Below are positions 1 to 64,000 of a DNA stretch of 64,000 nt, one piece after another. The stretch is from Hypholoma sublateritium FD-334 SS-4 (taxonomy: Eukaryota; Basidiomycota; Agaricomycetes; Agaricales; Strophariaceae). Position 1 is the first letter of the stretch, and every line of letters starts with the position of its first letter. The notes beneath the pieces were generated by a model, which saw only the letters and a list, made by a program, of their open reading frames with translations, searched no databases and had not been told where the DNA came from. The stretch covers positions 2,262 to 66,261 of the forward strand of contig KN817524.1 of the NCBI GenBank assembly GCA_000827495.1. The letters run 5' to 3'. A program made the translations under genes and the position numbers.

Positions 1-240
1 TACATACAGTAGATGTATATCTATTGGGTGAGTCAATATGGTAATCTAACAACAGTGGCAAATATTGCACGGTCACTTATGTGCTGACATCCTGAGCGGT
101 GGCTGTGTGCCTCAAAGCCAACTTGCTGACCAAGCATTGATAGCGGCTGTAAGGCTCACACTCACAAGTTCTTTTGATCACCAAGTGATGGTTCCCACCT
201 CATTTCGTTGCATTTTCCCATCTATCTCAGTCAGTTCTGG
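1..240. repeat. Partial unit of the ~205-bp satellite
   Basis: This stretch matches the satellite units at 13756-14171 and 20478-20910. It shares the landmarks GCTGACATCCT, TGGCTGTGT.CCTCAA, CAACTTGCTGACCAAGCATT, and GTATATCTATTGGGTGAGTC. It is cut by the window edge and is separated from the main array by the degenerate array and Copia-1. No coding capacity is seen. Positions 241-880 next to it hold AT-rich sequence in which I see no gene. Confidence 0.75.
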
Positions 241-884
241 TTGGATTCCTTAGCTGTTTTTTTGAGGTTGTGCGGATTTTTAATGCAGTTCTACCGCAAT
301 CCACAACATTATGTAGCATTTTTTAATCATTAGACAACGTTTAAAATATAGTATTTTAAGCGCACATCCATAGATATTTCATTGACAAGTCATTTGAGCG
401 GATATTCAATTTTGTACAACCGAAGCTTTAGATAATAAACATAGTCACCTATTTCAACCATTGAATCAGGCCTAGTGGCAAGGGTGGCCCCAGATGCAAT
501 TGAGATGCATCTGTGATTCTGTTCTACTTACTCAGTCAATAATGTTGCTATAAATGCAGTTATTTGGTCGATCGCAGCGCACATGTTTAGTCCTAATAAA
601 GACCTTTCTAAAACATGTTTTAGCATGTCTGTCCGATTAAAATTGACCATGCAACAAGCTAATCTTTCAGGGAGGGGGAGAAGGTGATCTACTTCGATGT
701 TTTCACCAACAGAACATCCTTGATCTGCCATAAAAATGTGACAACCATATAGACAGGTACTACCATTGCCTTATCTAAAAAATGTTAAGGAAATCCCCCA
801 AGAATTGACAGAGATAGACTCTTATCTGTGCTGGGAGGAAGGGGAATGATGCCACCATCAGTATTTGATCAGCATGTGCCACAG

Positions 885-1705
885 GGCCAAAAAAGCGAAA
901 TTTGCTGCACTTCTGGAATGCTCCCCCACATAGAATTGGTATCACCTGAAAGCTATGAATGAGGAAATTCAGAATATATTTTTTATAGGTAAATGTGGCA
1001 GGTATTGGTGAAGCAATTGAGGAAGTGACATTATGGTTGAATCTGCTTACAAATCATTCCCAACTCGGACTACATGATGATACATGCCTCCTTCTACCCC
1101 TCCCACTTGTCCTATACCACAAATCAAGGTGTATTTTTGAAGATATAGATGTACTGTTGATGCTGGTGAAAGATGGGACCATGGAGATCAGTATTCATTG
1201 AGATATTAAATAGTCTATTTTGCTAGTGATCAAAATGGGCAAAAAGCAAAATTAGTAGGCTATTCAACCCCTTCCACTTCACCTATTCACACAATCAGAC
1301 TAACAAATTGAAGATATAGATTGACTGATTCTACTATTAAAATTAGGAGTACTGAAGCAAAGTATTTATAAAGATATTGAGCAAGCAATACTTGCTGCAA
1401 GGTTTTGACCTAAAAATAGTCTAAAAAAGCGGACTACATGTCTATTTCTCACCTTCCAGTGCTCCTATTCACACATTTAGGACATCATTTGAAAGCTACA
1501 GATGAGCTGATCCCTCCTATGCCTTTAAATGTGGAGGGACAGTAATATTTATGGAGGAATGGAGTGGTACATCTGCATGATCTATTTATGTGCCGAGTTT
1601 CTTATCTAAAAATAGGTGCAAAAAAGTGAAGTACATCCAATACCATCTTTCTGCATCCATCCCTTAATGGTTTCCTATCCTATATATCCTTTGTATTCTG
1701 ACAGT
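885..1705. repeat. Degenerate tandem array, period about 188 bp
   Basis: Recurring landmarks are AAAAAAGCG or a variant, then a CT-rich CTYCC..CTCCTATTCACAC block, then a GAAAGCTA/GAAGATATAGATG block. They recur near 890, 1065, 1240, 1430 and 1620. Units are strongly diverged, so the array is old. Copia-1 inserted just downstream of it. Short ORFs here have no recognisable product. Confidence 0.5.
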
Positions 1706-1715
1706 TAGTGAAGAC

Positions 1716-2121
1716 TATTGGACGTTAGGCATTCCTCGCGCTTGGCGCCCGTCCATTTTTAGATGCTTACCATTACAAATAATGTACACTGCGGGGCGCG
1801 CGTCTATAGGTCGCACGCACCTCATGGACACATTTCTTTTGTCCCAATTCTTATCTGTTTCCATTCCCTCTTAGTCACATGTAGATACCCCGAGTATGTG
1901 TCGTAGACGCATCGTTTCCTTATAGTCAGAATCCCCCCCAAAATAACTCCCTCAGTTGATCCTACTTGATCTCTGAGGTGAGTTCCCCATTTCCGTAGTC
2001 CCTTCGTACATATGCTGATTGTGCGTAGCACATCTATTTGTACCCGTTTCTATAGGTGACTATGAATATACAGTTGATCCTACTTGATCTCTGAGCACAT
2101 CTATTTGTACCTGTTTCTATA
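1716..2121 (+). repeat. Copia-1 5' LTR
   Basis: The LTR starts TATTGGAC and ends TTTCTATA; the 3' LTR has the same length. It lies between the AAGAC duplication and the tRNA primer site. Its last 170 bp hold the A / intron 1 / B / intron 2 module described separately. The paired LTR differs only by transitions, mostly at CpG-type sites. Confidence 0.93.
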
Positions 2122-2122
2122 G
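1951..2122 (+). promoter_or_regulatory. Split-R leader module of Copia-1 LTR
   Basis: Seen directly: CTCAG (1951-1955); segment A1 (1956-1977); a GTGAGT...GCGTAG intron-like block with a CTGAT branch-like site (1978-2028, 51 nt); segment B1 (2029-2055); then a GT...AG block (2056-2122, 67 nt). That second block consists of an 18-nt linker, a second copy of A (2074-2095, 22/22 identical) and a second copy of B (2096-2122, one mismatch). A and B are fused exactly at the intron-1 boundaries. The same layout, with different sequence, is present in Copia-2 and in the relic LTR. Inference: transcription starts at the initiator-like TCAGT, and splicing makes A-B the 5' R repeat. Confidence 0.8.
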
Positions 2123-2134
2123 GTTATGGGCCCC
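2122..2134 (+). other. Primer-binding site, initiator Met tRNA anticodon arm
   Basis: GGTTATGGGCCCC directly follows the 5' LTR. Its complement GGGGCCCATAACC fits the anticodon stem-loop of eukaryotic initiator tRNA-Met (CAT anticodon followed by AACC), not the acceptor 3' end. Drosophila copia is known to prime from a 5' half of this tRNA. The identical 13-mer follows the LTRs of Copia-2 and of the relic LTR. Confidence 0.85.
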
Positions 2135-2229
2135 GCACTCAGAGTTTAAAATCACTCAGGAATTACCTCACTTGAAATACCTCATATCTTGCTTCGCAAA
2201 CCCTTCCAAATCTTTATCACTAGTCTCAC

Positions 2230-5200
2230 ATGTCTACACAAAAACTTGGCGACGAGTTTCTGCGGATTCCCAAGCTTGACACTATGGGATCAAACTGGGT
2301 TGTTTATCACGACCGTCTCTTAATCTCCATAGACGCTCAAGGGCTAGGAGATCACCTCAATGGCACTGCAAAAATGCCTGTTCATCCTCACCCGCTGCCA
2401 ACAGATGGATCTTCGCAGATGCTCTCAACCAAGCAGAAGGCTAGCGTGGAGGAATATCGGAAGGAGCTGAAAATGTGGAGACAAGAGGAGGCGATCATCA
2501 AACAGCAACTTGCTAGTACGATCTCAGACACTCTATTCTTGAAGATTTGGCTGTTGCCTACAGTTCACGAAATCTGGAGTGCACTCGAGGACACCTACCA
2601 GGTGAAATCTTGCATGGTTTCCATAGACCTTCGACGCCGTTTACAGGAAGAACGGTGCCCGGAGAGAGGAGATTTACGAGCACATTTTGCGAAATTGTGC
2701 CTCATGCGTGAAGAACTCACGTCAATGGGACATCCTCCCGACGACATGGAATTTTACGCCATTGTCATGGGTTCACTTCCGCCATCCTACGACCACTTTG
2801 TGTCAGTCATAGACGCTACCTTCCGCACCACCGTCGCTACTCACCTCGCCATCTCGATCTCCACTGGATCGACCAATTATATTCCTCCTGCTCCATCATC
2901 CAACAATCTTATCCAAAGTCTCATGGAAGAGTACGAGCGCCGCCTTTTACGCAATAAGGCAGGCAAGAAAGACACCAAAAATGTTGCTTTCTATTCCAAT
3001 GACTCCTCAAAAGGGACCAAAGGAAGCTCGTACTCAAAATTGGATGTGGAATGCTTCAATTGTCATAAAATGGGGCATTACAAATCTGATTGCTGGGCGA
3101 AGGGAGGACCAAAGGAGGGCCAGCGCCCCAAGCGAGGCAACCGCGACGCAAAGGGGAAGGGAAAAGGCAAGGACAAGGATGATAAGCCCAATGACAAGGG
3201 CAAGGGGAAAGATAAAGAAAAGGATGCTGCGAACAACGCATCCGATGATTTACCTCTTGAAGCGTGGATGACGCTTTACGTTGATGATTTCATTGACCTT
3301 CCCAAAACCCCACCTGCGCCGCGCGCACCATCTGTTGCTTTCCACGCAGCAATCGGTACTCTTGCGCAGCTTCATGCCGAAGAATACACAAGTGCAAGTG
3401 CCTGGCTCTCCAATAATGATGAAGGCCAGAGTGACGATGATGATGATATGCCTAGTCTTCAAAGCATCAGTGACTCCGAGGACGACAACGAGGATGACAA
3501 GGAAATTTTGCCTCACATCGCGCCTGTGTTTGACATACCGGCATACAATCCACTTCCTCCTGATGACAGTGACGACGACGAGGACATGCCTGGCCTCCAA
3601 GACGTCTCTGATTCGGAATCTGAAAGTGATCTCGAATATGTGGATGATCCACTCAATTTTTCGGATGAAGAATTGGTCTTTGACGAAGCCGATTTCTTCG
3701 AGAACATGTCATCCAACGATGATGACATTTACCTCGGCCAATCGGAAGTTATCCCGGTCGACAACAAGGCATATGCAACTACGTACACGGTTGAGGAGCT
3801 ATCCACCCCGTCCGTTGACGCCGACATCGACCTCTACGATTCAGGCGCCATGCGCCACATGTCAGGCGCAAAGCACCAATTCATTAATTTCATTGAGATC
3901 ACACCCAGGCCAATTTCTGCGGCCGATAATCGTTCATTCAACGCGACGGGCAAAGGAGATGTTCTTGTCCACATACCTAACAGCAATGAAGGTGTATCTG
4001 AAGTCCTTCTCAAGGACGTGTTGTTCGCGCCACAAATGACCGTAACACTCGTCTCTATCAGCCGTATTGTGGAGACCGGCTGTTCCCTGTTATTTGCCGG
4101 CACGACCTGCAGAATATTTAACAAGGAACATGTGTGTATCGGAAAGATTCCTGTGAAGGGGGGACTTTACCGTGTATACGCAAAGCGCCGTCTAGCCGAG
4201 AGCTTCGCCGGAGGCGCCAGGGTCTCAATGACCATCAACGAGCTGCACCGCTGCCTTGGCCACGTCTCGCACACGTGTGCCAAATATCTAGTGGATAAGG
4301 GGCTTATTCTAGGGATCGAGCTCAACCCAGATAGCCACCCTACCGTTTGCGAGTCCTGCGAATGGGCTAAGGGACAACGCAAGGCCATCCGTAAAGAGAG
4401 GGCCACGGAGTGCGCCGCCGCTGTTGGTGATGAAATGCACTCGGATCTTTGGGGGCCATCGCCTGTGGAGAGCATCAACCGGAAGCGTTATTATATCAGC
4501 TTCACGGATGACCACAGCCGATTCACTCATGTATATTTCCTGTCGTCCAAGGATCAGGCGTTCCGGGCATACATTGAAGTGGAGGCGTGGTATCTCACGC
4601 AGTTGGGTATTCAACTCAAATGCCTTCACACAGATCGCGGCGGTGAATATCTAAGCGCCAAGTTCTCTGATCATTCAAAGCTCATGGGAACAATCCGCAA
4701 GCTCACCATCCACGACACGCCCGAATACAATGGCGTCGCCGAGCGCCTCAATCGCACGATCCTCGCCAAAGTCCGCGCCATGCTGCATGACAGCAAACAG
4801 CCTAATTTCCTGTGGGCAGAAGCCGCACGTCACGCCGTATACCTAAAGAACCGCACTTGGACACGCACCCTCGGCGAGACTATGCCGTACGAACTACTTC
4901 ACAGCAAGAAGCCTGATCTCGCGGGTATTCATCCGTGGGGGTGTCGAGTGCGCATGCACAACAGCAGTGGGAACAAGCTGCAAGGGTGTTCCAAAATTGG
5001 CGTGTGGGTGAGATTCGACGAGGAGAGTAATGCTCACTGCATTTACTGGCCGGAAAAGCGCAGCATCACGGTCAAGCGCAGCGTCAAGTTCAATGTCAAC
5101 GATGAGATCATTGTGAACGCAACGCCGCTCGAGGGGGAGATTAGCACCGACGTCGACCCTGACTCGGCTGTCAACCCAAAAATAGCAAATCGCTCACCTA

Positions 5201-5917
5201 TTTCGAGACGTGCCACCATTGAGGACGCCGCGGATGACGAAGATAATGCATCCGAGTCCCCAAATCCCACAGACCACGCCAAAAATATCTTTCGCGAGAA
5301 TGAGCCCATCGCAGAGCCCGCGCCTTTCGAACCACGCCGCGGATCGCGCATCCGCCATGAGTCCGAGTACGTGCGCAGGCTGCGCGACGGTACTGGACTG
5401 TCCAGTGCGCGCCCATCTGACCCTCGGATCCCAACCGGTATTCAGGAAAGCGCAGATGCAGGGGGAGCGGCCGATGCAGTGAGCGATGCGGAAGAGGACG
5501 AGTGGGAGATGGTGGAGGTTGCAGAGCACGCGATGTTGGCAATGATGGCTGGGGCGGAAGGGCTGACCCCAACTTTTGAGGAAGCACGGAAGAGATCGGA
5601 CTGGCCGAAATGGGAAGAGGCGATCAACAGAGCTTGTGTCGTTGAAGGCAAACAACATGTACGAAATCGTTGAACGCCCGCCGAACGTAAATGTCGTCAA
5701 GTGTCGCTGGGTTCTGCGCATCAAAAAGAACTCCGCGGGCGAGATCGACAAGTACAAGGCCCGTCTTGTGGCAAAAGGATTCACGCAAATTCACGGCGTG
5801 GATTATTATGAGACGTACTCACCCATAGCGACGCTCACTTCCTTCTGACTTCTCCTCGCACTTGCCGCGCGCAACGATTGGGAAGCCGATATTTTTGACT
5901 TCGATACCGCATACCTC
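2230..5917 (+). pseudogene. Copia-1 Gag-protease-integrase-RT (5' part), broken
   Basis: A long ORF runs 2230-5673 (1147 codons), then continues in another frame to the hAT insertion. Gag has a CX2CX4HX4C zinc knuckle (near residue 275), followed by lysine-rich and acidic linkers. The aspartic protease motif DSGA is near residue 536. The integrase has an HHCC finger and a D-D-E core (HSDLWGP, HTDRGGEY, NGVAERLN). RT begins after 5640 ([21 protein letters not shown]). A 2-nt loss near 5630 shifts the frame, and TGA at 5846-5848 replaces what is usually an Arg codon, as expected from CGA to TGA. The RT is cut at 5917 by the hAT element. Confidence 0.9.
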
Positions 5918-6121
5918 TAAGGAATGCCATGGGTCAGCCATACCCACGTGGGTCATGGGTATGGGTGCGGGTCATATCTCAGATACCCATGACCCGGGGA
6001 TACCCGTACACAAACATATTACATAATTCTCATAAATTACTTGTTTGCACCAAGTTTGCGCGCAGTTTTTTTTGAGTCAACACAACCTCTACGCTACACT
6101 TGCACCACACTGCACTATCTC

Positions 6122-9100
6122 ATGGCAAACCAGGACAATTCTGACTCTGATACTGTGGCTGGAAATCCCACACGCTCAGGGAGAGTACCAACTGCAAAGT
6201 CTAAAGTGGCCGGAGCTATCCGTAGTCTTTTGCCGAAAAAGACACGTAAAAATGTTGTCCCATCCCCGTCACCCAGTGAAGAATCACTAGACAGCGTGAG
6301 CTCTCATCTAGTAATATCATGAGCGAATTGACCAATTGTTAATACCTCAAGGTCCCACCAATGAAAAAACAGAAAACAAGCCTGATATCAAAACTTACCG
6401 CAAAGGGAAACACGAAAAAGCAAACGAAGGCAGTAGATGTGAGATATTTTAAGATAACCGAACACGTAACTCACCTGATAGCCCACAGAACACCGAAAAA
6501 GAAGCAGTGTCCAAGAAACGTGGACCTCCTTCTCAACAGCCATCAGTCATTGAGATTGATGATGATGATGATGATGACGATAGTGAGGATGACAGTGATA
6601 TTAGGGAGGTTGAAGCACCTGAGAAAGAAAGCCCTGAAGCAGTGCGCAGTATGTCACTCTACTTCAATGATACTGTACAAATCTGATTGAATCTATACCT
6701 AGCGCGCATGATGGAGACGTGGAACACACCTATCTACTCTTTCTGGCACCCAACTCCATCAATCGGTTATGAGAAGAATTGCTGCTATCATGAGTTCAGT
6801 TGCTTCAAAAAGTCATGCAAGGTAAAGTTCGCCGTTACCTAGATACCAAAGATGCTGTGTCAACAGGAAACATGCATTGTCACACCAAGAAATGCTGGGG
6901 TGAGGATGTAGTGAAGCTTGCAATGAGCATGGGCAACATTGACGCAGCAAGGGAGGCATTGGCTAAGTCACCAGATGGATCAATCGCTGAGGCATTTCTG
7001 GTGAAAGGGCTGAATAAACTTACCTTCTCGCACCGTCAGCATATGAAAATGGAGACACAGTTTATACTTCTCCTTCTACTCTCTATTATTAAGCTCACTA
7101 GTAGTGTTGCAGGGCGGAGATTGTACGATGGGTCACAGAAAGTTCACGCCCCTATAAAATTGTTGAGGACCGAGGGTTCAAGACATTGATGAAGACAGGA
7201 CAACCTGAGTATGCCTTACCATCTCCAGCGACTGTATCGCATGATGTTCGTACCATCTTTGCCCGATCACGTCAATGTATCGCATCTATGCTTCAAGTAA
7301 GCCACCATTTATTAATTGAAAATCCACAAAGTATACTCACCTGCTACTGGAGAAACATAAAGGCAAACTCCATTTTGCGACGGACGCATGGACCTCTCCA
7401 AATCACCAGGCCTTTGTTGCGGTAACAGTACATTTCGAGCACAAGGGCGAGCCCATTTGCCTTCTTCTAGATGTCGTTGAAGTCGCTAAGGTAAGTGTCA
7501 ATATATTGAATGATAACCACACCATAACTTACTGGTACACATAGTCTCATAGTGGGGCAAATCTTGCTGAGGCGTTTGCAGGTATTCTGAAGGAGTTCGG
7601 CATTGATCACAAGGCACGTCATTATAATGAGATTATTTCAATAACTTACCTGTCATTAGGTTCTGAGCATCACTGCTGACAATGCTTCGAACAATGATGT
7701 CATGATCTCAGAGCTTGAGTACCTTCTGCCCGAGTTCTCCTCGCTCAACCACGTACGCTGCTTTTTGCATGTCATTAACCTGGTTGCTCGAACATTAGTG
7801 AAACAATTTGACGCACCAAAGAAGACCGTGGTAGCAGCCAACCCAGACGATGAGGCACTGATTGAATTGGCGGGGGATATGGAGTTTGAGGATCATACCA
7901 CGCGTGAGCGTCTACTTGAAGAGTCGGGGAATGAGTGTGCTGAGGATGAGGATGATGTGGATGGATGGGTTGACGAGATGGCAGCTCTTTCACAGGCGGA
8001 GCGTGATGTTTTGGCTGAGAGCACTCATCCTGTCAAAATGGTACTGGTCAAGGTGAGTAGCATGAATGTAGGAGAGAAATCATCACTTACCCTATTGGTT
8101 GGAGATCCGCAAACTCGCCTTCAAAGTTATCAACTCATCGACATTACTTCTCCCCTCCTGGCAGTCATACGTGGCCCAGGAATTGCTAAGTGACCGTGTT
8201 ATTCCACGCGACGTTACAACAAGGTGGAACTCAACTTATGACATGCTTACTTTTGTCCTTGAGTACCGTCCTGTAATCCAGAAATTCACGGCAGACCAAG
8301 AGAACGACATCCGGGAGCTGGAGTTGAGCAAAGAGGAATGGAAGATCGTCAAACAGTTGAACGAAGTACTGATGGTAGGTGGCTGTACGTCCCGTGGAAT
8401 TATTAGTCAGCATACTGATATTCGTCCTACAGGCCCTTAAACACGCAACACAATTCTTCTCTAGAGCCATGCCGCACCTTGCCAATGTGATTCCGGTCAT
8501 GGATATTGTCAGCGACCGGCTCACTGCTCAGGCTAATAATACCAGACTTTCACCATCCATCCGAGTGGCACTAGGTCTTGCAAAGAAGACCCTCAACCAC
8601 TATTACTCAAAAACCGATGATTGTGAAGCGTATCGGATTGCCATGGGTGAGTACTGTAATTTGTCTGTAATATTTCTATCTTCTAATATACAGACAATCA
8701 ATAGTTTTACACCCTCAATATAAATTATCTTACTTCAGAACAGTTCATTGGGAGCAAGAATGGATTAATGTCGCTGAACAGCTTGTACGCACATGTTATG
8801 AAGCTGAGTATAAACCTGCCGTGCCACCAGTTGCCCCCACTCCATCAACGGTATGTTTTTAGAAGATATACAAGATCATAGTTTCTAATGAATACGCCCA
8901 GGTTGCGGGAAAAACATCCAAGAAGGTTGTCAACATGTTTGACACCATGTTCGGCGCATCAGCCACCAACTCGCACACTGACATGCACCACGAACTTGAT
9001 CAATACCTGGCCAATGATACAGAAGTGGTTTCCGACGTCCTCGGGTGGTGGTGGGAGCGCAAGTCAATGTACCCAGGTCTTTCTCGCATGGCTCTAGATT

Positions 9101-9403
9101 ATTTGAGCATTCCCGGTTTGTTGTCTATCTATTATTTGATACAAGTCTTACCGTTCTTACCATTCATTTTTTCAAGCTACTTCTGTCGATGTTGAGCGCA
9201 CATTTAGCAGAGGTCGGCTCATTCTTCCTTACGTGCGTAATCGCCTGTCCGCGCAGTCCACACGCGCTCAGTTGTGTGTTGGGAACTGGAGTTTACATGG
9301 CTATATTCATGACTCTGATGTACTGGCTGCATCTGCACTTCCGGATGTGCTGGGAGATGACGACGTTGAATTTCCTGAGGGCTGGGATAAGATTCTTTTG
9401 TAG
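6122..9403 (+). pseudogene. hAT transposase, multi-exon, one apparent frameshift
   Basis: The protein has a BED-type zinc finger (C..C..H near 6770-6815, completed by CHTKKCW near 6880), an RNase H-like catalytic region (FATDAWTSPNH near 7375; ITADNASNND near 7675), a helical insertion (CFLHVINLVA), and a C-terminal hATC dimerisation domain (GWWWERKSMYPGLSRMALDYLSIP near 9045, then SVDVERTFSRGR after the last intron). Introns are small, for example 6650-6701, one spanning about 7053-7112 and about 8054-8098. The frame slips by one base at about 6818-6822, inside the BED finger, so this copy may be inactive or the site may be an assembly error. The rest reads cleanly to TAG at 9401-9403. Confidence 0.85.
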
Positions 9404-9878
9404 TCTCAAATTCAAATGATATTCTTTTCGATTCTTTTCTATATACCATATACATGGACTATCAATGAAACGAGCAACCAGCTCGTGGGTGCGCTCTGGT
9501 GGTCAGTGAGGGTCTCCGGTGGGTACGGCGGCGGTATCACGTCCTCGAGGGTGGGGCGAAAGCAGTCGGCGCCCACGGGAGCATCAAATCTCCCGCAGGC
9601 GCCATGATGGCATTTTCGAATGCCGAGGCGGAGAGCCAACGAACGACAAGGAATGGCGCCTCCGCAAGCACTGAAGCTCGTAGAGGCGCCTTGGCCAGGT
9701 GATGGGCATTCGCAGGGTGAGCCAGGCATCGCGGCGACGTTGGGAGATGAGGCGGCGAAAGTGCCGGTGCGATGATCGCGCATGCACTACGGCGGCGGTT
9801 TTGCATCGTTGAGGCGAGGCTGGGGTGGTGCAGAAGATGGCTGGGGGTGCGTGGGCGGCGTTGGTGAGGGGAGGGCAG

Positions 9879-10103
9879 TGGTGGATTCGCTTGGGGTGGG
9901 TCAGCAGTCAGGTGGGTGATAGAGGAGCCAAGGGCGCACCTTACACAAAACTCGTGCGGGGGTTAAAGGGCGAGACGGACATGGCGGAGAGCTGGTGGAT
10001 TCGCTTGGGGTGGGTCAGCGGTCAGGTGGGTGATAGAGGAGCCAGGGGCGCACCTTACACAAAACTCGCGCGGGGGTTAAAGGGCGAGACGGACGTGGCG
10101 GGA
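9879..10103. repeat. Two-copy tandem repeat, 114-bp period
   Basis: The block beginning TGGTGGATTCGCTTGGGGTG at 9879 is repeated from 9993 with only a few single-base differences. The high similarity indicates a recent duplication inside the hAT element. Confidence 0.9.
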
Positions 10104-10155
10104 TATGCACGTCTCGTGGGGTCGCGGGAGGGCGTCGAGTCCGAGGATGGCGAGC

Positions 10156-10221
10156 GTAGCATAGCAACTGTGACGTGTTTTAGGACATGTCTGTCCTAAA
10201 GCACGTCACAGCTGCTGGCTA
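10156..10221. repeat. Long imperfect palindrome
   Basis: The core arms are CTGTGACGTG..TTAGGACA at 10168-10187 and its near-perfect reverse complement at 10192-10211 (one mismatch), with a 4-nt loop. Weaker pairing extends to GTAGC...GGCTAC on both sides. It could form a hairpin or cruciform. It may mark the fused inverted ends of a small nested element. Confidence 0.85.
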
Positions 10222-11419
10222 CGCAATGATAAGGCGGGCGGGGAGCGAGTGGCGAGCGAGCGAGCGGCGGCGGGCGAGCGGTGTGGTGTAAACAAACGAA
10301 GGTCGTGGGCACTGGCGCGAGTGAGTCGGAGCACGTGCCTTAAATTGAAGCTCCGCTTTAAATGACTTTTTCGCACTTGTCTGCCACATCGTAGTCCACA
10401 TGCCCACCTTGCTCCCACCTACCTCGTCGCTGCCAGCACCCACCACCGAGCGTCACGGGCGCTTGACCGGCCGCCGCGTAGGCGCCATCACCATCGTTGC
10501 CGCAATCCAAGCCCGCCCCGACGCGCCACGTGGCGTCATCCACGATGTCAGCGCCTGCACCGGGCCCGTAGTCGTCCGAAGGCCCGACCGACCCCGCAGG
10601 CACCCTGTCCCCCCCCCCTCTCGAAGCAGCGGACCCCCCGCCTGCTCTCGACTCGCCCCGCTGCCATCTCCGCCGTCATCGTCGCCATCCACGGCTGCCC
10701 CACGCCCCTTCAGCCACGATGTCGGCGTCCGCACAGCCCCGCCCGCTGTGCCAAGTGTCGCCAGCAATCTCGGCGGCTGGGCCCGCTCTCTGGACTCTCT
10801 GGACCCACCAGACGCGAATACCCGCACCTTCGACGTGCTGAACTGCACCGCCGAGGTTTTGGACCTCCGGCCTTTCAAGCTGGTGAATGTTCTCGGTACG
10901 TTCCGTCCGCTTCCCCTCCCACCCTCTACATCACTAACTAAATTTACTCAGTCCTGTTTGCCTACAAATGCCGCCACTGCCTTGCGTTGCCCCCACCCGC
11001 AACACTTGCCACTGCCAATACCACGTCCGGGGCTGTTTGACGTCACGGAACCGGCTGCCGATGCACTGATGTGCCCCAGCACTGCCTTCTGTTCACATCG
11101 AGGCTGCTTATATGGGCTCATGGCCAACGCCACGGTAGACAGATAAATAGATAATTGTAAATGTAAATAGTTAATGAATATATTGCTTTTATATGCTTTT
11201 CCTGATGGCTGGACCTTGGTGTGGGTGCAGTGTAGCTGTATTGATGTCACATGACCTGCGGGGAGTCCACAATATACACAAAATATACACTGACCCACGG
11301 AGACCCGTTGACCCACAATAGGCTGACCCACGGGTCGATGGGTGTGGGTGTCCGTGGGTATGGGTGCGGGTCACCTCAAAAATACCCAGGGGTTACCCAT
11401 GCTATTCCCTACATACCTC

Positions 11420-12625
11420 AACAGCAAACTGGGGGAGCATGAAACGACATACCTTGAGCAGCCCGCCAACTACGAAATGGGCAATTGACGCACGCACGTT
11501 TGGCGCCTTAAAAAGACGCTTTACGGACTGAAGCAGGGTGCGAGGAATTGGTACAACGTGCTCTCTAAAGCGCTTGCTAAATTAGGCTTCGTACATACAG
11601 AGGCGGATCAAGGCATCTTCGTGAAAAGGTCGGGAATGGATTCACTTTTCCTCGCCATCCACGTCGATGACTGCCTCATCACCGGCACCTCCGCGCCCCT
11701 CATCAAGGCTTTCAAGGTCGAGATGAACAAGAAGTACAAGCTGACGGATCTAGGACCTGTCGAGTGGCTTCTGGGCATCAAGGTCACCCGCAATCACGCG
11801 GAGCGAATGATTTCGCTCTCGCAGCATGCGTACATCAACTCTATCATCACCAGGTTCAATTTCAATGACCTGAAGCTGTCCTCTGTCCCCATGAATCCCT
11901 ATGCGACCCTCTCCGAGTCGCAATGCCCCACCAAGTTCGTCGACATCCAGCGGATGAAGCACGTACCGTACCGTGAAGTGGTTGGCTCGCTCAACTACGC
12001 TGCAACGGGAACACACGCCGATATTAAATTCGCAGTGTCCACTGTCGCCCACTTTTGCGAAAATCCGGCCTGGGAGCACTGGGAAGCGGTCAAATTAATT
12101 TTCCGTTACCTTAAGGGCACGCAGAGCCTCGAGCTCGTCTACGGCAGCGAACAGTGCGGTCTCGAGGGATATGTGGACGCTGACGGTGCCTCCCAAGATC
12201 ACCGATGCGCGATTTCTGGCTACGCCTTTCTCATCGAGGGCAGAGCCGTTTCTTGGTACTCGAAGAAGCAAGGTCTTGTTACACTCTCAACTACTGAAGC
12301 CGAATACGTCGCAGCCACGCAAGCCGCAAAGGAAGCTATTTGGCTTCGTCATCTCATTGGGGAGCTTTTCACACCTCTCAACAAGCCCACTACCATTTTC
12401 TCCGACAGTCAGTCGGCCATCGCACTCGCCAAAGATGGACATTATCACGCCCGCACCAAACACATAGACATCTGTTATCATTTTATTTGCTACACTATCG
12501 AGGCCGGCTCTATCAAACTTGTCTATTGCCCTATGGACAAGATGACGGCCGACACCCTCACCAAGGCCCTGCTGAGCATCAAAGCGAAGCACTTTGCCGC
12601 CGCTCTGGGACTGCACTTGGTTTGA
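11420..12625 (+). pseudogene. Copia-1 RT (3' part) and RNase H
   Basis: This continues the RT interrupted at 5917. It shows KTLYGLKQGARNWY, the active-site block HVDDCLITG near 11660, and SLSQHAYI. RNase H follows with D (YVDADGA), E (STTEAEYVA) and D (FSDSQSAIALA), and KHIDICYHF near the end. The long open stretch is 11558-12625, stopping at TGA just before the polypurine tract. A TGA at 11486-11488 lies upstream, in a position where CGA (Arg) would fit the family. Confidence 0.9.
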
Positions 12626-12632
12626 GGGGGAG

Positions 12633-13038
12633 TATTGGACATTAGGCATTCCTCGCGCTTGGCGCCCGTCCGTTTTTAGATGCTTACCATTACAAATAAC
12701 GTACACTGCGGGGCGCACGTCTATAGGTCGCACGCACCTCATGGACACATTTCTTTTGTCCCAATTCTTATCCGTTTCCGTTCCCTCTTAGTCACACATA
12801 GATACCCCGAGTACGCATCGTAGACGCATTGTTTCCTTATAGTCAGAATCCCCCCCAGAATAACTCCCTCAGTTGATCCTACTTGATCTCTGAGGTGAGT
12901 TCCCCATTTCCGTAGTCCCTTCATACATACGCTGATTGTGCGTAGCACATCTATTTGTACCCATTTCTATAGGTGACTATGAATATACAGTTGATCCTAC
13001 TTGATCTCTGAGCACATCTATTTGTACCTGTTTCTATA
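12633..13038 (+). repeat. Copia-1 3' LTR
   Basis: It has the same 406-bp length as the 5' LTR, preceded by the polypurine tract and followed by the AAGAC target duplication. It carries the same module at matching offsets: A1 12873-12894, intron 1 12895-12945, B1 12946-12972, then the linker and fused A-B copy to 13038. Confidence 0.93.
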
Positions 13039-13084
13039 AAGACAAAATAGGTATTGACATAAACAAAGTGAGAACCTTAGTTGC

Positions 13085-13378
13085 TCAGATATCTTCAGGC
13101 TCAAAAGATTTGGGCTCGTCTCCATTTTTGAGAGGAAGTGCAACTGCAGTTGTTTGGTCTGCCTCCATCCCTGTTTCTCTCTGTGCATCCCTTTCATGGT
13201 ATTGGGCATGTTTCAGATAGGTAGCACATGTGATCTGCTTCAAAAGACCTTTACAATGATAGGTACATGAACAAAAATATATCGGTTTCAATTTCTGAGG
13301 CAGTGGAGGTCGAGAATTCTGACAAGAGGTTTGGGACACCGCCTTGTATTTCTTCAATTTTGTACTTCCATGAGACAT
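13085..13378 (-). pseudogene. Zinc-finger fragment, possible KDZ/Plavaka-type transposon relic
   Basis: The 97-codon ORF contains FCSCTYHCKGLLKQITCATY followed by LKHAQYHERDAQ. This resembles the short Cys/His finger at the start of large transposon proteins common in mushroom genomes. Nothing else of such a protein is recognisable in the flanks, so at most a remnant survives next to the Copia-1 insertion. It could also be a chance ORF. The rest of 13039-13755 is AT-rich sequence in which I see no gene. Confidence 0.25.
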
Positions 13379-13755
13379 GAATATCAGAGAAAGTGACTAC
13401 GGATCTGTGAAGAGACACATGGGAGTGAAGAGACACATAGTTAGAAGTAGTTGAACTAGAGCCTGAGTAAATGTGTGCAGAATAAATGTGGACAAATTAC
13501 ATAGATAGCTTAACCGTGCTTTTGTTGAGGCACGTGCTTAAGCAATGGTTGGCCTTGGTTAGCTCCAAGTTAGCTCGGCCTCAAACAGGCTGTTCACTGT
13601 CCTTGTCACACTTGGACAGACGCTACTTAGCGCCAATTTATTGTTATTCTATGTTGTTCACCTAGCTACACCTCGCTTGATTCAACCTTGACACAATTAT
13701 CCCTCCATTGATTTAGCTCCAGTTATATCTGGCCTGTTTTGACTGGGAATTATGA

Positions 13756-14171
13756 GCTGACATCCTCAGCAGTGGCTGTGTACCTCAAAGTCAACTTGCT
13801 GACCAAGCATTGATAGCGGCTTCCAGGCTCACACTCAAGCTCTTTACCAATTCTATTTCACAAACAGTTATTTGCAGTGCACACAGTAGATGTATATCTA
13901 TTGGATAAGTCAATATGGTAATCTAACAACAGCAGCAGATATTGCATGGTCACCTACAAGCTGACATCCTCAGTGGTGGCTGTGTACCTCAAGGTCAACT
14001 TGCTGANCAAGTATTGATAGCAGCTGTAAGGCTCACACTCAAGCTCTTTACCAATTCTGTTCCCAAACAATCATTATCTGCAGTACATACAGTACATGTA
14101 TATCTATTGGGTGAGTCAATATGGTAATCTAACAACAGTGGCAGATATTGCACGGTCACTTATGAACTAGC
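13756..14171. repeat. ~205-bp satellite array, left part
   Basis: Units start with GCTGACATCCT at 13756 and 13960, about 204 bp apart, and a third unit begins near 14164. Each has the same order of blocks: TGGCTGTGT.CCTCAA, CAACTTGCTGACCAAG, CTCACACTCAAGCTC, ACATACAGTA..TGTATATC, ATGGTAATCTAACAACAG. The third unit is interrupted by Copia-2. Confidence 0.85.
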
Positions 14172-14500
14172 TATTGAAGTGGTAGATGTTCCGAGAGGGC
14201 ACGACACTGAGAAGTAAAGATAGATATCTCAGTCTCAACGTTATAGACAAACTGAATGTATTGATATAAGTACCTGAGAAGTAAAGATAGATATCTACAG
14301 GTACTGTGAGTAAAGAATATAGTAAACGAGAGTGGTATATAGCTCACCTCAGTCTCGACGTTATAGATGAACTGAGGGAGCGAGAAGAGAGATTTCTCGG
14401 TAGTCTATGGAAGGGAGCGTTATGTAATACTGTCATGTGAGTTGAAGGAATGAGGTAGGTAAACATCCAATAATGTGTCCGTAAATCAGAATAAACAACA
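14172..14500 (-). repeat. Copia-2 3' LTR
   Basis: Read on the minus strand it starts TGTTGTTTATTC and ends CACTTCAATA. It has the same length as the 5' LTR and carries the module at matching offsets: A1 14348-14371, intron 1 14295-14347, B1 14274-14294, intron 2 14207-14273, tail C 14172-14206. Confidence 0.94.
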
Positions 14501-15550
14501 CGCCCACTCAACGAGCATGAATTTCGGAACGCGAACGAAGGCCAACAGCACGAACAAAGTGTACAAACTTTTCGCGAGCAAGGGGCTTGGTGAGAAAGTC
14601 GGCAAGCTGATCGCCGGTGGGTATATAGGAAGTGTCGATGGCGCCAGACTCATTTACATCACAGATGAAGCGATACTTGGTGTCGATGTGTTTGGTGCGT
14701 TCATTGACATTGCCATTCTTGATCATGTGGATTGCTGACTGATTATCGACCAGAAGGGGAGTAGGTTCAGATGGAGCGAAGCCGATGGAGGTGTAAAGAT
14801 TACGAAGCCAGAGAATTTCCTGTGTTGCAGTGGCAGCCGCAATAAACTCGGCTTCCGTGCTGGAGAGCGAAACAGATGTTTGCTTCTTCGAAGCCCACGA
14901 AGTAGCACCGCCGCAGAGAGTAGACACATATCCAGAAGTGGACTTACGATCATTGTGATCACCAGCCCAGTCAGCGTCGGAGTAAACGGTGGGCTCGCCA
15001 GACCCAATGTTTCCATCGTAGACAAGACAGTAGTCAGAGGTGCCGCAAAGGTAACGGAATATGTGGTTAACGGCATTGAGGTGAACTTGACCGGGCTTAG
15101 CCGTGTGGCGAGCAACGGCGCCCACTGCTTTAGCAATATCGAGCCGCATGCATACCGTGGCGTGCATGAGAGAGCCGACTCGGCTCTGGTAATCCTGGAC
15201 GTCGACCTCAGCTTCTGCGAGAACAGGAAGCTGGGTGTTGGGATCCATGGGGGTGCTAACAGGACGACAATCCTTGAAGCCGAAGCGCTCAAGAATCGTC
15301 TTGATGTAGCGCTCCTGTGACAGCGTGATGATGCGACGGCCCTCGTCGCGCTCAACGTGCATGCCCAAGATCCACTTGATATCCCCAAGATCAACGATTT
15401 CGAAGTTATCGCTGAACTGACCGCGGAGGACGTCAATTGCGCTGTTGTTGCTCGAGAAGACCATGAAGTCGTTGACATAGACAGCAAGGATAAGAAGGAC
15501 TCCGTCGACGTTCTTGTAGAAAAGACCGTGATTGACGGTGCTGCGTGTGT

Positions 15551-16497
15551 CACCAGTATCCGCTGTACTCATACATGAACTATGGGCAGTTGCCATTTTA
15601 TGTTGATGCATCCCCAGGGGCAACTTCCCAAGGCCTCTGGCAGAGGCATTTGGGGGGTGTTTTGGTACTACGACGTAGACTACGTGGCCTGCGTTGCAAG
15701 CCTGTGCTTGTTTGTTTGCACATTGATGTGCATCAAAAGCCAATGTGTGACCTCCTGCTTGCCTCTATTTACATTTTGCAGGCTCACTCATGTCATATTC
15801 TGGCCTCAAATTGAAACAAATGTAAATAATAGCCATCAGCCCAGGCCTAGCATGGGAATAACACCCAGGCCCAAAATAGAAGGCCAAGCTGGACTTTGCC
15901 AAATTTGGCCCAAGTCCATCTTTTGGGCAGCAGCACATGAGATTCCAAAGTCATCTAATCTAGTTGATATCTANNNNNNNNNNNNNNNNNNNNNNNNNNN
16001 NNNNNNNNNNNNNNNNNNNNNNNNNNNNNNNNNNNNNNNNNNNNNNNNNNNNNNNNNNNNNNNNNNNNNNNNNNNNNNNNNNNNNNNNNNNNNNNNNNNN
16101 NNNNNNNNNNNNNNNNNNNNNNNNNNNNNNNNNNNNNNNNNNNNNNNNNNNNNNNNNNNNNNNNNNNNNNNNNNNNNNNNNNNNNTTGCATTTTGCCGAA
16201 TAAGGAAGCCACCTACAGTGATGATTTTGGTATATTTGGATAGCTCTGAATTTTCTGCTAATTTAGCAATTTTTTTCTCGTTTTTCTATTTTTAGACCAG
16301 CTTATGTAAAATATAGCTCCTACATTTGGAAGCCATGGGCAGTTGGCTAGGCCATGCATGGGGGGCTGGCCCTTGGGCAACTGCCCTGTGATGCATCACT
16401 GGGCAACTACCCAAGCCTTTGGGCAGTTGCCCCTGGGGATGCATCAACATAGTTAGGCAACTGCCCATCCTTCATGTATAATTACAGCGACCATGGT
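15551..16497. mobile_element. Non-autonomous TIR DNA transposon in Copia-2 RT
   Basis: A 947-bp insert is flanked by the direct repeat TGCGTGTGT (15542-15550 and 16498-16506). Its imperfect terminal inverted repeats run about 80 bp; both contain CGCTGTA..ATACATGAA..ATGGGCAGTTGCC and TGTTGATGCATCCCCAG. Subterminal GGGCAACTGCCC-type palindromes repeat several times near the right end. No transposase is visible, though 212 Ns hide the centre. The 8-9 bp duplication and long TIRs suggest a Mutator-like (9 bp) or hAT-like (8 bp) MITE. Confidence 0.9.
15974..16185. other. Assembly gap (212 Ns)
   Basis: This is a run of N bases inside the TIR element. Nothing can be said about its content, and ORFs spanning it are artefacts. 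Confidence 1.
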
Positions 16498-19400
16498 TGC
16501 GTGTGTAGCCGAGCTCCTCGAGAAGCTTGTACACAAGCGTGTACCATTCGTGCAACGCCTGTTTGAGTCCATACAGGGCGCGATGAAGCTTCCAGACATC
16601 GCCTTCCACGCCGTGGCCGTCAGCGCCGGGTGGAATCCTCATGAAGATCTCCCAATCAAGCATTGGATTTGTGAAGGCGGACTTTGCGTCGAACTGACAC
16701 GCTTTCCATCTGTAGCGTGCCGCAAGGGCAAGGAGTGTGCGAATGGTGGCATAGCGTGTGACGGGTGAGAACATCTCGTCCGCGTTGTAGTCGACCCCAT
16801 CGACCTGAGGGAAGCCTTGCGCCACGAGACGCACCTTGTAACGAAGGACAGACCCGTCCGGGCCGTACTTGCACTTGAAAACCCATTTGCAGCCGATGAC
16901 GCGACGGTTCTTGGGCCATTCGCACTGTGTGAAACGCTTCTGCCGCATGAACTGCTCAAGTTCGATGGCGCACGCTTTCCTCCATTTGTCGGCGTCTGCA
17001 CAGGCCATGGCCTCCTCATAGGTGAGTGGATCGTCCTGGATGGTCGACGCCTTTGCTGACTCGGCGCCCACTGAAGTAGCGGCGGAGTCGGACGCAGAAC
17101 TGGAACCAGAAGCTGCCAGTGCCGCGGACTGCAGCGGACGCAGCGGCGCATCCTCGTCCTCGACCTCCTCGATGGTGACGGACCTGTGGGAGCGGGGTTT
17201 GGACGTGTAGGAGGTGCGCGAGAAACAATCATCGTCGTCACGGAGTGGCGTGCGGCGGCTGCGCGTGGAGCGCCGGAGTTGTTCCTCATCTGAGGTACGT
17301 ACTGTACCACTCCCTGTGCTCGCATCGTGGACTCCATCCATCGTTACAGGGCGCGAATTACCCGTTTTCGAGGTCGCTGAATCCGAATCTGAAGTCGGAT
17401 TGGCCGTGTGATTGCCCGATCGCGTGCCAGAAGCGTCCGAAGGTGTGTTTGACCCAGATTGCGAGGTTGGCGTGTTCACATGGCTTCCCTCTGTGCTAGC
17501 GCCCCCTGAACGGTTTTCCTGGGTGCTCTGGGATGCACTGCGTCCGTCCGCACCGCCTTCGTTGTCAGAATCGGGGTGGAAAGTAGAAGGATAACTTCCT
17601 TTGTCCTCGTCCCCCTCATCCGCGTCTCCGTCGCTATCGCCGTCGTCCGGTGCATCCGTGGGGTCAATGACAACCCTGGACTGACCACCCGATGCCCCTT
17701 CATCAAAATATACATCCCGCGACTCGATGATGCGATTCGTGGGCTTGTGCAACAAGACATACGCCTTCTTGTGCTCAGCGTACCCCAAATGAATGCATTC
17801 GATCGATTTAGCATCGAACTTTGAGTGCTTCGCCGCGGGAATATGCACGAAGGCTTTACAGCCAAACGCACGAAGGTGGGCAATGTTGGGGTTCGAGCCG
17901 TAATACGCTTCATAGGGTGTTTGGTCATCTGGGAGTGCGCGCGAGGGCGTGCGATTGACGATGTAAGCCGCGTACAAAATTGTGTATGGCCAGTACATGT
18001 CCGGGAGGCCGGCTTCCTTGAGCAAGGTGCGTGCCATCTCCACAAGTGTCCTGATCATCCTCTCGCTAACTCCGTTTTGCTGAGGGGTGTCCGGATTCAT
18101 CATCTCGTGGTGTATCCCCCTCTCCTCTAGGAACCATTTAAATTCCGCAGAGGTGAACTCGCCACCGCCGTCCGTGTGATAAAAATTAACACTTTCGCTA
18201 GTCTCGACCTCGCCTCGCTTGAAGAGTTTCTTCGTAAGTGAGAACGCCTCCGATTTGAGCCGCATGTTCTCAACCTTGACCAGGTGAGATTTTGCGTCAA
18301 TGAGCGGCATAAAATAGTGCTCGCCGTTGCGCCCCTGAGTCTGCATAGGGCCACAAAGGTCAGAGAATAGGCGATTGAGGACACGGGGGTTGTCAGAATC
18401 CGCAATCTTGGGAATCGGAGTATGAGTCTGCTTGCCCATAAGGCAGGGAATGCACGTTGCGCTGTGAGTGTCATCGTCCGTGACCTGCATGCCCTTGACC
18501 ATCTTCTTCCTGAACAGTTTTCGGACTGACTCAACCATGACATGGCCAAGGCGGCGGTGCCAGGTGCTAAGAGTAGCCTTGGACATCTCGACCCTGGCCT
18601 TGAAAGCTGCGAGCTGCAGCTCCAAGGAAGGATCAAGATCTGTATCAGGTTTGGAAAAGGTGGGCGGGGTTGCGCAGATGTAGACGTATTCCTCGGTGAC
18701 AGGAGCGGTGTTCAGAATATAGAGGTTTTCTTCACACTTCGCTGTACCGTAAAGAACGTTAGACCTGGCGTCGATGATTTCACATCGGTTCTCAGGCATG
18801 AAGTTGACATTGTGGCCAGTCTGGGTGATCCGCGAGACGGAGAGGAGATTTCCATGGAGCTCTGGTACGTAGTACACGTCCGTAAGACATGCAGAAAATG
18901 ACATGCCATTAGGATGAATGAGCATGATGAAAATGCGCCCAATTCCTGTGGCGAGGATGTAGCTCTCATCTCCGAGCCAGACACGTCGAGGGGTGGACAG
19001 TTCTCTGAACGTAATGAACCAGCGACGATTGGATGACATGTGCGATGTGCATCCGGAGTCGACTACCCATTTATGGAGTAGGTTTGACCACTTCGCGATT
19101 CTGTTGGCAACAAAGAGACGGATGACAAAATCTTCATCATTCTTGCCTATGGTAGCGACCTTCGCTGAGAGTTCAGACTCCTTGCCTCCAGAGGAACCTC
19201 CATTGGAGTTGTTGCCCTTTGAGCTATCCGATTTTGCTGCAAGTTCCAACTTGAGTTTGCGACATTCGGATTTGATATGCCCTTTCTTCTTGCAGTGGTT
19301 ACACTGGATCGAAGATTTCTTCTCGTCTTTCTTCCACAATGACTTCTGTGGTGCAGACTTTCCTTTCGCAGTACGAGCGAGCAGCGCAACCTGGGAGCTG

Positions 19401-20135
19401 TTCGGATTGTGTCAGCTCCTCTCCTCCGTAAGGACTTGAGTAATGACGGAATCCGTAGTGAGCTGTTCTTCAGGTGTGGCCATAAGGATGGTGCGGAGAG
19501 TCGAGTAGGATTCGGGAAGGGAAATGATGAGAGCTATGGCAACAAGAGCGTCCGAGAGCTCATGCTTCAGCGTTTTGAGAATATACGCCTTGTGCCGGAC
19601 AGCATTCAGCTGCGGCTCGAGGGGAGTTTCGTCGGTGAATGTGCCTCGGAATATTTCACCTGTGAGGAAGGCGACAGTCTGCTTTCCTTTTCCCTCGTAA
19701 CATCTAAGGAGCTTGTCCCAGACGTCAGCAGCAGAGGTAGCATGGATTACACCACTCAGCGGTTCATCCTTGAGCGTCAGTGTGAGCTGAGCTCGTGCTT
19801 CCTTGTCACGCCGTTCCCAGTCGAGGATTTTCTCCTGGATAACGGCCGCTTCGGCTTCCTTGATCCCGGCGGGCAGCACGGGGATGACTTCAGTTCCATC
19901 GACAAGATTGACCAGTCCGCGAACATCGAGGACTGTCGAGATGCGATACTTCCAAGTTTGGAAGTTAGATCCATCGTTCTCGAGCGAGGGAATGTCGTAG
20001 AGTCGGTTGGAGGCCGAAATAGCCTTTGACGTGGCAGGGTCAGGCATGCTGGAAATAGATTGACAGGTGTGAGAATGAGTGTGGGGCTATGCGAGGTGTA
20101 TGGGTTGATCTTCTGCTCTAGAGTGGTAGACAACC

Positions 20136-20148
20136 GGGGCCCATAACC
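20136..20148 (-). other. Copia-2 primer-binding site
   Basis: The minus strand reads GGTTATGGGCCCC immediately after the 5' LTR. This is identical to the Copia-1 site and complementary to the anticodon arm of initiator Met tRNA. Confidence 0.85.
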
Positions 20149-20352
20149 TATTGAAGTGGTAGATGTTCCGAGAGGGCACGACACTGAGAAGTAAAGATAG
20201 ATATCTCAGTCTCAACGTTATAGATGAACTGAATGTATTGATATAAGTACCTGAGAAGTAAAGATAGATATCTACAGGTACTGTGAGTAAAGAATATAGT
20301 AAACGAGAGTGGTATATAGCTCACCTCAGTCTCGACGTTATAGATGAACTGA
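20149..20352 (-). promoter_or_regulatory. Split-R leader module of Copia-2 LTR
   Basis: On the minus strand the order is CCCTCAG, A1 (20348-20325, 24 nt), intron 1 GTGAGC...CTGTAG (20324-20272, 53 nt), B1 (20271-20251, 21 nt), a GT...AG block (20250-20184, 67 nt), and tail C (20183-20149). The GT...AG block is a 22-nt linker, then A2 (20228-20205, one mismatch to A1) fused directly to B2 (20204-20184, identical to B1). The sequence is unrelated to the Copia-1 module but the order and boundaries are the same. Confidence 0.8.
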
Positions 20353-20477
20353 GGGAGCGAGAAGAGAGATTTCTCGGTAGTCTACGGAAGGGAGTGTTAT
20401 GTAATACTGTCATGTGAGTTGAAGGAATGAGGTAGGTAAACGTCCAATAATGTGTCCGTAAATCAGAATAAACAACA
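20149..20477 (-). repeat. Copia-2 5' LTR
   Basis: It is 329 bp and begins TGTTGTTTATTC on the minus strand. It pairs with 14172-14500 and differs at about five positions, all transitions, three of them clearly CpG-type. It lies between the primer site and the CTAGC target duplication. Confidence 0.95.
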
Positions 20478-20910
20478 CTAGCATCCCGAGCAGTGGCTGT
20501 GTACCTCAAAGCCAACTTGCTGACCAAGCATTGAAAGCAGCTGTAAGGCTCACACTCACAAGTTCTTTACCGATTCTGTTCCCCAAACAATCATTATTTG
20601 CAGTACATACAGTACATGCATATCTATTGTGTGAGTCAATATGGCCTGGGTAATCTAACAACAGTGGAAAATATTGCATGGTCACTTATGAGCTGACATC
20701 CTGAGTGGTGGCTGTGTACCTCAAAGCCAACTTGCTGACCAAGCATTGAAAGCAGCTTCCAGGCTCACACTCAAGCTCTTTACCAATTCTGTTTCCATAA
20801 CAATTATTTGCATCATTGAAAGCAACTGTAAAGCTNACTCTCAAGCTCTTCACCAATTCTGTTTAGTAAACAATCATTCAGAGAACATACAGTACATGTA
20901 TATCTGGTCA
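20478..20910. repeat. ~205-bp satellite array, right part
   Basis: It resumes at the Copia-2 target duplication with the rest of the interrupted unit. Another unit starts at 20692, and a shortened, diverged unit follows to about 20910. The landmarks are the same as in the left part. From 20911 to 21528 the sequence is AT-rich; I see no gene in it. Confidence 0.8.
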
Positions 20911-21528
20911 ATATAGTGTTTTGTATACTGAACAATTGAGAGTATGATTCACTGATTGCATGCAATTCCAGTGATTTTGCCTTAATGTCTTGCACTCCTC
21001 CAGCGCTTTCTATAGTCAATATTTTAAACTAGTATATATAATATAGACAAATGACTCTGCCAAATATTATAAGTATTAAACAGAAAATGATGGAAAATTT
21101 GATGGTGTGCAAAGTGATCATGTGTGAAGGTGTGGTATTACACTGTACTTGGGAAGTTGGGATATTCTGTCAGGTTGCAAAGTTGAAGTCTGACATTAGA
21201 AAGTTGAAGAATAAAATGAAAGGATATTGTGTGCCTCAAAAATATATGTACAAGTCTTGTAAAATCATGCAGATCAAATGCAGATGTCTAAATAAATTAT
21301 TCTGTGTGGCCAGATAATGGNTATTGTGTCTGTTGTAGTTGCATTGGCACAGAATAGATCATTATTTGCACATACAAATGGATACAATAACAAAAAAATC
21401 ATCAAAAAAGACTCGTAGCCATGCCATGCAGTGGCCCACAAAGCAAGTCTGGGAGTAGAAGACATAGTTGACAGTTTGTGTAAATGCAGAGGTTCCACAG
21501 GTATACGAGTTCTTTAAGCACAGGGGGT

Positions 21529-21929
21529 GGGGCCCATAACCTGTAAGAATCTAGATATGAAGATAATGCTCAGTTGTTTGGGGGACAAATGACTAAATTT
21601 GTAGTAAATACCTAGATATGAAGATAATGCTACAAGACATCATAAGTACACATTATGGCAGAACGTAAAGTAAAGATAGCTCACCTCAGTTGTTTGGGGG
21701 ACAAACGACTGAGGTGCGCAAAATGGTATCGGCGGATTCTAAATACGTGTATGTAAAGAATCCGTGTTTGAGAATCATATGGCACAAATAAGATAAACGA
21801 TTGCACGAGCGCGCAAGGCAAGAATTCCAAATAACAGAGAAATAGAGTCCGTACTGAGAATGCGCTGCCGCACAACGGCGGCCGAACAAATCGGACGTGT
21901 GTTGCACGTTTGCGCGCGTTATTCCAACA
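21529..21929 (-). mobile_element. Relic Copia LTR (third family) with primer site
   Basis: On the minus strand a 388-bp LTR runs from TGTTGGAATAAC (21929) to ATTCTTACA (21542) and is followed by GGTTATGGGCCCC (21541-21529), the same primer site as the other two families. Only a short leader follows it; no Gag-Pol is recognisable toward lower coordinates. It is therefore a truncated element rather than a clean solo LTR. The LTR sequence is unrelated to the other two. Confidence 0.85.
21542..21712 (-). promoter_or_regulatory. Split-R leader module of relic LTR
   Basis: On the minus strand the order is CACCTCAG, A1 (21708-21685, 24 nt), intron 1 GTGAGC...TTGTAG (21684-21630, 55 nt), B1 (21629-21612, 18 nt), a GT...AG block (21611-21551, 61 nt), and tail C (21550-21542). 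The GT...AG block is a 19-nt linker, then A2 (21592-21569, one mismatch) fused to B2 (21568-21551, identical). A1 can fold into a strong hairpin (CTCAGT..GTTTG / CAAAC..ACTGAG). Confidence 0.78.
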
Positions 21930-21974
21930 AACTCATTTGAGCTGGTCATGACTGGGCATTATCTCTAAGTACTA

Positions 21975-22627
21975 TCACTGGCCCAATGTTTGAACCTTTT
22001 GATCAATTGGCTCATATCTTTACAACAACACAACATTATACTTTAATTTTTTTACCAATAGAAACTGGAGGTCTTGGCTACATACCTGTATTTTTTTCAG
22101 TGCAGAATTGTCAATTGGTGATATGTTTAAAGTGCTTTCAAAACTGACCTAGTGTTTGAAGCATTTGTCGCACGGTGGTCACACGGAAAGCGATCAAATT
22201 TCAAGATCCGAAGGCAGCGTGCTGAGGCGATGGCCTGTCGGAGAATGAATTTCTCTCGCCCAAGTCTACGTCGATTGTCACAGTTCCACTTTTACAAACA
22301 TTCTCTCCCGATGACACCTGTAAAACTTCTTTTAAACTGTTCTGCATTACTTCAAGAGCTCACTCAATTTTTTTTGAAGGAAGGAACCAAGTGTCACTCT
22401 TTCAATTCACCAAGAATTGCAAAACGCACACTTAATCTCTGACTTAATCTCTGTTTCTTGCCTTTGGATTTGAAATTCAAATAAAATAAAATTTACCGAG
22501 CCATGCGCGTAGACTACTCTTACCTTCACTGAAATTTTCAGATTTATTTAATGTGTGGCTGTGGAGGTATGTAGCAAAACGTCGCGATTTTCAAACACCC
22601 GACCTAGTTCAAACACTGGGCCAGGGA
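21975..22627. mobile_element. MITE-like element, TA-flanked
   Basis: The ends are inverted: CTGGCCCAATGTTTGAAC at the left and CTGGCCCAGTGTTTGAAC read inward from the right, each preceded by TCA/TCC. They are flanked by TA on both sides, as for Tc1/mariner-type insertion. The interior (653 bp overall) has no recognisable gene; the 96-codon ORF at 22152-22442 matches nothing I know. The right end lies 75 bp upstream of the omega-amidase start codon. Confidence 0.55.
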
Positions 22628-22702
22628 TATTCGGCATATTTCCTTATCGGGATTTGAGCATGAGCACTCTGCAGACGAGTACTTACTTTATTACCTTTCC
22701 CA

Positions 22703-24139
22703 ATGTCTGTGATCTCCACGCCTCCCTTGAGGGCCTTTACACTTGCGTTAATCCAGCTCGGAAATATTGGCTCAAATAAATTGAAGAATCTGCAACATGC
22801 GCGCGAAATGATTGTCAAGGCTGCGCAAGGCAAGCATTCTACAAAGAAACCGGATATCATCGTGCTACCTGTTTGTCTTCTAGGACAATTTGCCCGTAAT
22901 CTAGTCTAATTGACCTCAGGAATGTTTCAATTCGCCCTATGGGCACACTCATTTCCCAGTGTACGCAGAAAAGATCGGTTATGTGCCGGGCAAACTATAC
23001 GACGTGCAGCAAAGTCCGAGCGAAAGTGTCCAGATGTTGTCGTCCGTAGCAAAGGAAATCCGGACGTGGATAATCGGAGGTACGGATTCTTCTCTGAGTC
23101 AAATTTGAAGGGAGCATGGCCGACGTTACACTTTCCAGGTTCAATTCCGGAGCAGGACGCTGAGTCGGACAATAAGTTCTATAACACCTGCACTGTTTAC
23201 AATCCAGATGGTCATAACGTCTGTCTTGAGATATCAGACCAGGGTTCATATTCGTTTACATAGGTGACCTGGTCGCTATTCACCGCAAAGTCCACCTCTT
23301 TGACATCGACATTCCGGGAAAGATTAAGTTTAAGGCGAGTCAATATTCTACGATCTCTTCAGAAACGCTGTTAAATAGTGGAGCCTCAGGAAAGCGAGAC
23401 GCTCACAGGAGGAACAACTCTTAACGCTTTCAACACTGGTAGATGTCTCTCGCACTTGCGCAGTCGCAGGTTTAAACGCTCCAGCAGATTTTGCAAGGAT
23501 CGGATTGGGAATATGCTACGACATACGGTTCCCTGAGATGGCAATGATAGCTGCTCGTCAAGGTGAGTAGTCTTCGGCGTAGAGTTTCTGTTTGGTTTCT
23601 GTGGCTCAACAAAGGAAGGTTGTCATATGCTCATATACCCCGGGGCCTTCAATCTAACGACCGGGCCTCTGCATTGGGAGCTATTACAACGTAGCAGGTT
23701 CGTTTTGTCACGCACTGAGTTTATTCGCAGGTTAACTCGCTTAGGGCTGTGGACAATCAAGTTTTCGTAGCCATGTGTAGTCCTGCGCGAGATTTGACGG
23801 CCGGATACCACGCGGTTTGAATAATTTATCATCTAACATGAACACTGCGACTAAGAGATGCACAGTGGGGTCACTCTATGGTGGTAGATCCAATGTCAGT
23901 GCCATTGATCTGATTGGGTACACTATCGCTGACAATTTGAACAGGGCAAGGGTTCTTAAAGAAGCCGGAGAGGACGAAGAGATCATCTACGCAGATATTG
24001 GTGCGTAAGACATGGTGGAGTGGACAGGAAACTGAAACCGTGCTGTGTAGAACCCGACGCGCTGAAAGATGCTCGGGCAGGGATCCCTGTGACAGTGCAA
24101 AGGCGGTTCGACGTGTACACGGATGTTAGCAGGAAATGA
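22703..24139 (+). CDS. NIT2: Omega-amidase / nitrilase-family protein, NIT2-like
   Basis: It hydrolyses alpha-ketoglutaramate or alpha-ketosuccinamate in the family's best-studied members (human NIT2, yeast Nit3). About ten exons join to a protein of roughly 300 residues, the usual length. The catalytic triad is visible: Glu (LPECFNSPY, exon 2), Lys ([13 protein letters not shown]) and Cys ([12 protein letters not shown]). [23 protein letters not shown] and [10 protein letters not shown] complete the family pattern. Introns include 22871-22919, 23080-23138, 23211-23263, a GC-AG intron 23335-23389, and 23439-23484. The start gives [20 protein letters not shown], placing the conserved beta strand at the N terminus. 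I see no target peptide, so it is likely cytosolic. Confidence 0.9.
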
Positions 24140-24288
24140 TTCCATTTGGGTGGTTGCCGGATTTGTAAAGATCGTGGAAAGTTGTAGATGGTTGTAGAAC
24201 GATCATCAAATTTGTCGTAACAAGTCAAAAACGTACATAGACAGCGCTATCTTCATTTCATCCTCCATCCTCCCAGCCCTACTGCACA

Positions 24289-25757
24289 ATGGTTCGCGAA
24301 ACGTGAGCGCTTTTCAAAAGCCATCCCCTTATACATACTAAACTGCCCAGAAAATTCTACGACCTCTTGGAGGTCCCCCCAAATGCGTCAGAATCGGAGC
24401 TCAAGAAAGCTTACCGCAAGAAGTACGCCTCCAATTCCCACTTGGCTCGCAATGCTCATTCCCAGATGTTACTCAACAGAGCTCTTCGATTGCACCCTGA
24501 CAAGGGCGGCGACCCAGAGTTGTTCAAAGAAGTGACGCATGCGTGCGTTATTGCCTTTCAATCTTTGCTTATTTTCGTGCAAACTCATTCATTACCAGTT
24601 ACGAAGTTCTATCGGATCCTGACAAACGGAGCGTGTACGATGCAAGAGGAGAGGCTGGACTATCGGAGCAGGGTGGAATGGGTGGAATGGATCCCCAGGT
24701 GTGTGTCGCTAGTGACGACAGCTGTTCTACCATTCATCCATCTCCAGGATCTATTCAGCCAGCTGTTCGGTGGTGGCGGTGGTGGATTCTTTGGAGGCGG
24801 TGGCGGAGGCCGATCTCAAGGACCGCGCAAGACAAAGGACCTCGTGCATCGTGTCCATGTCACACTCGAGGATCTCTACAAGGGCAAAACGACCAAACTG
24901 GCTCTTACAAGAAACGTTATCTGCACCAAGTGCAAGGGCAAGGGTGGCAAAGATGGCGCCGTGAGGACGTGCAACACTTGCAGTGGTCGCGGTATCAAAG
25001 TCACCTTACGCCAAATGGGACCCATGATTCAGCAAATCCAGTCCCCTTGCGACGAATGCTCAGGAACTGGCGAAATCATCAACATGAAAGACCGTTGTAC
25101 CGGCTGCAAAGGCAAGAAGGTCCTCCCTGAAAAGAAGTTCCTCGAGGTCCACATCGATAAGGGCATGAAGGGGGGTCAAACAATTCAATTCAGAGGCGAG
25201 AGTGATCAATCGCCAACCGCCGACCCAGGGGATGTTGTGATTGTGATTGAAGAGAAGGCGCATGAACGATTCCGCCGCCAGGAAAACGACCTGATCATTG
25301 AAGTTGAAGTCGATCTACTTACCGCTCTCGCAGGAGGACAGATCGCTATCAAGCATCTGGATGACCGCGCCCTCATCGTGAAAATCGAGCCCGGCGAAGC
25401 CAAGCACGGTCAGTACTCCACGGCGCTTTTTAATTTGTTTTCAACTCAAACGTGTGCATCGCAACAGGTGAACTCAAGGTTATACATGGCCAGGGAATGC
25501 CCTCACAGCGACACCATGAACCCGGCGACCTTTATGTCAAAGTCGGTGTCAAGTTCCCCGATACAATCGATGCTGCGGCTATCCCTCTGCTAGAACGCGC
25601 TCTTCCACCTCGCCCGCCTCTCGAGAAATTCGACAAGAATGTTATCCTCGAGGAAGTTTCTCTGGACGAAACGGACACGCGGCAGCGGGGTGGCATGCAC
25701 GATGATCCCATGGACGAAGATCAGGAAGAGCCTCGTGTGCAATGCGCGAACCAATAG
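24289..25757 (+). CDS. YDJ1: Type I DnaJ (Hsp40) co-chaperone, Ydj1/Mas5-like
   Basis: It stimulates Hsp70 ATPase and delivers unfolded clients. Exon 1 is only 14 nt (24289-24302). The J domain has the HPD motif (LRLHPDKGGD) and YEVLSDPDKR; a Gly-rich linker follows (SQLFGGGGGGFFGGGGGG). The zinc-binding region has four repeats (CTKCKGKG, CNTCSGRG, CDECSGTG, CTGCKGKK), followed by the C-terminal client domains. The protein ends VQCANQ, so CANQ is a CaaX box, matching the farnesylated tail of yeast Ydj1 (CASQ). Last intron is about 25410-25468. The start codon is 149 bp from the omega-amidase stop, same strand. Confidence 0.93.
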
Positions 25758-25873
25758 ATATACGATAGCACTGTTTTTTTCTTCGGAGATGTTACACATT
25801 TCTGTTCATCGTGACCCTTGCAGCACTTGTAGATTCCCGCTTCCTACATTGATACACATCTAATACCTCGAAT

Positions 25874-26536
25874 TCATACATCCCAGCTAGTCTAAGATGG
25901 ATATTATGTATATTGAGCTGCCTGGCGGAACAATGTGTCAATACCTCTGGGTTGAGTTTGAAGTCTTCGTAGTCCTTGCGACTGAAAAAGCTGACTTCGG
26001 ATTCATTTTCTGCCGAAATGTTAGGGCAGACGGGGCAGAGAAAAGGAGGACTCGCCTAGTCCTACTTCAGCGAGAGTTTTGTCATCATTGTCGAGAATCC
26101 ACTCTTCGTGATCCAGATTGATGATAAGGTTAGATGTCTGAAAATAGTCAGAAAGCAAGTTCCGGGGCCGGGTTGCGGACTGACCTTGGCGCCGTGAGCC
26201 TTCGTGTAGAGCTTGAGGGTGTCTGGAAGAGGATAAATGGGGCGTGAGGCTTGCAAGATGCGGACTGACCAAGGACACATGAGCGATATGGCTTCCAGCC
26301 GGGCTGAGATGCGATGGCTGGAGGTTGTGAGCGGCTGATCGACGGAGCGATGTGGACTTACCTTGAGTAGCGGCCGATTTGAGCTGTGCGACGGTGGTGG
26401 ATGTGAGATCGATGTTGTGGAGCACGAGACTTTTTTCTGTGCGGAAGCGGAGCGATTTTATTATGCGGACGGTGAGCGTTGCATCTGTTGCTGGGCGGGC
26501 AGTGTTTGTGAGGATATCCTCGGGAGATTTGGACAT
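25874..26536 (-). CDS. UPF0538 (C2orf76-like) conserved protein
   Basis: The function of the family is unknown. The start is ATG at 26536. The order is a short N-terminal tail, the strand TLTVRIIKSLRFRTEKSLVL, the conserved PGWKPYRS.TLKLYTKAHGAK block split by an intron (about 26208-26273), SNLIINLDHEEWILDNDDKTL, ESEVSFFSRKDYEDFKLNPE and a terminal TSWDV. The human homologue also ends close to an SSW. The exon after DDKTLAEVGL is joined by a GC-AG intron (26010-26055). The fold is probably ubiquitin-like, by inference from strand pattern. It is divergent from the beta-glucosidase gene, with 106 bp between start codons. Confidence 0.8.
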
Positions 26537-26642
26537 GGAGGAAGGAGCCAAAATAGGCAGTCAGATGACGCGCCGCGTTTCCAAAATAGCCCCTGTCCCC
26601 CAGACTTAAAAGTCCCCACCCTTCTCCTCTCCCACAACAACC

Positions 26643-29600
26643 ATGGCCCATCCCTTCCTCACCGCCTCCATCCCCGACCTCGTCAGCAAGCTCAAGACAG
26701 ATGAAAAAATATCTCTGCTTGGCGCCCCCAACTGGTGGAACACCACCGCCATCGACCGTCTGGCCATCCCGTCAATTCGCATGAGCGACGGCCCAAACGT
26801 GACCTCACTGCACAGTAAAATCCCCGGCTAGCACTGACCCTCAGATAGGGCGTACGGGGCTCCTCGCATTTTGTCTCGACGCCTGCTCAGTGCTTGCCTG
26901 TGCGCCCCATTTCCTCTCTCCCCCGTCTCGCCTAACGCCGCGTTGCAGTGTGCGACCGCGCTCGCTTCCACATTTGACTCGGAGCTTATCCAGAAGGTTG
27001 GTGTCTTCTTGGCTCAAGAAACAAAGGCCAAGTCCTCCGTAATATTGCTGGCTCCTACGTGCAATATTCAACGCACTCCCCTTGGTGGGAGAGCCTTCGA
27101 GTCATTTTCCGAAGACCCTCATTTATCTGGTCGGTGTTCTCTTGTGTTGTCTGAAATATTCTCTCATCGTCTGTCACATCAGGTACAATGGCCGCTGCCT
27201 ATGTCAACGGTCTCCAGTCTGAGGGAGTATCTGCCAGTTCGTACTTAGTTTCAGGGCTGCCTCCCCATATAATTTATGTTGTATGGTACCAGCCATCAAG
27301 CATCTTGTTGCAAACGATCAAGAGCACGAGCGTACGGCGGCGGACTCTGTTGTTTCTAACAGGGCCCTCCGAGAAATATATCTGTATCCGTACGCACATG
27401 CTCTCCTTCTATTCAGACCTGTATTCTTACCGTCGTGTTAGATTTATGTTGGCACAAAAATATGCCCAGCCAGGAGCATACATGACTTCGTAACGCTTCT
27501 ATTGCACATTTAGGATTCAAGCCCTCATAGCTATATCACAGCTATGGCCGCATCAAGGGTGTCCACTGCTCCGAAAACAAGGAGTTATTGACCAATATCT
27601 TGCGCGGTGAATGGAAATTCAAGGGTATTATCGTTAGCGATTGGTAAATTTTCACATTTCCAGATTTATGTCCGATTCTAACAGATTCTAGGTTTGGAAC
27701 GTACAGCGTCGACAGCGCGATTAATGCCGGCCTCGACCTTGAGATGCCCGGTCCCCCGCGCTGGAGAAACTCCCTTCTCGTCTTACACTGCTTATCGGCC
27801 CAAAAATTGCTGTCTTCTACCATAGACGAGCGCGTTACCAACATCCTTACCTTCGTCCAGCAACAAGCCCGCAAGAACCCCAAAGTGGTCTTTGGGGACG
27901 GTGTCGAGCGTTCGCGTGATTCACCTGAGGGAAGGCAGTTTTGCCGCGCGTTGGCCGCTGAGACCATTGTGCTATTGAAAAATAGGAACGCCGTGCTTCC
28001 ACTCGTCAATGACAAACCCCTCAACATCGCCATAATTGGCCCAAATGTGAAAGAGCGCGTCATATCCGGCGGAGGATCTGCGGCACTTAAGGCGACCTAT
28101 GTTGTTACCCCGTGGCAAGGTATCAAGGCCGGTGCTCATAGTGAATCTACCCTTCGCTATCATGTCGGATGTTATGGTGAGTGTCTATTTATATATGTGG
28201 TGCTATCTACGTTCAGGCTGAATGAATAACACTGCAGCGCATAAATACCTTCCTACTCTGGAAAATTATCTTCAAACGCCACGCGGCGAGCCCGGATGGC
28301 TTTGTACCTTCTACTCTCACGACGAGCACGGTGAAATTTCCGTCCCGATCCAAGAATACGTCTTGAACGATACCAGAGTGAAGTTGAACGATTTCTTGCC
28401 GGAGGGCCTGACCACCACTTGGTCCATCAAACTAGAAGGAAAGCTAATGGTGACAAGCACTGCTCTGTATGAATTAGGTCTGACGGTTGCTGGTTCGTTA
28501 TTTTCCATCTTCCAATGTCTTTGCATAATCAAATTAAACTCATCAGGACGAGCAAAACTCTGGGTTGACGGAAAGCTTACCATTGATAATTGGACAAAGC
28601 AAACACCAGGTGACTTTTTCTATGGGTGCGTGATTTGGCGCGTTATATTTCATTAGACACCACTAACTTTGGGCCAGTCAAGGAACCATAGAAGAGAAGG
28701 CAATGATCCATCTAGACGCCGAGACATCTTACGATATATATGTACTTTATACCAACACACCTCCCCCAGACGGTGAGGACGATAAAGGCGAAGGCAGGCT
28801 TTCTCAACCTGCGTTGATGCGTGGAGTGGTAAGTCCACTCAATCTTTACGCTGTCCGCACGCTGAAACAAATATGCAGCGCCTCGGAGGTTGCGAAAAGA
28901 TAGACGCCGACAATGCTATAGAAGAGGCTGTATCTCTTGCGCGAAGCGCCGACGCCGTCATATATGTCGGTGGGTTGACTCCTGAATGGGAGAGTGAAGG
29001 TTTCGATCGCCCGTCACTCCAATTGCCTGGCCGTCAGGACGAATTAATAACTAAGTTGGCTCAGGCCAATCCGCGCACGGTTGTGTGCATCCAAGCTGTA
29101 CTTGATTTCCATTCTATGAAATAATATCGTCCCTCACATCTTTCTCAAGGGTTCTGCAGTTGCAATGCCATGGATCAATGATATTGCTGGACTGCTCCAA
29201 ACCTGGTATTCCGGAAACGAGGTCGGCAATGCTATAGCAGACGTCTTACTTGGAGTAGTAAACCCCAGCGGGCGGCTTCCTTTGACACTTCCGGTGAAAG
29301 CTCAAGATATCCCCGCTTATCTGAATGATCGAAGTGAACATGGCCGTATCAAGTAAGCGCGCTGCGTATGCGCTTTGAGTTTCCCGACTAATTTGCATTC
29401 CAGCTACCGCGAAGATCTATTCGTAGGATACAAACACTACCAAGCACGTGGGGTTGCGCCACTCTTTCCCTTCGGGTGTGTTTGATCTTACTTTTGTCAT
29501 ATTTTGCTGAGATTAGACGTGTCACAGATTTGGATTATCTTATACCAAATTCTCGCTTTCGAATTTGGCCGTTTCGCGTGGCCGGTGGACAAGTGCTCAG

Positions 29601-29936
29601 TCCTTATACGTGCAGATCAACGTCACTGTCCAGAACGACGGTGATCGAATGGGCTCCGAGGTCGTGCAATTATATGTGTCCCTTCCGGATATTGGCCTCA
29701 CTACACCCAGACTGCAGCTGAAAGGATTTGCAAAGGCCCACAGTGTTGATAAAGGAGCGGCAACTAACGTCACCATCAATTTGGATAAATATGCCTTCTC
29801 ATTTTGGGATGAGTCACAAAATTGCTGGAAGATAGCCGCAGGAAAGTACGGACTTCATATTGGCACTAGCAGTGATGATTTGCCTTTATATGATTCAATC
29901 GAACTCAAGGAAACTTTCACTTGGAAGGGTCTTTAG
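26643..29936 (+). CDS. GH3 beta-glucosidase with PA14 domain, no signal peptide
   Basis: It removes glucose from the non-reducing end of beta-glucosides. The start gives [20 protein letters not shown], which is not a signal peptide, so the enzyme is probably intracellular. Domains: the GH3 N-terminal barrel ([29 protein letters not shown]; catalytic nucleophile Asp in IIVSDWFGTYS near 27640-27710), the first half of the GH3 C-terminal domain ([17 protein letters not shown]), an inserted PA14 domain (about 28270-28840, [10 protein letters not shown]), the rest of the C-terminal domain ([13 protein letters not shown]), and the fibronectin III-like domain ([11 protein letters not shown] onward). 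About 850 residues; roughly a dozen short introns, all readable with GT-AG ends, so the gene looks intact. Confidence 0.9.
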
Positions 29937-30127
29937 AACACAATTACACATAATATACATACACATATATAAAGACAGCCAGTTCACGAGGATTGAACCT
30001 AGAAAGAACAATTCTACTTCGAGGAATGGATGGAAAGCGCATTTAGTTGATGCTTAGATAAAATATACAGCAATCCAAATACTAACACATGTAATGACAA
30101 CGCCCCCTGCAAATAGAAGAAATCGAA

Positions 30128-32462
<2,335 letters not shown>

Positions 32463-32755
32463 GACAGCAGGTGTAACTGTCAGGCTTCAAAGCTTAGCTT
32501 CAGCCGGCCAGCCAGTGCTGGATACTTAGTAATAGACTGATCCCGTGACCTTTTGGGCAAGCTCGATTTACCCGCAGAATCAACCAAGAATCAACGCAGA
32601 ATTAACAAAGTATTGTATGAATCAAGTTGAGAATTAATGTACATTGAAATGGTCCCAAATGCCAAGGTATATGCGGAGATGGTAAATACGAAAGTATGCC
32701 TGATAGTACAGATAAGATATGCTCTACCCAGAATATAATTAACGCGATTGCATGA

Positions 32756-35700
32756 CTAGATGGCGGATGAAGAGATGTCCGTTACACTCTCTTCTGGAGA
32801 CTCTTCAGCCGCCGAAGCCGCTTGCTCTGTTTCCAGAATTTCTGTAGCTAAAGGAGAAGTAGGAATGTCCTTTTCGCCATCAAGTCTTTCTGTCCTTCGC
32901 CTGCGACGTCGCTGTGTCGTGGGAGCTGTGGGAGACGGTGGAGCTACAAAGCCATCTGACTGAAGTCGCGCCAACATGTCGCGAGCGATGTACGACGCAT
33001 CACTGCCAGAGTCACCTAAGTCAATGGCAAAATTGGTCGTTGGGGCTTCTCCAGCCCCAGGGCGACGGCGGCGCGCTGCTTTTCGGGTAATCGTGTCTCC
33101 ATCGCGAAGACCTGCTATAAGCCTTTCCAATGCGTCATCAGTCTCATCCACCCCAACAGCTGCGAGTTCCTTCTGCCGATTAGCTTTGCTTTCCTCCAGA
33201 GCTTGTCTTCGTTTCTCCAGCATCAGTTTTTCCTCAGCCACAGTCTGATTCTCTGATTTACATTTCTAGATATAGTGTCAGATAAGGAGGCCTGACAATG
33301 GAAAATAGGAAAAAGACAAACCCTATATGATGTGACAAATGTTTTGAAGATGCCATAGAACTCTGAAGAAGACACATTTTTGTCGTCTTCTCCGTAATAA
33401 TTGATGGCGTCAATGAATGTTGAATCGGCGTTTCTCACGTCGTCAACAAGATCTTCCAGTTGAATATTGGCTTTATTGTAAAATGCCCACATTTGCTTCG
33501 CGTAACGGTCGTTCTGGTCAAGGTCCGCGAAATGCTCAACAAGTTCTTGGTGTATTCGGGCAAGTCCGTCTCTGAGTTCTGAGAGACCTTTTCGAACGTC
33601 TTGTAGATTGACTACGGGAAGGGGTTTGACATCAAACAACATCAATGAGCGAGTATTGGTCCGATAACGTACCTCTGTATGCCTCAGCGGGCTTCTCCAA
33701 TTCATCCAAAAACTCCTCCATTTCTGGGAAATTTTTGGCTACTGTTCTTTCGAGGAAGTGGAGTAGAGTGGTGTTGTTCACAGATTTTGTATCCACCAGC
33801 TTGGGTGATGTCAGTATTTCATAAAATTTCCGCGCAGTAACCACTTTACCTTATTGATACTGCTAACACGGAAACCGAAGGCACCACCTTTTATACCCGT
33901 GCCGTTCATGTAGTTGCCAATAAGAAGGATCAACTGGAAATAGAAGGATTAACACTTTCCCAAGATAGTATTCATAAGACAAACATACGGATAACAACTC
34001 TTTGAAGTGTTTTGCACTGAGCAGATCACGGCCCGCCTCTGACAACTTTCTGGCACCCTTGAATGATCATTAGTTTCTGGGGCATCAAGCGGCAACATAT
34101 GACAACGAACCTCGTCTAACAATGCCCAGGTTTCATCAAAGTTCACTTTGTATAACATGCCTTCTATGCGAGGACCCAATCTATTGATTTTGATCAGTTG
34201 AACCATGAGTCGATCCGAGGGATGCAGCTCGGCAAGCTCTTCTGGATCAGCATTTCGATATACATTCAATTTACCAACCTAGACCAAAATGTTATGCATA
34301 AAATTTAGTCTGGGAAAAATAGAGAAAATCATACCTGTTCTGGCGAAGGTAATACCGGTTTGAGTTCGCTCAAGAAAACCTGGGAGCACATTTCCAGATC
34401 AAACTGTTGAATTCTGCGAGCAATCTCCTCAGGCTCAAGTTTTCTGATAAGCTGGATGAGAATTTCTAGCATTTCGCGTAAGCATCCGAACACATGCAAT
34501 ACGTGAAATGAGTCTTACCGACGCGTTTCTTGGTTTGAGGATCGAGTACGCTCCGAAGCTCTGCGCGTTTTTGCCTGGCTATTTTAGTCCGAGTTAACAA
34601 ATTTCCCGTAAGTCCAGTTGATTGACGCTACCTATCAAGTTAATGACAAGCTGTTTAGCTTTAAAGTCTTCTTCCATTTCCATCCATACACCATCCATTT
34701 GTAGTTTTTCCAGCATGACTTGCTCTTTCTGTGGCTCATCTTCATTCCATAACGTTTTTCCAACCTGTTGCTGGGGAAGTTTATCCCACTGAAGTTGTTT
34801 CATTTTCGTGCTAGGAGTGATAGCCATCTCCTTACGAAGATTGTGGAAGTTGCTGATACCAAGAAGAGATGTTCGAGCAGAACTATGAGTAGAACCTGGG
34901 GTGGGCGGCGCTGGTGGAGGGGGGGCTCCCGACATGGCCGTGGGAATCATGCCTTTCATGCCAGGCGGGGGAGGAGGAGGAGGAGGAGGAGGAGGAGGAG
35001 GCGCGCCCAAGGATGATCGGCCTGTGGGCTTGAATCCCTTAGGTGGCGGTGGCGGTGGCGGTGGAGGCGGTGGGGGCGGTGGTGGTGGTGGTGGTGGTGG
35101 AGGAGGAGGAGGAGGAGAGCCATCGATAGAAAGCTCTTCTTCAGGAAGCGTAGAAATCATAGGAGCAGGACTTCCTTCACGCGACGGAAGGGGTTTTCCC
35201 CGAGACAACAAATGTTTACCCAATTGTTCGGCTAAGGTTCCGGGAGCAGCAGCTTTGTGGTTCGTGGAACCTTCAGAACTGACGGAAGTGAAAGGCGTGT
35301 TATCTTGTCTATTCCGTGAAGGTCTCCCAAATTCACTATCGTCATCATATGCTGGTGAAGCTGCACGACTCCCCGAATCATTGGAGAAATCATCTTCGGC
35401 TCTGAGCGTCGATACATTATTGTGCCTGATTGTATCACCGCCCAAGGGAGCTCGTTCCTTCCGATGAGGCGATCCGCGGATACTTCGAGAACTAGATATT
35501 GACCCAATCTGCGGTGAATACTATCGACCAAATCAGCAATTGTAGACGTAGCATGGAAAAAGCATCTCTTACCAGTTTGACGCCTGCCACTAGTTGCTGC
35601 TGTACTTGTTCACGAGCATCGGCATCGTCAGCGTCCATGAACTGAGAGACCCTGCCGTTTTCATCTATAAATATTTTCTCGCCTGAAGGCCCCTGGAAAA

Positions 35701-38303
35701 GCTTTTTGCCAGACGTGCCAGTCGCCTGGCCCTGCTTTGCGCTCCCTTTCCTTGGGGTTGAGTCGGTGTCCTCTTCTCCCTCTTCGGGGTCATTGATACC
35801 TTTGGATCCTCTCCGCCTTCGCCGGTTCGGACCCTCCTTCCCTTCTAGAATACTGATAGTTTTACGGCGCTGGAATGTACGTTCCAATGTATCGACAAGA
35901 GCCTTGCGATCCATAGTAGCTCCATTGTCGAGAATTGTTTCTACACCTTTACCGACTTCTTTCAACATTCTGAACAACTCCATGATTTGTGCTTCGAGTT
36001 GATTGATTCTATCTTCGTAAGAAACCTTTTGTTTCTCCATCTGACCATGCAAACGAGATGTCGTTTCTCTAGAAACTAATAGCTTTTCTTCAAGATTAGA
36101 TATCTGGCCTTTGAGTTTCCCAGTGAGTCCGTCTTGCCCCTGAGATATTTCTTCTTCGAGGGCTTCCTTCTCCAACTTAAGTCGTACTGCAAGTGCACGC
36201 GCTTGCGCTACTTCGTCCTCGGCGACTTGGTAACGATCCGCTTCATTGAACTGCGCGATTATCCTTTCGACGGAATGTCCCATCCTTTGCTCGGCGCCGG
36301 CAAGTTTTTTGTCCAGAACAACATCGGTTACAATAGAATCGAGAAGTTGATAGTAGTGTACCATGGGTTGGCCCTCTTCTCGAATTAGAAGTAGATGTTG
36401 CATCATTGACAAGAAATAGCTCTGCGCCCGCGTGCCCTTTATTTTAGAAGATATGACGTTGAAAACATCTTGAGGATTCGTCAAATCGCGAAGTATTTCT
36501 TGATCCAACCTTTCACGCAAATTTTTCTCGTCGTCGTCGAAGAGTGATTGAAGCTGCTTAATTTTTTTGTCGATACTGGGCACTCCAAAATTTGCACAAA
36601 GTTCTAGGATTCGTTGTAAACCTGATGATTCCATTTGGGATCGGTGATGTAATCGCAAATCGAAGTCATCCACAAATGCAACGATCCCATTGATTAAGAC
36701 GAGGTTCGCAAGCTAGATTGTAGGCATTATTGTCTGCTATCTATTGGATGATAATGACGAAACATACAGCATATTCATTGAGCGAACTGTCAACGCCTCC
36801 GGTGCGTTTGACTTCTTCGCTGGCTCCCACCAGACTTCCCATTTTACCTCTTCCAGATAAACTTTGCTCCATCGATTTGAACCAGTATTCGTAGCATCCA
36901 CCATTTTCGTTATTGGACAAGCTCAACGTTTCCAGCGCAACTATAACCAGAGGATGCGCTTGTCCTTCGTTCCAATAAGTCAAGAACGATAGCAAATCGA
37001 CAAGGCTTTTCCGCGTAGCGAGATGTGGGGTATTGAGTGACGATGCAATTTGGGTTACAATGGATGGATGTGTTAAGGCATCATCAGCAGCAGTCTGAGA
37101 AATAGTGTGAGATTAGTTGAGAGAAATTACATTTAGATTCATCTGGCTTGCCGGATTGTTAAGAATCGTTCTCAAACACTTGACTACTTCATATTCAAGG
37201 TTGGTATCTGCCTCACGCCTGATACGGGCATATTTTCAGTTGCATAATCATACCACATGATAAAGACCAACCTTGCAGAGCCTTTCCGACTGATATGTTG
37301 AAGAGTTTGTGCCAAGACCGAGGTACCTCTAATGTTGATGAAGTGTTTGAACCAGCTACGAAAAAAAAGTGACATCAGGGGAACGTAATACATGAACACA
37401 TGCAACGTACCTCACTTCTTTACTCCGCAGAGATACAAGTAAACTCGTCGCCTGCTTTGCTGTTATCGTTTTGTCAAGAAATTTTTTGATATACCACTCT
37501 GGAGATTCCAAAATAATCGCCGCTGGTTGTCCCGTTTCAATTTGTTTTTTATTTTGCTCCTCCCGTTGCCTTTCCTCTTTCCATCTTATGTGCTCGTCAC
37601 TGTGTACCATATGCCATTTCTGTTCAATGGAAAGACTGGGCATATCTACGAGATCTCGTGTGCGTATGACATTTTGGAACATTGCTTCGATCTCGTCTTC
37701 GCTCTCTGGACGAGTGAAATTGAAAGTATCGGTGTCATGATGTCGGTGATAGAACTGAGATAGATGGGAGTGATGTGAGCCCGGTTCGGAAGTGGTGAGG
37801 GAGGCCGCATATTTTGAATTTCTGTTCGATTCAGACCGCAGAGTAATTCCGGAGGGGGGGCGCACTGTTGCCGAGCTAAAGTTACCAGGGGAATATTGGC
37901 CAAAGTCTTGAGACCGCGTTGACGGAGCTTCGCTTCGACGAATGCGTGCACTCTGAGTACCTTTTGTTGGCGTCTGCTGGAGAGAATCTTCGAATAATGT
38001 CGATGAATCTGCTGAAGATGTCGATGCGGTTGAACCCTCTCGGTACTGATCGTAAGCTTTCTCCCGTTCCAATCTCGTTCGCTGCAGCGTAAATATGTTC
38101 AGTTCGGTGCCCGATGCAGTGAGGTCGGGATTAGTGTTTGGAGCTGATATTCCTTTGAGGCCCTGACTGAATGTACCAACAGTTACAGGTGAGCGAGCGG
38201 GAGTCGACAATTTATCGTAGGGGACTGATCGTTCATTTAAATCTTGACCAGAAACAGAAGATTGCCGTGGGCGAGCCTTCTTGCGCCCAAATAGCGTTGA
38301 CAT
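32756..38303 (-). CDS. Diaphanous-type formin (Bni1/SepA/Cdc12-like)
   Basis: It nucleates and elongates unbranched actin filaments at tips and septa. ATG at 38303. N-terminal Ser-rich region, then GTPase-binding/FH3 region (about 37650-36480), coiled coil (about 36200-35960), FH1 with two long proline tracts (about 35115-34890), FH2 (about 34800-33250; TKMKQLQWDKL, then GNYMNGTGIKGGAFGFRVSSINK split over lines near 33860-33920) and a C-terminal autoinhibitory DAD (DALERLIAGLRDGD followed by RRRR near 33060). The presence of GBD/FH3 plus DAD means Rho-GTPase relief of autoinhibition, by family knowledge. It is divergent from the myosin V gene. Confidence 0.93.
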
Positions 38304-38968
38304 TCCGGATGTCGCGACACAAGGTAGAAAGTTCCGTTGGCCCCGCTCTTAATGCTGATGATATAGGCGCGTCGCGACGAGAAACGCAGTAGCTGACCAC
38401 AATGTGAACTTTGAACCACGCCAGGATTTAGATCCAATGCGAATAATTGGATGGAGGGTTGAAGCCCACAGAAGAATAAAGACAATATTAGATGGGTATA
38501 CGACTCGGCGTCTGATTAGGAATGTACAAGGGAAGGGAAGGGATATTGAAACAGGAGCAGTTGACGACGACCAAGGCGGCTCAGCAGACAAGTTTGGAGA
38601 TTAGTACAGGACAGCTTAATTGTTGTTCATCATCTCCCACGACAAATACACACGTGATTCATTGCGCGTTCACTTTGGCTGACTGCAGCCCTGACCACAT
38701 TAATGTGTGGCCTCTGCAAAGAGAACTGCGAATATTACCTACAATGCGTTAGACAGTCTACAGATCGAATAGCACTCTAAATTTGTTGAACATCATGAAA
38801 TGCTAGATCTTAACACCAGACCCGGACAGGCTGGATGAAGTTGGGATGAAGTAAATTCACAGGGGTTAAGCACCGCCAACCAACCGCCAACTTGAAAATA
38901 ACAAGGACCAACAAATCTTCCTTCCAACCTCTTGCTGGCCAAGCCGTTGCCCTATTTTCACGGTGAAC
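38304..38968. other. Shared upstream region of formin and myosin V
   Basis: This 665-bp spacer lies between two outward-facing start codons. It contains no ORF that I can support as a gene. It presumably holds both promoters. I see no clear binding-site repeats. Confidence 0.6.
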
Positions 38969-41900
38969 ATGGCAGAGAACATATACAGCAAAGGGACTCG
39001 AGTCTGGTTCGAGGATAAAGACCATGCCTGGATATCTGCGGAGGTGCTCTCTGTAACGAAAGGGAACGACGACGCCATCAAGCTGGTCTTTGTAGACGAA
39101 CGCGGCAAGGTTGGTTCCAATCCACTTCTTTACGTATCCATTTCTTTATCGTCACCCACTAGGAGACTACCATTAATACCACTGGAAAAGAAATCAAGGA
39201 AGGCAAAGAAGGCCTACCACCTCTACGCAACCCCCCCCTTCTAGAAACGGCAGACGATCTCGCTACTCTATCTCATCTCAACGAACCATCAGGTGCGGGA
39301 CATTAGATTCACAAAGCGTTTAAATCATCTAAGAAGACCATGGAATACAGTCCTTCATACCATCCGCAATCGCTACGCACAACATAGCATATACACCTAC
39401 AGCGGCATCGTCTTAATTGCGGTCAACCCTTTTCAGCGTGTTACACTATATGGCCCAGAAATCATTCAAGCTTACAGCGGCCGAAAGAGGGGAGAACTGG
39501 AACCACATCTATTCGCTATCGCGGAGGATGCGTACACAGCGATGCGCAAGGAAGGAATGGGCCAGACTATCATTGTTTCGGGAGAGAGGTATGTTGCGCA
39601 GGTACACTACGGTATATCATAACAGACTGACACCACTCCAGTGGGGCTGGAAAAACCGAATCGGTCAGTTCATCATGCGCCGATATACCTGTCGCGCTAT
39701 CTTAACACATCATGTTTAGGCCAAGTTCATCATGCGGTATCTGGCGTCTGTGAATCCCCCTGATGCAACCAATAAACCCAAAACCAAGTTCTCTCTAGAC
39801 GACTCGAGTGAAATTGAGCGTCAAATATTGGCTACCAATCCTATTTTGGAAGCCTTTGGAAACGCCAAGACCACTCGAAATGACAATTCATCCCGCTTTG
39901 GAAAATACATTCAAGTGTGTGCTATCTCAGTCATCATTTCTTTTGAGAATTAAACAAATTGTGACCAGATTCTTTTCGACGGCAAACAAGAAATTGTGGG
40001 CGCGCGCATACGAACCTACCTACTTGAACGCTCCCGTATTGTTTTCCAACCTTCCACGGAACGAAATTATCACATCTTCTATCAACTATGTGCCGGAGCA
40101 CCCGTCAAGGAACGGAAAGACCTTGGGCTGGATTCAGATATCTCCAAGTTTTTCTATCTGAAGCAAGGTGGCCCTTCTTCGACCCCGATAAATGGTGTGG
40201 ATGATGCCGAAGAATTTCGCTCAACGCAACAAGCCCTATCTACTGTTGGCATCAGCGTTGAGAAGCAATGGGCTGTTTTCAGACTTCTGGCGGCGCTCTT
40301 GCATCTGGGGAATGTAAAAATCACTCAGTTACGCTCGGATTCTTCTATGGATGACAATGACCCAGCTCTCGTCCTCGCTACTCGCTTTCTCGGAGTCAAT
40401 TCTTCAGAGTTCAAAAAGTGGACAGTCAAAAAGCAAATTCAAACACGTTCAGAGAAAATTGTCACGTCTCTCAATGCTGCTCAGGCTACTGTTGTCCGCG
40501 ACAGCGTAGCTAAATTTGTCTATGCTTGTATATTCGAATGGCTAGTTGCTATTGTAAACGAAAGCTTAGCTGGAGAAAACGGTGATGCTGCAGAGCGGGC
40601 AGAAATGTTCATTGGCGTCCTGGACATCTATGGATTTGAACATTTCCAGAAGGTTTGTTGCATTCGACATTCGCTTCTCTTAGCTAACTATATATATCAC
40701 AGAATTCGTTCGAACAATTCAGCATCAATTATGCAAACGAAAAATTACAACAAGAGGTTGCATTATGTTTTTTCATGCTATTTTCCAATGACTAACTTCC
40801 TGTCCTCAGTTCAATTCGCATGTCTTCAAATTGGAGCAGGAAGAATATGTTAAAGAAGAAATCAAGTGGAAATTCATTGATTTCTCCGACAATCAACCGT
40901 GTATCGACGTCATTGAAGGCAAACTAGGAGTACTGTCTCTCCTAGATGAAGAATCCCGATTGCCAGCCGGTACCGACGGGTCATTCCTCCAAAAGTTAAA
41001 TTCGCAAATTCTTGGGAAGAATGAATACAAGACTGTCTTCAAGAAACCACGGTTCGGAAATTCTGCTTTCACGATAGCCCATTATGCTTTGGATGTGACG
41101 TACGAAGTTGAAGGTTTCTTGGAAAAGAACAGGGACACCGTACCCGACGAACAAATGAACCTCTTGGCGACCACCAAGAACGCCTTCCTCAAAGAGGTCT
41201 TAGATGCTGCCCTGAATTCTACCAGAGGTGTAGATGGCCCGCCGCCGGCATCACCTGCATTCTCCGATTCTGGAAGTGGTGGTTCTCGGCGCTCCTCCCT
41301 CATCCCGGACCCTGGTCGGCAATCGTTGGTAGCGCAATCTGCTCATAGTGGCTCACTAGCAAAGCGTCCTGGAGCTGCAACGAAAAAGCCTACCCAAGGA
41401 TCAATCTTCAAGGCGTCGTTGATTGCTCTGATGGAGACGCTCAGTACTACCAATGTTCACTATATTCGTTGCATCAAGCCGAACGAAATTAAGCGCCCAT
41501 GGGAGTTCCAACCTCAACAGGTATTGGGTCAACTGAGAGCTTGCGGTGTTCTTGAAACTATCCGCATCAGCTGTGCTGGTTATCCGACTCGATGGACCTA
41601 CGAAGAATTCGCTGAGCGGTAAGTGACCTGCAGCATGATATGACTGTATCTGACTTGTCCAAGCTACTACATGTTAGTCCCTTCTGCCGATTGGCAGCCT
41701 ATGATCCAGACAATGGACTTGCGACACCTTTGTTCAACAATTCTGGCGAAAACCATTGCAGACCCAGATATGTATCAAAACGGTCTAACGAAAATCTTCT
41801 TCAGAGCTGGAATGCTTGCCGCTCTTGAGTCTTTCCGATCCGAACGCCTGAACGCAATGGTAACTGTCGTTCAAAAGAACGTGCGGAGAAGATTGGCGGT

Positions 41901-44612
41901 TAAAAGTTACAGGAATCTACGGGCGGCCACGATCAAAATTCAGACTTGGTGGAGAGGCGTCTTGGCAAGAAAATTGGTGGAAGGCATCCGTCAGGAAGTT
42001 GCCGCAGTACGCTTGCAGAAGACTATCAGAGGATTCTTGCAAAGAAAGCACTTCTTGGGCATCCGGCGTGGTGTGATACTCTTCCAAAGCCGTACGTTGA
42101 CTTCATCCTTCATATTTCTGTAAATTCATTCTCTTTTCTAAGGTGTGCGCGGAATACAAGCTCGGCAACAATATCGTCAGGAAAGGACCACTCGTGCTGC
42201 TACGCTTCTGCAAAGTCTCCTACGCGGAGTGTAAGTTTCGACTGAATAGTATCTGCCCAAAATTGCTAAACCGTTGAACAGGATATCGCGACGACTGTTC
42301 CGCTCTGACGTACGTCACGTCATATATATTCAATCCTGTCTCCGCCGTCGCCTCGCTGGAAAACAATTGAAAGCGCTCAAAGCGGAGGCGCGCTCCGTGT
42401 CCAAATTCAAGGAAATATCCTATCGTTTAGAAAACAAGGTGATCGAGCTCACGCAGGCCCTTCAAGAGCGTACCGCCGAGAGGAAGAAACTGCAATCACA
42501 ATTGTCCGAATTGGAACAACAACTCCAGCAATGGATCAACCGCCATGAAGAAGCAGACTCTCGTGCCAAGCAGCTCCAGGTCAATTTACAATCAGTTGAG
42601 GTTGAACTATCTCTCCGCAACGATCTGCTCGCCTCGAAGTCAGATGTAGAGAAGAGGCTGGAGGATGCCATAGCAAAGGGCGTCGAAAAGGAAGCAGCCA
42701 TCCAGAAGTTGACAGAAGAAATTCTTCGCCAGGCCTCTCAACTTGAAGTGCAGCAAAGAACAATCGAATCAACCCCTGCTCGGAACCTCGACGATAGCTC
42801 CGTGATTATGACATTGAAAAACGAAGTCAGCAGCCTTCGTGAACAACTGAATCGATCCAATGCACTGAATTCCTTGACAAGAGGATCTCGTGCAGACCCG
42901 CCCCTTTCTCCGACGTTCGCCCCAGGTCTACGGATAGCAGAAAGCAACGGACAACCCAATGGGAATGCTACGGGCCAACATCGTGGACACCAAAGAAGAC
43001 ATAGCTCTGCCGGTGTTTTCACATTCGGTAGTGAAGACAATCGCACCTCTTCCGACGACATTCTAAGCACCGGTAGGAGAAGCAATACTTCTAATCCTCG
43101 CGCAGTCTCTGTCGCCTTCAACGGGGACGAAAACTACATGCGCTTCCGTTCGAATGGCCTACAGGATATTCGAGACTACGACGATCCTGCAGAGGAGAAA
43201 ATCCGCTTGATGCAAGACGTCAAACGTCTGGATGAGGATGTCCTTGACGGCCTGATTCGTGGGCTGAAGATACCTGCTCCAAGTTTCACAAATCCTTCAG
43301 CGGTCAAGGAAATCCTCTTCCCTGCCAATCTGATTAGTCTCGTTACCAACGAGATGTGGAAATACGGTTTGATTCAAGAGAGCGAGAGGTTTTTGGCAAA
43401 TGTCATGCAAACAATCCAAGCACATGTTATGGTCAGTCTCCTTGACTTCAGCTATTCATAGCACTGTTCTGACGCAAGCTCCAGTCGTTCACTGGCGAAG
43501 ACGCGATTATACCAGGGATCTATTGGTTGTCCAACGTCCACGAGATGCTGTCGTTCATCTGTGTCGCCGAAAGTGACATGTTGCAAGGTATCGGACCGGG
43601 CGAAGAGAATGCTGTGCGTCCATTTGACTGGGCCGATTATGAAAGACTGGTCTCCGTGGTGAAGCACGATCTGGACAGCCTGGAGTACAACATATACCAT
43701 ACTTGGATGCTTGAAACCAAGAAGAAACTGTCGAAGATGGTAATCCCGGCTCTTGTTGAGAGCCAATCTCTCCCGGGATTCACCACCACAGAAGGAGCTG
43801 GAAGGTTGTTCAATCGCCTCTTGAACTCCAACAGTGCCCCGGCATATAGCATGGATGACATTTTGAATCTTCTCAACAAAGTTTGGAAGAGCTTGAAGAG
43901 TTATTATATGGAAGATTCGGTTGTGCAACAAGTTATCACTGAGCTTCTCAAGCTCATTGGAGTAGCCAGCTTCAACGATCTTCTCATGCGCCGCAACTTT
44001 TCATCCTGGAAACGAGGTTTGTGAATCACTTTGCGGTATTGCCTTGCGACTGAGTCGCGTATCGTGCAGCTATGCAAATACAGTATAACATCACACGGCT
44101 AGAGGAATGGTGCAAGTCACATAATATGCCAGAGGGCACTCTACAGCTGGAACATTTGATGCAGGCAGCTAAATTACTGCAACTCAAGAAGGTGAATGAT
44201 TTACTCTTTTGCGAAGAATTGTTCATTAACCTGATGCTTGTGTAGGCCACTCCTGCTGATATAGAAATCATTTACGACGTTTGCTGGATGCTCAGTCCCA
44301 TGCAGATTCAACGAATGTGCACGAACTATTATGTTGCTGATTACGAAGTGCGTACAGCAAATCTGGGGACCGCGGTCATGAATTCTCATATCTTCTAACT
44401 TATAGAATCCAATTTCACCTGAAATTCTCCGTGTTGTCGCTTCACGGGTGCAAGCGCACGACAGGAATGATCACTTGCTTCTCTCGCCGGAAACGGAAGA
44501 AGTTGGGCCATACGAATTGCCACTCCCTCGCGAAGTCTCAGGTTTGGAAACGTATGTTCCCGCATACCTTAATGTCTCTCACTTGCGACGTCTTGCTGCC
44601 TTGGTTTCATAG
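38969..44612 (+). CDS. MYO2: Class V myosin heavy chain (Myo2-like)
   Basis: An actin-based motor for vesicle and organelle transport. The motor has an SH3-like start ([14 protein letters not shown]), P-loop GESGAGKT, switch I ([18 protein letters not shown]), switch II (DIYGFEHF) and the IRCIKPNE region. The P-loop is on a 22-nt exon (39642-39663). Then come several IQ motifs (41860-42330, for example [16 protein letters not shown]), a coiled coil (42400-42760), a linker, and the dilute/DIL globular tail (43240-44600). The start ATG at 38969 follows GTGAAC; an upstream GTG is not needed. About 1600 residues, as expected. Introns are many and short. Confidence 0.94.
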
Positions 44613-44750
44613 TAACGACTCATTACCATTCTTTCTCGTATTTAATATACCTCGCATTGTTGGATTGTAGCCTTACTTGCAGTGCTTTATTCAAAGGTTT
44701 CTTTCGCCTTCTTGGGAATAGATTCTTGTTGATATACAGATATCATTTTT

Positions 44751-45645
44751 ATGGCTTTATCCGGGACAAAGTGAGAGTACAGCCATCCATGACTTGACTT
44801 GCCAACACTTGGTCATTTTGGAGGAGTAAGTCAGGCTGCTCTTCTGTTTGAGAAACCAAACATAATTTCAAAGGCTATAAGTGGGGTCAGCATTAACTAA
44901 CGATACATACGGTAGAAATACCAATATACCTGTGCATCCGAATACGTTAATTTTAACTGCTTCGCAATGAGATCCAATGCTCGACCAGTTACAACAGTCT
45001 TGAATGAGTGAGTCAGGGCGCAGGGTTGATAGAAAAATGCCAACCTTTCGTAACCAAAAGATGTGTTCAGTTTCAGCTACGCTTATTCTAACGTGCAGAC
45101 GTTGATCTGGAGGTAGAGAAGCAGTCTTATCCTTTGGATCAGCGGGCGTGGCTCGATGGCGCATCCTCATAGTCTGCACTTTCTGCCATTGGGCATATTT
45201 AGCGGGATCCCCCGGTGGCTTCTTACTAGCTAGTTTAGGTTTTGCAACAGGTTTTTGTATCATGGGGGGGGTTTCCTCTTTTTCAGCATTTAATGAGGGA
45301 CATTCATGCATTTCGGCATGGCGGTGACTGTCATCACAATTATTTAACGAACGCGAGAAGAGAAGAACAACGTGCATACCCTACGCAAAATGATTTTGTG
45401 CAGGCCTGGCAGGTCTCCTTCAGACTAATTTTCTGACACGCATGATGCGCGCAATGGGGAAGTTGTTCAGAGGACTTTGGGAGATCTGCGGTGACGATGT
45501 TGGCGGTGAGCAGCGGACAGTCGTGGCGATCTGCAAGGATATGAGTAGTGCAGAAGGATCGTTGGCATTTGCAGGTTATGGGGAGAAAATCAAGGACATT
45601 GCAAAAGGGCAAGGCACAATGAGCGCCAATCTGGGGCAGGTCCAT
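44751..45645 (-). CDS. CUZ1: AN1 zinc-finger / UBL protein, Cuz1/ZFAND1-like
   Basis: The family links Cdc48/p97 and the proteasome under arsenite and protein stress (yeast Cuz1, human ZFAND1). ATG at 45645 gives MDLPQIGAHCALPFCNVLDF. Two AN1-type Cys/His fingers follow (CKCQRSFCTTHILADRHDC; CAHHACQKISLKETCQAC..KSFC, continuing after an intron with HRHAEMHEC). A basic linker leads to a C-terminal ubiquitin-like region (TVVTGRALDLIAKQLKLTY, LQNDQVLASQVMDGCTLTL). Stop at 44751-44753 after splicing the last small introns. Only 62 bp separate its start from that of VPS2. Confidence 0.85.
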
Positions 45646-45707
45646 GGGCGTGACTGTCCAAGAAGCACTGCGGCGGAGCCCAAACCTCCTTACTCGTCCC
45701 TGCCACC

Positions 45708-46664
45708 ATGAATCTCATTGTAAGTCCTATCGCCGCTCAATTCATGTCGCTATCCACGATCCTCGTAGGAAACTCTCTTCGGCCGCACTGTCACACCCGC
45801 GGAGCGCCTGCGCCAGCATCAGCGCTCTCTCACCAAGGCGCAACGCGAGCTTGATCGCGAGCGCACCAAACTTGAACAGAGTGAGAAGAAACTCATAATG
45901 GACATCAAGAAGAGCGCAAAGGCCGGTCAACTGGTGCGTCCGTGTGGAATCCTCAGGACACCTAAACTAAGATACAGCTCTTATCAAGAACGCATGTAAA
46001 GTAATGGCGAAGGATCTTGTGCGGACACGCCGATATGTGCAGAAGTTTTATCAGATGCGTACTCAGCTCCAAGCTGTCAGTCTTCGTATACAAACTCTGC
46101 GAAGTAACCAACAAATGGCAGATGCTATGAGGGGAGCGACCCGAGTTAGTATCTTCATTCAGTTCCCACCTGTCCAGTGCTAACCACAGTACTGCAGGCA
46201 ATGGCATCCATGAGCCGTGGTCTTAATCTCCCTTCAATACAGCGCATCATGACAGAGTTTGAAAGGGAGAGCTCAATGATGGATATGAAAGGGGACATGA
46301 TGTCCGACGCTATCGATGATGTCATGGACGATGAAGAGGATGAAGAAGAGGAAGGCGACAAGATTCTGAAAGAAGTTCTGGATGAAATCGGCGTCGACTT
46401 ATCCCAAAAGGCATGTTTCGCGATCCTCTCTCTACGCTACGCTACTCATGCTTGATTCAGCTCACTGATGCCCCCATTGGTATCGCCGCAACATCGTCGC
46501 CGCTCGCCAATAAACAACCAGTGGCCGTGGGCGAGTCTGGCCCTACTCCGACTTCCCGCGTAGATTCCACCAGCAATGGCGACAATGTAGGTAGTGGTGA
46601 AGGTGCAAACCTGACGGACGAAGATGCACTACAGGCCAGGCTAGATGCTCTGCGAAGAGGCTGA
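45708..46664 (+). CDS. VPS2: ESCRT-III subunit Vps2/CHMP2
   Basis: It polymerises on endosomal membranes and recruits Vps4. Exon 1 codes only MNLI (45708-45719). The rest reads ETLFGRTVTPAERLRQHQRS, KNACKVMAKDLVRTRRYVQKF with the basic helix pair, the acidic helices (DDVMDDEEDEEEEGDK) and a C-terminal MIT-interacting motif (LTDEDALQARLDALRRG). Introns: 45720-45770, about 45940-46006, about 46144-46198, and a GC-AG intron 46411-46460. Length about 220 residues, normal for the family. Convergent with COG4, 73 bp between stops. Confidence 0.93.
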
Positions 46665-46737
46665 AGGGTCATGAGATAATGTTTTCAGCATGTATTCCTA
46701 TAACTTATACTTTCAATGGATTGACCTATGTCGCTGG

Positions 46738-49526
46738 CTAGATCTTCAGACTGGCAATGGCTCTCGCTTCGTGTGGCCCGATTTTCCATGAAATGCCTGA
46801 CCCATTATAAAACTCATCCACGTCCTCATCCTGTACAAAATAAGTGAACAGAAAATCACATGTCTAGATAAACACGTACACCGTCCAAGTTGAGCAGTGT
46901 CGAAATTTGCTGCAGTCTCAGGAATTTCTCTCGTATATCGCCGAAAGTTGTCTGCGACGCCAAATACGCTATGATTGCACGCAAATCACGATCGAAGCGC
47001 ACGGCTCCCAACTGTGTTCCATGAGCATACGGCTTGACGCAAGGTGACGCAGACCGACCTCGGTATATTTCAAATTCATCACAAATTTCTCCCATGGTCG
47101 GAGTAAAACATCCAAAGCAAGTCCAATGAACAATCGATAATTTCCTTCAGAGAAAGTGTCCTGTGCGAAATTGTGAAGCATCGCACTAACGTATGTTTAA
47201 AAGAAAATTACCTTGTATCCGTCTACTAGACCCTCCCACGCTTTTATGAACCGTTTGCGAGGCAGATCTTGATAGTCTGCAGTAGTATAACCGTCTTCGT
47301 CTAACACATAACTAATATCTTTGTAGATATCTGAAATGAAGGTGCGCAATTTTGGGCGAAGTAGTTGGTTGAAAAGTTGTTCGATGCCAGACTGTCAACA
47401 AACAAATGAGACTTGGGAAATTTTCAAGTATATGATTGGCGTACTCTGAGCGATGACTTGAGGCGTAGCGTCAGAGTTGACAGCGAAGATATTTGCTCCT
47501 TGACGATAGGAGCATCTTCCTCCGAGAAATGTTGACCGATCAGAGAGCTATCGCAAAGATCGCGGATGAGGCGTTCCAGGTGAGAGATAGACACGTCTAG
47601 ATCATTGAGCAGTATCTGTCCCGCTTTAGTTATCCTGGTGGCAACAGAGAAAAATTTAACTAACGATGAAGGTGACGCGATTTTCTCTTTCAACTCTGTC
47701 TGGTCGTACGTTCGATGTTGCCGTGTAATTCTTGTATACATCGTCTGATTTTCGTTTAATGACACCAGCGTAATCGCGGTCAACGATCTCACGAAATTGC
47801 TGCAATGTTTTTTCTACAGCACTAAGGGAGCCCGTCGTTAAGAGCCGCGTAGTCACGGATTTGAGAATATAAAATACGTCATCCGGCGTTGTGGTGATAA
47901 TTGGAACCTGCAGCATGTCAGGGGACGAAAGCCTATGCGCCTGCGCGGTTAAGGCCATAAAATATCAGCCACGGACAAAAGATGAGAGTGATTTGTTTTT
48001 GCCTTATCTATGCTTGTGCGGGTGTACCAAGTTTCAAGAGGAACATAATATATGTCAACCAGTTGTTCGAACAAGGTTTGTGAAGCCGTGGACGCGATGA
48101 TATCAGTCTCTTTCGGCGACGCTACATGGGATGCTATAGGTAGAGTGGCATCATTATCGGCGGTGTCCCCTGCGGTTGTATCTTCCTGTCGTAGTAGACG
48201 ATATCAATAAGCAAGATAAAACACCTGAAATAATTCAAAACCTTCAGTGCTTCGGACAAAAATTTCTTGAACAGGTGCCAACGACCTATCATTGCTGCAA
48301 CCTCTGATAAAACTTTGTCGATCTCTCGGGGATCGACCACAGTCTCTTCAGTTGGCTGCCGTCTGGGGTTGGAAGAGAACAACGGGATCGGTGGATTGTT
48401 TAACACATCTGCTAACTTGAACATATAGTTAGCCAATGCTTTTTGTCACGATAGGGCTTATTTCTCGTACTTTACGCTGCATTGATCTGTCTTCTTCCCA
48501 CCTATCCTTAAGACTTCTGGATACGCGATCGCTCTCTTCCAGGAGGCGACGCACGACGCGCTTCATTTTGCCGGGACCGTAGTATTTTTCGACTACCGGT
48601 TGATGTTGGTCGACAATCATAGCAATACTTTCGAATAGAGATGTCAAGGCTGTTATATAATAGAGGGGCGAAGAAGCTAAGGAGTGAATGATGTAAATAT
48701 TCTATCATTAGAGAGTAGATGAACATATTACTCTTTGCAGATGCTGGTGACCTGACTCGGACTAGTTCTACGACGAAATTTGCATACGCCTCCAAGCCTT
48801 CATCTTCCCATCCAATCGAGGGGAAGAGTTTGAAGAAGCGGCTTGTCGTAGTCGAATCGCGTGCGCTCGCTGCCTCGGCAAACTTCTGACGAAACACTGC
48901 AAGGAGTTTTTCTCTTGAAGCCTGCAACGTCTGGGATGGGGGCAGGTGATTCTCTGAAGTCGGCTAGAAACATAAATTGAGAAGACATGTCAATCTCATA
49001 GGCCTATTACGGACCACTGCAATCTCCGCGAATGAACCAGAAACCACTTCAACGGGAAGAGACATTGCTCGCGCACAGTGCCTAGTTGCAGATTCCCAAT
49101 CATGCGCGTCAACAGAGGCTTGTAAATCTTGCAACGAAGACTGACACTGCGTAAGATGCGATACTACACGTCACAATATGCATGAGCAATCACCTTGAGT
49201 TCCATAACCTGGCCGACGTGTTCGCCTGCCTCTCTGACGCGTCCCATTTCCTCATCTAGCGAGCGAACCTTGCTGCCAACTCTCTCGGCTGTTTTCGCGG
49301 TATTGGATACCCGTTTTGTGAGCAAGGTTGCTTCTGAATGGAGTTCATCGATTTGGGGTGTCAGGGACTGTAAGCGGTTCAGCGACAGGATAATCGGTTC
49401 TCTAGCATTGAGTAACTCTGCCAAAGAATTTGAAAGGTCTGCTTCTTCTGACTGAAATGCGGAGAGACAAGAAAGAATTTCGGGGAGGGTGGTGAGGGCA
49501 CGGGGATCCTTACGGTCTTGAGACAT
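46738..49526 (-). CDS. COG4: Conserved oligomeric Golgi complex subunit 4
   Basis: A tether for retrograde vesicles within the Golgi. ATG at 49526. The N-terminal coiled coil runs about 49430-49200 (heptads in LTPQIDELHSEATLLTKRVS and following). The conserved COG4 core includes FFKLFPSIGWEDEGLEAYANFV (48840-48770), YYGPGKMKRVVRRLLEESDR, the LETWYTR region near 48060, and the C-terminal SQTTFGDIREKFLRLQQIST near 46940. The last exon ends at TAG 46738-46740. About 800 residues in many exons. It is divergent from the glycosyltransferase gene (129 bp between starts). Confidence 0.88.
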
Positions 49527-49655
49527 GACGCATGATGGAAGGCCAATTCAGGCTTGCTGTACCGTGGCCGTTCGCTACGCCGCCGATCACTAATTGTCTC
49601 CACAGCTGCAATGTTTTAATCTCTTATTGGTCTCCCCTCCTTTATTCTCCTAATA

Positions 49656-51211
49656 ATGCCTCCCTCCGTCTCTCCAGCCAATGGCCATCGTTACTCTGAT
49701 GTCCTTACACTCGTTCTTGGCTCTAACCGCAAGCGCAAACTCACGTATATCTTCGTGGCCACCTGCGTACTTGTCTTGTTTCTCTTTGCAAGAGAGGCTT
49801 ACTCCTATGCTGACTCCCTCGCTATACCCCATACCCGCATCTACACCCCCCAGGAGGTTGTTTCTGACACCCGTCTCCCCGAAATGCCCTCCGCCATGCC
49901 CCCGCCGCCCATTCAACCAGTCGTGTTCTCCTTCATCATGTGGTCGGAAGACTCGGCAGCAGAAGGCGCGCAATTAATCAAGGTGTGCACGCTCGTATCC
50001 GTGTTTATTTTGTTTTGACTCCTTGCTAGACAATTCTAATGTACAGCAGTGGACCTGTTGATATCCATGTTATCTGCGATGACGTAGCAGAATCTCTTCT
50101 TCGAGGGCGCCTATCTTTGGTCCAGCGGCCTTCACACCATATTCGTGTTTGGTTTCGCAAACCTTCATGGCAGGCCATGCTCGATCGTATCGAGCGCGAA
50201 GGAGCAATTAAAACGGATCATTCTGCTGGTCTTCGTAAGTCGCCATCAAGTATCTCATTTGCTTCCGTAAATGATTTGACATATCTCCTACAGCTGGCCT
50301 TATGAAACTCTTCATTCATGAGATCTTACCATCCAACGTCACGAAATCGATTTTCGTCGACACTGACGCGCTCTTCATCTCTGACCCCACATTGATTTGG
50401 GATATCTTCTCTACCCTCAAGCCATCCACCGCTATTGTAATGGGCAGCCACCCAGACCAGCAAGCGCCGGAATGGCATTACGCTTCCAAAATATGCTCTT
50501 GTGTCATGCTCCTCAATCTAGAGAAACTGCGTTCTATCCGCCTGATGGACTCTAGCATATACCGCGAAATGGGAGGCGTTAAGGCTCTCTCCCCAGAAGC
50601 ATTTGTGGCAAAGTACGGTTTGCCTGGAGGAGATGGCACAGGACGATACGACAATGTTCGGCTCGGTGACCAAGGGTACTGGTGGGCGATAGTTGACTAT
50701 CACCCTGACCTGTTTGAACCCCTGAGCTATGATTTCGAAGTTACGAGCTGCCTACTGCAAACATACCACGCGGGACTAGGGGATGAATTGATTTCTATGG
50801 AGGAAGAACAAAAGCACCAGATCTTCGTTAAAGATACTCCTCAAGAGGCAAGAATTATGTCTTGTTTAATGGAATGTTCACTCAATATTTTACCCACAAC
50901 AGGGCATCACCGTCCTTCCGAAGCTTCTTCACTTGTACGTTAAACACTATGCTATGCCGCCTATCTTCTAATCATTTGATTATAGCAACTGTTTGCATGG
51001 CACACCACGATACATGAATTGGAAAGGCTGGTCAGATCCTGCCGATGAATTAACAGTCAGATGGGGTCCTGCTCTCTCGTATCATGTGGGATATAAATGG
51101 ATATGGCTGAACAAGGGCAGGCCAAACAATCCAGATCAAATTTTGGAGATGTTCACAGTTTCTAACGTTGTATTCGCCGATCAACTTGCTGAAAGATCCA
51201 ACCAACTCTAG
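49656..51211 (+). CDS. Type II membrane glycosyltransferase, GT8-like
   Basis: A short cytosolic tail with RKRK is followed by one membrane helix (residues about 30-48, YIFVATCVLVLFLFA) and a luminal catalytic domain, the usual Golgi layout. The catalytic DXD motif is in SIFVDTDALFISDP, where metal and nucleotide-sugar bind. Further blocks are LGDQGYWWAIV and LLHFNCLHGTPRYMNW. These resemble family GT8 / LARGE-type enzymes, but donor and acceptor cannot be told from sequence. Four or five exons. Its proximity to COG4 fits a Golgi role only loosely. Convergent with the phosphomutase gene, 54 bp apart. Confidence 0.75.
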
Positions 51212-51265
51212 ATTAAGACCGCATTAACGTACTTATTTACTAATATGATTGCCTGGCCGACTTTT

Positions 51266-54166
51266 TCAGGCGATACGCAGACCATGCTTTGCACACTGTA
51301 TCCAGTTGTCTGCAATTTCTGTGACGGCCTTTGAAAGCAGCGGGCCCACTATCTGTGGATTTTCGCCTTTGCCCTCAAGGTAATATTTGATCTAAAGAAT
51401 TGATTGGTTTGGTTGAGAAGGCACATTGCAATGCCAAATCTCACCTTTGGCTCAGTTCCACTTGTTCTGAACAGAAATTTATCAACACATATACTGTTTG
51501 TATCATCTGCAGAGTCAAGGGAGAGGTCAGACATACCGTAACGTGAGGACTAAACTGGCTCCTTGGGTAGCATCGCCTGCTCTGATCTGGATCATATGCC
51601 CAGAGGAAAGAGGCAGGGATGGTCGATAATCAGGAGGGTTTCCGCTGTCATACCCAGTCGTCAAATCTACTATCCTGGTAATTTTGAGGCTGCCTAAGGA
51701 TGTAGGGTAGGTATCTCCACCCTTTGAAAGCTGATGATTGGCGTAAACCAACATTTATGAGCGGAACATGCAAGTCGCTTACATCTTGATGTCTGATGTG
51801 TGTAAAAATCTCGTCGGTGACCTTTTGATCGTTTGAAATGAAATAACTATTGCGGGTCTGCATTTCATCAGTATCAAGCGTGCTCAGTGGATGCGACAAG
51901 ATACCTCAAAGTATCCATATCTGATTCAAACAGTACTTAGATTGAGCATCATGCAATAATCAAAGAGCTCCACCTTTGATGAAGTTCTTGAAGATGGTCC
52001 TTGACGGTCTTTCCTTCGGTACAAAGCGAGGCAACAAGCTCAGCAAAAGAAACCTACAGCTGAACCTCGGAAACTTATTCTCAAAGGGAAAATAAATTCA
52101 TTATCTCACCGTAGCTGCAACTCCGTCCTTATCTCTAATATGCGTGCCGAACATGAATCCGATTGCTTCCTCATATCCAAACGGAACTTCATATCCCTGC
52201 TCTACCAAGTTCAGGGCCGTGTTACCGATGAATTTAAACCCTACAGAAGATTTGTTGGTTGTACTATGCCTCCAAAACAAGATATCAAGGTGACCCACCC
52301 GTCAAACATTCTGTGAATTTGAAGCCTTCTATCCTAGCCATAGACTCGATCATCTTGGAACTGACAGTGGAAGCCACCATGGCTAATTTGTCGAGCGGTT
52401 TCCCAGATGCCTTATAGGACTTGAATACCTGACTTGCAAACAAACTTCCAAGCTGATCGCCAGTGAAGAGCGTCCATGTCCCGCTTGCGCTGGTTGATAG
52501 GTTAATGATACAGTCCCACGTTATATACCCAAGACGACATACTCTTTCTCTGCAGCGGTGAATCTGTCTGCGTCCGGGTCTTGAGCCAAAACATAATCAG
52601 CTCCCTCTCTGTCGGCGGTTTCGATTGCGAGATTCTGATATGAAGGGTGTCAGAATTTTTGCCATATCAAGTTTAAATGACTTACGAGTGCCCCTATAAT
52701 TTGATTAGTTCTCAATCGACAATGGTCAGTGTAGAATATACTCACCCTTTTCTTCGGGATTGGGAAATTTGACAGTAGGAAATTCGGGATCCGCTTCCTG
52801 TTGTTCTTTGACAGGGATATATGGAGCAAATCCAAATATTTCGAAGGCTTGTTTGGAGAAGGGATCTCCAACTCCATGCATTGATGTGTTGACAAATTTA
52901 ACAGGAACGTAAGGATTGAGGGTTCTGTCAACGCCTTTAGTAAAAAATTCATACGCGTCGTTTGGATGTGACGAACTTCGTCGAGCTGAGTGCTCTCAAG
53001 CAGTCAAAGTAATCTCGCCGCAGGTTCTCAGTGAGGTCGGCCACAAGATCAGTAATCGAATGGACATTAACAAGTGGTTGGGGTGTCAGATTCAATTGGA
53101 TCGCGTTCGAGATACCGGCATCGTGTGGGCCAATTATCTGAGACAACTTTGGGAGAAGCTTATGTGCACTGTTCGTTCTGCTTACCTGAACTGCGTTCTC
53201 CCAATAGACCTGGATGCGAGATTACATTGAGATCAACATTGAACAAATTATTGGTCCTTACTTTGTAACCGTTATCTTGCTGCGAGGAGTTTAATTGCGG
53301 GTGATGTTGCGTTAATCAAAATTTGAACATACCTTGGGGTTATGGCTGGCTTGATATCAAAGAATATATGACTTCTAGAATGACATATAAAGAAAGTAGG
53401 AATACCTGTAATCATAACTCCGCACGCTGCCTTTAACTTTTTAACACTAAAGGGGACCCTTCACAGATATTGCATGGACATCAAATGGAACATCATTGCA
53501 CGATTATAAGCTCACATTGGGGTATGGTTAAGGCCACGAAGCGTGTAAACCTTGATACCTTTCGCAATAAAAGTTTGTGTCGTAAGATTTGCCCAGTGTT
53601 CAGAATTATGTCGATGGTCATGACCGATGACCAGTCCTCGAGATTGCGCATTCTCTACATGTTGCAACACGTATTCTGCAAGCCCCTTATTTTGTGATTG
53701 CAAAGATCAGACGCGTGTCCTGAAGTCCGTATAATTCAGATTGACCTGGGATGTCTGGATGATGATCAAATCTATATAGTAATAAGTATTACCCGCCAAC
53801 GTAGAGAGATTAATGGCTAACCATTCATGCGAGACCAACCCGCTTCCATTCGACCTCGGAGGCCTACACGAGTGCGTGATGATAGAGACAAATGGCATAT
53901 AAGGGCACAAACCAGCAGTACCGAACTCAATGCGCGTCCTACGAGATATTGAGCGCGTATTAGGGCGTGTGCTGGACCTGCAAGTACCTCAGACGCTTTT
54001 CGAGCTCTTCATAATCCTCACGCTGCCAAAGATTCTGGATCTCGTTGCGAGTTTCCGGATCCTACATTCATCTAAGATCATCCAGCTTTGTGTTTGTTTC
54101 GAGGGTATGTACCGGATCGAGTTGGACCCACTGGTCAACTAAATCTTTCAAAGGCAAGGAGGACAT
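51266..54166 (-). CDS. PGM3: Phosphoribomutase / phosphoglucomutase (PGM2/Pgm3-like)
   Basis: It interconverts sugar 1- and phosphate-end isomers (ribose or glucose). ATG at 54166 gives [38 protein letters not shown] and IIQTSQ follow. The active serine is in TASHNPKQDNGYKVYW, split over tiny exons: 53333-53349 (17 nt), 53262-53279 (18 nt) and 53186-53209 (24 nt). The metal-binding DPDADRF lies near 52575. The sugar-binding loop is GYEEAIGF (near 52160), and the phosphate-binding loop RTSGTEPK is near 51450. FGTAGLRG and GYEEAIGF fit the PGM2/phosphoribomutase branch better than PGM1. Stop TGA 51266-51268. Confidence 0.9.
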
Positions 54167-54296
54167 TGAGATGGTGGCCGCAGCTCAAGAGATGTCAACT
54201 ATCACGCGGCAATCCGGCAACTTGATGTCCGACGCGGAACGCGGGTAATTACGCCTGATTAGCGCCGTGGCGCATACCCGAGCTTCTCCCCCATCC

Positions 54297-57200
54297 ATGA
54301 CTTTCTTCTTCGAAAGGGGCCCAGTTGTTCGCGCAAGATGGGTCACCAGAAATATACCTTCCAATGAAAGCAGTTCCCAAGCCTTGCTCGGACGTACTCT
54401 ATGGCGCAACCTCGGATTCCTCACCTCGAATGTTCGTGGCTACATCTCAATAGCTACTGCTGGCGCTCTAGGTGCAATTCACGAAGAGTCATCTGTCATG
54501 TGCCAGGTAATGGAAGACGAAGAGGTGCGCCGCCAAGTATTCTTTCCCGGAGTGTTTTATAACATGCGCTTCCCAGATAGACGAATACGTTATATCCATT
54601 CCAGCCCTCTGGACTAAATCATATCCCTCCATCTTCTCTTCGTCGCTTTCGCCGGAAGTCTTGGTGAAAGTAGCATCCTCGACTACTCTGACATCCGTCA
54701 TCCTAACAGCGCTCTCAAATCACGCGTATACGCAAGCATGCGGTGATAGCTCAGCACTAGAGGATAGCCTTTGCACTGCTGGGACGATCCTACGGCAAGG
54801 AGATATTCTAAGCATTTCAACTGAGGAACTAACTACGAGCGACAATGATAATGCGCTGCAATACCGCCTCGAGATGGTTGAACCCGTGTTAGAAGGATTT
54901 GCAAAACGCGGGGAAACAGAGATTATTCTTCTAAGTCTGCTGGACGATCCATCGGTGCCCGAAGACGGCGAAGCAGAAGATGCCTCAGAACAAGATGACT
55001 TTGAAATTGACGAAGACTTTCTTGGAAGTTCCGTCCTCATCACATCTGGGTCTTCCCCTCTCCCTCATAATCAAGGCGCTCTATCCACTGGACCTAACCA
55101 TTCCTATGATCATTTGCCCTCAGGATTCACCTCCAAAGCATTATCCGATCCTCCAGGTCTTCCTGAAGATGATTGCACTTTATACTTACGTACAGCGGAC
55201 CTAGGGAAACTCGGTATCTTGAGTGGTGACTGGGTGCGTAATTACATGTCGGATTGTGAACACAGCCTAAATGAGAGGCATGCCATCCAGGCAATAGCAA
55301 GCACCAAACCGTCAAATTTGCGACTTGTGCGCATAGTGGCAAACGACGGCCTTGCTGGTGTAGGGTACGTTTGTTCCACAGACTCGTCGTGTGATGTTAC
55401 TCATTTGTTACAGCAACACGGTGTCGGGATCCCCGACTTTGCTACACAATATGTTCGTCGACGAAGTGGATGCGTTTTCACCGCAGCCTCCGCTCCTTCA
55501 TATTCGATCAAGCCCATTCGGATCATTCGCGCCTGCTATACCCATTGCTCGCAGCATAACAATTGCTCGCGTTGCCTCACCAATATCTACTAACCGCCAA
55601 TACCAGCAATTATTCACAGAATCTCTGAAGTCATACTTTGAGGGGACCAAAAGGTTGTTGAAGCAAGGAGATCTTGTCGCTATTTCCATTGACACGGATT
55701 TCTCTCGGACATCGTCGGAAGATGTCAAGCTGGGTAATGCAACTAGTGACGAGGATGTTCAGACTTTCAGGTAAGTCCACTTCTAATAGCAGCGCATCAC
55801 CTCGAGTCTTATCAAATTAAAGATATCCCAACCACGATATTCAACCAAACGAAGTAGTTTTCTTCAAAGTGACAAACATCGAATACGATGTAGTTGCTCG
55901 CTCGAATTCTTCTCCTCAAGATCTATACACGGGGTCAACACTCGGGGAGCTTGGATGCTGGGTGGACACCTCAATTACACGAGTGATACAGACAGGGCTG
56001 GAGTATTCGCGAGTCCCAGATGTCAGATCATATATGAAAGTTGGTAAGATATTTCCTTCACGTTGCGGAAACATTAACTGAAAGTAGAAGATTCGGGTGT
56101 CCTGGCAAAGTTGACAGCGCAGCCTTCGTCACACCTTCTTGGCCCCCAAAGCCCGTTCTCCAAAATTCTCGCTCTGACGTCCGCGGCGCTCTCACAACAA
56201 GCTGTTGACTATGATCTTCAGCTGTCTTTTCTTTTGAAGGGTGGGCGCGGTATAGGAAAATTCACTGCAGCTTCTTGGGTAGCTCAACGGTTGGGACTAC
56301 ACCTGTTCGAAGTAAGTTGCGTCCGCACGGGAGTCTACTCCGATTATAATCTTATAGGTAAATTGCTACGACATAATCGGAGAGTCGGATGTGAAAACAG
56401 AAGCAATGCTCGAAGTGCGATTGGAGCAAGCCAGGTCTTGCACACCATGCCTACTGGTATTAAGACACCTTGAAGCGCTATCTCAGACCACGCAGTCGGC
56501 CGAGCCTGGAAAAGGTATGCACTAATATCTGAAAGGCTAATTTCCGCTGATCATCGCACCAGAGCCGTCAATCGTCAATGTTTTCCGAGAATCTCTTGAA
56601 AATATGCAGAGCAGCTGGAGACTGACGGGCTATCCGGTTATAGTGCTCGGCACAACCAGCGACAGCACCCGTGTTCCTCCTAACCTATTGAGCTGCTTCA
56701 AGCAGGAAATTACGTTTGAAGTGGGTCTACTTTCTTCATTCCGTTGCGCCCATGCTCATGCAGTGTAGGCGCCGAACGAAGGCGAGCGGCTCGAGATTAT
56801 CAATTGTCTGCTCCTGGACCAAAAAATAGCGTTGGACGTCTCTCTACAAAGTGTCGCCACGCAGACGGCAGCTTTGCTAGCAGGGGATTTGTACGACTTG
56901 GTTACGCGGGCCAAGACTGCCTCGGTGGAACGCGCAATGTATGTTCCCGTTCCTCATTTTGAGAGCCTTCGAATTTACATGGACAGATCCACGGGAGCGG
57001 ATAGCATACCGATCGACCAAATCCCGCTGAGCGCCGCCGACTTTGAGGCGGCGCTGGGCAAAGCGCGGGACTCGTACTCGGAGAGCATCGGGGCGCCGAA
57101 GATCCCGACGGTCTCATGGGACGACGTGGGCGGGCTGGCGCACGTGAAGCACGACATCCTGGACACGATCCAGCTGCCGCTCGAGCACCCAGAGCTCTTC

Positions 57201-58188
57201 GCGGACGGGCTGAAGAAGCGCTCGGGGATCCTGCTGTACGGGCCGCCGGGGACGGGCAAGACGCTGATCGCGAAGGCGGTCGCGACGTCGTGCGCGCTGA
57301 ACTTCTTCTCCGTGAAGGGCCCGGAGCTGCTGAACATGTACATCGGCGAGTCGGAGGCGAACGTGCGGCGCGTGTTCCAGCGCGCGCGGGACGCGCGGCC
57401 GTGCGTGATCTTCTTCGACGAACTCGACTCGGTCGCGCCGAAGCGCGGGAACCACGGCGACTCGGGCGGCGTGATGGACCGCATCGTGAGCCAGCTGCTC
57501 GCGGAGCTCGACGGGATGTCGGGCGGCGACGGCGGCGGCGCGGACGTGTTCGTCATCGGCGCGACGAACCGCCCGGACCTGCTCGACTCGGCGCTCCTGC
57601 GCCCGGGACGGTGCGCCGCGCGTGCACTCTCCCGCGTACACAGATACTTACCCCCCCTCGCAGGTTCGACCGCATGCTGTACCTCGGCGTGAGCGAGACG
57701 CACGAGGCGCAGCTCAACATCCTCGACGCGCTGACGCGCAAGTTCCGGCTCGACCCAGGGCTCGACCTGCGCGCGGTCGCGGAGCGCTGCCCGTTCAACT
57801 ACACCGGCGCGGACTTCTACGCGCTCTGCTCCGACGCGATGCTGAACGCAATGTCGCGCAAGGCCGAGGCCATCGAGGCGAAAATCCGTGCGTGCCTTCC
57901 TCCCCTGCTCGTGCGCAGGCCACTGACGCGGGCGATTATTATCAGAGGCGCTGAACGCGCAGCCGGGCCCGTACGCGCACCCGCACCCGCTGACGCCGCA
58001 GTACTACCTCGCGGAGCTGGCGACGGCGGAGGAGATCGCGGTGCACGTGTCCGAGGCGGACTTTCTGCGCGCACTGGACATGCTCGTGCCGAGCGTGAGC
58101 CAGGCGGAGATGGCGCACTACGCAGAGGTGCAGCGGCGGTTCTCGCAGCCCGTGAGCGGCGGCGGTGGCGAGAGCGACGACGAATAAT
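54297..58188 (+). CDS. PEX6: Peroxisome biogenesis AAA ATPase Pex6
   Basis: With Pex1 it extracts Pex5 from the peroxisome membrane. The N-terminal half is divergent. The D1 domain has a degenerate P-loop (GGRGIGKFT near 56245) and no clear Walker B, as is usual in Pex6. D2 is intact: GPPGTGKT (57241), FFDELDS (57412), [20 protein letters not shown] across an intron, then the C-terminal helical part ending ESDDE. In-frame ATG at 54297 is the first one available; an upstream exon cannot be excluded. About 1200 residues. From about 57000 the codons become strongly GC-ending, unlike the first half. It shares a 130-bp spacer with the phosphomutase gene. Confidence 0.9.
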
Positions 58189-58482
58189 TACGAACGAAGC
58201 TAATTCGAATATATCACGTCTATCAAACTCTTTAAGATGCAGGACACAATTACCTGGAAATTGTAATCGCATGAAGATATATACACGCCGAAACAGAAGG
58301 ATTGTGCCTAGGTCTTGTCCACACCTGACGAGAACATTGAACTGCTTCGAAGTAAGAAAGGGCACCCACCCATGCGATCTTGAGTGTACAAACGTCGAAA
58401 ACATATACAAAAATCATTATTCAAACACGTCAAGTCATCACCGTCATACAACAAATCTATTCTAAATCTACACTAGAACCAC

Positions 58483-60471
58483 CTGCGCGGCCCAAGCCCA
58501 ACGCGATCGAACAGCCCGCGCACATTAACGCTAACGAGCGCCCCGAGCCCCGCGGCCGGCGCGCGCAGCGGCATGCCCTCTATCTCCATACTGCGCCGTC
58601 CATCAGCCACACAGACAAGCAGTGAGATAGGAAGCCCACTCACTGGTACGCCGGCACCCCGTCAATAACCGTCTCGACGCGCATCACCGGCCTTGCCGCA
58701 TCGCGCGTGTCGACCTCGAACGCGGACCACTTGGCGTTGCCCCTGCTGATATACTCGAGCACGCGCTCCCTTGGCACCTGCGCCCCGTCCACACCCTCCA
58801 CCGCGTCCGCCGTCGCGCGCTCGATCCCGCTGACGAGGGGGATGTAAAACATGCTCAGCGGGCTCGTCGACACCTCCACGACGCGCTCGCGCCCCGTGCC
58901 CGGAGCAAACTCCACCGCCGCGAACTGGTGCCGGTCGCCCGAGATCACGACCGCGCCCTTCACATTTTGCAGCGCGCGCAGCACGCGCGCCTTCTCGACG
59001 GGGTACGCCGCCCACGTGTCGATCTTCGCATCGTACGTGAAGAGCTCGGTGAGCGGCACGGAGCTCACGACGACCTTGAACGCCGCGGTCTCGTTCACCT
59101 CGTTCAGCCACCCCTCGAGCGCCTCGAGCTGCGCCGCACCGAGCATCGTGCCATCGCCCTCGGGCGTGGGCCCCGCGCGGTAGCGCCGCGTGTCGAGCAC
59201 GAAGAACGCCGCAGCGCCGTGGGCAAAGGCGTAGTAGCTCGCGCCCGGGGCGAGCGGGTCGGGATTCGCGCTGCCTGCGTAAACGTCGTACGCCGCTGCG
59301 CCGTTGCCAAACGGCGGCGGATCGGCGGAGTTGCCGGCGTAGTTGTCGATGAACTATGGAGCGTTAGTGGGGGTGAGGCGGCGCGCGGCACGCACGCACC
59401 TCGTGGTCGTCATAGGCGTGGAACACGGCTGCAAATAATGAGACACGGCAGGGAAAAATCAAAGAGGGCAGGACGCACGCAGGCGCTCGTAGACGCGCCG
59501 GTAACTCGGGCTCTGGTAGTTCCTTCGATACAGGCGCCTGTACGCCTCCTCGTCGTCGCCAACGTAAAACGGCACGTCGGCGTAGATAAAGTCGCCCAGG
59601 AAGAGCATGAACTCCGTCGGGACGGTGTCGTTTGCCGCGAGGTAGTCGGCTAGGAGATCAAAGCCATGGATACTGCGGCGGTGGTGGGGCCCGCGGTAGG
59701 GAAAGTTGGGGACGGTGCAGGAGGAGGCGACGAAGCGGAAGCTGCCGGCGGTGTGGAGGCGCGGATCGGGCGCTGTGCGGAAAGGAATCGGCGCGGCCGG
59801 AGATGGTAAGACGGTGCGGTTCGCAGTGGCCAAGACATCTGCAGACTATGAGTAGGCAATGAAAGGGAAAATGTTGGGGCGTACATTCATAAGGCGTGCT
59901 GGGCCAGAGGTTGTCAATGCGCGCAGTAGCGGCCCAGTCCGAGTCTGGGGTGAGATGGAGGTCTGGGCCGTCCTTCCAGGGCTCCGTAGCAACCTCGCGA
60001 TAGAGGACACGAAGGGCGGAGTGGTCAGGGTAACGGGCGACGACCTTTACGCTGTCAGGATAGACGGCGCCGACGCGGGTAAAGACGAGGTCGTTGGCGG
60101 TGTCGAAAAAGGGCGAGGCGGCAAAGTCGAGGACGGCGGCGAAGAGGAGGGTGTTGATGAGCACGTTGGCGGCGGTGAGGGCACGCGACTGCGTGGGCAG
60201 CGACAGCAGCAGCGTAGCCAGCGGGTTGGGGCGGCGGGCAGGAACGCCTTTGTTTTTCTCATTGGGCGCGCGCGGCGGGGGCACAGGAAAAAGCCATGTG
60301 GCGAGCAGATAGGTGGCGTAGAAGGCGGGGATGGCGAAGCGGATGAGACGCGATGGAATCTGCTGAATATTAGCGGCGAAATGCAGAAATTTGAGGACGC
60401 ACTATCTGGAGAAAGACATAGGCGAGGAGGCGGAAGAGCGAGGAGGTGACGGTAGGGGCGAAAGTCAGCAT
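58483..60471 (-). CDS. PhoD-like metallophosphatase with N-terminal membrane helices
   Basis: ATG at 60471 gives MLTFAPTVTSSLFRLLAYVF. The N terminus has about three hydrophobic segments (including IPAFYATYLLATWLFPV and AANVLINTLLFAAVLDFA). A domain with a fibronectin-like start follows, then the PhoD-type metallophosphatase core: metal ligands in ASSCTVPNFPYRG, FLGDFIYADVP, FHAYDDHEFIDNY (across an intron) and ISGDRHQFAA. The last exon adds MEIEGMPLRAP to TAG at 58483-58485. It is likely an alkaline phosphatase or phosphodiesterase anchored in a membrane; the substrate is unknown. The whole gene is very GC-rich. Confidence 0.85.
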
Positions 60472-60518
60472 GACGCGTATCCAGATGCGCGCTGCCCTTA
60501 TATGGTCAATCTTATCGC

Positions 60519-61625
60519 ATGCCCCTCATCATCGTCAACCCCGTCTGCGGCGACAGGTCCGCCCCCGCCTTCTTCGCCGACAACGTCGCCCTCGACGGCG
60601 AGCGCATCGAGACGACATCGGCCGAGCACGCAGGCCAGGCCGTCGTCGCGCGCCTGGCGTCCGAGTCGCCGCTCACCGTCGTCTTGGGCTCCGGCGACGG
60701 CACGCTGCACGACATCATCAACGCGCTCCACCCGCAGCCCGCCGCCGTCAGCTTCGTCCTCGTCCCGTGCGGCACCGCCAACGCGCTCTACTCGTCGCTC
60801 TTCCCCGGCCAGGACGACAAGCTGCTCTCCCTGCGCGCATTTGTCAGCGCCAAACCGCCGCTCCCCCTGTCGCTCGCGACGACGACGATCGCGGCCAAGG
60901 TCTCCGTCGCGTCCGTCGTCGTCTCCACCTCGCTGCATGCCTCCATCCTGCACGACTCCGAGGCCCTGCGCGCCGCCCACCCGGGCATAGAAAGGTCCGT
61001 CGCATCTCCCGGGCTTGCCATCCCCTCACCCCCCGCAGGTTCAAGCTCGCTGCGCAGCAGAACAGCACAAAATGGTACCGCGCCCGCGTGCGCCTCCACC
61101 CCGCCGCCGCGCAGACCGCCGTCGAGCTGTACGACCCCGCCACGCGCGCCTTCCGCCCGGGGCCCGCCGAGCTCGCCGGCCCCTTCGTCTACTTCCTCAC
61201 CACCGTGAACGTCGACCGCCTCGAGCCCGCCTTCCGCATCACCCCCCGCGCGCGCGACGCCCCGCCCGGCACCTGCGACGTCGTCGTCATCCGCCCGTTG
61301 CGCGCCCCCGACGGCGCCACGCCCGACGTCTTTGCCGCTACCACCTGGGCTGCGCTCACTGCGGCGTACAACGACGGCGCGCACCTCGATCTCACATACC
61401 CCGACGGCACCCCGATCGTCGAGTACCTGCGCTGCGGCGCCTGGGAGTGGATCCCTGTGCGTCCATCGCTATATCACATATTTCTGGCTCATATCTTTCT
61501 AGGACGTCGCCGACGCCGACGCGCACCTTGTCTGCACGGACGGCGCCATCTTGCGCATCCCACCAGGAGGCAGTGCCTCTTGCGCGATCGACGCCTTTCC
61601 GCACAAATTCGCTGTATATGCATGA
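60519..61625 (+). CDS. Diacylglycerol/sphingosine kinase-like catalytic domain protein
   Basis: The family (DAGKc fold) phosphorylates lipids such as diacylglycerol, ceramide or sphingoid bases. The N terminus gives MPLIIVNPVCGDRSA, and the nucleotide-binding GSGDGTLHDIINAL and VLVPCGTANALYS blocks match the family. The C-terminal beta domain continues through VDRLEPAF and HLDLTYPDGTPIVEY to TGA at 61623-61625. Two introns (about 60995-61038 and about 61456-61502). It is shorter than most sphingosine kinases, about 340 residues, with no membrane helix. The start codon is only 47 bp from that of the divergent phosphatase. Confidence 0.8.
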
Positions 61626-61914
61626 TCTATGAGCAGCGCCTGATCTAGCAGAGCACCTATCTACCATTTGCTTTATTCTTTCGTTCTATAGAGGAGCCGG
61701 AATTTCAATTACTCACACTAACTTTGTGTTTTACTGTGGCCACTTACTTGCCCAAATACAATTCTTTTCGGAACAGCAAAGTTTGTGCATTTGATAAGGC
61801 GACCTAAAAATACAATAAGGCTTCGCAGCGCCGGGCGCGCTACGCTTTAAATGTTTACCTAACGACGCCGTCACTTTGCGTGATCTTGTCATTGTACTTG
61901 TCTTAACCACTCCC

Positions 61915-63083
61915 ATGCCTCCGCTGCCACTTCACGTTCCCCAAAGACTACAAAACCGCCCTAATGTTGTGAGCGCATACAATATATGCCTGGGACTTGT
62001 TAGGCATGGTTACAGGGGGAAACATTGAGAACAACCTGGTTTACGTCCGAATATTGGGTTGTCTTCTACATCATATCCAAGACCTAGGGCTGCACACCGT
62101 CGTTTACGAGATCGTCTCGTGCAAGGATGATGTCGCTCTTCTTTCCGTCGGGCAGATGTATTATGATCATTATATCAGAGCGTGTAGGTTCATCAACCCC
62201 CTCATTCAGAGTCGGATTATCTGACGTGGCCCTAGTTCGAGCTAACAAGGACGCGGTGCCAACGCCCTCCAATCACGCAACTCGCCCTTCGTTCGATAAG
62301 ATGGCAGACATTATAAAAGCTACCTTGGTGGAGGCTCCTCAGTCGCATGCTACGGCGAAAAAATACGTCAGGCTTCACTTTCTTTCCTCGAATCGACATT
62401 CATGCCCAGTAAGTAGGCCCTTATCCGCGATGGTCTTCGCTGCGTTATAACAGGAGCATATGACACACAATCTGTGATGAATCTCAAAGAGTTGGGTAAC
62501 AAGTTTAATTCCGACCCCAGCTTGCAGATGGAGTCAATGCAATGTGCGCATATATTTGCCGAGTCCCCCAACTCGAGCATAGACCTGCAGTCACCCAAAC
62601 GGGACTATGCTGCGTCGATGTGGGCGGTCATGCAGCGCTTCGGTTACCAATCCCTTCCGGACGATCTGAACGTTCACTGTCGTTTCGACGAATTAGCAAT
62701 CTGGTTCACTGCAACGGTGCGTCGATTTAACTTTGATTTTTTGACAGCTCTCACATATCGTGATACTCGTTAGGGGGAAGAGAACAGGTATAAGCTCGAA
62801 GCAGGACATCCCTTATACCTACGTCATTGTCACACTCACGACGCCAGATCGCGTAAAATTTCCTCTCCCATCTCCCGCTTACCTCTCTATTCACGCTGCG
62901 TGCGCCAAAGTAGCCCATTTATCGGGCGCGGCGGAATGCATCGACAAGTTCTACCAGGACATGGAGGACAGAAATACCCTCAGCTCCGACGGCTCCTCAG
63001 CGAGCATACTGGAAGAGGCCATTCGGGGACTTCAGGTTATCGGATTTGAAGCCGAAGTCCATGGCAATAAGTCTGGGAACTAG
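61915..63083 (+). pseudogene. HNH-nuclease-family gene of mushroom fungi, decayed
   Basis: The reading order fits a family common in Agaricomycetes: MPPLPLHVPQRLQNRPNVVS, then NLVYVRILGCLLHH, EIVSCKDD, TPSNHATRPSFD, ATAKKY joined over an intron to ALIRDGLRCVITGAYD, CAHIFAESPNS, YAASMWAVMQRFGY, and PSPAYLSIHAACAKVAHLSG. Damage: a one-base frame change near 62000, loss of the segment between LPDDLN and FDELAIWF where the HNH residues should be, and another frame change near 62825. Probably non-functional; the family's role is unclear. Confidence 0.7.
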
Positions 63084-63550
63084 AATGTCCGGCCCAATGT
63101 TCTCTTGACCAGTTCACTCGAGTCAACTCCTACACGAACATACGAGCTCGTTTGTCACGCCCGTCCGTCGATACGTCTGGGGCGCATGTCACTGCATACC
63201 TAGACGACATCCTCCGTTACGCGTGGTCCCACCCTGTCAGTGCCGGTGCGTCTCTCGTGCCATATTTGCTGCATGCGCACTCGCCATGCGACGCCGCCGA
63301 CGCAACGCTACATCACAACTGCGACACGACGGCAATGATCGATCCCACCTAAGGGGACATCTCGCCACCGACCTTCAATGGGCGAGACGCCGCGCGAGGG
63401 CGCATAGTATGGGATTGGCGCGGCGCTTGGGGCCGCTTCGAAATCCGCCTGGGAAGTATGACCCACTGTGTTAGCGAACCAAGACAGCGGGGATGTTCAA
63501 ATTTTTTGCCCGGAGTCGATGTAGTTTCCGCCCTTTCTAACTAGTTGTAT
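63084..63550. other. Intergenic stretch without a supported gene
   Basis: A 66-codon ORF (63152-63352) is present but matches nothing I recognise and lacks neighbours that would extend it. Composition is mixed. It may be decayed sequence between the HNH relic and the kinase gene. Confidence 0.4.
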
Positions 63551-64000
63551 CTAAATCTTGTTATATTTACCTGCAAACACATCTTCCACGACGGCGCGCG
63601 CGCGCCCGTACACCGCCTCGATGGAGTCCGTGCTGTCCACCTGCGCGAGTTAGACAAAAACTTTTCAAAAACGGCCGCGCGCACCTCTGCGACCTTGCCA
63701 AGGGCGGCGTAGTGTGCGATGACGGGCATTGTGTTGACCTTGTAGGTGCGGAAGCGCTTCGTGATGCTGGCTGCGTTGTCGTCCTCGCGGCCGCTGGTCT
63801 TGCCGCGCTCGAGCAGGCGCGCAAGGAGCACCTCTTCGGTCGTGGCAAAGTAGAGCACCAGCGCCGACGTGCACACCTGCATCGATGAGCACCCCTATGT
63901 AAAAAATTTCAAGGCACACACCGTCTCGTCAAACTTGAGGGCCTGGTCCATCTTGCGGGGGAAGCCGTCGATGAGGAAGCGGCCGCGGCCGGCGCCCCAG
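63551..64000 (-). CDS. URA6: UMP-CMP kinase (Ura6-like), partial, cut by window edge
   Basis: It phosphorylates UMP and CMP using ATP. Only the C-terminal half is in the window. Visible are RFLIDGFPRKMDQALKFDE, LVLYFATTEEVLLARLLERG (lid start), the lid Arg/Asp block KTSGREDDNAASITKRFRTY, and the closing VDSTDSIEAVYGRARAVVE. Introns at about 63879-63922 and 63641-63684. The P-loop lies beyond 64000. The stop at 63551-63553 is the first in frame, but a further 3' exon is possible because GCAG/GTAAAT lies just before it. Confidence 0.85.

Follow-up and report, generated by a model that had tools for sequence, protein, structure and literature searches.

Introns are expected to be erased by reverse transcription. 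Penelope-like elements keep introns through retrotransposition and share the persistence of introns in a retroelement with the elements described here; to our knowledge, neither LTR strand transfer nor a spliced duplicate is involved in them. Introns are reportedly also gained by tandem duplication of AGGT segments, the duplicated segment providing both splice sites. Such introns resemble those of the single-intron relatives found in this study, but they are gene introns and are not renewed by reverse transcription. We know of no foamy virus LTR with introns wholly inside it or with a stored, pre-spliced leader.

In foamy viruses, the major splice donor is located in R and U1 is blocked by the RNA structure of the 3' LTR; the change of the fold at the 3' end is due to 13 extra nucleotides upstream of +1, while U1 at the 5' donor suppresses polyadenylation (PMC3694450). 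The likeness to the present elements lies in a donor in R at both RNA ends and in nucleotides upstream of +1, present at the 3' end only, which in the present elements would refold the donor. The foamy virus switch, however, acts on polyadenylation and the genomic RNA is unspliced, and the two are not related families. In the elements described here, whole introns appear to lie in the LTR and the transfer homology would exist only after splicing. A described Copia element with LTR introns or a spliced leader copy was not found in open-access full text (subscription papers were outside the scope).

A stretch of 64,000 nucleotides from Hypholoma sublateritium (the window) and the genome it belongs to were analysed. 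Probably, the LTRs of a large group of Copia elements in this fungus contain two spliceosomal introns in the leader together with a pre-spliced copy of that leader, strand transfer rebuilds the introns, and a hairpin tells the two RNA ends apart. New in this analysis is an inverted repeat that covaries across families, with one arm at the end of U3 and the other at the intron-1 donor.

Copia elements of the window

The features of the elements E1, E2 and E3 are listed in Table 1. By pol, LTRs, target-site duplication (TSD) and primer, E1-type elements are Ty1/copia (Pseudoviridae), with which they share the order gag-PR-INT-RT, a Copia gag with RVT_2, 5-bp TSDs and a primer-binding site (PBS) for the anticodon arm of the initiator tRNA. 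In E1 and E2 the domain order is Retrotran_gag_2, gag_pre-integrs, rve and RVT_2, with integrase before reverse transcriptase; the gag and integrase frame of E1 comprises the Pfam domains Retrotran_gag_2, Pol_BBD, gag_pre-integrs, rve and SH3_retrovirus. The tRNA-Met(cat) identity of the PBS source is based on an ARAGORN run on one locus (L012).

Table 1. Coordinates of the Copia elements in the window; exons, introns and start sites are predicted
Feature	Position	Strand	Remarks
TSD AAGAC of E1	left 1711..1715, right 13039-13043	+	flanks LTR pair
5' LTR of E1 (Copia), TAT...ATA	1716..2121	+	
Upstream arm AACTCCCTCAG, end of U3	1945..1955	+	complementary to intron-1 donor, one bulge; family F2
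Exon A1	1954..1977	+	left edge of A1/A2 homology; likely start at A of TCAG, 1954
Downstream arm CTGAGGTGAGTT, the intron-1 5' splice site	1973..1984	+	
Intron 1, GTGAGT...CTGAT...CGTAG, 51 nt	1978..2028	+	
Exon B1, 27 nt, ends TAG/GT	2029..2055	+	
Intron 2, GTGACT...TATAG, 67 nt	2056..2122	+	x + A2 + B2
Spacer x of intron 2	2056-2071	+	
A2	2072..2095	+	identical to A1
B2	2096..2122	+	single mismatch with B1; follows A2 with no intron between
PBS GGTTATGGGCCCCG	2122..2135	+	complementary to the tRNA-Met(cat) anticodon arm of this genome
Copia gag and integrase frame of E1, stop to stop	2224..5673	+	first Met 2230
Reverse transcriptase (RVT_2) frame of E1	11489..12625	+	beyond nested insertion
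3' LTR of E1	12633..13038	+	layout as in 5' LTR; intron 1 12895-12945, B1 from 12946, B2 from 13013
E2 3' LTR	14207..14373	-	A1 14373-14348, intron 1 14347-14295, B1 14294-14274, intron 2 14273-14207
E2 5' LTR, leader	20149..20350	-	A1 20350-20325, intron 1 20324-20272, B1 20271-20251
E2 5' LTR, rest		-	intron 2 20250-20184, y 20183-20149, PBS 20148-20137
E3 5' LTR, leader	21542..21710	-	A1 21710-21685, intron 1 21684-21630, B1 21629-21612
E3 5' LTR, rest		-	intron 2 21611-21551, y 21550-21542, PBS 21541-21530

The split layout of the original prediction, i.e. A1, intron 1, B1 and an intron 2 holding A2-B2 in front of the primer site, was found exactly in both LTRs of E1, which are 95.8% identical in the pair alignment; the primer site is that of initiator tRNA-Met. 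The claimed identity of A2 to A1, the single mismatch in B2 and the joining of A to B at the intron-1 splice boundaries were likewise borne out. For A1, the duplicate stands but the predicted length of 22 nt does not, as the homology, with the A of TCAG as its first base, covers 24-25 nt. The last G of intron 2 in E1 is the first base of the PBS, while the LTR proper ends at 2121.

E2 and E3, both Copia elements on the minus strand, share this layout; their A and B segments are unrelated in sequence. When the two strands of the window were scanned for split duplicates without requiring splice sites, seven places were obtained: five Copia LTRs, all of them with GT..AG, and two ordinary simple or tandem repeats. 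None was found in three shuffles of the whole window.

The reverse transcriptase frame of E1 is interrupted by a 5.5-kb insertion (window 5920-11415). Its ends resemble those of hAT elements (GGAATGCCATGGGT / ACCCATGCTATTCC), and ATACCTC forms an 8-bp-like repeat. No Pfam match was obtained for the three frames inside it, and its naming as hAT is a guess. A host gene frame of the DnaJ family (DnaJ, DnaJ_C and DnaJ_CXXCXGXG), broken by short introns, is located at 24307-25593 of the window.

Proposed replication cycle

Transcription would begin in the 5' LTR with the A of TCAG, and introns 1 and 2 would be removed at the 5' end to give the leader A-B-(y)-PBS. Since intron 2 consists of the spacer, A2-B2 and the 3' splice site, its removal would also take the second leader copy of the LTR off the 5' end. 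The 3' LTR would remain unspliced, so that the RNA ends with A1-i1-B1-x-A2-B2. R would then be continuous only in A2-B2 and in the spliced 5' RNA, as the layout implies. The minus-strand strong-stop cDNA, a copy of the spliced A-B, would find a partner over its whole length only in A2-B2. Its extension from there across x, B1, intron 1, A1 and U3 would rebuild the whole intron-bearing LTR, and A2-B2 would be rewritten from A1-B1 in each cycle. The steps of strong-stop synthesis, transfer and LTR regeneration are modelled on standard LTR replication.

If this is true, introns are hereditary through reverse transcription, splicing is tied to strand transfer and a retroelement needs the host spliceosome in each cycle; it would also be a clean case of an RNA knowing which end it is. 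As the second half of the 5' LTR would be an intron, an explanation for the lack of polyadenylation at the 5' end is at hand. LTR annotation by the R/U5 rule would misplace the start sites of these elements.

Recurrence of the layout in the genome

The two-intron layout was detected in at least 13 Copia subfamilies of the one genome searched, with reverse transcriptases 31-81% identical to that of E1. The pattern CCTCAG..CTGAGGT..GTAG, in which the PBS was not used, had 33 matches in the genome compared to two for a reversed-pattern control. Among the 33, 25 comprise the full split duplicate and one is a recombinant (L014); the second copy is decayed in two (L056, L057) and x-A2-B2 is missing in three (L022, L041, L069). 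The remaining two (L054, L060) are chance matches, about the level predicted by the control. A1 of L027 consists partly of N.

The PBS word was found at 39 places, six of which are tRNA genes by sequence (confirmed with ARAGORN for one). Two-intron elements account for 15 of the other 33 (13 from the scan, the recombinant L014 and the interrupted L025), and two are related LTRs with intron 1 but without x-A2-B2 (L022, L041). One-intron forms are present at eight places, two of the GT-AG type (L040 and L033, the latter mostly N and grouped by its last 50 bases) and six of the GC-AG type (L011, L021, L024, L043, L044, L045). No such repeat was seen at eight of the 33 PBS places (L020, L023, L026, L028, L029, L030, L031, L039). 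When splice sites were not required, 13 out of 37 distinct stretches upstream of the PBS word contained a split duplicate. As a search pattern, the layout reads A-GT(45-65)AG-B-GT(8-25)-A-B-(0-40)-GGTTATGGGCCC.

Both LTRs carry the layout in nine elements (C2, E1, E2, C19, C24, C30, C80, C96, C115). Among 13 aligned LTR pairs, no mismatch was found in the two-intron elements C2, C19, C30, C80 and C115 and in the one-intron element C120, and a single one in the two-intron elements C24 and C96. Exact 5-bp TSDs flank C2, C19, C23, C24, C30, C40, C80, C96, C115 and C120, and several layout-bearing elements have open frames of 1400-1940 codons. Identical or nearly identical LTR pairs with the layout indicate that new LTRs arise with the layout intact, and the layout-bearing families are active rather than relics.

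The expectation that young copies carry the duplicate mostly held: seven type I elements, whose LTRs are identical to 99.7% or more, carry it in both LTRs, with C40, C58 and C130 as exceptions. In these three, x-A2-B2 is lost exactly and from one examined LTR each, i.e. the 5' LTR of C40 (L003/L022) and of C130 (L041) and the 3' LTR of C58 (L027/L069), which shows that the layout can be lost. The loss fits either slippage between B1 and B2 or the transfer of an incomplete strong-stop onto B1.

Four further elements (C94, C61, C48, C36) came from a search with the reverse transcriptase, after which their downstream flanks were examined. C94 and C61, picked by reverse transcriptase alone, are of the two-intron type and their copies are perfect; C61 is so without the words CCTCAG and CTGAGG of the search pattern. 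C48, at one point considered an ordinary Copia, was rejected as such, its downstream flank belonging to a two-intron family; the layout was absent from the downstream flank of C36. In a tree of 19 reverse transcriptase fragments, carriers are found in several well-separated lineages, the deep forks being weak, and a single clade unites C36 with C40 (no repeat).

L025 had been taken for an insertion derived from the 5' end of the RNA (A-B-y-PBS without U3). This was rejected with longer upstream sequence: it is a complete LTR with the TSD ATAAG, interrupted where A2 begins by an insertion of 3.6 kb. The layout was not seen among the IMG/VR matches listed, where a GT..AG scan of 126 loci (at least 120 retrieved with CCTCAG..CTGAGGT..GTAG and six with the PBS word; 2.3 Mb over both strands) matched a single tandem-repeat locus only.

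Edges of the duplicate and splice signals

On the left, the homology of the subfamilies compared begins either with the A of TCAG or with as many as three matching bases ahead of this A; in C61 it begins with the A of CCAT. The inner break allows GT..AG in all 13 split duplicates found without requiring splice sites. At the right edge, AG/GT follows B1, and TAG or CAG follows B2. Edges were shifted by up to a few bases, to the nearest AG for the start of A and to the nearest AGGT for the end of B, and such movement of the splice coordinates favours tidy ends.

Intron 1 is 50-59 nt long, a length usual for compact fungal introns, and has GT..AG and a CTNAY near its 3' end in 13 of 13 cases (mean of 5.2 in shuffled sequences). 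With these termini, branch motif and length it has the appearance of a spliceosomal intron. The signals of intron 2 seem weaker. It has AG/GT and TAG or CAG in all 13 cases, the donor edge being partly set by the method, CTNAY was found in only three of 11 subfamilies, the donors mostly lack a G at +5, and the donor is changed in L018 and L057. In the window family and in F5, F6, F7 and F9, B2 touches the PBS. There, the AG of intron 2 is formed by the last LTR base and the first PBS base, and the 3' LTR lacks it unless G is the first base of the target.

In the two-intron subfamilies A ends with GAG (12 of 13) or GGG (one), neither of them a good 3' splice site, and B ends with TAG or CAG in all 13. 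In the one-intron relatives, where A2 has to serve as acceptor, A ends with CAG. The spliced leader A+B contains one ATG in 616 nt compared to 8.7 expected from shuffles, and ATG is present in several introns and spacers.

A tandem duplication of R unrelated to replication, whose AG/GT ends make introns by chance and which regulates expression by removing upstream ATGs or a poly(A) site, is a very improbable source of this arrangement. Intron gain by duplication of AGGT segments is known, and the single-intron relatives L040 and L045 resemble a plain A-x-A duplication; in the two-intron families, though, the second copy is devoid of intron 1, which a tandem duplication would carry along.

Identity and coupled change of the two copies

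Within a copy, A1B1 and A2B2 are 97.7-100% identical (16 representative copies, one per subfamily; L014, L022, L041, L056, L057 and L069, whose second copy is recombinant, missing or decayed, were excluded), while leaders of unrelated subfamilies are only 50-71% alike and those of two related pairs 81-84%. The two segments are the same in 16 of 25 full copies (one with N) and differ in nine. Between related subfamilies, 44 of 55 differences occur in both copies and 11 in one copy only (seven pairs compared, one subfamily used three times); seven of these 11 stem from the old copy C40. The one-intron relatives L040, L078 and L080 show a coupled indel, an inserted base in both A copies. L062 and L072 (C90) are almost the same sequence, intron 1 differing at a single place, but B reads TTTATATCTTTGTTCTCAG twice in the one and CTATTCTATTTGTTCTCAG twice in the other, once per copy.

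Copies that are alike within elements while subfamilies diverge are predicted by re-templating from spliced RNA and support the replication model. The proposal of the original prediction that the spliced 5' leader and A2-B2 serve as transfer homology thereby gains weight from comparison, namely from the spread of the layout, the likeness of the copies and the blind finds C94 and C61. Alternatively, the duplicate might be the fossil of one old addition of a spliced strong-stop, the RNA now replicating unspliced with a long R and splicing serving translation only. Unspliced RNA would pass the LTR on unchanged and tolerate the loss of x-A2-B2 in C40, C58 and C130, and mismatches between the copies, as in E1, E2 and C96, could be inherited. 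Drift between the copies is expected in that case, yet they are alike within elements and share most differences, which makes a fossil unlikely.

Some exchange between copies has occurred. C23 (TSD ATATC) is a natural recombinant between subtypes: in its 5' LTR (L014), B1 is of the CTATTCTATTTGTTCTCAG type and B2 of the TTTATATCTTTGTTCTCAG type, and L014 differs from the other LTR of the insertion, L062, by this B1 patch and one intron-1 base. The mixed subtypes (L014 compared to L062 and L072) indicate that patches move between copies. This would suit an upkeep of the copies by gene conversion or by repeat slippage at A1/A2 and B1/B2, independent of splicing, and slippage at B1/B2 easily yields the loss of x-A2-B2. 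Such upkeep leaves the edge at the start-site A, the GT..AG break, CTNAY and the covariation of arm and donor unexplained and is considered highly unlikely. Under the replication model, the A1B1/A2B2 mismatches of E1, E2 and C96 are the demanding cases. They are common to both LTRs and predate insertion; strict rewriting in each cycle would need them to be fresh errors or the outcome of early strand transfer.

Inverted repeat between U3 and the intron-1 donor

Every family with upstream sequence has an inverted repeat, the left arm of which ends at the predicted start site and the right arm of which is the intron-1 donor. The arms are CCTCAG..CTGAGG in most families, ACCCCA..TGGGGT in C61, GGAGTTCAC..GTGAACTCC in L040 and GAAGTCC..GGACTTC in L045. 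Individual families have extensions of their own; F9 (C96), for instance, shows 14 pairs and a single bulge. For 14 families, the summed duplex energy of each arm with its own donor was -238.8 compared to -165.4 kcal/mol after permutation, and for the 12 two-intron families -195.4 compared to -154.6 kcal/mol; none of 50000 permutations was as good in either case. Pairing beyond the shared core in 11 families gave a joint P of 0.0009, which is driven by F7, F9 and F4, only three of the 11 being singly below 0.05. The upstream arm of C94 fits its own donor poorly.

As the RNA of the 5' LTR is predicted to begin inside the left arm, formation of the stem would be restricted to the 3' LTR. The 5' RNA would thus be unable to pair the end of U3 with the donor, while in the RNA of the 3' LTR the donor would be hidden. 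Predicted openness of the donor is in line with this, albeit modestly (mean of 0.17 in the 3' context compared to 0.26, lower in 17 of 19 rows). The hairpin could therefore hide the donor in the 3' LTR and leave the 5' donor free, and the inverted repeat may supply the reason, absent from the earlier model, for the lack of splicing at the 3' LTR.

Complementarity between the end of intron 1 and donor 2 was seen in F3, F4, F6, F7 and F9, e.g. ATACCTGTAG / CTACAGGTAT in L053; no such pairing was seen in F1, F2 and F5. It could delay the removal of intron 2 until intron 1 is gone. A B1 hairpin is strong in F3, F4, F6 and F7. In a permutation test, P was 0.08 with the last 16 nt of intron 1 and 0.0085 with the whole intron. 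"Domino" splicing by way of a B1 hairpin is an idea at most: the hairpin is not general and is absent from the window family with the last 16 nt of intron 1.

Forms of the layout and one-intron relatives

We lean towards the broader reading in which the two ends of the RNA are spliced differently, homology arises only after splicing at the 5' end and a hairpin at the start site marks the LTR, and in which this applies to most Copia lineages of the genome. Three forms would then exist, one with two introns and two with a single intron, which is GT-AG in L040 and GC-AG in L045. The related Copia group L043, L044, L045 and L081-L086 has A-x-A with a putative GC donor (CAG/GCAAGT). The putative GC-AG intron is about 49-57 nt long, with weaker evidence for splicing than in the two-intron group.

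In L021 (C38), A2 is interrupted about 240 nt upstream of the PBS by a short tRNA-like insertion (GATAGCTCAGTGGTTAGAGC...GGTTCAAACCC). The insertion is flanked by an AGTTACT repeat and is SINE-like.
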